From Akkermansiaceae bacterium (GTDB lineage: Bacteria; Verrucomicrobiota; Verrucomicrobiia; Verrucomicrobiales; Akkermansiaceae), in the NCBI GenBank assembly GCA_903827375.1, contig CAIKHZ010000200.1, forward strand, positions 1 to 64,000: a DNA stretch of 64,000 nucleotides, given 5' to 3'. Below the pieces are notes generated by a model. It had not been told where the DNA came from, ran no database searches, and worked only from the letters and a program-made list of their open reading frames with translations. The translations under genes were made by a program, and so were the position numbers. Positions 1-64,000 of this stretch are shown here, piece after piece. Position 1 is the stretch's first letter. The number at the start of each line of letters is the position of its first letter.

Positions 1-109
1 CGTCGATGATGTTGTCTTGCAAAACCGCCGTTTGCCAAATGGCTGGCGAACGAATGGCGGATCACGTGGGCCGTGAGCACGGGGCAATGCGTTCTGGCAA
101 ACTGCTTCA
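1..109 (-). pseudogene. Possible tyrosine recombinase C-terminal remnant
   Basis: Read on the minus strand from about position 109 toward 1, one frame gives LLKQFARTHCPVLTAHVIRH followed by SFASHLANGG. HVIRHSFASHL resembles the H-x-L-R-H-x-F-A catalytic box II of tyrosine recombinases (XerC/D, IntI, IS91-like). After that box the expected 'x-LQ-x-LLGH' continuation is not in frame; a +1 frame gives AVLQDNIID, which fits that position better. The upstream part of such a gene would lie inside the squalene synthase gene, so at best this is a frameshifted 3' fragment. It is short and at the window edge, so a chance match cannot be excluded. Confidence 0.3.
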
Positions 110-1018
110 GCAGAGGAGCGCACGCAGCAGCAATGCATAGACGCGGCGACGCGGCACTTTGACGCGGGTTTGGAGGGTTGCCCAGTTAACTCCTCGGAGG
201 CGGGTTAGGGTTTCTGAGGCTAGGAGCGCAGGCAACTGTGTGGCGGCCCGCATGCGCCGCAGCCGCAGGCTCTGTGCATAGCGGTTGCCTTGCTCGATCC
301 ACGGCAGCGCACGTTCCAGCCATGCGGCATGGCTGGCGAGCAAGGCGTCGCGATCGGTCGGATCTGCTACCGGCAGATAACAACGTCCGGCATTCAGATC
401 CGCCGCGACATCACGTAGGATGTTGACCAGTTGCAGGCCCTTGCCAAAGTCCCGTCCGCGAGTTAACAAAATCTCTAGATCGCAATCTGAAAACCGGTTG
501 CCGAGGGTCAAAAACCCGAGACGAGTCCAGAATTCACCGACACAGCCGGCGACCCTCCAAGCGTAGTCTTCCAAGGCCGCCGCATCAGGCAGGGCGATCG
601 GTTGGTAGCGGCTCGCGTGGACGAAGTGCTGCAAATCGAGTTGTTGGCCGCTGATGATCATAGCCACCACATCGCGTACCAGTGCCGCCTCTGCCGCTGG
701 CAGCGCGTTCAGCCAGATTAGCAGCGCCGGTACCCGCTCCAGCAGGTGGCGCTCGCGAGGGTCGGGCAGCGCATCTAGCAATGCCTGCGGCCAACTCGGC
801 GGCAGACTGCCAGTGGCCACCGCGTCGTCGAAAGCTAGCAAGGCACCGAGGCGGCGGACTACGGGCACGGCCGCCGCATCGGCGAGGGTATCGGAGCTCC
901 GGGCTAGCAGGTAGGCAAGGCTCGCGGCATTTCGCATCGGAGATGGCAACAGGCGCAAACTGAGGAAAAACGAGCGCGAAACGCCTTTCAGGATTTGGGT
1001 ATCTGCAGCGCCACTCAC
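107..1018 (-). CDS. Squalene/phytoene synthase family protein
   Basis: A 303-residue member of the trans-isoprenyl diphosphate synthase (squalene/phytoene synthase) family, which joins two prenyl diphosphates head to head in the cytosol. The first aspartate-rich motif is D43-T-L-A-D47, preceded by an SRSFFLSLRLLP block typical of squalene synthases. The second is in LQLVNILRDVAAD (D203 and D207), followed by G-R-C-Y-L-P at 211-216. Length fits the family. The start is GTG at 1018; no clear Shine-Dalgarno is visible, so it is provisional. The gene is transcribed away from the 1162-4311 gene. No hopanoid (shc, hpn) or carotenoid genes are in the window, so squalene versus phytoene as product is inferred only from the SRSFF block. 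Confidence 0.85.
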   Translation of the reverse strand: MSGAADTQILKGVSRSFFLSLRLLPSPMRNAASLAYLLARSSDTLADAAAVPVVRRLGALLAFDDAVATGSLPPSWPQALLDALPDPRERHLLERVPALLIWLNALPAAEAALVRDVVAMIISGQQLDLQHFVHASRYQPIALPDAAALEDYAWRVAGCVGEFWTRLGFLTLGNRFSDCDLEILLTRGRDFGKGLQLVNILRDVAADLNAGRCYLPVADPTDRDALLASHAAWLERALPWIEQGNRYAQSLRLRRMRAATQLPALLASETLTRLRGVNWATLQTRVKVPRRRVYALLLRALLC

Positions 1019-1161
1019 AGGGGCACGTTAGCGAGTGTCGGCCCGATGGGCGAGCCCTGCTTGTGAAAATTTTTTCCTTGGTAAGATTTGATAGTTGGGA
1101 GACGTAAGCGGGCGGAGCAATGGCTGGTAGTACCGAGGTGGTGGTGCCAGCGGTGATTTCC

Positions 1162-4100
1162 ATGAAAACCTCATTCAAACTCTTGGCTTGCTTGGCAACG
1201 GTGTCGTTTGCCAACCCAACTCGCGCCGCAGAGGGGGCTGAATCAATCACCAGCCTGCGCTTGGCGATTGATGATCTGACAAAATCCTTCGGCCCGCGTT
1301 ATCCCAAGGGGCAGGAGTTTGGGGCACGCTTGGCGGACTTGGAGCGGCGTTTTGCCGCCTCGGGGGCCAACCCCGAAATGAGCGTCGCACTGGCTCAACT
1401 TCGCAATGACGCGCTTCTAGCCAATCCTCTGTTGGACTTTGATCGGCTGCTGCTAGTTCAACGCGATGCCAACCGCCTCGGGCTGCCGCAAAACTGGGAG
1501 GGTAACTCAAGCTTGCCCCACGACGGATTCAACAATGATCTGGTGCTGCTCTCCCCTGTTAGCCCGAGCGGCGAACTGCGCCCGTTGTTTCATCCCGAGG
1601 GCGGCCGTTTTGTCGGGGACGTTGATTTGGATTTTGACGCGAAGAAGTTATTGTTTTCGATGCCGGGCGACAACGGTCGCTGGCAGGTATTTGAGATGAA
1701 TACCGAGGGTGGCCAGCCCCAACAATTGCCGTTGATCCATGAGCCCGATGTCGACAATTACGATGCCTGCTATCTACCCGACGGCAATATCGTCTTTGGA
1801 TCCACCGCGCCATTTACCGGGGTTCCGTGCGTCGGCGGAACATCTCACGTGGCCAACCTCTACCGGCTTGAACGCGGCAACGGGGCGATCCGCCGCCTGA
1901 CATTCGATCAGGAGCACAACTGGTGCCCGACGGTGCTCAACGACGGGCGCTTGCTCTATCTGCGCTGGGAATACTCCGACATTCCGCATTTTGCCGCACG
2001 TATCTTGTTTCACATGAACCCCGATGGCTCAGACCAAAAGGAGTTTTACGGCAGCGGTTCCTATTGGCCTAACGCCATGTTCTATGCCCGCCCAATCCCC
2101 GGTTCGGCCACCAAGTTTGTCGCCATCGTCGGCGGCCATCACGGCCAACCAAGAATGGGCGAACTGGTGCTCTTCGACACCGCTCAAGGCCGCTTCGAAA
2201 CCGATGGCGTGGTCCAACGCATCCCCGGCCGCGGCAAAAAGGTAGCTCCTATCATCCTCGACCAACTCGCCGACGCCAGCTGGCCCAAATACCTTCACCC
2301 CTGGCCACTGAGTGATAAGTATTTCCTGGTCGCAGCCCAACCCGCCCCCGGCACGAAGTGGGGCCTCTATCTGGCGGATGTGTTTGATAACCTGGTGCTC
2401 GTCAAGGAAAGCCCGGATGGCAGGGCTTTGCTGGAACCGGTCCCGTTGCGGCCTAACCTGCGCCCCCGCAGCTTGCCCTCCGCCGTCCACCCGGAACAAA
2501 AGGAAGCGAGCATTTCCATGCTCGACGTGTATGCCGGCACCGGTCTGGCGGGGGTGCCACGCGGCACCGTCAAACAATTGCGGGTGTTCACCTATCATTT
2601 TGCCTATCATGAGATGGGCGGCCAAACCAACCGTGTGGGTCTGGACGGGCCGTGGGACATCAAGCGGGTGCTGGGGACGGTGCCGGTGGAGGCCGATGGT
2701 TCGGCGTACTTCCGGGTGCCAGCTAACACTCCCATCTCAGTCCAACCGCTCGATGGCGATGGCCAGGCGCTGCAACTCATGCGCAGTTGGATGAGTGCCA
2801 TGCCTGGCGAAACCCTCTCCTGCGTCGGTTGCCATGACCGGCAAAACTCGAGTCCGCCCACTTCCAAGAGTCTGGCTCTAGCAAAACCCCCGGCACCTAT
2901 CACGCCTTGGTACGGGCCGGAGCGAGGGTTTTCCTTTATCCGCGAAGTGCAACCCGTGCTCGACCGCCTTTGCGCCGGTTGCCACGATGGCAAAGCCGAG
3001 GCCGAGCACGCCGTTCCAGATCTGCGCGCCGCGCCGCCGGTGCACCCGCAGGCTGGGGACGCTAACTATAACAACTCGACCCAATTCACCCCGGCCTATT
3101 TGGCGTTGCGTTGTTATGTGCGCGGCCACACCATTGAGAGCGATTTGCATTTGCTCACGCCCTGCGAGTTCAGTGCCGACACCACGGAATTGATCCAATT
3201 GCTGCGTGCCGGCCACCACGGAGTGAAACTTGACGCCGAGGCGTGGGCTCGACTCATCACGTGGATCGACCTCAACACTCCGGCGCATGGCACTTGGACC
3301 GAGATTGTAGGGGCCGGCAAAGTCACAACCCAGCGTGACCGCCGCCGCGAAATGCTCAAGCGCTATGCCCAGCGCGACGAGGATCCCGAAGCTATCAGCG
3401 TGGCAACAGTGCCTATCATGTTCCAAGCGCCTGCCAACCTCGCACCACGACCGGTACCGGCAAAAGTTGATTTGCCAGGTTGGCCGTTTGACGCCGCCGA
3501 GGCCGGCCGTCGTCAAGCCGCTGCTGGTGCCGTCGAGCGCCAACTCGATCTGGGTGGAGGCATCAAACTGGACATGCGTCATATACCCAAGGGGGAGTTT
3601 CTTATGGGCGATTCTAACGAAAGCTCCGGACCGGCGCGCACCTCTATCAACGAGGGTTTTTGGATCGGCCGCTGTGAAATTTCTAACGAACAATACGCAT
3701 GCTTCGATCCTAACCATGATAGCCGCATTGAACGCGGCGATTTCCTCCAGTTCGGCGAAACCGAGCGGGGATACCCGGCTAACACCCCCAAACAGCCAGT
3801 CGTTCGGGTTTCTTGGAATTCCGCAACTGCCTTCTGCCAATGGCTTTCCACCAAGACCGGCCTGACCTGTTCACTGCCCAGCGAGGCTCAGTGGGAATAC
3901 GCGTGCCGGGCAGGCACCGCCACTCCGTTATGGTATGGAGATCTAACGACCGACTTCGCGAAATCCGCCAATCTGGCCGATCATTCGTTGCACGTGATGC
4001 CCACCTTTGGTTGGGGTTTGCCGTCCGGCGCGGTTCCACCGTGGCGTCCTGCCATTGATTCGGTCAATGATGGGTTCCGGATTGCTGCGCCAGTTGGCAC

Positions 4101-4311
4101 GTTTGCGCCTAACGCATGGGGCCTGTGCGATATGTCCGGCAACGTGTGGGAATGGACCAACGGAGATTTTTCACCCGGACGCAAGGCCGTGCGCGGCGGT
4201 TCGTGGTCGGATCGTCCGGCTAGGGCGGGCTCCGCAAGCCGCCTTGGCTACCGGCCGTGGCAGCCGGTCTATCACGTAGGATTTCGCGTCATCTGTAAAG
4301 AATCACCATGA
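1162..4311 (+). CDS. Secreted dihaem propeller protein with C-terminal FGE-like domain
   Basis: About 1,049 residues from the ATG at 1162, chosen because a signal peptide (MKTSFKLLACLATVSFA) begins there; an in-frame ATG at 1120 is less likely. The N-terminal 500 residues have TolB/propeller-like repeats (DNYDACYLPDGNIVF, NPDGSDQKEF) and resemble the hydrazine synthase alpha-type family. Two c-type haem sites follow: CVGCH at about residue 554 and CAGCH at about 604. From about residue 797 comes a formylglycine-generating-enzyme/SUMF1 fold (GEFLMGDSN, LPSEAQWEYACRAG, MSGNVWEWTNGD, AVRGGSWSD, GFRVI). The cysteine pair of true FGEs near RGGSW is absent, so sulfatase activation is unlikely. Probably periplasmic; the substrate is unknown. 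It overlaps the next gene by 4 bp (ATGA). Confidence 0.8.
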   Translation: MKTSFKLLACLATVSFANPTRAAEGAESITSLRLAIDDLTKSFGPRYPKGQEFGARLADLERRFAASGANPEMSVALAQLRNDALLANPLLDFDRLLLVQRDANRLGLPQNWEGNSSLPHDGFNNDLVLLSPVSPSGELRPLFHPEGGRFVGDVDLDFDAKKLLFSMPGDNGRWQVFEMNTEGGQPQQLPLIHEPDVDNYDACYLPDGNIVFGSTAPFTGVPCVGGTSHVANLYRLERGNGAIRRLTFDQEHNWCPTVLNDGRLLYLRWEYSDIPHFAARILFHMNPDGSDQKEFYGSGSYWPNAMFYARPIPGSATKFVAIVGGHHGQPRMGELVLFDTAQGRFETDGVVQRIPGRGKKVAPIILDQLADASWPKYLHPWPLSDKYFLVAAQPAPGTKWGLYLADVFDNLVLVKESPDGRALLEPVPLRPNLRPRSLPSAVHPEQKEASISMLDVYAGTGLAGVPRGTVKQLRVFTYHFAYHEMGGQTNRVGLDGPWDIKRVLGTVPVEADGSAYFRVPANTPISVQPLDGDGQALQLMRSWMSAMPGETLSCVGCHDRQNSSPPTSKSLALAKPPAPITPWYGPERGFSFIREVQPVLDRLCAGCHDGKAEAEHAVPDLRAAPPVHPQAGDANYNNSTQFTPAYLALRCYVRGHTIESDLHLLTPCEFSADTTELIQLLRAGHHGVKLDAEAWARLITWIDLNTPAHGTWTEIVGAGKVTTQRDRRREMLKRYAQRDEDPEAISVATVPIMFQAPANLAPRPVPAKVDLPGWPFDAAEAGRRQAAAGAVERQLDLGGGIKLDMRHIPKGEFLMGDSNESSGPARTSINEGFWIGRCEISNEQYACFDPNHDSRIERGDFLQFGETERGYPANTPKQPVVRVSWNSATAFCQWLSTKTGLTCSLPSEAQWEYACRAGTATPLWYGDLTTDFAKSANLADHSLHVMPTFGWGLPSGAVPPWRPAIDSVNDGFRIAAPVGTFAPNAWGLCDMSGNVWEWTNGDFSPGRKAVRGGSWSDRPARAGSASRLGYRPWQPVYHVGFRVICKESP

Positions 4312-5204
4312 AAACAAAAATTATGATATCCATTGCCCTTGTGTGTGGGGCAGCGCTTGCCCGCGCCGAGGGCCATCGGTTCGCTTGTGCGGATTACAGT
4401 CAGGGGAAAGTATGCATTGTTGCCGCCGACGGCAAGGTCGAGTGGGAATACCCGGCGAGTAACTGCAATGATTTGTGGGTGCTGCCCAGCGGCAATCTCC
4501 TTTTTACAACCGGGCACGGTGTGAAGGAAGTCACCCGCGAAAAGAAGGTTGTTTTCGATTACGAATCCAAGAGTGAGATATATGCCTGCCAGCGTCTCGC
4601 CAATGGCAATACCTTCATTGGTGAGTGCAGTGCAGGGCGGCTCTTGGATGTCGATCCTAGTGGCAAGATCGTCAAGGAGATTAAGTTGTTGCCCGAGGGC
4701 AAGGACGGCGGCCACGCCTACATGCGCAACGCCCGGCGTCTGCCCAATGGCGGTTACCTCGTCACTCACAATGGCGAGAGTGTCGTTCGTGAATACGATG
4801 CGCAGGGGAAGGTTGTGCTTGAGATTCCTGCCGCGGGCGGGCCGCACAGCGTGGCGCGCCTTGCCAATGGCAACACGCTCATTGCCTGTGGCGACCAGCC
4901 CGGCGGCAACCGGGTGTTTGAGGCAGATGCTGCTGGGAAAACCGTCTGGCAGATCAAGGACGCCGAATTGCCAGGCATTCAACTGTATTTCATGGCTGGT
5001 CTGCAACGCCTGCCTAACGGCAATACCGTCGTCTCCAATTGGCTCGGCCACGGCAATTTCGGCAAAGCCCCGCATCTCATCGAAGTGACCCCTGACAAAA
5101 AAGTTGTCTGGACGTATGCTAACCACGACGCGTTCAAGACGATTTCCAGCGTCCAATTGTTGGACGTGAAGGGTGACGCAACGAAAAACGAAATTGCCCA
5201 TTGA
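4308..5204 (+). CDS. Secreted PQQ-like beta-propeller protein
   Basis: 298 residues with a signal peptide (MKTKIMISIALVCGAALARA). Repeats of the form 'x-x-LPNGNTL/x-V-S' recur along the whole chain (WVLPSGNLLFTTG, RLANGNTFIGE, RLPNGGYLVTH, RLANGNTLIAC, RLPNGNTVVSN), each followed by a 'DxxGKxVWE' strand, as in PQQ-like/arylsulfotransferase-type propellers. No catalytic motif was recognised, so it may be a binding or scaffold propeller. The start ATG overlaps the TGA of the preceding gene (ATGA), implying translational coupling with the dihaem protein. The next gene starts one base after its stop. Confidence 0.75.
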   Translation: MKTKIMISIALVCGAALARAEGHRFACADYSQGKVCIVAADGKVEWEYPASNCNDLWVLPSGNLLFTTGHGVKEVTREKKVVFDYESKSEIYACQRLANGNTFIGECSAGRLLDVDPSGKIVKEIKLLPEGKDGGHAYMRNARRLPNGGYLVTHNGESVVREYDAQGKVVLEIPAAGGPHSVARLANGNTLIACGDQPGGNRVFEADAAGKTVWQIKDAELPGIQLYFMAGLQRLPNGNTVVSNWLGHGNFGKAPHLIEVTPDKKVVWTYANHDAFKTISSVQLLDVKGDATKNEIAH

Positions 5205-5205
5205 T

Positions 5206-5595
5206 ATGGATGCATGGAACCGAAGCACCGCGCAAGCGGCAATGACCGGCTTGCTGCTCGCTAGCTCTAACATGTTTGGAGATGTCATTCCCGTCACCGA
5301 TGCCAATCTGCGCGACGGCCTTTCGCCCTACAATTGGGTGTGCAAGGACGATTACGTTAGTTCGTCAGTGAATGGCGCGTCCCTAACCCTCCAACTCAAA
5401 GGCACCCATCAAGTGGCCTTGCAGGTGGCCACAGATAATCTAACGGCCAAGGCGGCCGGGCGCATGCCGATCATCGCTTGGTCGGTCAATGACGGAGCTA
5501 TGCAAACCCACCAGGTGGTGGCGGGCGAGACGAGTGTGGTGTTGTCGGCAAGCGTCGCTGATGCGCGGATCGAAGTAAACCAGCTTTACCCATGA
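5206..5595 (+). CDS. Stand-alone N-terminal domain of an SGNH/CE2-type esterase
   Basis: 129 residues from the ATG at 5206, one base after the previous stop; the longer frame from 5173 would overlap that gene. The pattern 'SPYNWVCKDDYVSSSVNGAS', then 'GTHQVALQVATD', 'MPIIAWSVNDG' and 'TSVVLSASVADARIEV' resembles the jelly-roll domain that precedes the SGNH hydrolase domain in secreted carbohydrate esterases. Here the protein ends where the catalytic domain should begin, and no GDS or SGNH block follows in any frame, because the next gene starts at 5592 (4-bp overlap). It is either a truncated esterase or a real carbohydrate-binding subunit. It lacks a clean signal peptide, though the first 30 residues are mildly hydrophobic. 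Confidence 0.55.
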   Translation: MDAWNRSTAQAAMTGLLLASSNMFGDVIPVTDANLRDGLSPYNWVCKDDYVSSSVNGASLTLQLKGTHQVALQVATDNLTAKAAGRMPIIAWSVNDGAMQTHQVVAGETSVVLSASVADARIEVNQLYP

Positions 5596-7193
5596 GAAAC
5601 ATCGCCTATATCATGCTCACCAGCGCGCTGGCCGTGCCGCTCTGCGGTGCCCAGACGGCCGCCGCCAAAATTCATGCCGCAGATGACGGACTGGCCTTTA
5701 CCCCGCCGATGGGCTGGTATCCATGGAACACGTTTGGCCAGGAACCACAGAACGAAAAGCTCATCCGCGAGACGGTTGACGCCTTGGTTGCCAGCGGGAT
5801 GAAGGATGCCGGGTATGCGTATGTGGGTCCCGATGAAGGGATTTGTTTCACACGCGGTGACGACGGAAAACTCACTAGCAACCTCAAGCGTTACCCTAGC
5901 GGCTTGCGAGGTCTCGGCGACTCGATCCACCGCAAGGGGCTCAAATATGCGCTCTACACGGATGCCGGAGTGCGCACCTGCAGCGGCGACATGCCGGGCA
6001 CCAAGGACCATGAATATGTGGACATGCAGGCGTTCGCCGAGTGGCGCGCCGATTATGTGAAAATCGATTGGTGCAATACCCAGGGCCAGGACATCGTCAA
6101 AACCTACAAAGATCTTCACGACGCCCAACACGCCGCTGCCCGGCCCATCGTCCACAGCCTGTGCTCTTGGGGTGATGGCGAACCGTGGAAGTGGGCTGCC
6201 ACCCTCGGCCATCTGTGGCGCACCGCCTCTGATATCTGCGGCCCTGGCAGTGCCGACTGGGCACTGGCCATGAAACTTACCGCCATCAATGAAAAACTCT
6301 ATCCATGGGCAGGCCCCGGCCATTGGAATGACCCGGATATGCTTATCGTTGGTATGCCCGGCTTGAGTGAGGCCCAGAACCGGACGTTTTTCAGCTTGTG
6401 GTGCATGATGGCCGCGCCGTTGATGGCTGGCAATGATCTGCGCGGTATGACACCGGCTACAATCCAGATTCTAACCAACCAAGAGGCTATTGGGGTGAAC
6501 CAGGATCCGCTGGGCATTCAGGGACATATCATTCGCAGCGTAGGCAACGTCGATGTTTGGGCTGCCAAACCGCTGTTTGATGGCAGCCGGGCGCTGTTAT
6601 TGTTCAACCATGGGGCCGCTGCTGAGACTGTGAAAATCAAGCCCGGGGAACTCGATCTGAAGCTCGAGCCGGAAGTCATCGTTCGCGATCTCTGGCACCA
6701 CGCAAATATGCCGCACACGCTCACCTCAGACGGGGATCTTTCCTTCAAAATAGATCCTAACGACGTTGGCTTTTTCAGAATCTCAAACTCCCGGGATTTT
6801 CCGCTGCCACCCATCATCGTTGCCGACACCTACCAGATTGCATTGCGGACGGACGGCGTGGCAGCACAGTCTCTAACTGGTACTCTGAACTTGGTAAACA
6901 AAGGCAGTGCTGAGTTGCCGCTTTGGAAAATTCGTCAGGACCTTCCGCGTTGGCTGAGCGTGAGCGTGGCCCAGTCTGGCAAGTCCCAGACGATTACAAA
7001 CACGGCGGCCACCGCTGGCCTGAAAATGGGCTCCTACCATGCCGTCGTGCGCCTCGACAACACGGAGACTGTCTCGGGTCGGCCTATGTCTGCTGTTTAC
7101 TACGACGTCGATTTGGAGGTAGCGGCGGATGTTGCTGGCCAAGACGTAGGAGTTTCTCCTTGCTCCGTTGTCGAAAGTGAGATCGAACACTGA
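5592..7193 (+). CDS. GH27 alpha-galactosidase, secreted
   Basis: 533 residues with a signal peptide (MRNIAYIMLTSALAVPLCGA). The GH27 barrel starts at 'TPPMGWYPWNTFG', the family signature. The nucleophile is D159 in YVKIDWC and the acid/base is D214 in WRTASDI, as in known retaining GH27 alpha-galactosidases. 'GPGHWNDPDMLIVGM' and 'NDLRGMTP...LTNQEAIGVNQD' are further family blocks. A C-terminal beta-sandwich and an extra beta-rich domain (about residues 400-515) follow. It should release terminal alpha-galactose from oligo- or polysaccharides outside the cytoplasm. The last ten codons (SVVESEIEH) come from a dispersed repeat seen twice more in the window, so the natural C-terminus may have been altered. 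Last gene of the operon. Confidence 0.92.
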   Translation: MRNIAYIMLTSALAVPLCGAQTAAAKIHAADDGLAFTPPMGWYPWNTFGQEPQNEKLIRETVDALVASGMKDAGYAYVGPDEGICFTRGDDGKLTSNLKRYPSGLRGLGDSIHRKGLKYALYTDAGVRTCSGDMPGTKDHEYVDMQAFAEWRADYVKIDWCNTQGQDIVKTYKDLHDAQHAAARPIVHSLCSWGDGEPWKWAATLGHLWRTASDICGPGSADWALAMKLTAINEKLYPWAGPGHWNDPDMLIVGMPGLSEAQNRTFFSLWCMMAAPLMAGNDLRGMTPATIQILTNQEAIGVNQDPLGIQGHIIRSVGNVDVWAAKPLFDGSRALLLFNHGAAAETVKIKPGELDLKLEPEVIVRDLWHHANMPHTLTSDGDLSFKIDPNDVGFFRISNSRDFPLPPIIVADTYQIALRTDGVAAQSLTGTLNLVNKGSAELPLWKIRQDLPRWLSVSVAQSGKSQTITNTAATAGLKMGSYHAVVRLDNTETVSGRPMSAVYYDVDLEVAADVAGQDVGVSPCSVVESEIEH

Positions 7194-7197
7194 GTTC
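7160..7197 (+). repeat. Dispersed repeat, copy 1 (overlaps the end of the GH27 gene)
   Basis: This segment shares CGTTGTCGAA, GATCGAACAC and TGAGTTC blocks with 24208-24251 and 54052-54094. Here it lies in frame at the end of the alpha-galactosidase gene, encodes SVVESEIEH and supplies the stop codon. Four bases present in the other copies after TTGCTC are missing. Confidence 0.6.
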
Positions 7198-7211
7198 TTA
7201 AGTTGCTGTCG

Positions 7212-8063
7212 TTAGGACAAAACGTAATAATACTGCACGTCTGGCAATAGACAACGCGGAGATGCGGCGTCCAGACGCTCGATTTGGCGGCGAAGAACGG
7301 TTGGATCGGCCGTGTTGAAGGCAAACATGCCAAAATGGTGTGGGATCATGTTGCCGATTTTTGCAACCCGGCAAAGATCTAGCGCCTCGGAGAAGGTCAT
7401 GTTGCCTGCGATGCCGTGCTGGCTTAGGCGCTCGCTTCGGCCATTGACCGGTAACAAGGCCAGATCCACGGTTTGTTGTTGCAGGCGTTCGGCCAAGCCC
7501 TGATAGACAAGGGTATCGCCGGAATGATAGAGGGTGAATTGGCCGAGGCGCAACAGGAAGCCCAGAAAGTGATGCTCGCCGTGGGAGTTAAGCATGAGTG
7601 ATTCGTGGGCGGCGGGAAGGACCCGTATTTCCAGTGCATCACTGACACGCAGGAGGTCATCGGCGTTGGCCTGTACGATCTGCGCTTGAGGCACACCGAG
7701 TTGGATGATCGCGGCGAGTTCTGCCCGCGGTATGATAAATCGGCAAGCGGGGTTGGCATGGGCCAGCAGTGCCAGCGAACCGGGGTCCGCGTGATCGCTG
7801 TGGCGATGGGAGCAGAGGATCAGATCGAGATTGAGAAGTCTATCAGCATTGATGGGGGAGGGCATCAGGCGTGTGTGCGGAAACTCGGTGCCTGCGTACT
7901 TTCGGGCCAAATGATCGGAGAGATAGGGGTCGATCAGCACGCGCAATCCGGCATGGCGCAATAGAAAGCCCGCTTGACCAAGCCACGCCAACGCCACCGT
8001 GTTCTGAGATAAGTCGGCATCCAGCAAGGCTTGGGCACCACCTGTATGTGAAATGATTCGCAT
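7212..8063 (-). CDS. MBL-fold metallohydrolase, UlaG-like
   Basis: 283 residues of the metallo-beta-lactamase fold. The metal-binding motif is H86-R-H88-S-D90-H91, with 'LAWLGQAGFLLR' and 'VLIDPYLSD' before it and the later ligands in 'LYHSGDT' and 'MIPHHFGMF'. The 'DPYLSDHLARK...LMPSPI' arrangement resembles L-ascorbate-6-phosphate lactonases (UlaG) and related metal-dependent hydrolases. It is cytosolic, with no signal peptide. It lies directly downstream of the D-2-hydroxyacid dehydrogenase/cupin-PGI/AroE-like trio on the same strand with a 14-bp gap, so a lactone-opening role in that pathway is a reasonable inference, not something the sequence proves. Confidence 0.8.
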   Translation of the reverse strand: MRIISHTGGAQALLDADLSQNTVALAWLGQAGFLLRHAGLRVLIDPYLSDHLARKYAGTEFPHTRLMPSPINADRLLNLDLILCSHRHSDHADPGSLALLAHANPACRFIIPRAELAAIIQLGVPQAQIVQANADDLLRVSDALEIRVLPAAHESLMLNSHGEHHFLGFLLRLGQFTLYHSGDTLVYQGLAERLQQQTVDLALLPVNGRSERLSQHGIAGNMTFSEALDLCRVAKIGNMIPHHFGMFAFNTADPTVLRRQIERLDAASPRCLLPDVQYYYVLS

Positions 8064-8077
8064 GATTGCGTTAGAGG

Positions 8078-9007
8078 CTACTGGCTGAGTGCCTGCAACA
8101 GGTTATCGACTGCCATCTCCACCGCGCGGTCCACGCTTTCCCCGGTGAATCCACCGATGTGGGGAGTGGCGACGACCCGGTCGCTGGCCACCAGCGCATC
8201 GCCAGTGGGCGGTTCGCTCAAGTACACATCAACTGCCGCCCCGGCGACCTGCCCACTTTGCAACGCCGCAGCCAAAGCCGCTGGGTCCACCAATTCGGCA
8301 CGAGCCGTGTTGATGAGAAACACTCCGCGCTTCATCGAGGCGAGCGTCTCCGCGTGGATCAGAGGCTGTCCGGTCCCTAGCGCCGGGCAGTGTAAGCTGA
8401 TCACGTCGGATTGGCCGATCACGTCGGCCAGCGGCACGAAGTGAAATTGCGGTGAGGGAGCGAACGTCGCGTCCGGCATCATATCATAGGCAAGCACACG
8501 CATGTCCATGCCAAGGGCGAAGCGGGCGACCAAGCGGCCGACGTGGCCGCAGCCAATCAAGCCGAGCGTTTTGCCGCAGACTTCGATGCCTTTGCGGCGC
8601 TGCCAGCCACCCGCCTTGAGGGCATGGTCGCTGAATGGCACCCAGCGGGCCAGCGAAAGCAAATGCGCCATGGCCAATTCGGCGACCCCCCGGGCATTGG
8701 CCCCCGGGGTGGTGCAAACTTTGATGCCCAGGCGGCGGGCGGCCTCCATGTCCACATTATTGGTGCCAACGCCATTGCGACTGATCACCCGCAACCCTCG
8801 AGCGGCTTCTAACACCCCGGCATCGATGTCTTCCACGCCCGCCAGATAACCGACACAGCCAGGCAGCCGTTGTAGCAATTCGTCAGTCGTTGGCTGTTGC
8901 CCAGGCGTGGTGAAAACCAGCTCGTAGCCGGCGTCTTGGAGGCGGGCAAGGGCGGGATGTCCTGCTGTTGTCAGGGAGCGTGGTGAGACCAAGATTGAGG
9001 CACTCAC
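8078..9007 (-). CDS. D-isomer-specific 2-hydroxyacid dehydrogenase
   Basis: 309 residues, NAD-dependent. The Rossmann motif is G152-C-G-H-V-G157. The catalytic triad can be read as R236 (NTARAELVD), E265 (LSEPP) and H283 (TPHIGG). The N-terminal substrate domain carries 'VISRNGVGTNNVD', as in the phosphoglycerate dehydrogenase branch. It lacks the ACT domain of biosynthetic SerA, so a catabolic 2-keto/2-hydroxy acid substrate is more likely than serine synthesis. Its start overlaps the stop of the cupin isomerase gene by 4 bp, so the two are translationally coupled. Confidence 0.88.
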   Translation of the reverse strand: MSASILVSPRSLTTAGHPALARLQDAGYELVFTTPGQQPTTDELLQRLPGCVGYLAGVEDIDAGVLEAARGLRVISRNGVGTNNVDMEAARRLGIKVCTTPGANARGVAELAMAHLLSLARWVPFSDHALKAGGWQRRKGIEVCGKTLGLIGCGHVGRLVARFALGMDMRVLAYDMMPDATFAPSPQFHFVPLADVIGQSDVISLHCPALGTGQPLIHAETLASMKRGVFLINTARAELVDPAALAAALQSGQVAGAAVDVYLSEPPTGDALVASDRVVATPHIGGFTGESVDRAVEMAVDNLLQALSQ

Positions 9008-9573
9008 TCGATGACTTCCTTTCCTTGGCGGATGAACACGCGGCGCGGGAATCCTTCGGTGGCGATGTCACCATAATTGTGTCCAGCATCAGCCGGATAG
9101 ACGCAAAACGAGATCAGGGGTTCGTCGCCGGTGTTGATGGATCGATGCGCCCAGTGTGGTGGAACATAGACCATGCGGTGGCGCCGCATCGCCTCGCTGT
9201 GGCAGACGCCGTCGGAGGTTTTCATCATCATGTATCCGGTTCCTCGGATGCATAGGTAGGTTTCCGCAGTGCCGCTGATGGTGTGGTAGTGGCCTTTGGT
9301 CATGAAGCATTCGTCGCCGACGCATCCCGGATAGAGTTTGCTGATGCACAACAGCAAGTGGCCATACGTCTCTGGAATGCGTTTCTCGAAAACCTCGTAA
9401 TGGATCGGGTCATCCTGCCCGATCAACTGCTCCAGAGCCGCTTCATCCCGGTAATAGCCGCGCATGTCCGAAGCTTTGCGCGTTAGCACGCGGTCTGGTT
9501 CGGCCATCGTGCCGGTGACCAAGTCGATATCAACAGCCCAGGGCGTCATCAGGGGGCCATCGGTGGCATTCAT
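9004..9573 (-). CDS. Cupin-type glucose-6-phosphate isomerase (PgiA family)
   Basis: About 189 residues from the ATG at 9573. Longer in-frame starts at 9597 and 9636 would overlap the upstream gene; 9573 sits 14 bp past its stop, but no good ribosome site separates the choices. Metal-binding cupin motif 1 is 'TKGHYHT...AETYLCIRGTGYMMM' and the second block is 'VYVPPHWAHRSINTGDEPLISFCVYPADAGHNYG', nearly diagnostic of the archaeal-type metal-dependent phosphoglucose isomerase family. It interconverts glucose-6-phosphate and fructose-6-phosphate, or in this context a related sugar phosphate. The family is rarer in bacteria than the standard Pgi. It lies between an AroE-like dehydrogenase and a D-2-hydroxyacid dehydrogenase. 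Confidence 0.85.
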   Translation of the reverse strand: MNATDGPLMTPWAVDIDLVTGTMAEPDRVLTRKASDMRGYYRDEAALEQLIGQDDPIHYEVFEKRIPETYGHLLLCISKLYPGCVGDECFMTKGHYHTISGTAETYLCIRGTGYMMMKTSDGVCHSEAMRRHRMVYVPPHWAHRSINTGDEPLISFCVYPADAGHNYGDIATEGFPRRVFIRQGKEVIE

Positions 9574-9586
9574 GTGTGTTAGGGGG

Positions 9587-10561
9587 TTAGCGTGCATCTT
9601 TTGCGATTTGGGAGATTTCGTCGAACATGGGTCCACTCACTGGAATGTCCACGTCAAACACCTCGGCGATCACCCGGGTCCAGCCATGGATGAAGTACAC
9701 CCAGCCGTCTTCGATGGTGAGTTGGCGGGTGGTGGCCTGGGCGCGAGCCTGATCGAGAAATACGAGGTCGCCCCGATAGTTGAAATCCCAGATGAGGCCG
9801 TGACTCGGGAAAATGGCGGCGTCGGAAAGAGGCGAACCGGGAGCATCCTTGCCCAGGCCCGTAGCATTCATCACGAGCGAATGCGGCTTGAGGTCCGCGA
9901 GCAGTGCGTCGCTGTCCTTGAGCTTGGGCGTTAGATGGTATTCGATGGGGATCGGGCAATCGAGTTGCTCGTGAATCTCCTGCATCTCATCCAAGCGGGC
10001 CGGGCTGCGGTTGGCAACCACGATGCGCGAGGGGCGGTTAGTTCCATGTTTGGGATCCATCAGATAAGTGGTGATGGCAATGGCCGAGCCTCCGGCACCC
10101 AGACAGAACGCCTCGGCTCCCGTGGTCTTCCAGTGGTCCGGCGGCAAGAATGCCTCAAGTGCCAAGCCGCTGGTGATCGGGTCCATGGCGTGGCCGCGGA
10201 GTCGGCCATCTCGCTTGGAGATGCAGCTGATTTCGCCAGTGAGCTCCGCGTGTGGGTCGAGAAAAGCAAAATGCCCGCAGCAGGCCCTCAATAAGTCAAT
10301 TTTGTGAGTGGTGACCAGCGCCCCGAGCGATAGGGGGTCGATCTTGATGAAGGTAACGACCCGCTGATAGACGGCTGGATCGTCGTGCCACTGGCAGTCG
10401 ATCCCCTGAATGGCCACATCTCCGAGCTTGAGGTGTTGCGCCCAGCGGGGGAAAACTCGCATGATGGACGACTGGCCGGTGGTCATCCCGATGAAATAGA
10501 GCGTCGGCTTGAGCGCTCCGGTAAACGAGGTGTTATGGGTGGCTTGAATGGCTTCGGACAT
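9587..10561 (-). CDS. Shikimate dehydrogenase-like (AroE-fold) oxidoreductase
   Basis: 324 residues. The N-terminal half carries 'ALVTTHKIDLLRAC', which corresponds to the substrate-lysine block VTxPHK of AroE. The nucleotide-binding glycine motif is 'FCLGAGGSAIAI', followed by 'VVANRSPARLDEMQEI', the usual NADP-binding strand with N-R-S. 'VMNATGLGKDAPGSPL' matches the AroE 'NATSxGM' segment. It is clearly divergent from biosynthetic AroE, with insertions and an altered PHK. First gene of the minus-strand trio with the cupin isomerase and 2-hydroxyacid dehydrogenase. A role as a polyol or quinate-like dehydrogenase is inferred from the neighbourhood. Confidence 0.75.
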   Translation of the reverse strand: MSEAIQATHNTSFTGALKPTLYFIGMTTGQSSIMRVFPRWAQHLKLGDVAIQGIDCQWHDDPAVYQRVVTFIKIDPLSLGALVTTHKIDLLRACCGHFAFLDPHAELTGEISCISKRDGRLRGHAMDPITSGLALEAFLPPDHWKTTGAEAFCLGAGGSAIAITTYLMDPKHGTNRPSRIVVANRSPARLDEMQEIHEQLDCPIPIEYHLTPKLKDSDALLADLKPHSLVMNATGLGKDAPGSPLSDAAIFPSHGLIWDFNYRGDLVFLDQARAQATTRQLTIEDGWVYFIHGWTRVIAEVFDVDIPVSGPMFDEISQIAKDAR

Positions 10562-11184
10562 ATGGCGTTTGTCGGGCTTGCCGCAGGGCCTCAGTGAACG
10601 CCGATTGGCATCCGTCTGACCATAGAACTAACTGCTATGGTACCTGAGAACGCAGGCAGAATGAGTGGCAAATCGAGGTGGAGTCAATGGCAATTTGGCG
10701 GAGTTAGCAATTCTGCAGGCGAAACACTTTTCCTGAAGAATAGGAGCGGACAACGCGGGGACGCTAGCCGCCGATGGATATTCGAGGGCTGAAAGCCCGG
10801 CCTAGCCTCGGATTCTAACACCTCAGTAGCGATCCATCAACTGGGATTTCATCGCCGTCTTTCTTTCCCTCGCGTTGCTGGCCCTATGTTTTTTTAACTC
10901 GATGACGACGGTGCTTTCCTACCCGCATCCAGGCGACGATTGGATCATTGGCCCTGCGGCACGGCTGCTCGCCACCACCCGCTTCGGTCGCCATGATTCC
11001 AGCCTGATGGACGAGTGCATTGATTGGATAGGCGTTTCCTTGCCACCTCGAACGCTTTGGGGACGCTGAACATCTCTCCAAGCACCGATTTGCCTTGTCG
11101 GTTTTTCTAACAAAGGCGAGGGAAAGGTGAACTCCAATTTTCAATGTTAGGAGAAATTCTTCATAACCCATTGATTATGAAAAG
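10562..11184. other. Intergenic region, 623 bp, no convincing gene
   Basis: Upstream of the AroE-like gene and downstream of tRNA-Pro. A 64-codon frame at 10875-11069 and its antisense counterpart overlap each other and have no recognisable motif or ribosome site. The region holds the small nested hairpin at 10783-10810 and a GC-rich stretch at 10745-10780 resembling the REP-like sequences elsewhere in the window. Confidence 0.6.
10783..10810. repeat. REP-like nested hairpin
   Basis: GGGCT (10786-10790) and AGCCC (10794-10798) form a hairpin with a GAA loop, and CGAGG (10783-10787) can alternatively pair with CCTCG (10806-10810). It looks like a small palindromic intergenic element; no second copy of exactly this form was noticed in the window. 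Confidence 0.3.
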
Positions 11185-11258
11185 TCGGGGCGGCCAGATT
11201 CGAACTGACGACTTCCTGCTCCCAAAGCAGGCGCTCTACCAGGCTGAGCTACGCCCCG
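11185..11258 (-). tRNA. tRNA-Pro (anticodon UGG)
   Basis: On the minus strand the acceptor CGGGGCG (from 11258) pairs fully with CGCCCCG, followed by discriminator A at 11185. D-arm GCTC/GAGC, anticodon stem CCTGC/GCAGG with loop TTTGGGA (anticodon TGG) and T-arm GTCAG/CTGGC with loop TTCGAAT are all present. The C1-G72 pair is characteristic of bacterial tRNA-Pro. CCA is not encoded; the template continues as CTT. Confidence 0.96.
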
Positions 11259-11496
11259 TGCGGGGCGGCAAGATTGCGGGCTTGGCGACAGGAAGCAAGC
11301 AAATCCGGTGGAGAAATGAAAAATACTAAAATTTAGGTTAAAACCAAGGATTTGGTGGTGGGGGGGGGGCTGGCGTGTCAAAGGCCGGATATGGGAGGAA
11401 GCTGACTCCATTGACGCCAGGCACAGTCTCGCGAGGAGGATGGATTCCCCAATTTGAGTCAGAGAAACCCCTGATACAAATTGAGGAATGGCGGCT

Positions 11497-12432
11497 TTAC
11501 ATGCACGGCAGTTCGACGCGCTTCGAGTACTGGAAGGAGTTTTTAGCCATGAACTTGGTCATGGCACTGCCGAGCAGGTTTTTTTCGCCGCGCAATTGTT
11601 GCATCCCAAAGTCTGAAATGACGGTTAGGGAAACTTCCACCGCTGCAACGCGGCCAGCCTTCAATTCATCGATCGTGACGTCTGTGGTGGGGCTTTCCGC
11701 CAGGATAATGCCGCTGCCCTGGATCCGGAAGTCAACGACCCGTCCGCTGCCAGCAGTGGGCCCGAGTGAGACGGGCACACTCAAGGTGGAGGCTTTGGCG
11801 GTGCCGGGGTTCTTGGTGACTTCAATGTGGAAGGTGACGCTGTATTGATAGATATTTTCGCAGACGAAATTCTTGAGGTCAACCATCTGGGCTTGGTAGG
11901 CTTGGAAAGCCGGTTCGAGTTCGGTTTTGCCAAGCAGATCGTTGAAGGCTTGGTCGGGATTGACCAGCAAGCGGTTGAGGGTAAAGGTCGAGAACGTGCT
12001 GTTAGCGCCATCGATGGGATCCTTGTATTGGAGGTTGTAAGCCACACAGGAGACATCGCCGCCTTTGTCATCGGGTGTGTTGATTTTGCCCTCGTAGCGG
12101 TCTGTGGCCGCGGTGAAAAAGATGAGTTTCGAAGCGTTAGAGCTTTTTTGACGGTCGGGGCCGGGGAGAGTGGTTTCTGTTTTGGCGGAGAGCCATTCGA
12201 ATTTATTGCCGCGGCGTGTGACGAGGCTTTCGAAATCCTTGGCAATGGTGTCAACCATGAACTTGGCCTGGCGTGCGGCGCGAAGTTCTGCGCGGCTGCG
12301 GTTCCACGAGTCGATGGCCACCGCTGTCACTGAAATGAGCACCGAAGCAATGATGGTGGTGATGAGCATCGCTATGAGCAACTCGACGAGCGTGAAGCCG
12401 CAGCGGCGGGGATGGGAGCGGAAGGTTTTCAT
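11497..12432 (-). CDS. Prepilin-type N-terminal protein, Verru_Chthon cassette C-like
   Basis: 311 residues. The N-terminus 'RRCGFTLVELLIAMLITTII' is a type III (prepilin) signal: cleavage after G, then F-T-L-V-E with the conserved E5, and a hydrophobic helix. The rest is a large periplasmic domain without cysteine-rich or enzymatic motifs. It follows two other prepilin-like genes on the same strand (24- and 3-bp gaps), so they form one operon. The set matches the pattern of the 'Verru_Chthon cassette' pseudopilins of Verrucomicrobiota, whose function is not well defined. Assignment to type C rests on gene order and size and is tentative. It may form part of a type II secretion-like pseudopilus. 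Confidence 0.65.
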   Translation of the reverse strand: MKTFRSHPRRCGFTLVELLIAMLITTIIASVLISVTAVAIDSWNRSRAELRAARQAKFMVDTIAKDFESLVTRRGNKFEWLSAKTETTLPGPDRQKSSNASKLIFFTAATDRYEGKINTPDDKGGDVSCVAYNLQYKDPIDGANSTFSTFTLNRLLVNPDQAFNDLLGKTELEPAFQAYQAQMVDLKNFVCENIYQYSVTFHIEVTKNPGTAKASTLSVPVSLGPTAGSGRVVDFRIQGSGIILAESPTTDVTIDELKAGRVAAVEVSLTVISDFGMQQLRGEKNLLGSAMTKFMAKNSFQYSKRVELPCM

Positions 12433-12456
12433 GAGATTAATGCAAATCAGAGAGGG

Positions 12457-13173
12457 TTATCTGCGCACTGCCAGATTGCGGGTAAAGATGGGCTTTTTGG
12501 CGAGTTTGAAGTTATTTTTGAAACTTGATCCGGTGAAGTATGCCTGGTTGTTGGCAGGCATGCTGTAGAACTCTGCCGAGAAGGCAATGACGGCCTCCTT
12601 GTAGTCATCCGCCTTGCTGGCAGGTGTGCCGTCCTGTGGATCATTGATGGCGCCAGGAGTGCCTTGAATGAGGCCCTTGTCCTTGTTATACACGAGTTGG
12701 GTGCACTTGATGTAGAACACGACGCCTTCCAGGGCGTCTATATCCTTGACAAAGAGTGGGTCGTCGAGGCGTCTAACCATTGGCAGCACGATGTAATCCT
12801 TGCCGGCGATGCCACCGGATTTAAGCACCGGTTCGAGGGTATTATCGGCGCGGTGTTTGGCTGGATCGCCACGGTATTGATAGACAAAAAGCGCAGTGCT
12901 CGCCTCGTTGGCTTTCATGATCCATTGGAATGCCTTGTCGAAGCCGGTCTTGATGTCACCGGTTTTTTGTCCGTTGCGCAGGGTGGTGAGTTCGTTCTCC
13001 AAGGTGGAGGCCAGGCGGTCGGCCTCTTGGATATTGATAGAGCGACGGATACCTGACATTGCAGGGCCGAAGGCATACATGAAAGCGGTGAGCAAGACGG
13101 CGAGCACGCCGATGGCGATGACGGTTTCCAGCAAGGTAAAGCCGGACTGGCGGGCGGGGATGGGGCGGTTCAT
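12457..13173 (-). CDS. Prepilin-type N-terminal protein, Verru_Chthon cassette B-like
   Basis: 238 residues. Prepilin peptidase site 'ARQSGFTLLETVIAIGVLAVLLTAFMYA' has G-1, F+1 and E+5. The periplasmic part carries 'INIQEADRLASTLENELTTLR' and 'GKDYIVLPMVRRLDDPLF', resembling Verru_Chthon cassette protein B. The start is 3 bp after the upstream pseudopilin stop, so the two are coupled. Probably a minor pseudopilin in the inner membrane, its head domain in the periplasm. Confidence 0.65.
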   Translation of the reverse strand: MNRPIPARQSGFTLLETVIAIGVLAVLLTAFMYAFGPAMSGIRRSINIQEADRLASTLENELTTLRNGQKTGDIKTGFDKAFQWIMKANEASTALFVYQYRGDPAKHRADNTLEPVLKSGGIAGKDYIVLPMVRRLDDPLFVKDIDALEGVVFYIKCTQLVYNKDKGLIQGTPGAINDPQDGTPASKADDYKEAVIAFSAEFYSMPANNQAYFTGSSFKNNFKLAKKPIFTRNLAVRR

Positions 13174-13176
13174 GGG

Positions 13177-13881
13177 TTAGAAGAAAGTGATATTATCGCC
13201 GTTTTTAAGGATTTGGAGGGGGTTGCGAAACAGTGAAGTGCTGCCGTTGCGCCAGATGACAAAGCCACCGAAGTCGCGCTTGGCAGAACGAATTATGCGA
13301 GGGCGGGTCTCGTTGCTGCCAACGACGCGGGTGCCTGTGCCGATGACAAAGCTGGCACCGGGAGTGGTGCAGATGCCCTCGGCATTGAATTCATAGATGA
13401 GGTAGTCGCCTTGGTAATCGCGTTTCACATTGGTGCCGCCGAGGGATACTTTGGCCAAGCCGCCTCCGCCGTTTTTGTGGTCCTTGCTGCTGAGTGACTG
13501 GCTGAAATAGACTTTGTCGGGGAGGGTCACGCCGCGACTCGCCAGCGTCCATTCCTGGCTTTGCACGTTCGTGACCGGATCGACCTCTTTGTAGGCGACC
13601 ACCAAGCGGCGCAAGTAGGTGTCCATGTTCGTCGGGTCCTGGATGCTTACGAGGACCGCAGCATTGGTGAGTTTGCCCATGGCGAGGGTGCGGGCTTCGG
13701 CAAACACGGCTTCGGTGGTGGACACGGCGGTGGTGACGCCTTTACCGGCAAGCAACCCGCCGATGCCAACGGTGGCAACGGTCATGAGGATGGAAATGAT
13801 GGCGATGACCGTCAGCAACTCCACCAGGGAGAAGCCGGAGCGACGGAGCGGAGGACGATGGGTAGGTGGCATGGAGTGCAT
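13177..13881 (-). CDS. Prepilin-type N-terminal protein, Verru_Chthon cassette D-like
   Basis: 234 residues. Prepilin signal 'LRRSGFSLVELLTVIAIISI' is standard. 'GVTTAVSTTEAVFAEARTLAMG', 'YLRRLVVAYKEVD' and 'RGVTLPDKVYFSQSLSS' fit Verru_Chthon cassette protein D well. First gene of the three-gene pseudopilin operon. An in-frame ATG at residue 4 (MPPTHRPP) is an alternative start. No large cassette A gene, prepilin peptidase, secretin or assembly ATPase is in the window. Confidence 0.7.
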   Translation of the reverse strand: MHSMPPTHRPPLRRSGFSLVELLTVIAIISILMTVATVGIGGLLAGKGVTTAVSTTEAVFAEARTLAMGKLTNAAVLVSIQDPTNMDTYLRRLVVAYKEVDPVTNVQSQEWTLASRGVTLPDKVYFSQSLSSKDHKNGGGGLAKVSLGGTNVKRDYQGDYLIYEFNAEGICTTPGASFVIGTGTRVVGSNETRPRIIRSAKRDFGGFVIWRNGSTSLFRNPLQILKNGDNITFF

Positions 13882-13956
13882 GACTTAGACGGCGGGTTTG
13901 GGCAAATTATGGTGGATTTCTGCGAAAAGGCAATGGGTAACGTCAATACATCGCGA

Positions 13957-14970
13957 TTACGATGATTTTTTTCTTGGGTAGCGCCCCTGATTGGGACCGT
14001 TGATCCACAGCCAAGCCGGGCGAAGCATCTCGCGAATATCCTTGCGGGTGGCTTCCCAGCCGAGCAGGTGCTTGGCCAGACTGGGGTCCGCAACGAGCAG
14101 CGGTGGGTCGCCGGGGCGGCGGGGGCCGTAAACGACCGGGACGGTGCGACCGGTGATATCCTCGACAGCGGCGATGATTTCGTTCACTGAAACGCCGACG
14201 CCGGTCCCCAGATTGCATTGGAGCGAGGGGCCACCGCTGCCCAGATGATCGAGGGCGCGGGCATGGGCGTCGGTCAAATCCTCGACGTGGATATAGTCGC
14301 GGATGCAGGTGCCGTCGGGCGTTGGATAGTCATTGCCGAACACCTCGAGGGATTCGATTTCCCCGGCCGCGGCCATCAGCACGCGTGGGATGAGGTGGGT
14401 TTCCGGATCGTGATCCTCGCCGATTTTGGCGTCCGGCGAACAGCCACTGGCGTTGAAATAGCGCAGACAAGCGCTGCGCAGGCCCCAAGCGCTGCCACAA
14501 TCCGCGAGGATCCATTCGACCATGAGTTTGCTGCGGCCGTAGGGATTGATGGGGTGTTGGGAATTGGCCTCGGTGATGGGCAGTGTGTCGGGCACTCCAT
14601 AGGTGGCGCAAGTGGACGAAAACACAAAAACTTGGCAGCCGAACTCCTCCATGACCTGCAACAGTTTGATCGGCTCGGCGGTGTTGTTTTGGAAGTACTT
14701 GAGCGGATTGGTGACGGATTCTCCTACGTAGGCATAGGCAGCAAAGTGCAGTACCGCAGCAAACCGGTGCTTAACAAAGAGCGCCCGCACCAGTTCGCTG
14801 TCGCCCACATCGCCAACAACCAGTTCCACGCCTGGATCGATGATCGCCTCGGGGTGGCCGTACACGAGGTTGTCGAGCACGACGACGTGCCTGCCTTGAG
14901 AAGCCAAAAGGCGAACGGTGTGAGAGCCGATGTATCCAGCTCCACCGGTGACGAGAATGGGCGCGTGCAT
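13957..14970 (-). CDS. galE: UDP-glucose 4-epimerase
   Basis: 337 residues, extended SDR family. The NAD-binding motif is 'TGGAGYIGSHTVRLL' (residues 8-22). The catalytic pair is Y144 and K148 in NPYGRSK, and 'VFSSTCATYGVP' carries the catalytic serine/threonine strand. 'LRYFNASGCSPDAKIGEDH' and 'DGTCIRDYIHVEDL' are GalE hallmarks. It interconverts UDP-glucose and UDP-galactose in the cytosol, fitting with the secreted alpha-galactosidase at 5592-7193 but also with polysaccharide synthesis. It is divergent from the lipoprotein gene at 15098. Confidence 0.95.
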   Translation of the reverse strand: MHAPILVTGGAGYIGSHTVRLLASQGRHVVVLDNLVYGHPEAIIDPGVELVVGDVGDSELVRALFVKHRFAAVLHFAAYAYVGESVTNPLKYFQNNTAEPIKLLQVMEEFGCQVFVFSSTCATYGVPDTLPITEANSQHPINPYGRSKLMVEWILADCGSAWGLRSACLRYFNASGCSPDAKIGEDHDPETHLIPRVLMAAAGEIESLEVFGNDYPTPDGTCIRDYIHVEDLTDAHARALDHLGSGGPSLQCNLGTGVGVSVNEIIAAVEDITGRTVPVVYGPRRPGDPPLLVADPSLAKHLLGWEATRKDIREMLRPAWLWINGPNQGRYPRKKSS

Positions 14971-15097
14971 GAGAATGGGCGAGTAGCCGCAGAAGGAAAC
15001 TCGAAAGCGCCCCCTGCTGTCAACTCGGGGACCGTATTCCCGTGAAAAATCTTTTTTTTTTTTGAATAGGGGGTGCCTCTGGTTGCGTCACACGGGC
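14971..15097. promoter_or_regulatory. Divergent intergenic region with a T12 tract
   Basis: The 127 bp between the divergent galE and lipoprotein genes must hold both promoters. The only striking feature is a run of twelve T at 15052-15063, preceded by GAAAAATC. No hairpin precedes it, so it is not an obvious terminator; it could act as an A/T-rich upstream element. Confidence 0.3.
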
Positions 15098-16000
15098 ATG
15101 CAGAAACATTTTAGTTGTTGGAGCGGTGCCGCGATTGGTACTGCGATTGCCCTCGCTCTGGGATCTTGTGCCTACGATCCAAACTACATGGCAGGGGGAG
15201 CTTACAGTGCCAGTTATGAGGGTGGAGGCCAAGAAGGAGGATACGGCTATGGTGAAGGCTACGGCTATGGTGGCAGTGGCTTTTCCACCTCGATATTCGT
15301 TAGCACGGGAGATCCTCGTTGGGGCTATGACCCGTCTTGCTACTGTTACTACGATTACAATCGGCGCTGCTATTACGATCCCTACCTGTATGGCTACTAC
15401 CCGCTAGGTTACCGGCCGATGATCGTCCTAGGCGTGCCGCATCCCTACGGGTACAGTCGCTCGTATTGCCCGCCGCCCAGTCGTGTGATGAACATCACGT
15501 TGTCCAACTACCACAACCGGGAGTCTGCTTATCGGAGTTCCAGCTATGCCTGGGCACACCAGGTCCGGCAACAGGCACCCAGCCACCAGAGCCAGCCCAA
15601 GCCAGCGTCTTATCAGCGCAACCCCCAGCCTACATATTCCGGCAACCGCAACCAAGCCCAGCCGCCAGTTGCCTATGCCCAGCCCCGCGGAACCAACGCT
15701 TCTAGCAATCCCAGCGTAAATTCCGCGCCACGCCGCCCAGCAAACCAACCGACCAATTACAACCCGTCGAGCCGACCGCCAACGCAAGCCGGTGGTGGTC
15801 AGGTGGCCGACCCGCAGCGTGGGCGTTCCCCTGGCAACCAAGGTGGGGCGCGGGTGCCGTCGGGAGGGGCGGTACCTCAGCGTCAATCGCCGGCGGCTGC
15901 ACCTCAGCGTCAAGCTCCTGCGGCGGCACCAGCCACCAAAGGCCGCAGCGAAGGGCGGGGCGAGAAGGGCCGGGGCGATAAAGAGGGTGGGGGACGTTAG
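15098..16000 (+). CDS. Tyr/Gly/Pro/Gln-rich putative lipoprotein
   Basis: About 300 residues from the ATG at 15098, chosen because the signal peptide MQKHFSCWSGAAIGTAIALA with a lipobox-like LGSC follows directly; an upstream TTG frame at 15062 is less likely. The mature N-terminal third is built of Gly-Tyr repeats (YGYGEGYGYGG) and a Tyr/Cys block (SCYCYYDYNRRCYYDPYLYG). The C-terminal half is disordered and rich in Q, P, N, R and A, ending in a basic RGEKGRGDKEGGGR tail. No enzymatic domain is visible. It could be an outer-membrane or envelope-associated structural protein. Confidence 0.6.
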   Translation: MQKHFSCWSGAAIGTAIALALGSCAYDPNYMAGGAYSASYEGGGQEGGYGYGEGYGYGGSGFSTSIFVSTGDPRWGYDPSCYCYYDYNRRCYYDPYLYGYYPLGYRPMIVLGVPHPYGYSRSYCPPPSRVMNITLSNYHNRESAYRSSSYAWAHQVRQQAPSHQSQPKPASYQRNPQPTYSGNRNQAQPPVAYAQPRGTNASSNPSVNSAPRRPANQPTNYNPSSRPPTQAGGGQVADPQRGRSPGNQGGARVPSGGAVPQRQSPAAAPQRQAPAAAPATKGRSEGRGEKGRGDKEGGGR

Positions 16001-16027
16001 GATCCTCAGATTACCCGAGCGTCTGCG

Positions 16028-16780
16028 TCAATCAGACCGTTGCCGGGCCTCTCGGCGGTAACGGTCTTGACGCAGGCGGCTGAGGGAGGGACCGGGTCGC
16101 AAGATCCATCTGGCATAGAAGAATCCTGCCATGGCGCCGCCTGCGTGGCAGGCATGGCCGACGGCAAACCAGCTTTCCAGTCCGTGGGTGACGAGGGCTC
16201 GACCGAGAGAGGCGAAGCCCGGCAGATTGAGTTTGGGGTCGGCGAGGGCTAGGAGCAAGGCAGCAACCCCCATGCCGAGGCCGAGGTTACGGCCGGAAAC
16301 GGGGAGGGGGAACATCCGGGATTGCGGGGAGAGGGTGGTGATGACCAGTAGAGCTGCCAAGCAGGCACCTGATATGCCTATCAGAGGGAATGCCATGTTG
16401 CTGCCATCTGCGAGCAGTAAGTGGCCCAATGCTCCGCCGAGGATTCCCGCGGCAAGGGTATTGAGAAAGCCACGGCTGCCTAAAATCTGCTCCACGCGGG
16501 CACCGAGCACAACCACACACAGGGCATTGGTGATGACGTGAGGCCAAGTGCCATGCAGCCAGGCATAGGTGAAAATTTGCCAGAATGCCCCATCCCAGAG
16601 TGAGTGGCGGCGCAAGCCCAGCGCAAGATACCATTGCGGAATGTGTTGGGGGCCGCCGGCCCAGACGACCATTCCATGAATGACGAGAATCAGCGCGGCG
16701 ATGACCCACGGCCAGCGAGCCCGCGCCAAGCAGCGACATTTGTGCGCCAGTTCAGGAAAATGCACACCCAGCCAATGCAT
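16028..16780 (-). CDS. Rhomboid family intramembrane serine protease
   Basis: 250 residues with about six hydrophobic segments. The family blocks are 'FTYAWLHGTWPHVITNAL' in the L1/TM2 region, the nucleophile S137 in GISGAC, and H212 in 'VGHACHAGGAMAGF', giving the Ser/His dyad. It cleaves membrane proteins within the inner membrane. It is convergent with the lipoprotein gene and downstream of nuoC on the same strand (41-bp gap). The substrate is unknown. Confidence 0.88.
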   Translation of the reverse strand: MHWLGVHFPELAHKCRCLARARWPWVIAALILVIHGMVVWAGGPQHIPQWYLALGLRRHSLWDGAFWQIFTYAWLHGTWPHVITNALCVVVLGARVEQILGSRGFLNTLAAGILGGALGHLLLADGSNMAFPLIGISGACLAALLVITTLSPQSRMFPLPVSGRNLGLGMGVAALLLALADPKLNLPGFASLGRALVTHGLESWFAVGHACHAGGAMAGFFYARWILRPGPSLSRLRQDRYRREARQRSD

Positions 16781-16821
16781 TGAGGAGGGGGTGTGGGAAG
16801 GGGATTGCGGGCGTCAGAATC

Positions 16822-17391
16822 TCATTCTGAAGCGTGTGAGCGAGGTTCGCGCAGCACGGCGTTGGGGGCACCGGTATTGGCGACAAACGGGCCGCCTTCC
16901 ATGGGGGCCACGCCCGTGAAAGCGACGTCTGGCATCTCAGTGGGCCGACCTGCCAACGGGAAATCCTTGCGCAGCGGGAAATATGGATAGCCTTCCCACA
17001 TCAGAATCCGCTTCAAATTCGGGTGGCCGGCAAAGCCAATGCCCATCAAATCCCACACTTCCCGCTCGTGCCAATCCGCTGCTCCCCACAAATCCACCGC
17101 GCTGGCGAGCGGTTCGTCCTCGGCCACCTTGACCTTCACCCGCAGGTGCTTGGAATCATCGAGACTAGCCAATTCGTAAACCACGTCAAAGCGGGGTGTT
17201 TCGCCCAGATGATCGACTGCGGAAATATCCAACAACATGGCATATCCGAGAGCATCCCGGCATTTTTCCAGCACTGGATGCAGGGCGTCCGTGGACACCC
17301 GCAGCGTTTGTTCGCCGCGAAATTCCACCGTCTCGAGAACCTTTTCAGCAAAGGTTTCTCGGAACCATTTCACATCATCAGCGGCGGCCAT
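16822..17391 (-). CDS. nuoC: NADH-quinone oxidoreductase subunit C
   Basis: 189 residues of the 30-kDa subunit family. The signature is 'WHEREVWDLMGIGFAGHPNLKRILMWEGYPYFPLRKDFPL', which matches the ERExxDxxGIxFxGHPxLRRIL block. 'ISAVDHLGETPRFDVVYEL' is the upstream conserved region. NuoC is a peripheral-arm component of respiratory complex I facing the cytosol. It follows nuoB with a 43-bp gap, in the usual order, but nuoD and the rest of the operon are not downstream; a rhomboid gene is there instead. Confidence 0.95.
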   Translation of the reverse strand: MAAADDVKWFRETFAEKVLETVEFRGEQTLRVSTDALHPVLEKCRDALGYAMLLDISAVDHLGETPRFDVVYELASLDDSKHLRVKVKVAEDEPLASAVDLWGAADWHEREVWDLMGIGFAGHPNLKRILMWEGYPYFPLRKDFPLAGRPTEMPDVAFTGVAPMEGGPFVANTGAPNAVLREPRSHASE

Positions 17392-17434
17392 CGGGGTAGT
17401 TCTTGGTTCGGGGTGAGCTATTTGTTCACATGGA

Positions 17435-17959
17435 TCAGGCGAACATGCTGCGCTTCTGGTCGAGCAGTGCGTGCTCGGTATCCACTTTTTCTTGCAAGCG
17501 CATCAGGCCGGCGATCAATGCCTCAGGCCTAGGCGGACAGCCGGAAATATACACGTCCACCGGGATCAATTGGTCGATTCCCTGCAGCACCGCGTAACTG
17601 CGAAACATCCCCCCGCTCGACGCACAGGCACCCATCGCCACGCACCATTTCGGTTCGGGCATTTGGTCCCAAATCCGCTTCACGGCCAGCGCCATCTTGT
17701 AGGTGACCGTTCCAGATACCACCAGCACGTCCGCCTGCCGCGGCGAAAATCGCATCACTTCCATCCCGAAGCGCGAAATGTCGAAACGCGCCGATGCGGT
17801 GGCCATCAGCTCGATGGCGCAGCAGGCCAGGCCCATGGGCATCGGCCACAGCGAGTTTTTGCGCACCCAGTTCATCGCGGCATCGATGCGGGTGACAATT
17901 ACGTTGCTTTCGATCTTCGAATCGTAGGCGGCCTCTAAGGTGGTGGTGGTGCTGACCAT
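17435..17959 (-). CDS. nuoB: NADH-quinone oxidoreductase subunit B
   Basis: 174 residues from the ATG at 17959 ([20 protein letters not shown]), which aligns with NuoB N-termini; the frame stays open to 18049 but that extension is not NuoB-like. Ligands of cluster N2 are C46 and C47 ([10 protein letters not shown]), C112 (GACASSGG) and C141 (SGCPPRPE), all present. It carries the last iron-sulfur cluster before quinone in complex I. nuoA, normally upstream, is missing; a divergent gene at 18078 occupies that place. Confidence 0.95.
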
Positions 17960-18077
17960 GGGATTTGCACCGGCAAGCTGCCCGCTCCAGCCCCTAAGCT
18001 CAAGCGGAATTTTCTTGGCCGACAAAATACCGGCACGTCCCTGAAGCATTCACCGCAAGCTGGACGTATGCGGCAAG

Positions 18078-19133
18078 GTGAAGAAGAATCTAGCGAAAGT
18101 TCATCGGCTGTGGGTTGGGTGGCTTATGGCTGCTGTGCTGGCGGCTTGTGTCTCCGTCGCCAGCGCCGCCGCCGCCGCGTTTTGCGCCGATGGTTCCGCC
18201 GTCTATGCCATCAGTGTAAAGGAAAACACGCTGGATCGCATCTGCGAGGAAGAGGGCACTCTCACCCAGGTTCACATCGACCTCGGCGGCAGGCAGGGGT
18301 GCTTTTATGGCATCTCTCGCTCCAACAAAGGTGGCTTTTTTCTGGTGACAGAACACCGGATCTGGCATTGGAAACCGGGCGATAAGACGGCCGAATTTGT
18401 CAAACTGGCACCCAAGAGGGTCACCTTTTACGGGATTGCCAGCAGCCCGAAAAATGGTGCGTTGCTGGTGTTTGGAACATTCGCCAAAGCCGGCCAGCCC
18501 TACGGCGAACCCTGCCTTTTCGGCATGTCCAACCGCCACTCTCCCATGGCAGCGGTTTGGCTGCGGCACTTGACCGCCCCGGTGGATTGTGCGGAGTTCC
18601 TGCCCGACGGTTCGTTGCTGTTTGGTACCGAGGGCGATTTGTGGCACGGCGAGTTGGCCATCGAAGCCCCTGACAAGGATCAGCCAGACGGACGCGGTGA
18701 GCTGGTTGCCTATCGGTACGCCCCGGTGGCCGAGCGCTTCAATTACAATGGCACCTCATGCCAGCAGGGAGTGTCAGCTATAGCGGCCGGCGAGAAAATG
18801 GCCTACGTGGCCATCTCCCGGATGAGTGGCTCCGGCTGGGGTCACTTGTCCCGCCTGAACTTGCCGGAACCTTCCAAAGACGCAAGTATTGCCATTCGCA
18901 ACGGCGTGAAGGACGCGGTGCGTGCTCTGAATTCCGTGGAGGAGTTGGAGGATAACCCAAATTGCCCGTTCCTCTGCGCTTCGCCTGATGGCAAGCGAAT
19001 CTACTTCACCGACCGCCGGGGGCCGGATCGCCATCACTACCTTTGCGACGATGACGGCGAGATAGAACCGTTCCATGCCAAGCCACCTGTAGCTGGAGCT
19101 GTCGAGCCGCAGTCGTCCCACTCCAAGGATTGA
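18078..19133 (+). CDS. Secreted propeller-like protein of unknown function
   Basis: 351 residues, starting with GTG at 18078 (MKKNLAKVHRLWVGWLMAAV) and a signal peptide ending near SVASAAAAA. Repeated strands such as 'FYGISRSNKGGFFLVTEHRIWHW', 'FYGIASSPKNGALLVFGTF', 'CAEFLPDGSLLFGTEGDLW' and 'CPFLCASPDGKRIYFTDRRG' suggest a beta-propeller related to those at 1162 and 4308. Several cysteines could form periplasmic disulfides. No catalytic residues were recognised. It is divergent from nuoB and convergent with the DUF1501 gene. Confidence 0.65.
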   Translation: MKKNLAKVHRLWVGWLMAAVLAACVSVASAAAAAFCADGSAVYAISVKENTLDRICEEEGTLTQVHIDLGGRQGCFYGISRSNKGGFFLVTEHRIWHWKPGDKTAEFVKLAPKRVTFYGIASSPKNGALLVFGTFAKAGQPYGEPCLFGMSNRHSPMAAVWLRHLTAPVDCAEFLPDGSLLFGTEGDLWHGELAIEAPDKDQPDGRGELVAYRYAPVAERFNYNGTSCQQGVSAIAAGEKMAYVAISRMSGSGWGHLSRLNLPEPSKDASIAIRNGVKDAVRALNSVEELEDNPNCPFLCASPDGKRIYFTDRRGPDRHHYLCDDDGEIEPFHAKPPVAGAVEPQSSHSKD

Positions 19134-19211
19134 TGGCGTCAAGGAGAGGTGGTGTTCCGCCGCCATCCTTGAGCATGGTGCATCGTTTCGATCGGTTATT
19201 AATCAGGGAAG

Positions 19212-20657
19212 TCAGGCGAGGAGCGGGGTGATGATGCGCCCCGCGATGTCTGTTAGGCGGAAGTAGCGGCCTTGGAATTTATAGACGAGTTTTTCGTGAT
19301 TGACGCCCATGAGGTGGAGAAGGGTGGCGTGGAGGTCGTGGACGTGGACGGGATCCTCCACAATATTGTATCCGAACTCGTCGGTGCGGCCGTGGCTGTA
19401 CCCGGCTTTGACGCCGCCGCCGACCAACCACAGGCTGAAACAGCGCGGGTGATGGTCGCGGCCATAGTTGTTGCCGGAAATTTTGCCTTGGCAGTAGGCG
19501 GTGCGGCCGAACTCGCCGCCCCACACGACGAGGGTGTCGTCGAGCAGGCCGCGACGTTTGAGGTCGGTGACGAGAGCGGCGGAGGCTTGGTCGGTTTGCT
19601 TGCACTGATGGCTGATGCCGCCGGCGAGATCGCCATGTTGGTCCCATCCTTGATGGAAGAGTTGGACGAAGCGGACATCGCGTTCGATGAGGCGGCGGGC
19701 GAGCAGGCAATTGGCGGCGTAGGTGCCCGGGGTCCTGCTATCCGGCCCGTAGAGGTTGAAAACTTCCTCGGGCTCATGGCTCAAATCAGCCGCATCCGGC
19801 ACACTCGTTTGCATCCGGAAGGCCATTTCAGCTTGTGCCACGCGGGCATCGATTTCCGGATCGAGTTGCTCGGCGGCCTGAAATCCGTTGAGCTGGCCAA
19901 GGGTGTCGAGCATATTGCGGCGCACTTCCGGCGAGACGCCTTCCGGATTGGTTAGGTAGAGCACGGGTTCCTTGCCGCTGCGGAATTGCACGCCTTGGTG
20001 CTCGCTGGGGAGGAAGCCAGAGCCCCACAAACGTGAGTAGAGCGGTTGGTCGCGCGAGGCGTTTTTGGAGACCAGGACGATGAATGCGGGCAGGTTGGCG
20101 TTGAGGCTGCCGAGGCCGTAGGACGCCCAGGCCCCCATCGACGGGCGGCCGGGCACTTGGTTGCCGGAGCAGAAGAAGGTGATGGCTGGATCGTGATTGA
20201 TCGCCTCGGTGTGCATGGTTCGGATGAGGCAGATGTCATCGGCGATGCCTTGGGTATGAGGGAGAAGGTCGGAAATTTCCATGCCGCAGTGGCCGTGGCT
20301 GGAGAAATTGGCAAATGAGCCGGCCATTGGCAGGAGGCTTTGGTTGCCGCTCATGGTGGAGAGGCGCTGGTTGCCGATGACGGCCTTGGGAAGGGGTTTG
20401 CCGTGACCGCTGCGCAGCATGGGTTTGAAGTCGAACGTTTCCAGGTGTGAGGGTCCGCCGGCTTGGAAAAGATAGATGACACGCTTGGCCTTGGGGGTGA
20501 AGTGAGCTGCGCCGAGGACGCCGCCGGTGGCTGCGCTGGCATCGGTGCCAAGCAATTTTGCCATGGCCATGGCACCAAGGCCGAGGCCGGCCTTACCGAG
20601 AAAATGCCGTCGTGTCAGGCGCATGAGGTCATCGTAAGCAGGAGCGGTGGGGTGCAT
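19212..20657 (-). CDS. DUF1501 domain-containing secreted protein
   Basis: 481 residues with a twin-arginine signal (LTRRHFLGKAGLGLGAMAMA). DUF1501 features are 'AKRVIYLFQAGGPSHLETFDFKPML', 'HGHCGMEISDLLPHTQGIADDICLIRTMHTEAINHDPA', 'WDQHGDL', 'VWGGEFGRTAY', 'GRDHHPRCFSLWLVGGGVKAGYSHGRTDEFGY' and 'HVHDLHATLLHLMG'. The fold is alkaline-phosphatase/sulfatase-like, with histidines and aspartates arranged for metal binding, but no formylglycine C/S-x-P-S-R site exists. Such genes typically pair with a PSCyt/PSD1 gene, and here that gene (20664) lies 6 bp upstream on the same strand. The pair is common in Planctomycetota/Verrucomicrobiota and often tied to polysaccharide breakdown. Confidence 0.9.
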   Translation of the reverse strand: MHPTAPAYDDLMRLTRRHFLGKAGLGLGAMAMAKLLGTDASAATGGVLGAAHFTPKAKRVIYLFQAGGPSHLETFDFKPMLRSGHGKPLPKAVIGNQRLSTMSGNQSLLPMAGSFANFSSHGHCGMEISDLLPHTQGIADDICLIRTMHTEAINHDPAITFFCSGNQVPGRPSMGAWASYGLGSLNANLPAFIVLVSKNASRDQPLYSRLWGSGFLPSEHQGVQFRSGKEPVLYLTNPEGVSPEVRRNMLDTLGQLNGFQAAEQLDPEIDARVAQAEMAFRMQTSVPDAADLSHEPEEVFNLYGPDSRTPGTYAANCLLARRLIERDVRFVQLFHQGWDQHGDLAGGISHQCKQTDQASAALVTDLKRRGLLDDTLVVWGGEFGRTAYCQGKISGNNYGRDHHPRCFSLWLVGGGVKAGYSHGRTDEFGYNIVEDPVHVHDLHATLLHLMGVNHEKLVYKFQGRYFRLTDIAGRIITPLLA

Positions 20658-20663
20658 TGGGGG

Positions 20664-23600
20664 TTAGCGATTGGTGAGGGTGGCGTCGCAGGTGAGAAGG
20701 GTGGAACAGACGATGACCAAGGCGGCGAGATTGGGGTTTTCCTCGCCGGCGACGGCCTTGGCGGCTGCTGGATCAGCGGTGAAATGCTTGAGTTCTCGGG
20801 CACGGAGGTCGCGCAGGGCAGCCAATTCCGGAGCAGCGGGAAGGCGTGAGGTGAGGCGCAGGAACGCTTGTTGCAGCGGAGCGTCGGGTGCCTCGGCAGG
20901 CTCATTGGCGACGCGTTTTGCCAGTGCCCGGGCACATTCGAAATACCCTTGATCGTTAAGGAAAATGAGTGGCTGGAGTGGGGTGTTGGTCGTGAGTCGG
21001 CGGGCTTGGCAAATCTCGCGGCTGCCGGCATCGAGCGTGAGCAGGCTGGGTGGAGGAGCGGTGCGCTTGCGGAACGTGTAGAGACTGCGGCGGTGAAGCC
21101 CTTCGCCAGAGTCGGGTTGATAGTCCCCACCCGAGGCCCCGGCCTCCGACCAGATGCCGGCGGGTTGCCATGGCTTCACGCTGGGCCCACCTGATTTTTC
21201 AACTAACAGCCCGGCGGCAAGAAGCGCCTGATCGCGGATGGCTTCGCCGCATAACCGGTAAGACGGTCCTCGGGAGAGCCACTGGTTTTTCGGGTCGGCT
21301 TCGAATTTCTCGCGGGTTGCGGCTGACGTCTGGCGGAAGGTGGCGCTCATGACGAGGCGTTTGAGCATGCGTTTGACGTCCCAGCCGTCTTTGGAAAATT
21401 CGAAGGCGAGGGTATCGAGCAACTCAGGATGGGTTGGTGGATCTCCCTGCATGCCGAAGTTTTCCTGAGTGGCGACGATGCCCGTGCCGAAGCACATCAT
21501 CCATAGGCGGTTGACCTCGACGCGGGCCGCCAATGGGTTGGCTGGATCGGTCATCCAGCGGGCGAGACCGAGGCGGTTTTTGGGTGCGTCGGCAGGGAAG
21601 GGCATGACGGCGGTTGGCGGCGACGGATCGACCGGGCGCTTGAGGTCGGGCGAGGCATAATCGCCGCGAGTGAGCACGTGGAAGGATCTTGTGTGGGGCG
21701 AGTCCTTCATGACCATGATTAACGGCAGATGGGCTTCGAAGTCGTCCTGCAGGCTCTTTCGGGCGGCGATGACCGCGGCGTCTGCCTTGGCCACCTCTGC
21801 GTCCACCCGGCTCAGGTAGTGGACCCGGAGACTGGCGAGCGCTGCTGCGTCACCGGCTTTGGCGGCTTGCAGGGCGGCCGCCATCAGCGGCGCATGCAGG
21901 TCGGCCACTTCCAGCGGCGACAGAGCCGAGCGGAAAATTTTCAGGTTGCCGATGCGGCCCTCGGCGAAGCCGCGGTCGTCGCGGGGTCTGGCCCCGATGC
22001 GCATGATCTCGGTGGTGATATTTTTGTCGAGGCTGTCATGAATTTCGGCTGCTGGGACGGGCTGGCCATTGTAGTATATTTTGAGGCCCGCTGCGGAGGA
22101 TGAGCCATCGTAGGTGACGGTTAGGTGGATCCAGTCAGCCACTGGGAAATCGGCGTTGGTTTCGACCGAGGCGGCGCAGCCGGGCCAGAGGTGGATGCAG
22201 CTCCAGCGGAGTTTGCCATTTTCCAGCAGCACCTCGAAGCCTGCGGCGTCGGCCATCTGCGAAAATAACCCCGGACCACTGTGCAAAATGACGGCCCGCT
22301 GTTTTTTTTCCGGTGAAAAGATCCAGGCAGAAATGCTCAGGGGTTGATGCCGGGTGAGGTCTTTCACACCGTCGAGTTGCAGCAGCGTATCGCCATCAAA
22401 CTGCATCGCTCCACCTGCCGCCCCCGCTACCGCCACCAGTTGGCCGCCGGATACGCTGGCCGGCGCGGCATTCGGAACCTTATTGGGAAATTTCCCGTCC
22501 ACCAGGGCATCGAGGCTGAAGTGGTCCGACGCAGCGGGCGGGGTGATCTCCTGAGTGGTGGCCAGCCATTGCGCAAATGCCTCGTCGCGGCCGGCCAGCA
22601 CAGTCTTGCGGGCACTTAGCGCGGCTTCCAGCGCGGCACGGCGCTTCTCTAACTCGGCCTGCTGCGGCGCATTGAGCAAATGCATCGATGGCTCCGGGGC
22701 ACTAGTACCGATCGAGTAAGGCGTTAGCCCGCATTCGTCAATTTGCCCGAACATGGAGTACAGGCTGTAATAATCGCTTTGTGGCAGCGGGTCGTATTTG
22801 TGGTCGTGGCATTTGCAGCACTCCATGGTAAGGCCCAAAAAGGCGGTGCCGACGGTGTGGACGCGGTCTGAGATATATTCTTGGTGAAACTCCGGTTCGA
22901 TGGAGCCGCCCTCTTCGGTCTGGCGGTGGAGACGGTTGAATGTGGTGGCAAGCCGCTGATCCTGGGTAGCACCGGGCAGGAGGTCGCCAGCTAGCTGCCA
23001 GGTGAGAAATTGGTCGTAGGGCAGGTTGTTGTTGAAGGCACCGATGACCCAGTCGCGCCACGGCCAGACAAAACAGTCTTTGTCGGACTGATAGCCGAAG
23101 GTGTCCGCAAAGCGCGCCACATCCAGCCAATCCTGTCCCATCCGTTCACCAAAGCGGGGCGAGGCGAGTAGCGCATCGACCTGCTTTTCGTAGGCGTCGG
23201 GCGAGGCGTCATTGGCAAAGCTGGCGATTTGTTCCGGGGTTGGCGGCAAGCCGTTGAGCGCGAAGGAAAGCCGCCGCAGCAGTGAGTTGCGCGGGGCTTC
23301 AGGATTGGGCGCGAGTTGGTGGTCTTCGAGTTTTTTGAGGACAAACCGATCCAGGTCATCCTTGGGCCACGCCCTGTCTTTGACGGAGGGCGCGGCATGC
23401 GCTTGAGGCGCGACAAACGCCCAGTGCTTGGCATAAACGGCCCCTTCCGAAATCCATTGCTTGAGTGTCTCACTTTCCGTGGCAGACAGCGGGCGGTTGA
23501 GCTTCTCCGGGGGCATCCGCTCGTGTGCGTCGGCCTCTTGGATCCGGGCCACCAGTTCGCTGTCCTGCGGCTTTCCTGCAACAACCGCCCGCTTGCCGCT

Positions 23601-23858
23601 CTTCAAGGTGGCTGTGGCCCCCTCCAACGTGTCGAGGCGCAGCCCTGCCTTGCGCTTGGCACTATCCGGCCCGTGGCAGGCAAAACAGCGGTCCGAGAGT
23701 AAGGGCCGCACCTCACCGTTGAAGTCCACAGCTGCCTGCAGCGGTGGCAGGCTCAGTCCCAAGCTCAGGCCGAGCCAGAGTTTGCCAGCGCGAGGTGCCA
23801 GTGCTGGTACGGATCTAACACGGCTGAGGAAGGTATGGGCGCTGGTGTTCTTAAGCAT
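20664..23858 (-). CDS. PSCyt1-DUF1549-LamG-DUF1553 (PSD1) protein
   Basis: 1,064 residues with a signal peptide (hydrophobic 27-42, ending LQA). In order: a PSCyt1 haem domain with C58-F-A-C61-H62; a DUF1549 (PSCyt2) domain with 'DLDRFVLKKLEDHQLAPNPEAPRNSLLRRLSFALNGLPPTP' and 'WLDVARFADTFGYQSDKD'; a LamG/concanavalin-like insert from about residue 460 to 640 ('PLSISAWIFSPEK', 'WIHLTVTYDGSSSAAGLKIYYNGQ'); and DUF1553 with 'NRLGLARWMTDPANPLAARVEVNRLWMMCFGTGIV' and 'FMRL'-like blocks near the end ('LTTNTPLQPLIFLND'). It is co-transcribed with the DUF1501 gene. Biochemical function is not established; a polysaccharide-binding or oxidising role is inferred. Confidence 0.88.
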   Translation of the reverse strand: MLKNTSAHTFLSRVRSVPALAPRAGKLWLGLSLGLSLPPLQAAVDFNGEVRPLLSDRCFACHGPDSAKRKAGLRLDTLEGATATLKSGKRAVVAGKPQDSELVARIQEADAHERMPPEKLNRPLSATESETLKQWISEGAVYAKHWAFVAPQAHAAPSVKDRAWPKDDLDRFVLKKLEDHQLAPNPEAPRNSLLRRLSFALNGLPPTPEQIASFANDASPDAYEKQVDALLASPRFGERMGQDWLDVARFADTFGYQSDKDCFVWPWRDWVIGAFNNNLPYDQFLTWQLAGDLLPGATQDQRLATTFNRLHRQTEEGGSIEPEFHQEYISDRVHTVGTAFLGLTMECCKCHDHKYDPLPQSDYYSLYSMFGQIDECGLTPYSIGTSAPEPSMHLLNAPQQAELEKRRAALEAALSARKTVLAGRDEAFAQWLATTQEITPPAASDHFSLDALVDGKFPNKVPNAAPASVSGGQLVAVAGAAGGAMQFDGDTLLQLDGVKDLTRHQPLSISAWIFSPEKKQRAVILHSGPGLFSQMADAAGFEVLLENGKLRWSCIHLWPGCAASVETNADFPVADWIHLTVTYDGSSSAAGLKIYYNGQPVPAAEIHDSLDKNITTEIMRIGARPRDDRGFAEGRIGNLKIFRSALSPLEVADLHAPLMAAALQAAKAGDAAALASLRVHYLSRVDAEVAKADAAVIAARKSLQDDFEAHLPLIMVMKDSPHTRSFHVLTRGDYASPDLKRPVDPSPPTAVMPFPADAPKNRLGLARWMTDPANPLAARVEVNRLWMMCFGTGIVATQENFGMQGDPPTHPELLDTLAFEFSKDGWDVKRMLKRLVMSATFRQTSAATREKFEADPKNQWLSRGPSYRLCGEAIRDQALLAAGLLVEKSGGPSVKPWQPAGIWSEAGASGGDYQPDSGEGLHRRSLYTFRKRTAPPPSLLTLDAGSREICQARRLTTNTPLQPLIFLNDQGYFECARALAKRVANEPAEAPDAPLQQAFLRLTSRLPAAPELAALRDLRARELKHFTADPAAAKAVAGEENPNLAALVIVCSTLLTCDATLTNR

Positions 23859-24089
23859 GGAATTAATAAATAAGGAGCCTGAATTCTTAGGAATGTCTCT
23901 TTGTTACCTAATCTTTACTATTCAGTTCCATAGGGTTTCTCAATTGGGATGTATGAACCGCAGATTGACCCAAATTTCCCCAGAGGCAAGAGCAGATGGG
24001 ATCGTTGGCTTGTTCGCGGGGGGAGGGATCTGCGCCAATTTATCCAAGATGCACTCCGCGTCAAGGTCGGAGTCAAGGGGCCTCTCACG

Positions 24090-24119
24090 CACATCGGCGG
24101 TCACAGACCGCTACAAGAC
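24090..24119 (-). repeat. REP-like hairpin, copy 1
   Basis: The plus strand contains CACATCGGCGGTCACAGACC followed by GCTACAAGAC. GCGGT and ACCGC pair around the loop CACAG. It shares CACATCGGCGGT, ACAG and CTGCT/CGCTA elements with 59018-59052. Confidence 0.45.
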
Positions 24120-24207
24120 ACCACTCGGCTCGCGTTCGACTTTTGCCCCGCCAAATTCTATTTGAGGTTAGCGCCGCAGCTCGCCGCCGACTTCGAGGGA
24201 ATCGGAC

Positions 24208-24251
24208 TTGCTCACTCTGTTGTCGAAAACGAGGTCGAACACACTGAGTTC
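24208..24251 (+). repeat. Dispersed repeat, copy 2
   Basis: This copy shares TTGCTC, TGTTGTCGAA, GAGGTCGAACAC and TGAGTTC with 7160-7197 and 54052-54094. Two extra bases (AC) after GAACAC shift the stop seen in the other copies, so the frame SVVENEVEH continues as TEF. It lies in an intergenic region. Confidence 0.6.
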
Positions 24252-24311
24252 AGAAGCCGGGGGCGATCTCCGCAATTCCTCTGAAGTCCTCGGTATGAAT
24301 GGGGCGCTGTC

Positions 24312-24920
24312 TCAGAGCACCAGCGCAATTTGTTCGCCGGGACCATGCACTCCTTCGATCAAAATGCCCTCGACATCCGCAGTCTTGGACGGGCCGGTAA
24401 CCCAGATGATGTTAGGTGAATTGCCCAGTGCTGCCAGCGCGTCGCTGATCGTGCGGTGGATCGCAGCGCGATCGAGCAGCGCTACGTGAACCCACGGCGA
24501 GAGCGCGGCCAGTCGGCGCGACGTGTGCTCGTCATCAAGGATAAGTGTGCCGGACTCGGCGATGGCCCCGCTGGCCCGGGTAATGCCAAATTGATAGTCA
24601 TCGTAACGGGCCGGTTCGTACGTTGTTTCCACCGTTAGGCCGGCGGCAGCAAGCGGGGCACCAATGCGCTCGTAAAGCAATGGGTCGCAATATCCGCGGA
24701 GTTGCCCGCTTTTCGTTAGAAACTCTACCAACTCCGCCACCGAGAGCAAGGTGCGGCCATTGACTTCGGCGAGGTTTCTGGAAAAAATTTCCAACAGGTT
24801 TGAGCCGGCCAGTTTGGGGGTGGAGTGGGTGATGGAGGCGTCGTATTCTGGGCGAGGGGCTTTGATTTTCAAAGCGGCGGTGGCGGCGGAGATTTTCCTA
24901 AAGATGGCGGCGCGGGACAT
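24312..24920 (-). CDS. lutC: LutC/YkgG-family (LUD domain) protein
   Basis: 202 residues. The LUD-domain features are 'YDDYQFGITRASGAIAESGTLILDDEHTSRRLAALSPWVHVALLDRAAIH' and 'IWVTGPSKTADVEGILIEGVHGPGEQIALVL', which are strongly conserved at the LutC C-terminus. LutC is the cytosolic accessory subunit of the LutABC L-lactate oxidation complex. It lies 12 bp downstream of lutB on the same strand. lutA is absent from the neighbourhood. Confidence 0.9.
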   Translation of the reverse strand: MSRAAIFRKISAATAALKIKAPRPEYDASITHSTPKLAGSNLLEIFSRNLAEVNGRTLLSVAELVEFLTKSGQLRGYCDPLLYERIGAPLAAAGLTVETTYEPARYDDYQFGITRASGAIAESGTLILDDEHTSRRLAALSPWVHVALLDRAAIHRTISDALAALGNSPNIIWVTGPSKTADVEGILIEGVHGPGEQIALVL

Positions 24921-24932
24921 GGGGGAAGAATA

Positions 24933-26348
24933 TTAGTGTTGGGGCTTGCGTCTTGTCTTCATCCATTTGCGGAAGTCGCCGCCTTTTGATGGGGGGAGGG
25001 TTCGTTGGCCGAGCCAGTCTTGGAGGGGTTTGATAGGGGCGACATCCAGTGGCAGGTGGTTCATGGCCTTGGACATGGACATGGCGCTTCGCCAGAGGTT
25101 GGGGGAAGTGGCGAGCAAAGCGAAGGGTGCCATTGGGATGGCTGCGGGCGAGGGGACGGCCTCGCGTTTTGCCTTATCGCGCAGGCGGAGCAGGAGGTCG
25201 GGGATGGGGATGTTCACCGGGCAGACCTCATGGCAGGCGCCGCACAGGGTTGAGGCTTTGGGCAGATCTGCGAATTCCGGGAAGCGATCCCCGAAGAGCA
25301 AGGGCGAGAGCACCGCCCCGATTGGCCCGCCGTAGGGTGAGCGATAGGCGTGACCGGATGCCTGTCGATAGATCGGGCACACGTTCTGGCAGGCACCGCA
25401 GCGGATGCAGCGGAGGATTTCCCGGCAGTTAGAGGCGAGCACACTGCTGCGGCCGTTATCCAAGAACACCACATGCATGTGCTCGGGCCCATCGGGTTGG
25501 TTGGCAGAGCGCGGGCCGTTGATGAATTCCGTGTAAACGGTGAGCTGCTGGCCGGTGGCTGAACGGCCTAGCAAATTTAGGAATACTGCCAGATCGGCTT
25601 CGCTAGGGATGAGTTTTTCGATACCGACCAGAGCGATGTGGAGTGGGGCCGGGGCCATGCCGAAGCGGGAGTTCCCTTCGTTGGTGACGATGTCGAGGCG
25701 TCCGCTATCCGCGCAGAGGACGTTGGCGCCGGTGATGCAGGCTTGGGCATCCATGTACTTTTTACGCAGGAAGATCCGGGCGCGGCGGGTGATGGTTTGC
25801 GGGTCGTCGTTGTAATCCTCCGCCACGCCTTCGCGCAGAAACGAGTTGGCGATGCCACGGCGGTTTTTGTGGATGATGGGCTTGACGATGTGTGAGGGAA
25901 TATCGTCGTCGAGTTGGATGATGAATTCTCCGAGGTCGCTTTCCAGGCACTCCACGCCGTTTTCGATGAGAAAGGGATTGAGGTGGATCTCTTCGGCTGC
26001 CATCGACTTGGATTTTGTCAGCCGGCTAACCTGGTGCTGGCGCAGGATGGTGAGGATCGTCTGACGGGCGTCTTCGTCGGTTTCGGCGAAGTGGACGTGC
26101 ACACCGCGCTGGGTCAGTGAGTTTTCCGCTTGGGTCAAATAGTCACCAAGGTGGTGGAGCGTGTGGTCCTTGATGGAACCCGCCAGGTGCCGCAGCTCGT
26201 CAGGCTGGGCGTAGTCCTGATGCAGCACTTGGTAGCGTTTTTCGGTGCCCGCTGCGGATCCGTTGAGTACCGATGCCTGCTTTTCGTCTGCAATCTGGCG
26301 TGCGTAGTCGTCAATGAGTTGGGTGCCGAACATGGGATGGGGGGGCAA
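24933..26348 (-). CDS. lutB: LutB/LldF-family iron-sulfur protein
   Basis: 471 residues with an N-terminal LUD domain ('RLTKSKSMAAEEIHLNPFLIENGVECLESDLGEFIIQLDDDIPSHIVKPIIHKNR') and two ferredoxin-type 4Fe-4S motifs: CIRCGACQNVCP from C314 and CGACHEVCP from C369. The block 'SGHAYRSPYGGPIGAVLSPLL' between them is typical of LutB. It transfers electrons during L-lactate oxidation to pyruvate. It forms a two-gene unit with lutC. Upstream is msrA, so the usual lutA (cysteine-rich CCG-domain subunit) would have to be encoded elsewhere. Confidence 0.92.
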   Translation of the reverse strand: MPPHPMFGTQLIDDYARQIADEKQASVLNGSAAGTEKRYQVLHQDYAQPDELRHLAGSIKDHTLHHLGDYLTQAENSLTQRGVHVHFAETDEDARQTILTILRQHQVSRLTKSKSMAAEEIHLNPFLIENGVECLESDLGEFIIQLDDDIPSHIVKPIIHKNRRGIANSFLREGVAEDYNDDPQTITRRARIFLRKKYMDAQACITGANVLCADSGRLDIVTNEGNSRFGMAPAPLHIALVGIEKLIPSEADLAVFLNLLGRSATGQQLTVYTEFINGPRSANQPDGPEHMHVVFLDNGRSSVLASNCREILRCIRCGACQNVCPIYRQASGHAYRSPYGGPIGAVLSPLLFGDRFPEFADLPKASTLCGACHEVCPVNIPIPDLLLRLRDKAKREAVPSPAAIPMAPFALLATSPNLWRSAMSMSKAMNHLPLDVAPIKPLQDWLGQRTLPPSKGGDFRKWMKTRRKPQH

Positions 26349-26378
26349 AGCAGGAAAATAACTGGGAAATGCCGGGGC

Positions 26379-27017
26379 CTATTTATCCACCTTCAGCCCC
26401 AGCTTTTTGAGCTTGGGCTCGATGATAAATTGGCAATAACCGTTTTTCGACTTATTCTCGAAGTAATAGTTTTGGTGGTAATTTTCGGCCGGATAGAAGT
26501 CGGTGGCCTTGGTGATTTGGGTGACCACGGGCTTTTCGAGGGTTTTGCCGAGTGCCGTTTTTGATGCTTCGGCGGTCTTGCGCTGGGCATCCGAGTGGAA
26601 GAAAATCACTGAGCGGTATTGGGGCCCCTCGTCGTTGCCTTGGCGGTTGAGGGAGGTTGGATCATGCAAATCCCAGAACCAGGCGAGGATGCGCTCGTAG
26701 GAGATTTTTTTAGGATCGAAGACCACTTGCACCACCTCGGCGTGGCCGGTGGTCTTGTCGCATACCTGTTCGTAGGTGGGATTTTTCAACGTCCCGCCCA
26801 TGTAACCGGAGGTCGCAGAAAACACCCCGTCGAGTTGGCTGTAGGCGGCTTCAATGCACCAGAAGCAACCACCGCCGAGCGTGGCGGTCTCGGCACCTTC
26901 AGGTACAACCGGTGTCTTGGCAGGGGCTTTGGCGTCGGTGGACATGGCATTTTTGGGTTCGCAGGACGCCAGTGTAGGCAGCATCAATAACAAGGAAAGT
27001 ACAATTCGCGGATTCAT
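26379..27017 (-). CDS. msrA: Peptide-methionine (S)-S-oxide reductase, putative lipoprotein
   Basis: 212 residues. The signal 'MNPRIVLSLLLMLPTLASCE' ends in a lipobox (LASC), so the enzyme is probably anchored in the envelope instead of being cytosolic. The catalytic motif is GGGCFWCIEAAYSQL, with 'SGYMGGTLKNPTYEQVCDKTTGHAEVVQVVFDP' and 'NDEGPQYRSVIFFH' as further MsrA blocks. It reduces methionine S-sulfoxide in oxidised proteins. Recycling cysteines may be C86 and the C-terminal C198 region (NGYCQF). No msrB is in the window. Confidence 0.93.
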   Translation of the reverse strand: MNPRIVLSLLLMLPTLASCEPKNAMSTDAKAPAKTPVVPEGAETATLGGGCFWCIEAAYSQLDGVFSATSGYMGGTLKNPTYEQVCDKTTGHAEVVQVVFDPKKISYERILAWFWDLHDPTSLNRQGNDEGPQYRSVIFFHSDAQRKTAEASKTALGKTLEKPVVTQITKATDFYPAENYHQNYYFENKSKNGYCQFIIEPKLKKLGLKVDK

Positions 27018-27062
27018 GGGATTGGGGTGGGGACGAGCTGAGTGGATTCTTGTTCGTTGGTT

Positions 27063-27986
27063 TTACCACTCGATTCCAACGCCTTCCTCGGGAATGAGGA
27101 TTTGTTCGCTGATACCCAGCCGATCGGCCTCTGTCAGCAGGCGTTCGAGCGGTTCGTTGAGTGGTTCATTTCCTAACACAAATGTGGCATAGTGCATGGG
27201 GATGAGCACCTTGGCACCGAGATCGGAGAAGGCGCGCACGGCTTCCTCCGGGTTCATGTGGACGTTGCGGCCGCTGGGGGCCTCATACGCACCGATGGGC
27301 ATGAGAGCGACATCGATTTGGTGGCGCCGGCCAATTTCGGCAAAGCCGTCAAAATACGCGCTATCGCCGCAGTGGAAGACACTTTTGTTGCCGGTCCGGA
27401 CGATGTAGCCGCCGTAATTGCGGTGGATATCGTGCAAAAACCGTGCGCCCCAGTGATGGCTCGGGGTGTGGATCACTTCGAGTTCGTCGAAGTGCAGCGA
27501 GTCCCACACGGTCATTTCATGGATGGCCGGAAAGCCAAGCCGTTTGACCAGTTTGGCGCTGCCGAGTGGCACCACAATGCCTTCCCGTGCCTGAAGAATC
27601 CTGAGACTCGGCTTGTGCAGGTGGTCGAAATGCGCGTGGGTCACCAGCACCAAATCCACTTCCGGCACGTCGCTGAGGCGCAGTCCGGGCCGGCGTTGGC
27701 GTTTGACGGGGCCATGCCAGTTAGCCCAATTGGGATCGACGATGACCGAATAGCCGGCGAATTGGAGGAAAAACGAGGCATGGCCGATCCAAGTGATGCG
27801 GACGCGGCCGTTTTGGGGAGCTTCGAGCACGGGTTTGAGCACCTCGCCTTGAGCTTGTTGGAACATACCCGGGACGACCCGGTGGCGGAAGAAGTGTAAA
27901 TTGCGCTTGGGCCAGCCTTTGCGCGGCAAGAGGCCCGTTTGGCGCGTAGGCGTCCATTTTGCGGGTTGATTGCCGATATCCTTCAT
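27063..27986 (-). CDS. MBL-fold hydrolase, NAPE-PLD/RomA-like
   Basis: 307 residues. The metal motif is THAHFDHLH, with 'ITWIGHASFFLQFAGYSVIVDPNWANW' before it and 'VFHCGDSAYFDGFAEIG', 'DVALMPIGAYEAP' and 'LIPMHYATF' after it. This block order is that of the N-acyl-phosphatidylethanolamine phospholipase D/RomA/YjcS-like branch of the metallo-beta-lactamase superfamily. No signal peptide is evident. The substrate in bacteria is generally unknown. The gene is separate from the UlaG-like paralogue at 7212 and not closely related to it. Confidence 0.82.
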   Translation of the reverse strand: MKDIGNQPAKWTPTRQTGLLPRKGWPKRNLHFFRHRVVPGMFQQAQGEVLKPVLEAPQNGRVRITWIGHASFFLQFAGYSVIVDPNWANWHGPVKRQRRPGLRLSDVPEVDLVLVTHAHFDHLHKPSLRILQAREGIVVPLGSAKLVKRLGFPAIHEMTVWDSLHFDELEVIHTPSHHWGARFLHDIHRNYGGYIVRTGNKSVFHCGDSAYFDGFAEIGRRHQIDVALMPIGAYEAPSGRNVHMNPEEAVRAFSDLGAKVLIPMHYATFVLGNEPLNEPLERLLTEADRLGISEQILIPEEGVGIEW

Positions 27987-28038
27987 GGGTGAGGAATCCT
28001 AATGGCATCGGAGATTTTCGCCATGAATTTTTCCACCA

Positions 28039-28815
28039 TTAACGGGCATATGCCGCAGTGATCTTTTCGGCCCAATCCATCGCCCGCGCACCGAAGTCGC
28101 GATCATCCGCCGCGTAAAGGATGCCGCGCGACACATTGATGACGTCCGGAGCTAGGCGTTTGGCCGCCGCCAGCGTAGCCAAATCTCCGCCCTGTGCGCC
28201 TAGACCGGGCACCAGCAACGGCGCGTCTGGCATCCGCTCTAACACATTTGCCGCATTGGTCAAGCCAACGACATACCCGACGTCCGTCGCCCGGCCCTCG
28301 GCTTTGGCCCGTTCGCCCAGAGCGGTCACCAATTCGAAGACAGCCCGCCCATCCAGCAACGTCTGCCTTTGAAAATCTGCTGATCCGGGATTGGATGTCA
28401 CTGCCAGCAGGTAAATGCCCTTCTCCGGCCAATCGAGAAACGGTTCGATAGAATCATAGCCGAGGAATGGGTTGAGAGTGACCGCATCGACGTTCCAGCG
28501 GCCGAAGTACCCCTGCGCATAGTATTTCTGGGTCTCGCCGATGTCACTGCGCTTTGCGTCGAGGATCACCGGCACATCCCCTGGCATCCAGGCCAGCAAA
28601 TTGTCGAGTAAGCGGATGCCATCAATGCCCATTGCCTCAAAGTACGCCATGTTCGGCTTGTAGGCTGCAGCCCATGGGGCGGTTTCCTCCACCACCTGCC
28701 GAAGGAAATTGCCCACAAACTCGATCCCCCCATCCCCGGGCCGCGGATCCAACCCCACACAAAGTCGCGAACCTGTCTTCTTGATCCGTTGCTCCAATCG
28801 TTCCGTGTAGCTCAT
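28039..28815 (-). CDS. pyrF: Orotidine 5'-phosphate decarboxylase, type 2
   Basis: About 258 residues from the ATG at 28815 (MSYTERLEQRI); a GTG nine codons upstream is possible. The catalytic block is 'PVILDAKRSDIGETQKYYA', the type 2 form of the D-A-K-R-x-D-I signature. 'RLCVGLDPRPGD' and 'YKPNMAYFEAMG' are further OMPDC features, and 'LLVPGLGAQGGD' and 'INVSRGILYA' form the phosphate-binding part of the barrel. It makes UMP in pyrimidine synthesis. Confidence 0.93.
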   Translation of the reverse strand: MSYTERLEQRIKKTGSRLCVGLDPRPGDGGIEFVGNFLRQVVEETAPWAAAYKPNMAYFEAMGIDGIRLLDNLLAWMPGDVPVILDAKRSDIGETQKYYAQGYFGRWNVDAVTLNPFLGYDSIEPFLDWPEKGIYLLAVTSNPGSADFQRQTLLDGRAVFELVTALGERAKAEGRATDVGYVVGLTNAANVLERMPDAPLLVPGLGAQGGDLATLAAAKRLAPDVINVSRGILYAADDRDFGARAMDWAEKITAAYAR

Positions 28816-28891
28816 GCCCGAAGCTGCACTTCCCGGCACCACTTCTCAATCAAAAAATTGCCCGGGCAAACGCCACGGACCAGCGTTTGTC

Positions 28892-29809
28892 TCAGCAGCC
28901 GCTTGTCCCGCCTGCGGACTCCAGGTTCTGCAAGGCCGCCTCCAAATCTGGATACTTGAAGCGGAATCCATCCGCAGTTAGAGCCTCTGGCAGAGCCCGC
29001 TGACTGTCTAGCAAGGCACCGCCAAATCCACCTAGCGCAAGCTTAAGGGCGAATCCGGGAACTGGCAGCAGCGCCGGACGATGCAAGGCTGCTGCTAACA
29101 CCCGGGTGAAAGTGGCGTTTCGCTCTGGCCGCGGCGCGGTGGCGTTGACTGCGCCGCGCAGGGAATCGGAAAAAACCGCATGCATGATGGCCGCGTGCAT
29201 GTCGGCCAGATGAATCCACGCCAGCCACTGCCGGCCCGAGCCAAGACGGCCGCCAAGCCCCATGCGGAACACACGCCTCAGCCGTTCATACGCCAACCCA
29301 CCCCGCCCTAACACTACTCCCAGTCGCAGCCGGACCACCCGCACCCCAAGCGTCTCGGCTTGCGCCGCAGCAGCTTCCCAGGCAGCGCATAGTTCTGCTA
29401 GATAGCCACTCCCCGGGCTTGATGACTCAATGAGATCAGCCTCGCCGCCATTGCCGTAATAGCCAATTGCCGAAGCATTCACTAACACCTTGGGCCGTTC
29501 ATCGGCTGGCAATCGGCCGATGGTGGCCACCAGGCTGTTAGTCATTCCGACGCGGCTTTCGAGCATGCGGCGGCGTGCTGCGGGGGTCCATCGTTGGGCG
29601 ACGGACTCACCGGCCAGATTGATCAGAGCGTCGTATCCGGCGAGGTTGAGGGTGGCTGGTGTTTGCCAGTGATCAATACCGGGGATGGCACGGGGGCTTG
29701 AGCGGCTCACGCCAGTCACTGATACCCCGTTAGCGGCAAGCAAGCCGGGCAGTCCGTGCCCCACAAAGCCACTTACGCCAACGATTGCCACGCTTTGGGG
29801 ATGCCGCAT
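28892..29809 (-). CDS. TIGR01777-family NAD-dependent epimerase (YfcH/SDR39U1-like)
   Basis: 305 residues. Nucleotide-binding 'VAIVGVSGFVGHGLPGLLAANG' opens the protein, then 'DALINLAGESVAQRWTPAARRRMLESRV', 'LVNASAIGYYGNGGE' and 'LRLGVVLGRGGLAYERL', which are hallmarks of TIGR01777 epimerases. A C-terminal DUF1731-like part ends with 'LLDSQRALPEALTADGFRFKYPDLEAAL'. The substrate of this family is not known; a nucleotide-sugar role is inferred from homologues. Divergent from the AI-2E family permease at 29938. Confidence 0.9.
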   Translation of the reverse strand: MRHPQSVAIVGVSGFVGHGLPGLLAANGVSVTGVSRSSPRAIPGIDHWQTPATLNLAGYDALINLAGESVAQRWTPAARRRMLESRVGMTNSLVATIGRLPADERPKVLVNASAIGYYGNGGEADLIESSSPGSGYLAELCAAWEAAAAQAETLGVRVVRLRLGVVLGRGGLAYERLRRVFRMGLGGRLGSGRQWLAWIHLADMHAAIMHAVFSDSLRGAVNATAPRPERNATFTRVLAAALHRPALLPVPGFALKLALGGFGGALLDSQRALPEALTADGFRFKYPDLEAALQNLESAGGTSGC

Positions 29810-29937
29810 GCTCCATCATCCGCCATCATCCCTCACCGCGCAAGCAGGGACTGCGATGGCAAGCGAAGCAACACCGCTTTGGCTGCGCATTTTCGCGCTG
29901 GTGTTTTGGGTTGATATGGAATAACAGAAACGCCGCC

Positions 29938-30903
29938 ATGAGCCCAAGCCCCTCCAAACCTGTCGTCGTCTCATACGCCGTCTTTCTCGCAGTCCTGGTG
30001 TTGGCGGGTTGGCTTTCTATGGCCACTCTGTTGATCACGGCATCGTTCGCGCATTTTGTCCTGAATAAGCTCATGTTTTGCCGCAGAAAATGGCTGGCGG
30101 TGGCAATCTTTCTTTTCGTGGTTTGTGTCTTTTTCAGCAGTTCCGCTTATTTCCTCCGGGAGACATTCGAGGCGCTGCCCAAGATTGCCTCGAAATCCAT
30201 ACCTGGCTTGGTGCGATACGCCAGCAATCATGGGATTGGTTTGCCATTTGATGACGAGGAAAGCCTCAAGGACGTGGTGCTGAAGGCCTTGGGAGAGGCC
30301 AAAGGGGTGGTGGGAAACTTTGCGAGGATTGCCACCAAGGAGTTTGTTATATTGGTGGTGGGGGTGGTGGTGGCCATCGGCATTTTCGTGCATCGCGAAC
30401 CGGAAGGCGTGCGGGATGACGAGGAGACTCTTTATTCCCAATATCACTCTCTGATCCTGAGCCGCTTCCGCGCGTTTTATCATTGTTTTGAGACGGTGAT
30501 GGGGGCACAGATGATTATTTCGGCCATCAACACCACTGCCACTTCAGTTTTTGTATTGGTCTTCCATCTTCCCTATGCGGGTGTGGTCATTCCGCTTACA
30601 TTCATTTGCGGCTTGTTGCCCATTATCGGAAACCTCTTGAGCAACACGCTCATCGTCGGTATCGCCTTCACCTTATCTCCCGAGATGGCATTCTGGGCAC
30701 TGATCTTTTTGCTAATCATTCACAAACTTGAGTATTTCCTCAATAGCAAAATCATCGGTTCTCGCATCCGTCATCCCATGTGGCTAACGTTGATCGCTCT
30801 CATTGTGGGTGAACGATTGATGGGCATCCCTGGAATCATCCTGGCACCCGTATTCCTCAACTTTCTCAAGGTGGAAGGTTCCCGTTACCCGGCCAATCAC
30901 TGA
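29938..30903 (+). CDS. AI-2E family transporter
   Basis: 321 residues from the ATG at 29938 (MSPSPSKPVVVSYAVFLAVL); the frame is open to 29785 but would overlap the divergent epimerase gene. About seven membrane segments. The family signature is in the second half: 'LPYAGVVIPLTFICGLLPIIGNLLSNTLIVG' and 'NSKIIGSRIRHPMWLTLIALIVGERLMGIPGIILAPVFLNFL'. The family (TqsA, PerM) covers various small-molecule and ion exporters, so a role with autoinducer-2 should not be assumed. The DUF3472 gene follows 29 bp later. Confidence 0.85.
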   Translation: MSPSPSKPVVVSYAVFLAVLVLAGWLSMATLLITASFAHFVLNKLMFCRRKWLAVAIFLFVVCVFFSSSAYFLRETFEALPKIASKSIPGLVRYASNHGIGLPFDDEESLKDVVLKALGEAKGVVGNFARIATKEFVILVVGVVVAIGIFVHREPEGVRDDEETLYSQYHSLILSRFRAFYHCFETVMGAQMIISAINTTATSVFVLVFHLPYAGVVIPLTFICGLLPIIGNLLSNTLIVGIAFTLSPEMAFWALIFLLIIHKLEYFLNSKIIGSRIRHPMWLTLIALIVGERLMGIPGIILAPVFLNFLKVEGSRYPANH

Positions 30904-30932
30904 GGCCCACTGGGGCTAACAAACTCAATTTT

Positions 30933-32240
30933 ATGAAAAATTCCATTGAAAGCATATCCGGCAACTTGGCTCTATCCGTGTGTGGGTTGCTCCTGCTGGC
31001 CGCGGGTGACGGGTTGGCCGAGGAGGCCCCTCCCGCCGCTGGCAACGGATTGCGGGTGCCAGCCTATTGCGCGTATCTGGATCCCAATCCCGAGGGGGCC
31101 ATCGTCGATAACTCCGGGATTCATGACTGGCAGGATCCGGCCCTCAAAGTCCAGTGGTTCGGGGAAATTAAAACCCCTGGAAAACTCGCTTGTTCGGTTG
31201 AGTTGAAGCTGCCTGAGGGAGCGACGTCGCACATGCGGTTGAGGGTTGGCAGCGGGTCTAACGAGGTCTTCGCAAAAGGGCAGGGGGGGCATACCGTGAG
31301 TGTGGACTTCGGGTCATTTGATATTGCGGCGGCGGGCTATCAGAGGTTTTCCCTCGAGTCGCTCAGTGCCAAAGGCCAGCCGTTCGGACAAATTGAAGCG
31401 CTGGTACTTACCGGTCCAGCAACCAGCCAAGCGCACTTCAATCTCAAAGCCCGCCGCAATGCCGCCTCGGTTCATCTCACCTATCCATTGCCCAAAGACG
31501 TGCAAGTCTCCGCCTTTTATTGCGAGGTGACCGGTGTGGATGATCCCTTGTGGACCTACTACATGGCCTGCGGTTGGCATCGCGGATACTTCGGCATGCA
31601 AGTCAATAGCCCGAGCGAGCGGCGTATCATCTTCAGCGTGTGGGACAGCGGCAACGAAGCTAACGACCGACACAAAGTTAAGGCGGTGGATTGCGTGCAA
31701 CTGGTAGCCAAAGGTGAGGGGGTGGTGGCCGATGGCTTCGGTGGCGAAGGCACCGGCGGGCACAGCCACTTGGTTTACCCGTGGAAGACTGGTGAAAAAC
31801 AGCGCTTTGTGGTGACGGCCAAGCCGGTGGATGCAACCCATACCGAATATTCAGGATACTTTTTCCATCCGGAGCAGCGGCAGTGGTTGCTGATTTCGAG
31901 TTGGCGGGCGCCCAAGGATGGTGGCTATTTGCACGACTTATATAGTTTCAGTGAAAACTTCGGCGGCAGCAATGGCCATTTGCGCCGCAAGGCTCTCTTC
32001 GGTCAGCAGTGGTTCCGCAACTCCGATAACCAATGGACCGAGTTGTGCGACGCAAGCTTCAGTCATGACGAAACAGGCAAGGCTGATAGGTTAGACCGAT
32101 TCATGGGCGTCGAAGATGGCCGGTTCTTCTTGTCGCATGGCGGGTTTTCGGCGGGTTTCACCGAGTATGGAAAGAGGTTCCAGCGGCCGCCAACCGGGAA
32201 AGTTCCCGCTGAATTGCTATTGCCGATGATTCCGAAGTGA
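30933..32240 (+). CDS. Secreted DUF5077/DUF3472 domain protein
   Basis: 435 residues with a weak signal peptide (hydrophobic LALSVCGLLLLAAG). The N-terminal part ('CAYLDPNPEGAIVDNSGIHDWQDP...QWFGEIKTPGKLACSVELKLPEG') matches DUF5077. The rest matches DUF3472: 'DDPLWTYYMACGWHRGYFGMQVNSPSERRIIFSVWDSG', 'GTGGHSHLVYPWKTGEKQRFVVTAKPVD' and 'LLISSWRAPKDGGYLHDLYSFSENF'. These are beta-sandwich domains of unknown biochemical role, often found in secreted carbohydrate-related proteins. The next gene's ribosome site lies within 15 bp of its stop. Confidence 0.8.
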   Translation: MKNSIESISGNLALSVCGLLLLAAGDGLAEEAPPAAGNGLRVPAYCAYLDPNPEGAIVDNSGIHDWQDPALKVQWFGEIKTPGKLACSVELKLPEGATSHMRLRVGSGSNEVFAKGQGGHTVSVDFGSFDIAAAGYQRFSLESLSAKGQPFGQIEALVLTGPATSQAHFNLKARRNAASVHLTYPLPKDVQVSAFYCEVTGVDDPLWTYYMACGWHRGYFGMQVNSPSERRIIFSVWDSGNEANDRHKVKAVDCVQLVAKGEGVVADGFGGEGTGGHSHLVYPWKTGEKQRFVVTAKPVDATHTEYSGYFFHPEQRQWLLISSWRAPKDGGYLHDLYSFSENFGGSNGHLRRKALFGQQWFRNSDNQWTELCDASFSHDETGKADRLDRFMGVEDGRFFLSHGGFSAGFTEYGKRFQRPPTGKVPAELLLPMIPK

Positions 32241-32254
32241 TAGGGGAACTGCCC

Positions 32255-33259
32255 ATGACTCCGCTCCAACGCTATCTCGCAACCCTCGCAGGCAGCCCCG
32301 TCGATCATCTCGCCCGGCTGCCCATTTTAATGCAGTTCGCCGCCGAACGCATCGGCAGCAACTACGCGGCCTTCGCCTCGGACTACCGGGTGCTGGCCCA
32401 AGCCAATATCACTTGCGCAGGTGAATTTGGCATCGACCAAATGAACACCATGTCCGATCCCTATCGAGAAACCCAGGGCTTCGGGGCAAATATTATCTAT
32501 CAGCGAGATATGGTGCCCTATTGTGAAAAACATCCGCTGCAGGATGACCCGGAATTTTCCCGACTCCCCCGCCCGGACCCTCTGGTAGCCGTCCGAATGC
32601 GCGACCGCATCGAGGCGGTTCGACTCTATCAGGCACGCGTCGGCGGCGAGTATTCCATCATGGGCTGGGTCGAGGGACCCGCAGCCCAAGCCGCCGACCT
32701 GCGGCGACTCGATAACTTTTTTCTGGATTTGTTCGATGATGAGGGGTACGTCGGCGGCTTGATGGATCTTTGCGTGGATGTCGCGCTGGACTTTGCGCGC
32801 TTGCAGGTTGGCGCCGGCGCAGACACCATCGGCATCGGCGACGCCGTCGCCAGCCAGGTATCACCCGCACTTTACGAACGACTTATCTTACCACGCGAGC
32901 AACGCCTGGTGCGCGGTATCCAGGCCATGGGGGCAAAGGTCCGCATGCACATTTGCGGCAATATCACACATCTCTTACCTGGCCTCGCCGCCCTCAACCT
33001 CGACGTCATCGACGTGGACCACATGGTTGATCTCACACACGTTCGGCAGGCGCTTGGCCAGCGCGTCGCCATCGGTGGCAACCTCGATCCGGTCACCGAC
33101 ATCCTGCGTGGAACCCCGGATTCGATCCGCCTCAAACTTGAACGCTGCTATCAGGAGGTGGGAAATCCGTTCATCGTCAACGCCGGTTGCGAAATCCCCA
33201 GCGCCACCCCCGCAGCCAATCTGATGGCCCTCTGCGCACCCCTCTCCTATGTCAGTTAG
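32255..33259 (+). CDS. UroD-fold methyltransferase-like protein (MtaA/CmuA type)
   Basis: 334 residues. The start at 32255 is set by AGGGGA seven bases upstream; a GTG at 32237 overlaps the previous stop. The uroporphyrinogen decarboxylase fold is seen in 'EFGIDQMNTMSDPYRETQGFG', 'VEGPAAQAADLR' and 'GADTIGIGDAVASQVSPALYERLILP'. Zinc-ligand-like H232 and C234 (MHICGNITHL) and C312 (NAGCEIPSATP) match the H-x-C...C pattern of the corrinoid/coenzyme M methyltransferases MtaA and CmuA, not haem-pathway UroD. A methyl-transfer or demethylation role is inferred. A second, divergent UroD-fold protein is at 44454-45509. Confidence 0.85.
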   Translation: MTPLQRYLATLAGSPVDHLARLPILMQFAAERIGSNYAAFASDYRVLAQANITCAGEFGIDQMNTMSDPYRETQGFGANIIYQRDMVPYCEKHPLQDDPEFSRLPRPDPLVAVRMRDRIEAVRLYQARVGGEYSIMGWVEGPAAQAADLRRLDNFFLDLFDDEGYVGGLMDLCVDVALDFARLQVGAGADTIGIGDAVASQVSPALYERLILPREQRLVRGIQAMGAKVRMHICGNITHLLPGLAALNLDVIDVDHMVDLTHVRQALGQRVAIGGNLDPVTDILRGTPDSIRLKLERCYQEVGNPFIVNAGCEIPSATPAANLMALCAPLSYVS

Positions 33260-33377
33260 ATGATCTGTTCAGAGATGCGCCGCCGCAATTGCAGAATCAC
33301 CTCTCCACATATATCAATGATTCAAGGAATTAGGCGCGGCTGCAAATTTCTAGCGAGGTGCCTCAGACCCATCGAAC

Positions 33378-33452
<75 letters not shown>

Positions 33453-33577
33453 TTGAATTTTGAAGTGAGCTTGAAAGTGCGCCCCGCGTCGAAGGTGATT
33501 CCCCATCACGCGACGACCTGCAACATCGGGATCTATATCTAACATTTATCCGAAACGCGACAGATTGGTTTCTGGAA

Positions 33578-35827
33578 TCACTCGTGGCGCAGCGCCTCGA
33601 TCGGGTCAAGCCGCGAGGCTTTCCACGCCGGATAGAAACCAAACACAATGCCCACCCCACCGGCCACCGCGACGGAAATGACGATGGCGGGAATGGAAAT
33701 TTCAGTGGTCCAATGTTGGAATTCGCGGACCAATATGGAGGTCCCCCGGCCAACGAGAATGCCTAACACGCCGCCTGCAAGGCATAATAGGAACGCCTCT
33801 AACAAAAATTGCCGGAGGATATGGTGACGGCGGGCGCCGACGGCCATGCGCAGGCCGATTTCGCGGGTGCGCTCGGTGACTGAGACGAGCATAATATTCA
33901 TGATGCCGACGCCGCCGACGGCGAGTGAAATGGTAGCGACCACGAGCAGCAGGGTGCCCATCAATTCGGCGGTGCGCGATGAGGCGCGGGCGATTTCGGT
34001 CATATCGAGGATGTTGAAGTCATCACTGTCGCCCTCGCTGAGATGATGGCGCTCACGCAAGACGGCCGCGATTTGCTTGATAGCCACAGGCACCTGCGCG
34101 GCATCGGCCGCCTTGGCCTGAATCATGTCGATGTTCGTTTGGCCGACCGGCTGTGGGCGGTTGACTAATTGGGTGGCTGAGGCTGCCGGATAGATCGGGG
34201 TTCCGACGGGGTACAAATTGTGGGTGGTGCGGGAGGATGCCACAGCGTCTGGGGCCTTTGCCGGCGGGGCGCTCTGGCCATTGACGCGGAATTTCATGGT
34301 GGTCCAGGGGGTGACGATGACGTCGTCCTGATCTTGGCCGGTCATATCGGCACCGCGGCGGCCCAAGACGCCGACGACCCGGAACGGGACGTTGCGGATG
34401 CGGATGAGTTTGCCGACCGGGGATTCGTCCTCAAACAATTCGCGCCGCACGGTGGTGCCAATCACGCAGACGCCATTGCGCGAACTCACGTCTGCCTGCG
34501 TGAAACATTCACCTTCTTCAAGGTCCCAATCCCGCGTCGCCAGATAGCCCGGCTCAGTTCCGGTGAGCCGCTGCGGCGACCAATTGCGCTTGCCGTAAAC
34601 CGCTTGCGCCTGAGCCCAGACCAAGGGCACGACGACGGTGACCGCCGGGCACTGGCGGGCGATGGCCTCAACGTCACCGGGTTTGAGCGTCTGATAACTG
34701 CCGGCTCCCTGGCTCACGCCGCCATTGTTGACGGCGGCCGGAAAGATTGGAATCTTGCTGGCTCCCATGCTGGCGATGGTTTTTTCGATCGCTGTTTTGG
34801 AGCCTTGGCCGATTTCGCGCATGGCGATGACGGCAGCCACGCCGATGATCACGCCCAGTACGGTGAGGGTGGAGCGCATTTTGTGGCGGCGCAGGTTGTT
34901 CAAGGCCGTGCGCAGGGTTGGCGGAATGAATATCCCGGCGGCTTGGGATGTCGGGCGGGCCGGCGCTGGCTGATTCGGTTCGGCGAGTGGTTCGGCGAGT
35001 GGCTCTGGCGCTGTGGCGTCCGGCAAACGGGTGCGGGAGGCACTCATGCGGGATGGGCCTGGGCTGTCTTCCTCGATGAGTCCGTCGGCCATCCGAATCG
35101 TCCGGTCGGCGTAACTCGCCACCTTGGGGTCGTGGGTCACCAGAATGACCGTGATCCCCTCGGCGTGCAGGCGCTGGAACATCCGCAAAATCTCATCCCC
35201 CACCCGTGAGTCCAGATTGCCGGTCGGTTCGTCCGCCAGCAGAAGCATCGGCCGGTTGACCAGCGCCCGGGCAATGGCCACCCGTTGTTGCTGGCCGCCG
35301 GACATTTGGGACGACTCATGGTGCATGCGGTCGGCCAGCCCGACCTGCTTGAGAAGCGAGCGGGCCAAGCCGCCGGCCTCGCTACGGGCGTGGCGGTGCA
35401 CGGCGTAGTCGAGTGGCATGAGCACGTTATGGAAGGCCGAGGTGCGTGGCAGCAGGTTGAAACTTTGGAAAACGAAGCCCAGTTTGCTAGTTCGCACCAA
35501 AGCCCGTTGATCCGGCGAGAGGTCGCTCATTTCCTGACCATCGAACCAGAAGCCGCCGGAGCTTGGTCGGTCGAGGCAGCCGAGAATGTTCATCAGGGTG
35601 GTCTTGCCGGAGCCCGAGGCCCCCATCAAAGCGACCATTTCGCCGCGGGCGATGCTCAGTGAAACCCCCTTGAGCACGGGCACTTCCAGCTCGCCGAGGT
35701 GATAGGTCTTGGTGATGTTTTCCAAGTGGACCAAAGGGCGCGACTCATCGCGTTCGCTGCTTGGCTCTTGGCCATGGGTCGCCGGTGCGGGCGATGCGGC
35801 GACGTTCTGTTGGTGCATCACAGGCAT
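33578..35827 (-). CDS. MacB-type ABC transporter, fused ATPase and permease
   Basis: About 749 residues from the ATG at 35827 (MPVMHQQNVAASP); 35818 and 35896 are alternatives. N-terminal ABC ATPase: Walker A GASGSGKTT, Q-loop 'FVFQSFNLLPR', signature 'SSQMSGGQQQRVAIARALV' and Walker B 'LLLADEPTGNLDS'. After a Pro/Ala-rich linker come TM1 ('TVLGVIIGVAAVIAMREIG'), a MacB-type periplasmic core domain, and three FtsX helices ending in 'YPAWKASRLDPIEALRHE'. MacB works with a MacA adaptor and an outer-membrane TolC channel to export lipoproteins, toxins or macrolides. Neither partner is in the window. Confidence 0.9.
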   Translation of the reverse strand: MPVMHQQNVAASPAPATHGQEPSSERDESRPLVHLENITKTYHLGELEVPVLKGVSLSIARGEMVALMGASGSGKTTLMNILGCLDRPSSGGFWFDGQEMSDLSPDQRALVRTSKLGFVFQSFNLLPRTSAFHNVLMPLDYAVHRHARSEAGGLARSLLKQVGLADRMHHESSQMSGGQQQRVAIARALVNRPMLLLADEPTGNLDSRVGDEILRMFQRLHAEGITVILVTHDPKVASYADRTIRMADGLIEEDSPGPSRMSASRTRLPDATAPEPLAEPLAEPNQPAPARPTSQAAGIFIPPTLRTALNNLRRHKMRSTLTVLGVIIGVAAVIAMREIGQGSKTAIEKTIASMGASKIPIFPAAVNNGGVSQGAGSYQTLKPGDVEAIARQCPAVTVVVPLVWAQAQAVYGKRNWSPQRLTGTEPGYLATRDWDLEEGECFTQADVSSRNGVCVIGTTVRRELFEDESPVGKLIRIRNVPFRVVGVLGRRGADMTGQDQDDVIVTPWTTMKFRVNGQSAPPAKAPDAVASSRTTHNLYPVGTPIYPAASATQLVNRPQPVGQTNIDMIQAKAADAAQVPVAIKQIAAVLRERHHLSEGDSDDFNILDMTEIARASSRTAELMGTLLLVVATISLAVGGVGIMNIMLVSVTERTREIGLRMAVGARRHHILRQFLLEAFLLCLAGGVLGILVGRGTSILVREFQHWTTEISIPAIVISVAVAGGVGIVFGFYPAWKASRLDPIEALRHE

Positions 35828-36032
35828 CGCTGGAAGGGGCTTTCTAGGTTGGCTTCCTTCGACAAAACGACGGGACGGGATGTGGGCGGCCAGCATGAGT
35901 GTGGCGCGCGGGCCGAGGCGAAGCGGATGAGAAAGGGAGTTGGCAAATGCATGACTTCAGAAGGCCGCAAGACTACGGCTGCCGCGTCGGGATTCTCTCA
36001 TCAAGGTTGCGGCCATGATGATGCGCTGCACG

Positions 36033-37982
36033 TCATGGCAACCCATCCACGCAAACCCACCCAGCCAAGGCCATTAGGCCTAACAAAATATACAACACGT
36101 AGGCCTGGACCCGTCCGTGTTGCAGGTGGCGGACCCAGGTTGATACCCGCAGCACCGCGCGGCCGGCTGGTTCGACGACCCGCTCGAGCACAGTCTCCGG
36201 CGCGTGTCCGCTGCGGCTGGCAACGGATGGCAACAAGCCGTCGGGTGCTTGCTCATGGCGCTCGGGCCGCAGAATGAACCCAAACCACTCGGTGATGACT
36301 CCCGCGAAGGAGCCCGCCGTGTACTGCATGCGTGGTGTGGTGGCCACGTAGCCGCAATCCCAAGTGGGCATGCGGACCCATTGGCGCTGGCGGACTTTTC
36401 GCCACAGCCAGCCACCGGCGAGTGCTGCCACCAGCGTGATGGCCACTTGGACCCGGCCTAATTCGAGCAGCGGGGCAGGGGAGTCGCTGCCGGCCCAGGA
36501 GGGGTTCCACACGCCCACTGCCCGCGCAATTGCCGGCCAAAATACGAGGGGTGCCAGGCCGATGGCCACACACAGGCCGGCTAGCCCCGCCATCGCTCCG
36601 CGCATCGCCGGGCCGCATTCACGGGCTGCAGCCGCCTCACTGGAACGCGGCGCGCCGAGCAGTACGACCCCGCACACTTTCACAAAGCACGCCAGCGCCA
36701 GCGCTCCGGTGACCCCTAATAATATCGCTGAGGCCATCGCTGCCCAGGCCGCCGGGCCGTGTGCCAGTGTGGCGTCGAAGAGGCCGAGGTACACCAGCCA
36801 TTCGCTCACAAACCCATTGAGCGGCGGCAGCCCGCAGATGGCCACCGATCCCAGTGCGAAGCCGGCAGCTGTCCACGGCATGTTTCGCCAAAGGCCGCCG
36901 AGGCGGCTCATATTGCCCGTGCCGGTGGCTTGCACCACCGAACCCGCCCCGCAAAATAACAGAGCCTTGAACAATCCGTGGTTCCACACGTGCAGCAATC
37001 CACCTGCCAGCGCTAACCGCCCCCACACCGGATCGCCCTGCCCAACCGCCATCAACGCAAAACCCAGACCTATCAAAATGATGCCGATGTTCTCGACGCT
37101 GTGGTATGCCAAAAGGCGCTTGAGATCGTGTTGCCCCAGCGCAAAGGCCACGCCCAGCACCGCGCTGAGCCCGCCGAGCGTGACGACCACCAAGCCGGCC
37201 CCAGTCGGCACCGCGAGCCATCCGCTGAAGCGCAGCAACCCATAGATGCCGATTTTGAGGGTCACCCCGGAGAGCATTGCCGAGACATGGCTGGGTGCAT
37301 TGGCGTGGGCCGAGGGTAACCAGATGTGGAGTGGAAACATGCCAGCCTTGAGGCCAAAGCCAAAAAGTGCCAACCAAAACAGCGGTGCGAGATCCCGGTG
37401 ACCGGGCATCGGCCCGAGGTCCCAACTGCCACTGCGCAGCGCCAGCAAGGTGAAAAATGCAAATAGTGCCAGCACCGCCGCGTGCGAGGCCGCCAGATAC
37501 AACCAACCCGCTTCGCGGATCGTGCGGCCTTGTCGCTTGAGGGTGATGAGAAAGTAGGCAGCCACCGTGAACCCCTCCCAGCCTATGAGGAAATGCAACC
37601 CATTGGATGCTAACAATACCCAACCGAGGCACAGCAACATCATGCCCCACCACATCCGCCCCCGGCAGGCCGAGCACGGGTAGCGCTCTGCTTCCCATGA
37701 TCCATGCATATACACACTGGCTGCGGCTCCCACCACGCACAGCAACACCAAAAATAGCGCGCTTATCGCGTCGAGTCGCAGCAACAGGCGCTCGCCACCC
37801 ACTGCAAAACCACTTCGCCATAGCCACTCCGCAGCGCCGCCCAACACCGCGAGTGCTGGCACCAAAGCCGCTGCCAACCCGATCAGGATGGCGGCCAGCC
37901 ACAACCGCGGCATGGTCCACCCGGCGATGATGCCGGTGAGCATCGCCGCGCTGGCGGCCATCAGTAGCAGACCTGTGTTCAT
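36033..37982 (-). CDS. HyfB/NuoL-like proton-translocating antiporter subunit
   Basis: 649 residues with about 15 membrane segments. Core motifs are 'LHFLIGWEGFTVAAYFLI' (E in TM5), 'FGFGLKAGMFPLHIWLPSAHANAPSHVSAMLSGVTLKIGIYGLLR' (TM7-8 lysine and histidine) and 'LLAYHSVENIGIILIGLG'. Overall similarity is to hydrogenase-4 component B (HyfB) and formate hydrogenlyase membrane subunits. It would carry protons or Na+ in the inner membrane. No other hyf, mrp, ech or nuo membrane genes adjoin it: an ABC gene lies downstream and a divergent kinase upstream. Confidence 0.85.
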   Translation of the reverse strand: MNTGLLLMAASAAMLTGIIAGWTMPRLWLAAILIGLAAALVPALAVLGGAAEWLWRSGFAVGGERLLLRLDAISALFLVLLCVVGAAASVYMHGSWEAERYPCSACRGRMWWGMMLLCLGWVLLASNGLHFLIGWEGFTVAAYFLITLKRQGRTIREAGWLYLAASHAAVLALFAFFTLLALRSGSWDLGPMPGHRDLAPLFWLALFGFGLKAGMFPLHIWLPSAHANAPSHVSAMLSGVTLKIGIYGLLRFSGWLAVPTGAGLVVVTLGGLSAVLGVAFALGQHDLKRLLAYHSVENIGIILIGLGFALMAVGQGDPVWGRLALAGGLLHVWNHGLFKALLFCGAGSVVQATGTGNMSRLGGLWRNMPWTAAGFALGSVAICGLPPLNGFVSEWLVYLGLFDATLAHGPAAWAAMASAILLGVTGALALACFVKVCGVVLLGAPRSSEAAAARECGPAMRGAMAGLAGLCVAIGLAPLVFWPAIARAVGVWNPSWAGSDSPAPLLELGRVQVAITLVAALAGGWLWRKVRQRQWVRMPTWDCGYVATTPRMQYTAGSFAGVITEWFGFILRPERHEQAPDGLLPSVASRSGHAPETVLERVVEPAGRAVLRVSTWVRHLQHGRVQAYVLYILLGLMALAGWVCVDGLP

Positions 37983-38013
37983 GCGAGATATGCCGATCCG
38001 AGAATCCCGCCGC

Positions 38014-38033
38014 CCGGGTGAACATTCAACCGG
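38014..38033. promoter_or_regulatory. Near-perfect 20-bp palindrome in a divergent region
   Basis: CCGGGTGAA (38014-38022) and TTCAACCGG (38025-38033) are inverted repeats with one mismatch around CA. The site lies between the divergent HyfB-like and sensor kinase genes and could be an operator. No T-tract follows, so it is not a typical terminator. Confidence 0.3.
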
Positions 38034-38208
38034 GTTGGTATGAGATCAACGATCAAGCCCTAGCGAACCATGCCAGCCCGCGCAAGGAGAAATTCAGATT
38101 GTATTTCCGCGGCGGTGACGATACCTTGGTTTTTGCCTAGAAACCTGCGGTTAGCCATCGGCAATGCCGGTGATTTTCCGCAGGAACCAAGCATGGGCAA
38201 GTATTTAA

Positions 38209-40260
38209 ATGGCTGAGAAAATTCAACTTCGCGAGGCTGCCGAAGCCGCCTTGGAGCAAATGCATCAACCCTTGGCGGAGCTGACGTCGGAGGAAGTTCG
38301 GCTACAGCTTTACGAGTTGCGTGTGAATCAGATTGAGTTGGAGATTCAGAATGAAGAGTTGAGGCGGGCGCAGATGGCGCTGGAAGAGTCCCAAGCACGC
38401 TATTTTGAGCTCTATGACCTGGCACCGGTGGGCTATTTGACGCTCAGTGGTGAAGGCGTGATCCTGCAGGCCAACCTCACAGCGGCCGGGCTGTTGGGGG
38501 TGTCGCGTTCGAAGTTGATCAACCGGCGGATCACAAAGTTTATCGTCGAGAGGGACTGGCCGGTCTATTTTGGGCACCGCAATGATCTCCTTGGCACCCC
38601 CGTGGCAGAAACTTGTGAGCTGCGCGTCGCGAAGCCTGACGGATCGTTCTTCTGGGCCCAAATGACATCCAACGTCACCAGCCAAATGAATGACGTGCCT
38701 GCCTTTAGGGTGACCCTCAGTGACATCACCGAGATCAGGCGCCAGGAATTGGCTATCGAGGCCCGTGAACGGTTGTTAGTCCTGGCCCAAACCAGTTCCT
38801 TGGCAGACTTGCTGCGGGCTACCCTCGATGAGGCGGAGGTGCTGACCGGGAGTGTGGCTGGTTTCTATCATTTTGTGGAGGTGGATCAGACAACCCTGTC
38901 GCTGCAGGCATGGAGCTCTAACACTGAGCACAGCCTGTGCCGGAGGGTCGGCTTGAAGCGGCATTATCCCGTCACTGAGGCCGGTGTCTGGGTGGATTGT
39001 ATCCGTCAGCGTCGCGCGGTGATTCACAATGATTATGCGGCGTTGCCCAACCGCAAGGGGTTGCCGGAGGGCCATTTGCCGGTCCATCGCGAACTGGTGG
39101 TGCCAGTGCTGCGTGGGGGGCTCATTGTGGCAATTCTGGGAGTGGGTAACAAAGCGGGCGACTACACCGTCGCCGATAGCCAATCGGTGGATATGCTTGC
39201 CGATTTTGCCTGGGACCTTGTCGAGAACAAGCGCCAGGCGGATCAATTGCAAGAGTACCATCATCTGCTCAATGCCATTGTGGACAATTCACCCTCCAGT
39301 ATTTTTGCCTTTGATCGGCAGCATCGCTTTACCCTCTTCAATAACGCGATGGGGTGTTTAGTCGGCTTTCCCAAGCAAGAAGCCATCGGCAAGTCCATCA
39401 CCGAGGTGTTGCCGGCTGAACTGGCCGCCACGTTGATGGTTACCGACAGCCGGATCATGGCCAGCGGCGAATCACTGCGGATCGAAGAGGTCATCACAAG
39501 CCATGCCCACAAGGACCCGCGCACCCTGATAACCACGAAATTTGCCCTGCGCAATGCCAGCGGCGAGATCACCGGGCTCGGCGGCGTGGCCAGTGACGTG
39601 ACCGACTTCAAGAACGCGCTCGACGACCTTCATAAATCCTTGAATGAGAAGGAATCCCTGCTCAAGGAAATCCATCACCGGGTGAAGAATAATTTGCAAA
39701 TTGTCAGCAGTTTGCTCCGATTGCAAGCCAGCCGTGTTGCCAGCCCAGGCACTCAGGCGGTGCTGATGGATATGGAGGGACGGATTCACTCGATGGCCCT
39801 TGTTCACGAACACCTCTACCTGTCCAAGAACCTAGCAGCGGTTGATCTTGCCACCTACCTCCGGCAACTCTGTAACCACTTGTACCACTCGTTGATCCTC
39901 ATCCCAGGTAGCGTCCAACTCCATCTCGACGTCTCCCACGTCGTCCTACCCATTGACCAAGCCATCCCCTGCGGCCTGCTCGTCAACGAACTCGTCTCCA
40001 ATGCCTTCAAACACGCGTTTCCTGATGGACGCCCCGGCCAATTGTGGGTTAGCCTCAAATCCCTCTGCGACGGTCAGGGGTGGGGCCTGCGGGTGGCCGA
40101 CGACGGCGTGGGCCTACCGCCAGACATTGACCTGAGCCAACTCAACTCCCTTGGACTCAAGCTCGTCTGTGACCTCAGCCGCCAACTCGGCGCGCAGCTC
40201 ACCCTCGGCAGCGGCCCCGGTGCGGTGCTGGAAGTGCTCTGCGTGCCACCGGGCAACTGA
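38209..40260 (+). CDS. PAS/GAF sensor histidine kinase (HisKA_2 family)
   Basis: 683 residues without membrane segments. An N-terminal coiled coil (residues 1-65) is followed by a PAS domain (about 66-180, 'ARYFELYDLAPVGYLTLSGEGVI'), a GAF domain (about 190-340, ending 'VGNKAGDYTVADSQSVDMLADFAWDLVENKR'), a second PAS (about 350-470) and a HisKA_2 dimerisation domain with phosphoacceptor H489 in 'LKEIHHRVKNNLQIVSSLLRLQ'. The HATPase end carries 'ELVSNAFKHAFPDG' and 'DDGVGLPPDIDL'. The GAF domain may bind a cytosolic ligand. First gene of a phosphorelay cluster followed by two hybrid kinases and an Hpt protein. Confidence 0.9.
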   Translation: MAEKIQLREAAEAALEQMHQPLAELTSEEVRLQLYELRVNQIELEIQNEELRRAQMALEESQARYFELYDLAPVGYLTLSGEGVILQANLTAAGLLGVSRSKLINRRITKFIVERDWPVYFGHRNDLLGTPVAETCELRVAKPDGSFFWAQMTSNVTSQMNDVPAFRVTLSDITEIRRQELAIEARERLLVLAQTSSLADLLRATLDEAEVLTGSVAGFYHFVEVDQTTLSLQAWSSNTEHSLCRRVGLKRHYPVTEAGVWVDCIRQRRAVIHNDYAALPNRKGLPEGHLPVHRELVVPVLRGGLIVAILGVGNKAGDYTVADSQSVDMLADFAWDLVENKRQADQLQEYHHLLNAIVDNSPSSIFAFDRQHRFTLFNNAMGCLVGFPKQEAIGKSITEVLPAELAATLMVTDSRIMASGESLRIEEVITSHAHKDPRTLITTKFALRNASGEITGLGGVASDVTDFKNALDDLHKSLNEKESLLKEIHHRVKNNLQIVSSLLRLQASRVASPGTQAVLMDMEGRIHSMALVHEHLYLSKNLAAVDLATYLRQLCNHLYHSLILIPGSVQLHLDVSHVVLPIDQAIPCGLLVNELVSNAFKHAFPDGRPGQLWVSLKSLCDGQGWGLRVADDGVGLPPDIDLSQLNSLGLKLVCDLSRQLGAQLTLGSGPGAVLEVLCVPPGN

Positions 40261-40342
40261 GGATTTTTCGAAGGTCCTGCAAATAATGATATGCGGCACG
40301 CCGGATGCTGTGCCATCATCCATTTGCTAACCAGCTTTAGAG

Positions 40343-42283
40343 ATGACGACACGCAAGTCCAGACTGTTGATTGTGGAAGACGAGGCCATCGTTGCGGCGG
40401 ATCTTGCGGAGCGTTTGACGCGACAGGGTTATGAAGTGCTCGCCAGTGTTGCCAGCGGCGAGGAGGCATTGGTTCGGGCCGAAGAGCTCCAGCCGGATCT
40501 CGTCCTCATGGATATTCACCTGCAGGGGGTGATGGATGGAGTGGAGGCGGCACGAGAAATGCAGACGCGCTTGATGTTGCCAGTGGTTTTTCTAACTGCG
40601 TATGCCGTTGGAACCACTCTGCAACGGGCGAAACTTGTTGAACCATACGGCTATATCCTCAAACCGGTTGGTGATCGTGAGTTGGAGATTGTCATCGAAA
40701 TGGCGCTCTACAAAAGTCAGGTGGACTTGACCATCAAGTATGCCAATGCCCAACTCAAAGAGCGGGTGGACGAGCTGAGGGAAAAGTGTGAGGAGTTGGA
40801 GCGATTTAACAAGGTGACGGTCCGGCGTGAATCGCGCATGATTGAGTTGAAACGTGAGGTCAATGCCCTGCTTGAGGCCGCAGGACAAGTTGGCAAATAC
40901 CAGGTTGTCGAGAATAGGCGCATGGCTAACCAGGGCGGGCAGCGCAGCATAACCCAGCGCGAGAGCCGCCTCGCCACACTCAACCTGCTAGAGGACTTGC
41001 AAGCTGAAAATGAGGCCCGTAAAGCCAGCGAGGATGCATTGCGAGAGAGCGGCAGCCGCCTCCTTGAAATCAACCATCACCTAGAAGCGGCCACCGCCCG
41101 AGCCACGGATTTTGCCGCTCAGGCTGAGATGGCCAGTGCGGCCAAGAGCGCATTTTTGGCCAACATGAGTCACGAGATTCGCACTCCGCTCAACGGCGTC
41201 ATTGGTCTCACCGGCCTGTTGCTGGACACGGAGCTCAACGCCGAGCAACGCCGCTATACCCAAACGATGCGCAACAGCGGCGAAATATTGCTCAGTCTCA
41301 TCAATGATTTTCTCGATATCACCAAAATCGAGTCCGGCAAACTCGAACTCGAAGCCCGCGAATTCAATCTCGCCGATTTGCTAGAAGAATTCGCCGGGTC
41401 TCTGGCCGTGCGTGCTGCTGGCAAGGGCATCCGCCTGAGTTGCGCCGCCGATCCAGCCGTGCCCGTGCTATTGCTAGGAGATGCCGGCAGGTTGCGTCAG
41501 ATCCTAACAAATCTAGCTGACAATGCGATCAAGTTCACTCATGCCGGGGAGGTGCTCATTGATGTCTCAGTGCTAACCATGAGCAGCGAGCAAGTCCTGC
41601 TTCGCTTCGGCGTGCGGGACACAGGCATTGGCATCCCAGCTGATAAACTGGGTATTTTGTTTGACAAATTCAGCCAAGTGGATGTGTCCACCACCCGCTG
41701 CTACGGTGGCACGGGTCTGGGCCTGGCCATCTCCAAGCAACTGGCAGAGTTGATGGGCGGGGAGGTCGGCGTGAGCAGCGAAGTGGGCCAAGGCTCGGAG
41801 TTTTGGTTCACCGCATGCATTGCCAGGCAGACTTCGGCAAGCGCGCCCCGCCTCGCCGCCTCGCGGGCCGCCGCTAACCAACTGCGCAATGCCCTGGTTG
41901 ATCGCAACGCATACGTCCTGCTCGCCGAGGACAACATCACTAACCAACAAGTCGCATTGAGCATCCTCAGGCACCTTGGCCTGCGCGCCGATGCCGTGGC
42001 CAATGGCGAGGAAGCTGTCCAAGCCGTGGTCTTCCGTCGCTACGACTTGGTGATCATGGACGTGCAGATGCCGGTGATGGACGGGCTCGAAGCCACCCGC
42101 AAAATCCGCCGGTTGGATGCCTCCGTCAGCCATTCCTCACTGCCTATCATTGCGATGACCGCCAATGCCATCCAGGGGGATCGCAGCAATTGCCTTGAGG
42201 CAGGGATGGACGACTACGTTAGCAAACCCGTGTCACCCCAAGGCTTGGCAGAGGTGCTGGGCAAATGGTTGCCTGTGGCCTGA
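40343..42283 (+). CDS. Hybrid sensor histidine kinase, REC-HisKA-HATPase-REC
   Basis: 646 residues, cytosolic. N-terminal receiver with D57 ([10 protein letters not shown]) of the ANTAR/CheY type; coiled coil about 130-250; HisKA with H277 in '[21 protein letters not shown]'; HATPase with '[16 protein letters not shown]', '[23 protein letters not shown]' and '[19 protein letters not shown]'; and a C-terminal receiver with D573 ([13 protein letters not shown]). The N-terminal receiver could be phosphorylated by the kinase at 38209 and thereby control this kinase. The following gene is a close paralogue of its HisKA-HATPase-REC part. Confidence 0.92.
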
Positions 42284-42307
42284 GCCAGCGCCTCGACGTC
42301 ATCATCC

Positions 42308-43945
42308 ATGAAAATTTCCTCACAACCCGGTCATTCGCACGACTCAGAGACGGCGGCGTCTCCTAACTACCCATGGCGTCATCTCGAAGCCGCAGTGCTG
42401 GGTGGGTTGATGATGTGGCTCTGTTGGCTGGTTTTTTTGCGCAAAATCCCTCTTGAATGCGGGTTCATGCCCTTGTTGTTATGGGCGGCCTTGCGCTTTG
42501 GCATGCGCGGCGTCTTCAGTGCTGCCGGTGCAATCATCTTGATCGCCACCATCGGCACTCAAATGGGTGCCAGTTCCATGGTCCGGGCTGGCGATCGGGA
42601 ATCCCAGTTGCTGCTCCATGCCTATCTGGGGGTGACCATCGCTTGCTCCGTCATTTTGGCAAATGTCCTCGCCAAGCGAAAACGCGCCCAAGATCAACTC
42701 ACGGCCGCTAACCTCAGCCTCGCAGAAACCAACCACAGCTTGGCTGAGGCGATTGCCAACGCCAAAGCGTTAGCCACCGAGGCGGCACTGGCCAGCGCCG
42801 CTAAGACCGAGTATTTGGCTAACATGAGCCATCAGATCCGCACCCCGCTCAACGGCGTCATCGGCCTCACCGGCCTGCTGCTGGATACCGAGCTTGACGC
42901 CGATCAATTGCGCTATGCCCTGACAGTGCGCAGCAGCGGCGAGGTCTTGCTCGGCTTGATTAATGACTTGTTAGACATCTCAAAGATTGAGGCCGGCAAA
43001 CTGGAGCTCGAAAGCCAGAACTTTGATTTGGCGGCCTTGCTGGATGAACTCACCAGTGCCTTCACCGCGCAGGCCAGCGACAAAGGAGTCGCGCTGCATT
43101 GTTGCGCCGAAGATGCCGTGCCCACGGCACTGCGTGGCGACCCGGGGCGATTGCGCCAAATTCTCGTCAATCTGATCGACAACGCATTCAAGTTTACCGA
43201 CGTAGGGGAGGTGTCCGTCCGCAGCTCATTGGTGGGAACCACTCCCCATGGGGTGTGGCTGCGTTTCAGCGTGCGCGATTCCGGCATCGGGATTCCGGCC
43301 GATAAACTCGGCTCGTTATTTGACAAATTCAGCCAGGCGGACGCTTCCACCACCCGGCTCTACGGTGGCACCGGGTTGGGGTTGGCCATTGCCAAGCAGC
43401 TCGCCGTCTTGATGGGTGGGGAAATCGGTGTGACTAGCGAGGTGGGCAAGGGCTCTGAGTTTTGGTTCACCGTGCTTCTGGCCAAACAGCCGCCACTCGT
43501 TCAGCCTCGTTCCAAGTCGGCGCGCTCGTCCGCCCACGAGTTGCTCAATCTGTTAGCCGGGCGTCAGGCCCGCATTCTTGTGGCCGAAGATAACCCAACC
43601 AATCAGCAGGTGGCCCTGAGCATCCTCAAACATCTCGGCCTGCGCGCCGACGCGGTGGCCAATGGCTCCGATGCTCTTGAGGCGCTGGGCACACACACCT
43701 ACGACCTCGTTCTGATGGACGTGCAGATGCCGGTGATGGACGGCATTGAGGCCACCCGCAGGATCCGTAGCGCCGAATCAGCGGCCGGCAAACCCCGTTT
43801 ACCAGTCATCGCCATGACCGCTAACGCCATGCTCGGCGACCGCAGCAAGTGCCTCGAAGCTGGCATGGATGACTACCTCAGCAAGCCGGTATCCCCCCAA
43901 ATGTTTGCCACCGCACTCGACAAATGGTTGCCACCCAGCGACTGA
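42308..43945 (+). CDS. Membrane hybrid histidine kinase, TM-HisKA-HATPase-REC
   Basis: 545 residues. About three membrane segments lie within residues 25-115 (MASE-like sensor region, '[18 protein letters not shown]', '[22 protein letters not shown]', '[19 protein letters not shown]'). HisKA has H175 in '[20 protein letters not shown]'; the acidic residue after the histidine is Gln176, whereas its paralogue at 40343 has Glu. HATPase: '[16 protein letters not shown]', '[23 protein letters not shown]'. C-terminal receiver D471 ([13 protein letters not shown]). It starts 24 bp after the previous gene, and the two very probably arose by tandem duplication. Confidence 0.92.
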
Positions 43946-44076
43946 GACCGGCCGTTGATGCTGCCTAGCAATTTTTTGCTTGCCGGGCACCCCTCGCTGC
44001 GAGTAGTCCTCGGCGGCAGTCACATTGAGCAACTGTTTTCAATCACAGGCATCCTCACCACTAACACACGTTTGAC

Positions 44077-44457
44077 ATGGGATCCAGCAATCCAGGTTCG
44101 TCCCCACAAGTCCAGTTGTTGGATTTTCATCAACTTGAGAGTTACGCCGTGATTGGGGTTGAAGACTACCTCAGGCTGCTGGGTGACGTCATCGTGGATA
44201 TTCCCAATCAGATGGCTGAAATCCGCGACTCCGTCGAGCAGGGGAATGCCCCGCAATTCAAAGCCCGAGCCCACGGCTTGCGCGGGCTCGTCGCCTATTT
44301 TGGTTGTGTGGCCATGGCTGCGAGGCTTGCCCAGCTTGAGAACCAGGAGGACATCGCCCCGACGCTGGCCAGTGCCATCCACACCGAACTCCAAGTTATT
44401 TGGGAACAAAGCCTCGCCGCTCTCAATATCTGGCGGCAATCCATGACGGATCTCTAA
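44077..44457 (+). CDS. Hpt domain phosphotransfer protein
   Basis: 126 residues. Four-helix Hpt fold with the phosphorylatable H66 in 'FKARAHGLRGLVAYFGCVAMAARLAQLE', matching the H-x-L-K/R-G-x-x-x-x-x-G pattern. 'YLRLLGDVIVDIPNQMAEIRDSVE' forms the preceding helices. It should accept phosphoryl groups from the C-terminal receivers of the two upstream hybrid kinases. No response regulator with an output domain follows; the next gene is on the other strand and overlaps its stop by 4 bp. Confidence 0.85.
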   Translation: MGSSNPGSSPQVQLLDFHQLESYAVIGVEDYLRLLGDVIVDIPNQMAEIRDSVEQGNAPQFKARAHGLRGLVAYFGCVAMAARLAQLENQEDIAPTLASAIHTELQVIWEQSLAALNIWRQSMTDL

Positions 44458-45509
44458 CACTTTGCCTCAGCGATCATTGCCAAAATATTGGCAACCGGGG
44501 TGCCGGCCTGCACGTTGTGGCAGGAACAACAGATGTAGCCACCGTCCCGACCCAGGGTATCGATGCAGGTGCGGGTTTCGCGGCGGACATCCTCGGTACT
44601 GCCAAACGGCAACACATGCTGGTTGTCAATTCCGCCATGAAAGATGACCTGTGAGCCAAAATCCTGCTGAAGGGCGGCCCGCTCCATGCCGGGGCAGATA
44701 TGCTGGATCGGGTTGAGGACATCCACGCCGCAAGAGAGGATCTGGGGCAACAGCGGCCTCACCGCTCCATCACTGTGATAGAGAACTTTTTTGCCGTGGC
44801 TGTGGATCAAATCACACCAGTTTTTCAGGCGGATCCGGAAGTGGCGGTCCCATGCGGCCGGTGCCAGCAACAGGCTCTCCTGAGTGCCCATGTCGTCGCT
44901 GATAAACACCAGGTCGATGTGCTCACCCATCTCAACCAGAAAGCGATCAAGCATCACCGTCTGGATCGCATCAATGCGCTCCAAGGTCGCTTCAAGAAAA
45001 TCCGGCTCCGCCACGATATCCATCAGCGCGTTCTCTAACCCCCGCATCTGGCAATATATCTCAAAATGCGAGACCCACGGGCCGATGGTCGCAAATTGCA
45101 ACGCGCGGGCTTGCCGGGCCCATGCCTTGGCTCCGGCGTAGTCAAAATTCGCCGGATCCGGCCATAGCGGATAGGCATCCAGCTGGGCCTCTGTCTCAAA
45201 CGACGCCAGTGGCGGGTCGCCAAATTCTTGATAGGTGGCTGGTCCCGCCTGGATCATCCGGGTGGGCACGCCCCACATGGTGCGGCCATTCCCTTCGTTG
45301 GGGTCGAAGCGGCCGCCACCGTAACCGGGAAATACCCAGACGATTTTGTCGAGCCCGAGTGCATGATAGACCGCGAGTTCGTCGCTGTGGCCGACGTGCT
45401 TTCGCAACGATTGGAGCACTTCCGGGGTGACCCATAGATCCACCGGCGTGCGGTCAGTGGGTTGGCGGTCGAGGGTTGATAGAATCCGTTCTCTGGGCGT
45501 CATTGCCAA
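44454..45509 (-). CDS. UroD-fold family protein
   Basis: 351 residues. 'TPRERILSTLDRQPTDRTPVDLW' is the typical N-terminus of the uroporphyrinogen decarboxylase superfamily. The central part has 'DLVFISDDMGTQESLLLAPAAWDRHF', the C-terminal part 'KKVLYHSDGAVRPLLPQILSCGVDVLNPIQ' and 'GGYICCSCHNVQAGTPVANILAM'. H-S-D-G replaces the H-x-C-G of the relative at 32255, and the last block has the cluster CCSCHN. These differences place it in another branch, often linked to methyl or sugar metabolism genes but of unknown reaction. It converges on the Hpt gene. Confidence 0.8.
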   Translation of the reverse strand: MAMTPRERILSTLDRQPTDRTPVDLWVTPEVLQSLRKHVGHSDELAVYHALGLDKIVWVFPGYGGGRFDPNEGNGRTMWGVPTRMIQAGPATYQEFGDPPLASFETEAQLDAYPLWPDPANFDYAGAKAWARQARALQFATIGPWVSHFEIYCQMRGLENALMDIVAEPDFLEATLERIDAIQTVMLDRFLVEMGEHIDLVFISDDMGTQESLLLAPAAWDRHFRIRLKNWCDLIHSHGKKVLYHSDGAVRPLLPQILSCGVDVLNPIQHICPGMERAALQQDFGSQVIFHGGIDNQHVLPFGSTEDVRRETRTCIDTLGRDGGYICCSCHNVQAGTPVANILAMIAEAKC

Positions 45510-45535
45510 GTTGCGTCGTGAGTGAACCCTGCATA

Positions 45536-47209
45536 TCAGGGCTGTTTGAGGAGTTTGAGTTTGCGGGCGATCGCAGCCGCCTTGTCCGGCTGCTTCGCCC
45601 CTTCGTAGGCCCGTTGCAATCCCAGCAGGGTCTCACGGTCGTTAGGAAATACCACCAGCGCATCGTTAAATGCCTCGATGGCTTCAGGTAGCTTATTTTC
45701 AGTTAGATAATACTCCCCGAGGGATGCAAGCATTGGAGTGAGCACCACAGGCGGATAGAGCAGCACCGGTGGCCGCTGGCGGTCCGCTGCCGCATGGAAC
45801 CAGTTGTATGCCGTGCCGCGCAGGTTGGCGGGTCCGGCCAAGGCGAGACGGGCGTGGTCTTCACTGGCGAGCAATTCGATTGCACGAAACGAGCGCGTCC
45901 ATGCCGAGCGCTCGCCACTTTCAGCGGCCTCGTTTTGGGCCTTGGCCATTTGCTCTCCGTGAAACGCCAGTGCAGCGGCGGCTTTTCTCGCCTCATCGAG
46001 GTTGCCTTCCTCCACCAGACGGCGGATCTCCAGTGCAATGCGCATGCCGTCGATCCCCCAATAGGCCAGGCATGCGTTATGATAGGGGACGATCGCGGCT
46101 GGTTTGGGCAGCGCCGCAAGCGCCAGCGCGCTATCGCCGGGTTTGCCGCGCCGCATGAGCAAGCGCGCCGGCAGCGTGGCGGCCTCCCACAGCATCATCC
46201 GCACACCTGCTGACGAGGCGCGGGCGACCGGCAGCGGTTCGTCGGCCAAGCGCTTGGCAGCGGCTAGGGCTGCATCAAACTGCCCGCTGGAGGCCAGCGC
46301 CACCAATCGGTAGCACTCCGCCTTGACCCAATCAGGACAATCAGCCAATGTGGTTTTGTTAGCCTTCATCCACTGCGCAAACCCGGTCGAGGCTCGACCG
46401 AAGTCAGTGACAGCCGCCGCGTGTTCGCCGCAGCGCCACTCGTAATGTCCTAACAAATGGCAATAGGGTGGGTAGTCTGGATCCATTGCCCAGAGTTTTC
46501 GGGCCAAGTCAAGAGAAGGCGTTAGATCCAATGCTTCGGCGCGGATGAGCAACAAGGCGTTGAGTGGCAGCGGGCTCTCGGGATGGGCTTTGATCAAGGC
46601 GCTGAGTTCATCCTCGGACTGCTGCTGGAGCGGGGTGGCCGAACCCATCTCATCGTATCCGCCGCGTGCAAACAACGCGCCAAACACGGCGGATTGCATG
46701 TCATTGGGAAACTTTTTGGCGACTTTGTGAAAGGCTGCTGCAGCGGCCACCGGTCCGTCTTTCAAATAGGTGCCCAAGCTAAATGCGTAGCCGCGCTCGA
46801 GTTCGGTGCCCTGTCCTTGGTCGAGCAAATCGAGCATGCGTTCCACTGCGGCACTGCGCGCCTTGCTGGTGGGGGGGGTGGGCACCAGCAGCGATATGGC
46901 CATGCCCCAATGGGCGAGCAGGCAATTCGGATCGGCGCGCATGGCGAGAGCAAAATGGCGGCTGGCTTCAAATTCCCAACCGGCATGGAGGTGATTGAGT
47001 CCCTGAATGACAGCGGCCTGAGCCTTGTCGGAGGCGGCAGTAACGGCCATGGTGATGCCACCGGGAAACTCCCTGGGTGTCGGCGCTGCCAAGGCCTTGA
47101 CTGACGCGGGAATCGCGTCTTCAAGTGGCGGTGCCTCTTTGCCCGGAGCATAACAGCAAAGGCCGAGCGCCGTCCCTATTGCCAACCAAATTGCTGTCCA
47201 TTTGCTCAT
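45536..47209 (-). CDS. Secreted tetratricopeptide-repeat protein
   Basis: 557 residues from the ATG at 47209 (MSKWTAIWLAIGTALGLCCY), chosen for its signal peptide; the frame stays open to 47512 without plausible coding content. Repeated helical pairs such as 'VIQGLNHLHAGWEFEASRHFALAMRADPNCLLAHWGMAISL', 'PPYCHLLGHYEWRCGEHAAAVTDFGRA' and 'GEYYLTENKLPEAIEAFNDALVVFPNDRETLLGLQRAYEGAK' are TPR units. The Cys in LGLCC may be a lipidation site. It probably acts as a protein-interaction scaffold in the envelope. It is the gene after pruA on the same strand, with a 43-bp gap. Confidence 0.75.
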   Translation of the reverse strand: MSKWTAIWLAIGTALGLCCYAPGKEAPPLEDAIPASVKALAAPTPREFPGGITMAVTAASDKAQAAVIQGLNHLHAGWEFEASRHFALAMRADPNCLLAHWGMAISLLVPTPPTSKARSAAVERMLDLLDQGQGTELERGYAFSLGTYLKDGPVAAAAAFHKVAKKFPNDMQSAVFGALFARGGYDEMGSATPLQQQSEDELSALIKAHPESPLPLNALLLIRAEALDLTPSLDLARKLWAMDPDYPPYCHLLGHYEWRCGEHAAAVTDFGRASTGFAQWMKANKTTLADCPDWVKAECYRLVALASSGQFDAALAAAKRLADEPLPVARASSAGVRMMLWEAATLPARLLMRRGKPGDSALALAALPKPAAIVPYHNACLAYWGIDGMRIALEIRRLVEEGNLDEARKAAAALAFHGEQMAKAQNEAAESGERSAWTRSFRAIELLASEDHARLALAGPANLRGTAYNWFHAAADRQRPPVLLYPPVVLTPMLASLGEYYLTENKLPEAIEAFNDALVVFPNDRETLLGLQRAYEGAKQPDKAAAIARKLKLLKQP

Positions 47210-47252
47210 GCGGAGACCCTTCCACAGCTCCGCCCCAGCGCCAAGCGCTAAA

Positions 47253-48885
47253 TCAATCCGCTTGCAGGAACGGGTATTTGTAGTCTGTGGGTGAGAGGAA
47301 GGTTTCCTTGATGGTGCGGGGAGAAACCCAGCGCAGCAGATTGATTTTTGCACCCGCCTTGTCGTTGGTGCCACTTCCTCGGGCACCGCCAAAGGGTTGC
47401 TGGCCAACGACGGCGCCGGTGCATTTGTCGTTGATATAGAAATTGCCTGCGGAGTTGCTGAGTTTGGAAGTGGCCAATTCGATGGCATAGCGGTCTTGGG
47501 CGAGAATGGCACCGGTAAGAGCGTAGATGGAAGTGGCGTCGATCAATTCGAGCGTTTGCACGAACTCATTCTCATCATAGACAAACACCGTCAGCACCGG
47601 CCCGAACAATTCCTCGCACATGGTCACGTAGCGGGGATTGGTGGTGACCAAGATGGTTGGCTCGATGAAGTAGCCGCGGCTCTTGTCATAGTTGCCACCG
47701 GCAATGATTTCAACCTCGTCACTTTGGCGGGCCGCTTCAATATAGGTCACCAATTTGTCGAAACTTTTCTCGTCGATGACCGCATTCACAAAGTTGGTGA
47801 AATCCTCCGTTGGCCCCATCTTCATGTCTTTCAAATCAGCTAACACATAACCTTTGACCTCATCCCACAGGTTGCTAGGGATATAAGCGCGTGACGCTGC
47901 TGAGCATTTCTGGCCTTGGTATTCGAAAGCGCCCCTGGCTAGAGCTACGGCCAGGGATTTTGGTTCGGCGGACTTATGCGCCATAATGAAATCCTTGCCA
48001 CCGGTTTCCCCGACAATCCGCGGATAGGAACGGTAGTTGTGAATATTGTTGCCTATCGCCTGCCAGATGCTTTGAAACACCTCCGTGCTGCCTGTGAAGT
48101 GAATTCCGGCAAAATCCTTGTGCTTGAAGATCACCTCAGCGGCATCCGGCCCGCTCGGATAGATCAAATTGATCACCCCATCCGGCACCCCGGCCTGCTG
48201 GAATACCTCCATCAGAACATTCGCCGCATACACCTGGGTGTTGCTCGGCTTCCACACCACCACATTGCCCATCAAAGCGCAACTGCTCGGCAGGTTGCCG
48301 GCGATGGCTGTGAAATTGAACGGCGTGAGTGCATACACAAACCCCTCCAGCGGCCGCCACTCCAAGCGGTTCCACACGCCCGGTCCGGAGATCGGTTGCT
48401 CGGCGTAGATCTCGGCCATATACTGAACATTGAAGCGAAGGAAATCCGCCAGCTCGCAGGCACTGTCAATTTCCGCTTGGAACGCATTCTTGCTTTGGCC
48501 TAACATGGTCGCGGCATTCACCATGGCGCGATATGGGCCGGCGATCAATTCGGCCGCCTTGAGGAAGATAGAGGCGCGGTGTTCCCAGCTCAAGGCGGCC
48601 CACTGGCCTTTGGCTGCCAGAGCTGCGTCTATGGCCAGGCCGACGTGGGACTTATCGCTCTTGTGGAAAACCCCGAGGGTGTGCTGATGATCGTGCGGGG
48701 GGAGCCAAGCGAATGGTGTTGCCGCTGCGGACCTGCTGGCCGCCGATGTACATGGGGATATCCAATTCCTTGCCACGCATTTCATTTAGCATGGCTTGCA
48801 ACTCCTTGCGCTCCACGCTTCCTGGAGCATAACTCTTTACGGGTTCATTCACCGCAACCGGCACTTTGTAAATTCCTTTTGGCAT
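47253..48885 (-). pseudogene. pruA: L-glutamate gamma-semialdehyde dehydrogenase, frameshifted near the N-terminus
   Basis: The main frame (47253-48785) carries a PruA-type aldehyde dehydrogenase: 'NAATMLGQSKNAFQAEIDSACELADFLRFNVQYMAEIYAEQP', 'ETGGKDFIMAHKSAEP' (catalytic Glu) and 'FEYQGQKCSAASRAYIP' (catalytic Cys). Its first 30 residues are not PruA-like. The proper N-terminus, 'MPKGIYKVPVAVNEPVKSYAPGSVERKE...DIPMYIGGQQVRSGNTIRLAPP', is in another frame from 48885 and joins 'HDHQHTLGVFHKSDK' if one base is dropped from the G6 run at 48697-48702 (C6 in the gene). It oxidises glutamate semialdehyde in proline breakdown. This may be a true mutation or a homopolymer sequencing error. No proline dehydrogenase gene is nearby. 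Confidence 0.85.
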
Positions 48886-49361
48886 GATCATCGTTGTTGT
48901 TTGGCTGGTCCTGACGCATTCTAAAATCGTCCAAGCACCCCCCCCCAATTTTGCTGAAAATCTCCCCGGCTGGCGATCCCACATCGGCCAAGGTCACGCT
49001 GCGGGATCGGACACCAAGAGCGGGATGCATGGGAGAGTGTCCTCGCCGCAGAGGATGCCTATCCAATGCGCCGTGCCAAGAAATTTCTCGAAAATCTTCC
49101 ACGGTCGATTGCAGCGCAGCAATGCTCTCCAGTGCGTCTCGGCATCTAGCCAAACCGTGTCCCGCTCCGATTGCTATCGCCGCCATCCATCCTTGGGCCT
49201 AGGATTTTCGCAAAACGGGCAGTGAATTCGCGGATTAAACATTGTGCGGCGCGGCGACTCGCTGTCTGATGGGCCGACGCTTCGCTGGCTTTGAGCTGGG
49301 CATGAACCTCAGACGTAATTCCCCCAACTCATCGATATTGGAATGTCAATTTAACTCCCAA
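48886..49361. other. Intergenic region, 476 bp, no gene recognised
   Basis: It lies between divergent pruA and the GH127-type gene. A run of nine C occurs at 48938-48946. Frames on both strands are short or overlap each other and show no domain. Both promoters are expected here, but no convincing -35/-10 pair stands out. Confidence 0.55.
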
Positions 49362-52300
49362 ATGCTCATGTGCGTGATCCGCTTTCTCACCTGCCAAATA
49401 TCCCTCCTTGCCATGGCCCATGCCGCTGCCAATCCTTCCGCACCACCCGAGGTGGCTAGGCCGCTGCCAATGACTGCGGTGCGTCTCACCGGCGGGCCGC
49501 TCAAGCAGGCGCAGGACCTCGACGCCAAGTACCTGTTATCGCTGGAAGTGGACCGCTTGGTGGCTGGTTACCGCCTGCGGGCCGGCCTCGAAGCGAAGGC
49601 CAAGGGCTACGGCGGTTGGGACTCGGTGGAAGGCAAACAGCTGACCGGGCACATCGCAGGGCACTATCTTTCGGCAGTTAGCCTCATGTTTGCCGCCACC
49701 GGTGACGTCAGGTTCCAACAGCGTGCCGATCAACTCGTCGCACAATTCAAGGAGGTCCAGGACAAGCGCGGCACGGGATATCTCGGCGCTCTAACAGACG
49801 CGAAAGGCCAGGATGCAGCGGTCATTTTCGAGCAGGAGGTGGCGGCGGGCAAGATCCACTCGGGCGGGTTTGATCTCAATGGCATGTGGTCGCCGTATTA
49901 CGTGCTTCACAAGACGTATGCCGGGTTGCGCGATGCGTACCGATTTGCCGGCAGCAAGACAGCGCTCGAGCTTGAGGTGAAGTTTGCGGCGTGGGCGGAG
50001 CGGATTTTTGCCAAATTGGATGCGACGCAGATTCAGACGATCCTCAACACCGAGTTTGGCGGCATGAACGAAGTGATGGTGGACCTTTATGTGGATACCG
50101 GCGACTCGCGCTGGTTGGAATTGTCCCGCAAGTTTGAGCACCACCTCGTTACCGACGGGCTCAAGCAGCAAAAGGACGTGCTGCCCGGCAAGCACGGCAA
50201 TACCCAGATACCGAAGCTCCTCGGATCGATGGAACGCTATGCCGCCACCGGTGATGCAGCGGATTTAACGGCCGCGTCATTTTTCTGGGAGCGTGTTGCC
50301 CACCATCACAGTTATGCCACGGGCGGCGATGGCAAGGACGAGTACTTCGGCGAACCCGACCACTTCGACGAGCGCATCGATGGCCGCACCGCCGAGTCCT
50401 GCAATGTGTATAACATGCTCAAGCTGACCCGCCGCTTGTTTGCCTACGGCCCATCCGCCGCCTACGGGGATTTCCAAGAGCGAGCCTTGTTCAACCACGT
50501 CCTCGGATCGATCGACCCGAAGAATGGCTCGACTTGTTACATGGTGCCGGTGGGCCGCGGGGTGGAGCGGGAGTACTCGGATATGTTAGGAAGTTTCACC
50601 TGCTGCGTGGGCAGTGGCATGGAGAGTCATGCGTTGCACGGCGACGGGATCTATTATGAGAATGGCGACAAACTCTGGATCAACTTATATGCGCCATCGA
50701 CAGCCACCTGGCAAGTGGCCGGCGTCAAGCTCGAAATGAGCACTGAGTTTCCGATGGGCGAAACTGCCAGTCTGCGTCTCAAGTTGGCCGCACCCAAGGA
50801 ATTCACGCTTGCCTTGCGCAAACCATGGTGGATCCAAGACGGCTTTACTATCAAGATAAACGGTCTGGTACCCGTCGGTCAATCCTCGGCGGACCAACCC
50901 GCCAACACCGGCTGTTTTGTCGAATTTCGGCGCACATGGCACGATGGCGACACGGTCGAGATTGAGCTGCCCAAGTCGCTGCATCTGGAACCTCTGCCGG
51001 ACAATCCGAATCGCGTCGCCATCTTGTGGGGACCGCTGGTGCTGGCCGGCAAGATCGGCGGCGTTGTGCCCGGTAAACATGCCGACGACCTCAAGTCCAT
51101 TCCGGTGCTCGTTGCGGCAGGCAGGCCGATCGACGAATGGCTCAAGCCGGTGGCGGGGCAGCCAGGTGTGTTTCGCAGTGAGGGGGTTGGCCGTGAGAGC
51201 GAGGTGGAATTGCTGCCGTTCTATCAACTGCACCGCCATCGTTACGCCGCCTACTGGGACCTTTACACCCCCGAGAGTTGGAAGGAAAAATCCGACGAAA
51301 TCGCCCGTCAGCGCCAACGCCAGCTCAAACTGGAAGCTGCCACCGTCGCATTCGTCCAACCCGGCGAAATGCAACCCGAGCGCGACTTTCATCAACAAGG
51401 CGAAGACACTGCGCCGGAACGCGTGATGGGCCGGGCTTGCCGCCGTGGCAGCAAGTGGTTTTCATTTGATATCCCCGTGGATGCGACCAAGCCCATGGCG
51501 GTGGTGGCAACCTATACCCGCGATGAATGGCGGCGGCGGACATTTGATATTTTGATAGACGGGGTGAAAATTGCCGAGCAAGTGATCGAGCAGCGCGGAC
51601 CCCAACAATTTTTCGACGTTCAATACGCGCTTCCGCCGGAGTTGGTGAAGGACAAGACGAAGGTCACGTTGCGGTTCCAAGCTACGGCTGGCAACGAGAT
51701 TGGCGCGGTGTTCGGCTTGCGGATGATCCGTGCCGAGGCCATGCCCGCCATCCTACAAATCTCGCCGCCTGAGAATGACTTTTTTTCCAAGCAACTTGAT
51801 TTTCACGGCATTCCCATCAAGGCCCACAAGGTGGTGAGCGACGCCGCTTTGCAAGAAGCGTACCAACGGCTGAACATGCTCATGGAACATCAACCGACGG
51901 TGCTTGCTAATTTGGTTAGGGCAGGTGCCCAATTGCATATCATTGGCAAGCAACAGGTGACCTCGGATCTGCCAGAGCACCGACACATGAAGGGCCAGAA
52001 AATCGAATCCTACGGCGGTTTGACGGTGGATGAGCGCACCCGCGGCTTGGGTGGGTTGCTCACATCGTGCGGCGAGGAAAACTTGCTTCGATTGGAAAAT
52101 GACCACTACCGGGGCCGCGACATCTGCGTGCACGAATTTGCCCATAACATCCGCAATGCCGGCATGACCGCCGATGTGCGCAAACGCTTCGACGAGCAAC
52201 GCGAACGCTCACTCAAAAACAAATTGTGGGTTGGATCCTATGCGGGAAGCAATCCCGACGAGTTTTTTGCGGAGCTGACGATGTGGTACTTCGGGACGTT

Positions 52301-52457
52301 TGGCGACATGGGGATGCAGGGGCCCAAGCCTGAGAATGGCAAGGAGGGCTTGCGCAAATACGATCCGGAAGCCTTCGCCCTGTTTGACGAATTCTATTCA
52401 GGACGAATCAAAATCGACGAGGTTAAGGAAGGTGCGGGGCGGCGCCGTCATGAGTGA
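49362..52457 (+). CDS. GH127-like beta-L-arabinofuranosidase with C-terminal HEXXH domain
   Basis: 1,031 residues from the ATG at 49362, chosen because a signal peptide (MLMCVIRFLTCQISLLAMAH) begins there; the frame extends to 49242. Residues about 25-650 are DUF1680/GH127: 'LTGHIAGHYLSAVSLM', 'NTEFGGMNEVMVDLY', and the zinc-thiolate residues E345 and C347 (AESCNVYNM) with C414 and C415 (FTCCVGSGMESHALHGDGIYY), matching the known Glu-Cys-Cys-Cys site in which one Cys is the nucleophile. A beta-sandwich follows (about 680-790). The last 230 residues hold HEFAH at 924-928 and 'NPDEFFAEL' (E967/E971), a gluzincin-like metallopeptidase pattern. It overlaps the POT transporter start by 8 bp. Confidence 0.85.
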   Translation: MLMCVIRFLTCQISLLAMAHAAANPSAPPEVARPLPMTAVRLTGGPLKQAQDLDAKYLLSLEVDRLVAGYRLRAGLEAKAKGYGGWDSVEGKQLTGHIAGHYLSAVSLMFAATGDVRFQQRADQLVAQFKEVQDKRGTGYLGALTDAKGQDAAVIFEQEVAAGKIHSGGFDLNGMWSPYYVLHKTYAGLRDAYRFAGSKTALELEVKFAAWAERIFAKLDATQIQTILNTEFGGMNEVMVDLYVDTGDSRWLELSRKFEHHLVTDGLKQQKDVLPGKHGNTQIPKLLGSMERYAATGDAADLTAASFFWERVAHHHSYATGGDGKDEYFGEPDHFDERIDGRTAESCNVYNMLKLTRRLFAYGPSAAYGDFQERALFNHVLGSIDPKNGSTCYMVPVGRGVEREYSDMLGSFTCCVGSGMESHALHGDGIYYENGDKLWINLYAPSTATWQVAGVKLEMSTEFPMGETASLRLKLAAPKEFTLALRKPWWIQDGFTIKINGLVPVGQSSADQPANTGCFVEFRRTWHDGDTVEIELPKSLHLEPLPDNPNRVAILWGPLVLAGKIGGVVPGKHADDLKSIPVLVAAGRPIDEWLKPVAGQPGVFRSEGVGRESEVELLPFYQLHRHRYAAYWDLYTPESWKEKSDEIARQRQRQLKLEAATVAFVQPGEMQPERDFHQQGEDTAPERVMGRACRRGSKWFSFDIPVDATKPMAVVATYTRDEWRRRTFDILIDGVKIAEQVIEQRGPQQFFDVQYALPPELVKDKTKVTLRFQATAGNEIGAVFGLRMIRAEAMPAILQISPPENDFFSKQLDFHGIPIKAHKVVSDAALQEAYQRLNMLMEHQPTVLANLVRAGAQLHIIGKQQVTSDLPEHRHMKGQKIESYGGLTVDERTRGLGGLLTSCGEENLLRLENDHYRGRDICVHEFAHNIRNAGMTADVRKRFDEQRERSLKNKLWVGSYAGSNPDEFFAELTMWYFGTFGDMGMQGPKPENGKEGLRKYDPEAFALFDEFYSGRIKIDEVKEGAGRRRHE

Positions 52458-53940
52458 TTTGCCTGTTGCCACCGAGGTGGCCATTGCAACCCGGCATCCG
52501 CTCGGGCTGCGCACGCTGTTTTTCACCGAGATGTGGGAACGCTTCAGCTATTATGGCATGCGTGCCTTACTGGTGCTCTTCATGGTAAGGCAAACTGCCT
52601 CTGGCGGCATGGGCCTCAACGATGAGGTCGCCACGGCCATCTACGGCCTTTACACGGCAGGCGTCTATCTGATGGCACTGCCAGGTGGTTGGATCGCTGA
52701 CCGGATCTGCGGTGCCCAGCGCACGGTGTGGTATGGCGGCATCATCATTGCGCTGGGGCATTTCACGCTGGCGCTTCCGTGGACCCAGACGTTTTACTGT
52801 GGCTTGGTCTTGGTAGTCGTGGGTAGCGGCATCCTCAAACCGAATATGAGCACCTTGGTCGGTGAACTCTATCCGGAAGGCGGTGCCCGCAGAGACGCCG
52901 GCTTCACCATCTTCTACATGGGCGTCAATCTTGGCGCGGCACTTGGGCCGCTGGCCTGCTGCTATCTCGCCCAGTGCCTCGGCTGGCATTGGGGGTTCGC
53001 CGCAGCTGGCATCGGCATGGTTCTGGGGCTGGGACAATTCCGATGGACGCGTCACTTGCTTGGAAATGCCGGGGCCGCCCTGCCGGACCGCCAGCGTGTG
53101 GGCCGGGTTGGCATAGGGGTAATGGTCGGCGCTGTGGCGGCAGTGCTTGGCTCGATCGGGCTGATTTTTGCCGGGATAATCGTTGTCTATCCACCGGCCG
53201 TCGCTCGGTTTGCGTCGCTGGGTATCGTGCTTATCGCTGCGGCCTATTTCGCTCATGTGTTGTTATTGCGAGGGCTGGACGTCCTCGAACAGCGGCGGGT
53301 TTGGCTCATTTTGGTATTATTTCTTGCTGCCGCGTTATTTTGGGCCGGGTTTGAGCAGGCGGGCTCGTCGTTTAATTTGTTTGCCGAGCGCTACACTGAG
53401 CGCGAGATCGGAACCGGCGGATTTGTGATTCCGGCCGGCTGGTTCCAATCACTGGGCGCGGTATTTGTCATCGCGCTGGCTCCGGTGATGGCCGCCCTCT
53501 GGGTGGCCTTGGCCCGAAATATGTGGAATCCGTCTATTCCGATGAAGTTTGGCTTTGGCCTGCTATTCTTGGCGCTGGGCTTCGGCGTCATGGCTGCAGC
53601 GGCGGGTTTCGTCGCCGCTGGCAAACAGGTCATGCCCGTTTGGTTGGTCGCCACCTATCTGATTCACACGATCGGCGAGTTGTGCCTCAGCCCGGTCGGG
53701 CTAAGCTCGGTGAGTAAACTCGCCCCTCGAAAACTCGCCGGCCAAATGATGGGATTGTGGTTCCTAGCATCGGCCCTCGGAAACCTCCTCGCCGGGCTGT
53801 TAGCCGGAGCGCTGACTTCCGATGGCATTCAGCACTGGCCCCTCATGTATCTCAAAATAGCGGTTTTCCCGGTTGCTGCCGGGCTGCTGCTGATCGCTTT
53901 TTCCAAGCGCTTGGCCGGTCTGGCACCCGACGTGAGGTAG
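52450..53940 (+). CDS. POT family proton-dependent oligopeptide transporter
   Basis: 496 residues, MFS fold with 12 or more membrane segments. The proton-coupling motif is in 'FTEMWERFSYYGMRALLVLFMV' (E-x-x-E-R-F-x-Y-Y). The PTR2 signatures are 'GGIIIALGHFTLAL', 'GSGILKPNMSTLVGELYPEGGARRDAGFTIFYMGVNLGAALGPL' and 'TIGELCLSPVGLSSVSKLAPRKLAGQMMGLWFLASALGNLLAG'. It imports di- and tripeptides with protons across the inner membrane. The start at 52450 lies inside the upstream glycosidase/peptidase gene, so the two are translationally coupled. That link fits a peptide or glycopeptide being cut outside and then imported. Confidence 0.93.
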   Translation: MSDLPVATEVAIATRHPLGLRTLFFTEMWERFSYYGMRALLVLFMVRQTASGGMGLNDEVATAIYGLYTAGVYLMALPGGWIADRICGAQRTVWYGGIIIALGHFTLALPWTQTFYCGLVLVVVGSGILKPNMSTLVGELYPEGGARRDAGFTIFYMGVNLGAALGPLACCYLAQCLGWHWGFAAAGIGMVLGLGQFRWTRHLLGNAGAALPDRQRVGRVGIGVMVGAVAAVLGSIGLIFAGIIVVYPPAVARFASLGIVLIAAAYFAHVLLLRGLDVLEQRRVWLILVLFLAAALFWAGFEQAGSSFNLFAERYTEREIGTGGFVIPAGWFQSLGAVFVIALAPVMAALWVALARNMWNPSIPMKFGFGLLFLALGFGVMAAAAGFVAAGKQVMPVWLVATYLIHTIGELCLSPVGLSSVSKLAPRKLAGQMMGLWFLASALGNLLAGLLAGALTSDGIQHWPLMYLKIAVFPVAAGLLLIAFSKRLAGLAPDVR

Positions 53941-54310
53941 GCGACTGGCAGAGCGGATTTTCGCACGGCCGATGGGGTCAGTCCTCGCATGGTAACATTC
54001 GTTAGATCCCTCCCTCGTCCGCCTGCAGTCGATACGTGGGGGGGGGCGAACCTGCTCTCACCGTTGTCAGACGGGAGGTTGAACACTGAGTTTTGTGCCC
54101 AGTGAGGCCGTGCAGGCGGAGAATGATCCGGCCGAATTTCTGTCCTGCCATCACCCCGAATAGACAAAATCTGAAACAAATTCCTTGGCAAGGCTGGCCG
54201 GATCGCTATTTTTTGGTGCTTGAGGCGGTTTCTATGATATTGACGAAATTCACCATTTCCCAGCATTGTGCCACCAGCCATTTCAACATCCAACAAACAC
54301 CCAGTAAAAT
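53941..54310. other. Intergenic region, 370 bp, with a dispersed repeat
   Basis: Between the POT transporter and the DUF1080 gene. It holds a G9 tract (54038-54046) and dispersed-repeat copy 3 directly after it. No coding frame with recognisable content is seen. The promoter of the DUF1080 gene should lie in the A/T-richer 54180-54310. Confidence 0.55.
54052..54094 (+). repeat. Dispersed repeat, copy 3
   Basis: It shares CTGCTCTCAC, CGTTGTC, GAGGTTGAACAC and TGAGTTT with the copies at 7160 and 24208. The shared frame reads VVRREVEH followed by a stop, the same ending as in copy 1, although no gene precedes it here. Confidence 0.6.
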
Positions 54311-55048
54311 ATGAAACTTCGACTCGCTCTTGCTGTCATCACTGCCCTCTCGCTCAACGCCGCCGCCGAATTGCCCGCACCGGACGCCGCCGGATGGGTC
54401 CCTTTGTTCAACGGCAAGGATCTCACGGGCTGGGATGGCCTGGAGGGATATTGGTCCGTCGTTGACGGCGCAATTCAGTGTCAGGAAACCAAAGCAACCT
54501 CCAAGCAGAGCGACCTGATCTTGGTGGCGTCGAAGGAGAATCCCGAGAAGTTTGCGAATTTTGAAATGCACTACAGTTGGAGGATTGTTTCACCCGATGG
54601 CAATTCCGGTGTGCAATTTCGTAGCGTCATCGATAATCCCGAAATGAAACATGTTGGCGGCTATCAGGCCGATATTGATGCACAGAATGGTTACACCGGG
54701 ATCATTTACTGTGAGGGCGGTGTAGCGGGTGGTCGTGGCATCATGAGCAATCGCGGCGAGAAGACGCTGTGGGACGAAAATAACAAGCGCTCCAACACCA
54801 AGCTCGAAAAGAGCGGCGATGATATCAAAAAGGCCATCAAGCCTCAAGGCGAATGGAACGACTGTGTGGTCATTGCCGACGGCAACCGGATCATCTACAA
54901 AATCAACGGCGAAGTCACCACAGATATGACCGACAAGAGCCCGAATGCACGCAAAGACGGGGTCATTGCCCTGCAGATGCATGCTGGATTCGACATGACG
55001 ATCCAGTTCAAGGGATTTAAAATCAAAATGCTGCCTGCCACGAAGTGA
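54311..55048 (+). CDS. Secreted DUF1080 domain protein
   Basis: 245 residues with a signal peptide (MKLRLALAVITALSLNAAA). DUF1080 (3-keto-disaccharide hydrolase domain, concanavalin-like fold) begins at 'GWVPLFNGKDLTGWDGLEGYWSVVDGAIQCQE' and shows 'NFEMHYSWRIVSPDGNSGVQFRS', 'VGGYQADIDAQNGYTGIIYCEGG', 'EWNDCVVIADGNRIIYKINGEVT' and 'GVIALQMHAGFDMTIQFKGFKIK'. Members act on sugars in the periplasm or outside the cell. Single-domain and near full length for the family. Confidence 0.92.
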   Translation: MKLRLALAVITALSLNAAAELPAPDAAGWVPLFNGKDLTGWDGLEGYWSVVDGAIQCQETKATSKQSDLILVASKENPEKFANFEMHYSWRIVSPDGNSGVQFRSVIDNPEMKHVGGYQADIDAQNGYTGIIYCEGGVAGGRGIMSNRGEKTLWDENNKRSNTKLEKSGDDIKKAIKPQGEWNDCVVIADGNRIIYKINGEVTTDMTDKSPNARKDGVIALQMHAGFDMTIQFKGFKIKMLPATK

Positions 55049-55227
55049 GGAGATGGGAGGATCATACCCATCAAGCCATCGAAGAGCTGTCCAAGGGTTG
55101 AGCCAAATCCCTCACGCCAAGATCACTGACGAAAGTGCTTGGCACATCGTCTGATATCGCCTAGTGAGGGGGGGCGGACAAATGATCCGATCATCGATAC
55201 TAACTCCTAACACCAAAAATAGCTCCC

Positions 55228-55488
55228 ATGGAATCCATCAAGAACCTCACCCGCTTCACCTACGAAACCGCTGCTTTCCAAGGATGGCGTCTATCCATCA
55301 GTCGCAAAGGAGCGACCTTCACCAAGTATTTTTCGGATAAGAAATACGGCGACGAGGCGAAATCCTTTGCCGCTGCGGAAGCTGCGCTGGTCGCGCTGAG
55401 GACGTTCCTCGACTCCGCAAAATTAGTGGATGGCAAGCACACGGCGGCGACCAAGGCCAAGGTGGATAAGTTGCTGACAAAGGCGTAG
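55228..55488 (+). CDS. Small protein with an AP2-like domain
   Basis: 86 residues: 'FQGWRLSISRKGATFTKYFSDKKYGDEAKSFAAAEAALVALRTFLD' has the layout of the AP2-like DNA-binding fold, three beta-strands (GWRLSISR, ATFTKYFSD, KYGDE) followed by an amphipathic helix. The protein is lysine-rich and ends in KAKVDKLLTKA. Similar small domains occur in phage and transposon proteins and as stand-alone bacterial proteins. The start codon at 55228 is preceded by an A-rich leader (AACACCAAAAATAG). DNA binding is inferred from the pattern only. Confidence 0.55.
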   Translation: MESIKNLTRFTYETAAFQGWRLSISRKGATFTKYFSDKKYGDEAKSFAAAEAALVALRTFLDSAKLVDGKHTAATKAKVDKLLTKA

Positions 55489-55581
55489 GTCTTCTTGATC
55501 TCGGATCAAACCGGGATCAAAGTTGGTTCTGAAATTGAGAGGATTGGGCTGCCTGCCCGTGCGTCCCTTGAGGCACCGCGC

Positions 55582-57033
55582 CTACTCGCCGCCGCTGCCT
55601 TCCTGGGCGGGTGGGCCGCTCTCGAAGCGCATTAGATTGGCGATGAAGGTGAGCGGGATGTGGCCGGTCTCGCCATTGCGATTTTTGGCCAAAACCAACT
55701 CAGCCTTGCCCTCCTCGGCGTCCTTTTCCTCCTGGCTTTCCGCATAGTAGGCAGTCCGATAGAGCAGGCCCACCAAGTCGGCGTCCTGCTCGATGGCACC
55801 GGATTCGCGTAGGTCAGACATCCGGGGCACGCCGAGGCTTTTGCCGGTGCGGCTTTCCGGTCCGCGGTTAAGCTGGGCGAGAATGATAATGGGAATGGAC
55901 AACTCCTTGGCCAGCCCCTTGATGCCTGCGGAGATTTCCGCGATTTCCCGCTCACGCGAGTTTTCCGCCTGGCGGGTGCGGGACTTGAGCAATTGCAGGT
56001 AGTCGATGGCGATAAACTGGATGTTTTCGTCGCGTTTTTTCCGCCGTGCCTTGGCCCGCAACTCATTGATGGAGATGCCCGCCGTGTCGTCGATGAACAA
56101 CTTGGCAGCTGCCGTTTCCAGTGCCGCACGTTGCACTCGCTGCAAGTCACCTTTGTTAGGGGTGTAGCCACGAGAGAGTTGGCTGACGGCGAATTTCGAC
56201 TTGGAGAACACCAGGCGCTGGACGAGTTGGAAGGCGCTCATTTCGCAGGAGAACACCATCGAGGGCTGAGACAGGTTGATGCAGATGTGTTCGACAATAT
56301 TCATCATCAGCGAGGTTTTGCCCATCGAGGGGCGCGCCGCGATGACGAACATTTCCCCCGGTTTGAGCCCGCCGCTCTTGCGGTCCAGCTCCTCGAACCC
56401 GGTGGATAGCCCCTGCGCTTTGCGTTCCCCGGCCAGCAACGCTTGAAACTGCTCGAGCACTGCGCCCACCGATTCCTTGAGGTTGTGCTCGCGGTTCGCT
56501 TCAGCCCCCTCGCGGATGGCCAGTACTTTCGCTTCCACGGTGTCGAGCAACGAGGCCACCTCGTCTGGCGCGTCGTAGGCCTGCGCGATCGCCTCGTTGG
56601 CATTCTGGATGATCGAGCGCAGGACAAACTTGTCCTTCACCAATTGCAAATGATGACGGAAATGCCCGGGACTCGGCGCGTAGGTGTACAGGTCAGTTAG
56701 GGTTGAGGGACCGCCGACCCTGTCCAACAACCCCCGGTCCAGCAGGCGCTGGACGAGCGACACCAGTTCGATGTCGCGGCCGTCGGCAAACAATTCCAGT
56801 AGAAATTCGAACAACGTTGAATGTGCCGGCAGATAGAAATGCTCCTTGGTGAGTTTTTCTTCGATCGCCACTCCGAGGTACTCCTGCGGCTCTTGCAACA
56901 TCGAGGACAGCAAACTTTTTTCCGGGCCCAAGGCATGCGGCAGCGCCCGGGTGACATCATCGACCGCTGATGCCCCCTGTTGGAGGGACGCCGGAGGCGA
57001 TGCAGAATTGAAGGATTTCGGTTCGTCGGCCAT
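55582..57033 (-). CDS. dnaB: Replicative DNA helicase
   Basis: 483 residues from the ATG at 57033 (MADEPKSFNSASPP); the longer frame to 57183 overlaps the dtd start. N-terminal DnaB domain: 'LPHALGPEKSLLSSMLQEPQEYLGVAIEEKLTKEHFYLPAHSTLFEFLLELF'. RecA-like core: 'GLSTGFEELDRKSGGLKPGEMFVIAARPSMGKTSLMMNI' (Walker A), 'FIAIDYLQLLKS' (Walker B) and 'ILAQLNRGPESR...PRMSDLRESGAIEQDADLVGLLYR'. The hexamer unwinds DNA at the fork. No intein or unusual insertion is seen. Divergent from dtd. Confidence 0.96.
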   Translation of the reverse strand: MADEPKSFNSASPPASLQQGASAVDDVTRALPHALGPEKSLLSSMLQEPQEYLGVAIEEKLTKEHFYLPAHSTLFEFLLELFADGRDIELVSLVQRLLDRGLLDRVGGPSTLTDLYTYAPSPGHFRHHLQLVKDKFVLRSIIQNANEAIAQAYDAPDEVASLLDTVEAKVLAIREGAEANREHNLKESVGAVLEQFQALLAGERKAQGLSTGFEELDRKSGGLKPGEMFVIAARPSMGKTSLMMNIVEHICINLSQPSMVFSCEMSAFQLVQRLVFSKSKFAVSQLSRGYTPNKGDLQRVQRAALETAAAKLFIDDTAGISINELRAKARRKKRDENIQFIAIDYLQLLKSRTRQAENSREREIAEISAGIKGLAKELSIPIIILAQLNRGPESRTGKSLGVPRMSDLRESGAIEQDADLVGLLYRTAYYAESQEEKDAEEGKAELVLAKNRNGETGHIPLTFIANLMRFESGPPAQEGSGGE

Positions 57034-57173
57034 GCAGGCAACGACCCTGCTAAAATCTCCCGCCACGGTCAATCTTGGTACCTGGTGAGCAAGTGGTGAA
57101 TAACTGTGAACAAGTCCCGATGCGCTTGATTTCCAAGGCTTGCGCATCACTGGAAATTCTTCAAAATATCCGC

Positions 57174-57626
57174 ATGCGTGCACTGGTTCAGCGAGTCCTC
57201 GAAGCGTCCGTCACGGTCGATGGTCGGCAAATTGCCGCAATTGGCCACGGCTTGCTCATTTTCCTCGGCGTGGAAGAGCGCGATGATTCCGGCGACGTTG
57301 CCTGGTTAGCCCCCAAACTCGCCAAAATGCGCATCTTCCCCGATGCCGACGGCAAAATGAACCGTTCTGTCATTGAGGCCGGGGGCCGCGTGCTGGTGGT
57401 GAGCCAATTCACCCTCCACGCGTCCACCCACAAGGGCAACCGCCCGTCCTTCATCCGCGCCGCCGCCCCAGAGGTTTCCAAACCCCTCTACGACGCCTTC
57501 TGCAGCGCCATCCAAGCCGAACTCAGCCAAACCATCGCCTGCGGATCGTTCGGTGCAAACATGCAGGTGACCCTCGTCAACGACGGCCCGGTAACCCTCT
57601 TCCTCGATACCCGTCAGCGGGAATGA
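57174..57626 (+). CDS. dtd: D-aminoacyl-tRNA deacylase
   Basis: 150 residues from the ATG at 57174 (MRALVQRVLEASVTVDGRQI), the standard N-terminus of the family; the longer frame from 57075 is not conserved-looking. The catalytic motif is VVSQFTLHA with the T nucleophile, and 'NDGPVTLFLDT' is the second (N-x-G-P-V-T) signature with the cross-subunit cis G-P. It removes D-amino acids and glycine from mischarged tRNAs in the cytosol. Downstream lies the putative cassette array on the opposite strand. Confidence 0.95.
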   Translation: MRALVQRVLEASVTVDGRQIAAIGHGLLIFLGVEERDDSGDVAWLAPKLAKMRIFPDADGKMNRSVIEAGGRVLVVSQFTLHASTHKGNRPSFIRAAAPEVSKPLYDAFCSAIQAELSQTIACGSFGANMQVTLVNDGPVTLFLDTRQRE

Positions 57627-57736
57627 TCCGACGTGTGATTCTGACAGCAAAACGACACTTGCAAAAGATGCGTTTAATGAGGAACGAATTAGACCCGCTT
57701 TGACTCGGTAGCGGCATATTGTGGGATTTGGCACAA

Positions 57737-58141
57737 TTAGACAAAGTGCTCGGTCGAGTGCGGGCGGATTTCATAGCGAATGCCCCGACTCAGCGATAGC
57801 CCGGCGAAGTTCCCCGCCGCCTCCCGTTGCTCCGGTGTGAGGTGTTCGCGCCGGAAAGTGTTGGTGTCTAAGAGTTCGTATGCTTTGTTCATTCTCAGAT
57901 CTGCTTGTCTGTAAAAAATTGATCGAATCACGTAATCCAATGGCGCATAGAAATAGTTTGTCCAATGAATCTCCGATTTGAAGACAAACGAATTTTTACT
58001 CCGTCCGGTTTCACCAAGCGAAGATGCGCTCCAACAAGTAGGCCGCCCTCCAGAGTAGGCTCTAGCACTCGGTGCGATAATTGCAAAATATCCGCCCACG
58101 TAGAGCGTCATAACCAGCAGTAGCCAACGTAACAGGTTCAT
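57737..58141 (-). CDS. Putative integron cassette gene B, small membrane protein
   Basis: 134 residues from the ATG at 58141 (MNLLRWLLLVMTLYVGGYFA), with one N-terminal membrane segment or signal anchor and a soluble part ('YSGGRPTCWSASSLGE', 'EIHWTNYFYAPLDYVIRSIFYRQADLRMNKAYELLD'). I do not recognise the family. The start lies 17 bp past the attC-like element at 58159-58254, the layout expected of a cassette gene. A terminal attC-like site after its stop was not seen in the 110 bp before dtd. Base composition looks poorer in GC than dtd and ftsZ on either side. Confidence 0.65.
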   Translation of the reverse strand: MNLLRWLLLVMTLYVGGYFAIIAPSARAYSGGRPTCWSASSLGETGRSKNSFVFKSEIHWTNYFYAPLDYVIRSIFYRQADLRMNKAYELLDTNTFRREHLTPEQREAAGNFAGLSLSRGIRYEIRPHSTEHFV

Positions 58142-58158
58142 GTGGGTTGTCTTTCTTT

Positions 58159-58254
58159 GCAGAACGTGGAGCCCTACCGTCGGCGCGGCTGGAGCGTTGT
58201 TGGTTCGAGTCTGTGGTGCTGATGCCGGTCGGGAGCGGCGATTTATTGTTCGCC
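58159..58254 (-). other. Putative attC site 2
   Basis: A 96-bp element read on the minus strand: it starts with the R''-like heptamer GGCGAAC (58254-58248), 11 bp after the stop of cassette gene A, and ends with the R'-like heptamer GTTCTGC (58165-58159), 17 bp before gene B. GC-rich arms at 58166-58190 and 58220-58240 could fold imperfectly. GGCGAAC is the exact complement of the GTTCGCC that ends attC site 1, as required when both belong to the same cassette. Confidence 0.6.
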
Positions 58255-58265
58255 TTATCTTCTTG

Positions 58266-58742
58266 TTACACGGATCCAATATATACCTTTCCGTTATTGG
58301 GATTCTCCGTGTTATAGATGTGAAGGCGGCTCTTTTGGCCTTCAGGAAGAGAACTGAAATCACAGTCTTCGAAGAGAATGAACGACGGATTCCCAACCTG
58401 ATTTGTGTCGCACAAATTTGTAACCTTGCACCGTCGCAGACGAGTACCGAAGAATGACTTGTGAGGAATCTGGTTGAAGCCTCTCTGCAAATCGATCTCC
58501 CCGGGAGCATCCTCGATCAGGACTCCGAGTGACTCATCAAAGCCAAAGTATGTAGGGATGACTATTCTGAGCAAACTTGAGAATGTGTAGTCGGGACTAT
58601 TCACCGGATCAAAATATGGCTTCGCAGACGGAAATGCTCTTCGAATATGCCATCCAGCGTTCCCCAGGGTCAGCGTTGGCAGCAGCACCGAGGTTACCAA
58701 CAAGATGCCGATAATCAGGGTCTGTATCACGATGCGTTTCAT
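58266..58742 (-). CDS. Putative integron cassette gene A, small membrane or secreted protein
   Basis: 158 residues from the ATG at 58742 (MKRIVIQTLIIGILLVTSVL), with one N-terminal hydrophobic segment. The remainder includes 'YFDPVNSPDYTFSSLLRIVIPTYFGFDESLGVLIEDAPGEIDLQRGF' and 'NPSFILFEDCDFSSLPEGQKSRLHIYN'; I do not recognise a family. The gene is flanked by attC-like elements: its start is 7 bp after GTTCGCC and its stop 11 bp before GGCGAAC. The longer frame to 58808 would run through the attC site and is rejected. GC content is visibly lower than in ftsZ and dnaB, consistent with transfer. Confidence 0.65.
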   Translation of the reverse strand: MKRIVIQTLIIGILLVTSVLLPTLTLGNAGWHIRRAFPSAKPYFDPVNSPDYTFSSLLRIVIPTYFGFDESLGVLIEDAPGEIDLQRGFNQIPHKSFFGTRLRRCKVTNLCDTNQVGNPSFILFEDCDFSSLPEGQKSRLHIYNTENPNNGKVYIGSV

Positions 58743-58748
58743 ATTTCT

Positions 58749-58846
58749 GGCGAACGTCAAAAAGTGTGGCACGGCGGAGATTGAATGGAATTTGTCATGA
58801 GAAATCAAGGGCTAAACGCCGGTTGTCCAGCCATGCCTTGTTCTGC
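58749..58846 (-). other. Putative attC site 1
   Basis: A 98-bp element read on the minus strand from GCAGAAC (58846-58840, R''-like) to GTTCGCC (58755-58749, R'-like). Inner complementary pieces include CGGCG with CGCCG and GGCA with TGCC, separated by an A/T-rich centre, allowing an imperfect hairpin. It begins 9 bp after the stop of the truncated frame at 58855 and ends 7 bp before cassette gene A. Confidence 0.6.
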
Positions 58847-58854
58847 GTCTTGTA

Positions 58855-59001
58855 TTACCGGGGGCCATCCTTCGGCGTTGGGGTTAATGGTTTAACTTTC
58901 GCCGGAGCTTTGTGTGCGGGCTTGGTCGCCGGTTGACCAGCGCCTGGTTGGTATGCGTCTAGTTTGTCGGTGCTGAATACTTCATGAGATCGAGCCTGCC
59001 A
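58855..59001 (-). pseudogene. 3' remnant of a probable cassette gene
   Basis: An open frame of 48 codons without a start codon ends in TAA at 58857-58855 and reads 'EVFSTDKLDAYQPGAGQPAT' and 'KPAHKAPAKVKPLTPTPKDG'. The lysine/proline/alanine-rich tail looks coding, and its stop lies directly before attC site 1, where a cassette gene should end. The 5' part has been lost toward ftsZ. The remnant is short, so it is tentative. Confidence 0.4.
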
Positions 59002-59017
59002 TCAAGCAAGTCAACAT

Positions 59018-59052
59018 CACATCGGCGGTTACAGTCTGCTGCTAGCACATGT
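59018..59052 (-). repeat. REP-like hairpin, copy 2 (degenerate)
   Basis: The plus strand reads CACATCGGCGGTTACAGTCT then GCTGCTAGCACATGT, matching the element at 24090-24119 in the CACATCGGCGGT and ACAG parts. The pairing arm is degraded. It ends just before the ftsZ stop codon. Confidence 0.4.
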
Positions 59053-59054
59053 CA

Positions 59055-60563
59055 CTACTTTTTCTTGCGCAGGAACGGTGGCAGGTCGAGGTCTTCGCCA
59101 TCGACGACGTTGGGGGATTGCCCTTCGAAGCGCCCGCGCGGCGTGGAGTCGAAAGACAACTCGTTCTGTGGCGTCAGGGACTTGACGCCGAGTTTGAGTT
59201 TGGGGGATTCTGGCTCGGATGGCTCGTCGAGACCGACGCCTGAATGGGCAGCCGTGGCACTGGCCGATTCGCTGGAGTTTGGAGTGACGTCATAGGTGTC
59301 TTCTTCCTCGGGGAGGGAATCGATGTCGGCGGGCGGCACGGAGACGGCAGGGCTGGAGGGTTCCTCGACAGGCAGGGGGCCGGCGCTACGGAATTCGGCT
59401 TGGACGCTGGGTGCGGCGGTGGGCTGGGCGATGGGGGTTTCCTCACCAAAGAGCGATGGGGCAGGGTTATCGACGGACGAGATGCGACGCGGCTTGGGTT
59501 GCGCAGTTGGGGTGGGCAGAGGGGATTCCCCGGCGGCCTCCGTGCTGGGGTTTTCGGCGGCATGGCTCAGTTGACGCGGAGCGGCGGCGAGTGAATCTTC
59601 AGGCAATGCGCTGATGAGCGTCACCGAAAGATTGTCGCCCATCGTCGGATCCACCACTGCCCCAAATAAAACGTGGGCGCTTTCCGGAACGAATTTCTGC
59701 AACCGTTGCATCAGCAGTTCGACCTCATAAAGCGTGAGATCCTCGCCGCCGCAAAGGTGAACGAGCACCGTTTGAGCCGCCTTGAGCAGAGCCCCTTGGT
59801 CGAGCAGCGGGCTGGCCAGAGCATTGCGCAGGGCGCTTGCGGCGCGGTCCTTCCCCTTGGCGATGCCGGAGCCGAAGAGGCATCGCGAGCGGTTGGTTCG
59901 CAGCGCGCTCATCAAATCGTCGAGGCCGATATTGATGAGACCTGGGCGCACGACGAGGCGGATGACCGCCTTGATTGATTCACAGATCATGTGGTCGGCG
60001 GCCGCAAACGCCTCGTGGATGCCTTGTTTGGCCAGCACGAGTTCACCCATCCGGTTGTTATCAAAGGTGACCAAGGCGTTGGCCAGCACGGCGAGTTCGT
60101 TGAGGGTTGTTTCCGCCTGTTCACGGCGGCGGCGGCCCTCGAAGGCAAAGGGCATGGTGGCAAAGACAACGACAAAGGCACCTTCCTCACGGGCGATTCG
60201 GGTGAGGATGGGCGCGCCACCCGAGCCGGTGCCTCCGCCCAACCCGATACACAAGAAGACGATTTTCCGGCCTCTCAGTGAATCACGGATCTCGGTTTCG
60301 GCTTCAAGCATCGCCTGGTGGCCCAACTCCGGATCGCCACCGGCCCCCAATCCTTTCGTTAGGTCGCGCCCGAGTTGGATTTTCTCCCCGGCGACGCAGC
60401 CGGTGAGGGTGCGCACGTCGGTGTTGAGGGCGAGTAGTTCGGCACCTTCAGTGCCATCGAGGGCCACTCGTTCGAGCATGTTGACGCCTGCTCCGCCAAG
60501 GCCGACGATTTTTACGGCGGAACTAGGCAGGGTGGGCTGGGGTGTGCGATGATAGGGAATCAT
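59055..60563 (-). CDS. ftsZ: Cell division protein FtsZ
   Basis: 502 residues. The tubulin signature is G109-GGTGSG, with 'KIVGLGGAGVNML' and 'LLALNTDVRTL' at the nucleotide site. The T7 synergy loop reads N211-I-G-L-D-D216-L: the second acidic residue of the usual N-x-D-x-x-D is kept, but the first is Gly213. A long acidic, Pro/Ser-rich linker (about residues 330-485) precedes the C-terminal peptide 'DLDLPPFLRKKK', which binds FtsA and other partners. It polymerises at mid-cell with GTP. Last gene of the minus-strand ddl-ftsQ-ftsA-ftsZ cluster; 49 bp with a G8 tract separate it from ftsA. Confidence 0.95.
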   Translation of the reverse strand: MIPYHRTPQPTLPSSAVKIVGLGGAGVNMLERVALDGTEGAELLALNTDVRTLTGCVAGEKIQLGRDLTKGLGAGGDPELGHQAMLEAETEIRDSLRGRKIVFLCIGLGGGTGSGGAPILTRIAREEGAFVVVFATMPFAFEGRRRREQAETTLNELAVLANALVTFDNNRMGELVLAKQGIHEAFAAADHMICESIKAVIRLVVRPGLINIGLDDLMSALRTNRSRCLFGSGIAKGKDRAASALRNALASPLLDQGALLKAAQTVLVHLCGGEDLTLYEVELLMQRLQKFVPESAHVLFGAVVDPTMGDNLSVTLISALPEDSLAAAPRQLSHAAENPSTEAAGESPLPTPTAQPKPRRISSVDNPAPSLFGEETPIAQPTAAPSVQAEFRSAGPLPVEEPSSPAVSVPPADIDSLPEEEDTYDVTPNSSESASATAAHSGVGLDEPSEPESPKLKLGVKSLTPQNELSFDSTPRGRFEGQSPNVVDGEDLDLPPFLRKKK

Positions 60564-60612
60564 GGTGATAGGTTGGTTAGATCAGAGGTAGGGGCGGGTC
60601 AAGGGGGGGGAT

Positions 60613-61827
60613 TTATTTGCCGAAGGGCCAGAACAGGCGGCTGACTTTGCCAAAAAGACCGGGAGGGGTGGCGCGCTCGGTTTCCAAAATTTGGGCGTAG
60701 CGGATCAGGCCGATGGCTGTGGCGTATTGCGGGTCTTTGAAGCTGGCCTGCACGCCGCTGATTTCCGGCGGTTCGGGCCGATAGATGTCGCGCCCGAAAA
60801 CTTGGAAGGCCAGCTCGCTGAAGCCGCGCATCAGGCTGGTTCCACCGGTTAGAAAAATGCCCGCGCCGATGGATTTGACAGAATCTTGGGGCAGTCTTTG
60901 GTAAACGAGTTGCAAGGTTTCCTCGAGGCGCTGGCGGATGATTTCATTGAGAATACTGCGGCTCACTTCCACCTCAGCATAGCCACGGTCGTCCACCAAC
61001 TTGGCCACACCGACCGAGCGGGAAAGATCCGGCGAGGCATCGCCCGCCATGATTTTGAGTTTTTCGGAATTGGAAAATGCGAGACCGGTTACCAGATGGA
61101 TATCGTTGGTGATATGATCGCCGCCGACCGGGATGCAGCCGGATGCGGCGATTGCGCCGTCCAGATAGAGAGCGTAATCGGTGGTGCCGCCGCCGATGTC
61201 GATGACTAGGGCACCGCGTTCGCGCTGCTCGTCATCGAGTGCCATCTGGGCGGTGGCGATGGGTGAGAAGACGATGTCATCGACCTCCAGCGGGGTTTCT
61301 CGCACCAGACGGATGCTGTTTTGGATGCGTGCACCCATGCCGTGGACGATATGAAAATCCGCCTCGACGGTCTTGCCGTACAATCCGACGGGACTGCTAT
61401 GGTGTTCGAGATCATCCAACAAATAATTGCGGATGATCGGATGGATGTGGACGTGATCTGGAGGGATGTGCACATCTCGAGCGATGCCACGGGCCTCTTC
61501 GACGTGCTCCGGGGCGACGATGGATTGGCCTTCGGGGAGGCGGAAGGTCCCGCGGCTGTTGAGTCCCTGGATATGGGAACCTGTGATGGCCAGATAGACG
61601 CTGCCGATCTCCACATCGCTGGCGTCTTCCGCTTTGACCAAGGCGTCTTTGAGGCAGGCTCGAGCCTGCGGAAAGTCATAGATTTCCCCCTTGCGCACAC
61701 CGGCGGTTTTGGTGGTGCCGATGCCGAGAATTTTTACTGCGGTATCAGGCTTGACCTCGCCGACGACGATGCAGGTTTTGCTGGTGCCGATTTCCAGACC
61801 GACATGAATTTTTGAGTGGCGTGCCAT
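60613..61827 (-). CDS. ftsA: Cell division protein FtsA
   Basis: 404 residues of the actin/ASKHA fold. 'HVGLEIGTSKTCIVVGEV' is phosphate loop 1, 'ALVIDIGGGTTDYALYLDGAI' loop 2 and 'IFLTGGTSLMRGFSELAFQVFG' the adenosine motif. The SHS2/1C domain lies in 'VYLAITGSHIQGLNSRGTFRL'. The C-terminus 'GLFGKVSRLFWPFGK' is the amphipathic membrane-targeting helix. It tethers FtsZ to the inner membrane through the conserved FtsZ tail. It lies between ftsQ and ftsZ in the classic order. Confidence 0.96.
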   Translation of the reverse strand: MARHSKIHVGLEIGTSKTCIVVGEVKPDTAVKILGIGTTKTAGVRKGEIYDFPQARACLKDALVKAEDASDVEIGSVYLAITGSHIQGLNSRGTFRLPEGQSIVAPEHVEEARGIARDVHIPPDHVHIHPIIRNYLLDDLEHHSSPVGLYGKTVEADFHIVHGMGARIQNSIRLVRETPLEVDDIVFSPIATAQMALDDEQRERGALVIDIGGGTTDYALYLDGAIAASGCIPVGGDHITNDIHLVTGLAFSNSEKLKIMAGDASPDLSRSVGVAKLVDDRGYAEVEVSRSILNEIIRQRLEETLQLVYQRLPQDSVKSIGAGIFLTGGTSLMRGFSELAFQVFGRDIYRPEPPEISGVQASFKDPQYATAIGLIRYAQILETERATPPGLFGKVSRLFWPFGK

Positions 61828-61850
61828 AGGCTTGGAAGTTGATAGGTAGC

Positions 61851-63314
61851 TTAGTCCCTGTTAGGGATTGATTTCTCGTCGCGAATGCGGCGAGCCTGAT
61901 GGTTGGGCTTGGGGGCGAAATCCGTTACGGGGATGGCCACAGGGAGGGCCACCGGAATGGCTCGGGGAATGGCTTTTTGAGCCATTTTTGGTGCGGCGGT
62001 GGCGGTTGCTTTTGAAGCAGCGGTGGAGGTGGTTTTCGGCGCGGAGGAGGCGGTTGCTTTTGAAGCAGCGGAGGAGGTGGTTTTCGGCGCGGTGGAGGTG
62101 GTTGCTTTTGAAGCAGCGGCGGAGGTGTTTTTTGGCGCGGTGGATTTCGAAGCAGCGGTGGAGGTGGTTTTCGGCGTGGCGGCGGTTGTTTTTGGCGCGT
62201 TGGCGGTGGTGGATTTCGAAGCAGGGTTGGTTTTCGGGAGGGCTTTGGTGGTGGGCTCTGGAATGATTTTTGTGACGTTTTTCGGGGTGGTTTTTGCAGG
62301 CACCACGGGAACGGCCACGGGGATCGCCCGCGGCAGTTGCTTTTCGTCGTCGTCGTCGCGGGTGGCAGAGGCGGTCGGTGTTAGGTCGTCGGCAGCGGGT
62401 GTTGGATCGACAGGTGCAGGAGGGGGTGGGGGATTTGGATTGGCGATGGTAATGGGGACGTTTTCCCTTGGGATCAGGTTGATGGTGGCCATGACGTATC
62501 CATGGGTCTGGGCATGCCTGAGGGCTGAACGCAGGTTGGTGAGTTGCCTCGTATGATCGCTTAAGCCCACGGTGGCGGCGGTGCCACCTCGGGTCGTTAG
62601 GCACATTGACCAGGCATTGGTTTGTTGGATGGAATCGATCCACTGGGGGGTATCCGGATCGTTTTCGTTCGCGCTGGCGAGTAGGCGAAGGCACCGTTGC
62701 AACTCCGGCTGGAGAACCTTTTTTCCAGAAGTGATGGGTTGTTTGTTGCGGGCAGGAAGCGCGATGATGGGCAGGGCTGCAGCTGTCTCTAACTGGTGAG
62801 GAGGGCACTGATAGGCGATATCATGTTCATCCACCAGCATGGCTCCGGCGGCGCGAATGCGCGGGATGCCGGCGGCCGGGCAACTAATCCAGGCACGCGG
62901 AGTGCGGGCGGTGACGCGCACCACCAGGGTGCCCGGCAATTGCCGTTGGACTTGGGCGTCGGCGAGTTGCGGTACCTTGCGCAGGCAATTGGCCAGTGCC
63001 TTGCAGTCGATTTGAAACAAGTTAGCCCGCAGGTTGATGCCGGTCAGTTTGACGAAGTCGAGTTCGTCGATGCCTGAGTTGGGATTGAGATCGATGGACT
63101 GCAGGCAAAAGTCCGGATTCTCATAAAGTGCCCGGCGGAGGCCGTAGCGGATGCCCAAGCCAGCGAGTGCAAGCAGGACCAGCAGGCAAAGCGGCTTGAA
63201 GCTGCGAAACAGCAACTTGAAAAATCCGATGCGTGCCATCCGGGGTGACCACACACGGGCGTGGAGCACGTCGTGGCGGTCGGCGTTGCGGGATTTGTTC
63301 GTATGATGCCTCAT
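61851..63314 (-). CDS. ftsQ: FtsQ/DivIB-like cell division protein with a repetitive tail
   Basis: 487 residues, much longer than usual (about 250-300). A short cytosolic part, one membrane segment (about 37-57, 'PLCLLVLLALAGLGIRYGL') and a POTRA/FtsQ domain: 'FCLQSIDLNPNSGIDELDFVKLTGINLRANLFQIDCKALANCLRKVPQLADAQVQRQLPGTLVVRVTARTPRAWI'. The C-terminal 200 residues are disordered, proline-, lysine- and alanine-rich, with a 16-residue repeat; 'AIPVAVPVVPA' and 'AIPRAIPVALPVAIPV' blocks flank it. FtsQ links the early and late divisome in the periplasm. Identity rests on position and the POTRA domain. An alternative start is M26. Confidence 0.8.
   Translation of the reverse strand: MRHHTNKSRNADRHDVLHARVWSPRMARIGFFKLLFRSFKPLCLLVLLALAGLGIRYGLRRALYENPDFCLQSIDLNPNSGIDELDFVKLTGINLRANLFQIDCKALANCLRKVPQLADAQVQRQLPGTLVVRVTARTPRAWISCPAAGIPRIRAAGAMLVDEHDIAYQCPPHQLETAAALPIIALPARNKQPITSGKKVLQPELQRCLRLLASANENDPDTPQWIDSIQQTNAWSMCLTTRGGTAATVGLSDHTRQLTNLRSALRHAQTHGYVMATINLIPRENVPITIANPNPPPPPAPVDPTPAADDLTPTASATRDDDDEKQLPRAIPVAVPVVPAKTTPKNVTKIIPEPTTKALPKTNPASKSTTANAPKTTAATPKTTSTAASKSTAPKNTSAAASKATTSTAPKTTSSAASKATASSAPKTTSTAASKATATAAPKMAQKAIPRAIPVALPVAIPVTDFAPKPNHQARRIRDEKSIPNRD
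61990..62240 (-). repeat. 48-bp tandem repeat inside ftsQ
   Basis: Units of about 48 bp encode 16-residue repeats such as KATTSTAPKTTSSAAS and KATASSAPKTTSTAAS. About three good units and one or two degenerate ones are present. The array stays in frame because the period is a multiple of three. Confidence 0.75.
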
Positions 63315-63339
63315 GGGAGGGGGCGGGTTTTGGGGGGGG

Positions 63340-64000
63340 TCAGGCGGGTTGGCGGAGCTTGAGAGAGAGTCTGGCGATGGTCAGGCAAAGGTTAGGAAAT
63401 GAGATGCCAAGGGCGGCTGCAGCTTTGGGCAGCAAGCTCGTTTCGGTCATCCCGGGAATGGTGTTGGCTTCCAACACATAGGGCCGGTTTTGCGCGTCTA
63501 GCAGAACATCAACCCGTGAATAGATTTCAATGCCCAGTGCGCGATGGGCGGCGAGTGCCGCCTGTTGGACGAGGAGGGTGGTTGGGGCATCCAGCGCGGC
63601 GGGGCAGTAGTAATCGCTGCCGGCGCTGCCGCTGAGCCATGGGTACTTGTTAGCCAAGTCATAAAAGCCATCGCGCGGGGCGATGTGGACGATGGGCAGG
63701 GCCGCATCGTCGAGGATTCCGACGGTGAGTTCCTTGCCTTGGATAAATTCCTCGATCAAAATATCGTTGCCATAGCGAGCTGCGTCGGCGATGGCGGCGG
63801 CGGCGTCTGCCTGGTCATGCACGATGTGCACACCTACGCTGGAACCCTCCCGCGGGGGTTTGACAACAAACGGAGCCGGCAATGATGGCAGCTGTGGAGC
63901 GGTGGAAACATGGACGATTTCGGCGAGTGGGGTAGGCACCCGATGGGCGAGGAAGGCGGCTTTGGCGAGGTTTTTATCGAAGGCCAGGCGGCTGCTGGCG
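63340..64000 (-). CDS. ddl: D-alanine--D-alanine ligase, partial
   Basis: At least 220 residues; the 5' end lies beyond the window. ATP-grasp features are 'RLAFDKNLAKAAFLAHRVPTP', 'PFVVKPPREGSSVGVHIV', 'ILIEEFIQGKELTVGIL', 'YDLANKYPWLSGSAGSDYYCPAAL', and 'RVDVLLDAQNRPYVLEANTIPGMTETSLLPKAAAALGISF' with the Mg-binding D and E-x-N. It makes the D-Ala-D-Ala dipeptide for peptidoglycan in the cytosol. It precedes ftsQ by 25 bp in the division cluster. Confidence 0.95.
   Translation of the reverse strand, partial: ASSRLAFDKNLAKAAFLAHRVPTPLAEIVHVSTAPQLPSLPAPFVVKPPREGSSVGVHIVHDQADAAAAIADAARYGNDILIEEFIQGKELTVGILDDAALPIVHIAPRDGFYDLANKYPWLSGSAGSDYYCPAALDAPTTLLVQQAALAAHRALGIEIYSRVDVLLDAQNRPYVLEANTIPGMTETSLLPKAAAALGISFPNLCLTIARLSLKLRQPA

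Follow-up and report, generated by a model that had tools for sequence, protein, structure and literature searches.

Organization of the locus

The window analyzed here is a stretch of 64,000 nucleotides from an Akkermansiaceae bacterium (GenBank assembly GCA_903827375.1, contig CAIKHZ010000200.1, here C200). On its minus strand, ftsZ (stop at 59055) is followed, in this order, by the tail of an open reading frame, an element e1, gene A, a second element e2 and gene B; dtd (57174-57626) comes next, past gene B and on the opposite strand. A preliminary description of this DNA had read the block as a short array of integron-like gene cassettes with two attC sites. The heptamers and coordinates that it gave for the two minus-strand elements, which measure 98 bp (e1) and 96 bp (e2), were borne out by the sequence (Table 1). 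The packing is tight: gene A starts 6 bp past e1 and stops 11 bp before e2, gene B starts 17 bp past e2, and the truncated reading frame, an open tail of 48 codons between ftsZ and e1 with its stop at 58856, ends 9 bp before e1. The two genes are also, as had been described, lower in GC than their surroundings (0.478 for gene A and 0.451 for the retained part of gene B, versus 0.616 for dtd, 0.625 for ftsZ and 0.588 for the window). With about 0.6 kb between e1 and e2, the locus has the spacing of a CALIN (two or more attC sites within less than 4 kb of each other), and no intI with attI lies beside the array at this place, as it would in a whole integron. An Rfam scan of the region returned nothing relevant.

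Table 1. Features between dtd and ftsZ. Bit scores refer to the covariance models R1 (site family F1) and R2 (site family F2); G and C numbers denote genomes and contigs.
Feature	Position	Strand	Remarks
attC e1 (family F1), attC of cassette 0	58749-58846	-	R'' GCAGAAC (58846-58840), R' GTTCGCC (58755-58749); R1 83.5 bits; F1 relatives in own genome and beside intI in G006; covariation
attC e2 (family F2), attC of cassette A	58159-58254	-	R'' GGCGAAC (58254-58248), R' GTTCTGC (58165-58159); R2 96.7 bits; F2 relatives on C95 (three) and C19; covariation
Cassette A, complete, 590 bp	58165-58754	-	begins with TTCGCC of its R' and ends with the G of the following R'; its R' GTTCGCC is the exact complement of its R'' GGCGAAC
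Gene A, 158 aa	58266-58742	-	N-terminus hydrophobic, by eye a signal peptide or a membrane anchor; one homologue, 42% aa identity, in G085, also in a cassette
Cassette B, 3'-truncated, own attC lost	57858-58164	-	99.0% identity over 310 bp to G028 C537
Gene B as open frame, 134 aa	57737-58141	-	cassette B encodes residues 1-97 (putative exported protein), junction DNA the remaining 37
Cassette 0, 3' end of a truncated cassette	58856-58966	-	coding left part of an F3-type attC, read ...QPGAGQPATKPAHKAPAKVKPLTPTPKDGPR + stop; right half (L', R') missing; own genome and congeners have more than 20 copies that are 76-82% identical as DNA, each closing a cassette ORF
Junction DNA, cassette B to dtd	57683-57857		homology to G028 stops at 57682; part resembles an autotransporter-type repeat that occurs in many congeners
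35-bp junction fragment, ftsZ side	58984-59018		also at C30:490-524; homology to G028 resumes at 59017

The two elements belong to structured families of attC sites

An attC site ends in an RYYYAAC-like R'' and a GTTRRRY-like R' with a conserved AAC/GTT core, and has between them an imperfect L''/L' stem with extrahelical bases; its structure is more conserved than its sequence. When the block was searched as DNA against its own genome (6.1 Mb in 370 contigs), e1 turned up again on C330, C86 and, twice, C194, with a partial copy on C328; e2 recurred on C95 and C19, and the ORF tail on C95. On C95, three e2-like sites are arranged around genes of 92 and 298 residues, and we take the geometry of the first of them (R'', then 8 nt, then a stem containing a single extrahelical base) to be like that of the aadA attC of class 1 integrons. 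The two F1 attC-like sites on C194 (L033 7403-7187) stand almost back to back, the first having no recognizable R'. In all, the e1-like family (F1) and the e2-like family (F2) occur at about 20 places in the own genome and at dozens in congeners, including arrays beside complete intI genes.

A covariance-model check had been proposed for the two elements. Model R1 (from F1) hit e1 and model R2 (from F2) hit e2, and both hit many genuine arrays, these models being built from this genus, with the window sites included and the structures set by hand. In the own genome, R1 had 9 matches and R2 had 14; in G028, the closest relative, the numbers were 30 and 42 (taken to an E value of 0.1, so that the weakest are uncertain, and with some sites matching both models). 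The recognized sites amount to about 20 in the own genome and about 60 in G028. As e1 and e2 are part of the models, to which the alignments were fitted, the matches and the stem covariation given below show that the families are structured and are not an independent scoring of the two elements.

The stems are kept in 89.6% of cells in F1 (55 distinct sites) and in 96.5% in F2 (60 distinct sites). Stem covariation reached 0.441 and 0.641, compared with 0.116 and 0.155 in shuffles, and did not exceed 0.12 when the pairing was slid. An imperfect L''/L' stem is present, every pair of which covaries across the 55 and 60 sites; e1 taken alone has a weaker L stem. At the ends, the AAC/GTT core pairs in nearly all F1 and F2 sites, and the middle heptamer positions deviate from the strict consensus. 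The fold that had been anticipated for the bottom strand did not stand out on energy, the minimum-energy fold of e1 and e2 on either strand being no better than that of shuffles. The case is therefore made by comparison.

Start and end of a cassette carry matching heptamers

Within an array, each cassette opens with an R' that must pair with the R'' closing it, and the R'' and R' of any one site stem from different cassettes. Among neighboring sites of the genus, R' and R'' were exact complements in 28 of 40 pairs; 20,000 shuffles averaged 2.9 such pairs and never exceeded 11. Within one site, R'' and R' agreed in only 9 of 75 cases. The pair claimed for cassette A is exact and is one of the 28. 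A second match had been put forward, between GCAGAAC of e1 and GTTCTGC of e2. The two heptamers do match, but they join two different cassettes, which the integron model does not require; this heptamer is frequent in the genus.

These data bear on whether e1 and e2 might be dispersed repeats, REP or MITE-like, with heptamer matches that are coincidental. Such a reading would account for the repetition of the elements in the genome and for their unremarkable folding as single sequences; however, the pairing links the two ends of a cassette rather than the two ends of an element, unlike what inverted-repeat elements would display, the sites flank single genes in arrays beside intI, and gene-sized homology starts at R' (see below). 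We consider it very improbable.

By the standard integron mechanism, which would also be that of this array, the tyrosine recombinase IntI binds the folded bottom strand of attC (R''/R' and L''/L' stems, extrahelical bases) and cuts between the G and the TT of R', cassettes being excised and inserted as circles. This leaves TTRRRY at each cassette start and a matching R'' at its end. An IntI of this lineage would have moved the cassettes found here, and e1 and e2 may still be able to recombine.

Counterparts of genes A and B elsewhere in the genus

Genes A and B had been described as belonging to no known family, and searches of Pfam, NCBIfam, PHROGs, PADLOC and PDB sequences gave no match for either. 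A single homologue of gene A (G085, 42% identity) is present among the 72 other genomes of the genus; this one, read by eye, lies in a cassette with R' GTTCGGC and R'' GCCGAAC.

Further evidence came from the first 310 bp of cassette B, which are 99.0% identical to part of contig C537 of G028. This similarity starts at R', apart from a chance agreement of the two bases that precede the G, and the attC ahead of the G028 copy is unrelated to that of the window; a match starting at R' behind a different attC is what is expected from recombination at G|TT. It ends at position 57858, where the window switches to other DNA. The G028 copy has its own stop, followed by GCAGAAC, the exact complement of the window R', as predicted. 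A tblastn search with gene B gave 96% identity over residues 1-97 only. Since the G028 copy continues beyond 57858, gene B of the window is truncated, and junction DNA supplies its last 37 residues. The two-cassette array of the preliminary description thus stands for cassette A, which is complete, and has to be amended for cassette B, which lost its attC at 57858 and whose gene as drawn is chimeric. To this we add a third, truncated cassette on the ftsZ side.

Conservation of A and B beside ftsZ across the family had been named as the observation that would speak against an array. It was not found: each gene is present in 1 of the 72 other genomes, at another place and within an attC array. 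That A and B might instead be residents of the ftsZ region, unrelated to integrons, could be argued from their position directly downstream of ftsZ on the same strand; against this distribution, and with dtd and ftsZ themselves not neighbors in relatives, we regard its probability as negligible.

The block marks a breakpoint between dtd and ftsZ

On the side of dtd, the window is homologous to G028 up to 57682, and on that of ftsZ again from 59017, which delimits the block to 57683-59016. When the dtd-ftsZ spacing was compared in ten relatives, as had been suggested, the two genes were not found together: they are on different contigs in nine of them and 0.81 Mb apart in the complete genome G004. 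As homology stops and resumes around the block and dtd and ftsZ are apart in relatives, the block marks a breakpoint.

We favor a real, later rearrangement, which would have placed the block beside ftsZ, over an assembly chimera joining authentic cassettes to the wrong neighbors. The assembly does consist of 370 contigs, junction fragments flank the block on both sides, and the separation of dtd from ftsZ in the ten relatives would suit a false join as well. Assembler joins, however, need long identical repeats; there is none at either junction of the block, and the attC copies in the genome are only about 76-90% alike. A chimera is in our view unlikely.

Several other observations were made on this region. 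In G028, JetC/JetD-like genes (Wadjet defence) directly follow dtd at the position of the breakpoint (C749, L120 9848-14432), and ftsZ is on another contig. The junction DNA at about 57825-57861 resembles an autotransporter-associated repeat (TLSGANTYTGAT-like; one match, read by eye), and ten congener genomes contain short stretches that match it. An IS3-like transposase fragment adjoins the repeat match at C30:490-524, which failed to explain the junction.

Integrases in the genome and in the genus

The absence of an adjacent integrase, part of the initial CALIN assignment, was confirmed: contig C200 contains no match to TIGR02249, and the label holds. In the own genome, this model detected a C-terminal intI fragment of 62 residues (96.7 bits; ...GVRSPLDGL) at the edge of contig C83 (L029 2-406), which runs off the contig start and is the sole integrase trace in the assembly; the other matches were weak and concerned other tyrosine recombinases. 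No known attC site lies near this fragment. The array of the window may thus once have been part of a complete integron, as judged from the presence of this fragment elsewhere in the draft genome.

TIGR02249 matches above the curated cut-off were obtained in 28 of 59 genomes (the own one and 58 relatives). In the congener G006, complete intI genes on two contigs (357 and 362 bits) are followed by same-strand cassettes with F1 sites, and on one of its contigs (C75) an F2 site accompanies F1 downstream of intI. In the usual integron layout, intI and the array are divergent. This is reversed in 11 of the 14 congener loci with recognizable sites (L070-L089), where attC is downstream of intI on the same strand.

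In many integrases of the genus, the usual protein of 315 residues is preceded by roughly 110-190 further residues at the N-terminus (e.g., L083 2372-3931 and L084 1119-2522). Pfam gave no match in this extension.

An attC family that is read as protein

The ORF tail on the ftsZ side (58966-58856) recurs at more than 20 places in congeners, as the C-terminal part of otherwise different proteins. Complete copies of the tail have TAGCCGGTGGCAGGCC...GTT immediately after it. Taken as DNA, the tail forms an attC of a third family, F3, consisting of R'' (such as GTCGAAC), 8 nt, GCTGACCAACCGGC, a loop, GCCGGTGGCAG and R'. The cassette ORF runs in frame through R'', L'' and the loop, and a TAG stop stands directly before L', with the result that cassette proteins unrelated to one another have about 32 C-terminal residues in common (EQAGADQPATKPADK.PVKDQPSTPTSKD.PR). 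In-frame sites of this kind were found in the window (58856-58966), in L162 (3835-3715, 2760-2634 and 1203-1081) and in L207-L217. In the window, the right half of the site is missing and the tail runs straight into e1.

Where a gene could be assigned to an F3-like site, it ended at the TAG before L' (+96 to +99) in 17 of 36 cases; most genes ahead of F1 and F2 sites stop upstream of R'' or within it. The outcome follows the R'' of F3: an in-frame TAA there is the gene stop, and GAA allows read-through. The 15 closest tail copies have no indel over 96 nt. Their third codon positions were slightly more variable, which was not significant (p about 0.14), and the wider F3 set had no third-position excess. 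A scan of GTDB genomes placed the F3 tail in 12 loci, all of them in Akkermansiaceae or other Verrucomicrobia MAGs. A literature search among open-licence papers found no paper on C-terminal tails encoded by attC.

On account of the GACCAACCGGGCGCT copies on C95, 58856-58966 had at first been read as a repeat foreign to integrons; this was rejected when the segment proved to be the coding left part of an F3 attC. On C95 itself (L031 8490-8400), tandem 15-bp repeats GACCAACCGGGCGCT lie inside a degraded F3 attC.

Discussion

The block between dtd and ftsZ is almost certainly a CALIN remnant, to judge from comparative sequence data, in which cassette A is complete, cassette B is truncated at its 3' side and the 3' end of a third cassette remains, all stranded at a dtd-ftsZ breakpoint. 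The reading as a CALIN-type array that had been proposed is supported by the site families, the covariation in their stems, the R'/R'' pairing, the linkage of the same families to intI in congeners and the homology to another array that starts at the crossover point. Counting against it, just two sites and one complete cassette are left, energy folding of the single elements has no signal, the covariance models derive from these very families, and the assembly shows no full integrase. The strength of the confirmation lies in the pairing of the cassette ends and in the relative that holds cassette B elsewhere. The array is authentic but degraded, one scattered fragment of an integron system that is common in the genus.

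The locus resembles a CALIN in its two attC sites within 4 kb, the small genes between them and the contig devoid of an integrase, and differs in having one complete and two truncated cassettes at a rearrangement junction. The sedentary chromosomal integrons of the Vibrio type likewise comprise long arrays of uncharacterized cassettes with few recurrent attC families per genome, whereas the arrays of this genus are dispersed over many contigs and have several attC families per genome, the window being only a fragment. In Treponema integrons, intI is transcribed towards attI, with the sites downstream (PMC3607928). The congener loci with sites downstream of intI on its strand are similar in this respect (PMC3607928), but belong to another phylum; many of their integrases are N-terminally extended, and the window has no intI. 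Integrons have already been reported in Verrucomicrobiota, and the array of the window is thus of a known kind, in a phylum already credited with integrons (PMC8618304).

The main and most novel by-product of this work is the translated attC family F3. The notion that the F3 attC of Verrucomicrobia doubles as coding sequence, with a shared tail that is putatively functional, is speculative, and we give it a rather low probability. Should the tail serve to export, stabilize or sort the proteins that are captured, such an attC would in itself amount to a portable tag for proteins.

An Akkermansiaceae-like genus known mainly from metagenome-assembled genomes thus has many integron arrays of uncharacterized genes. 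It is a source of material on how rearrangement gives rise to CALINs, on integrases that are extended at the N-terminus and on translated attC sites.
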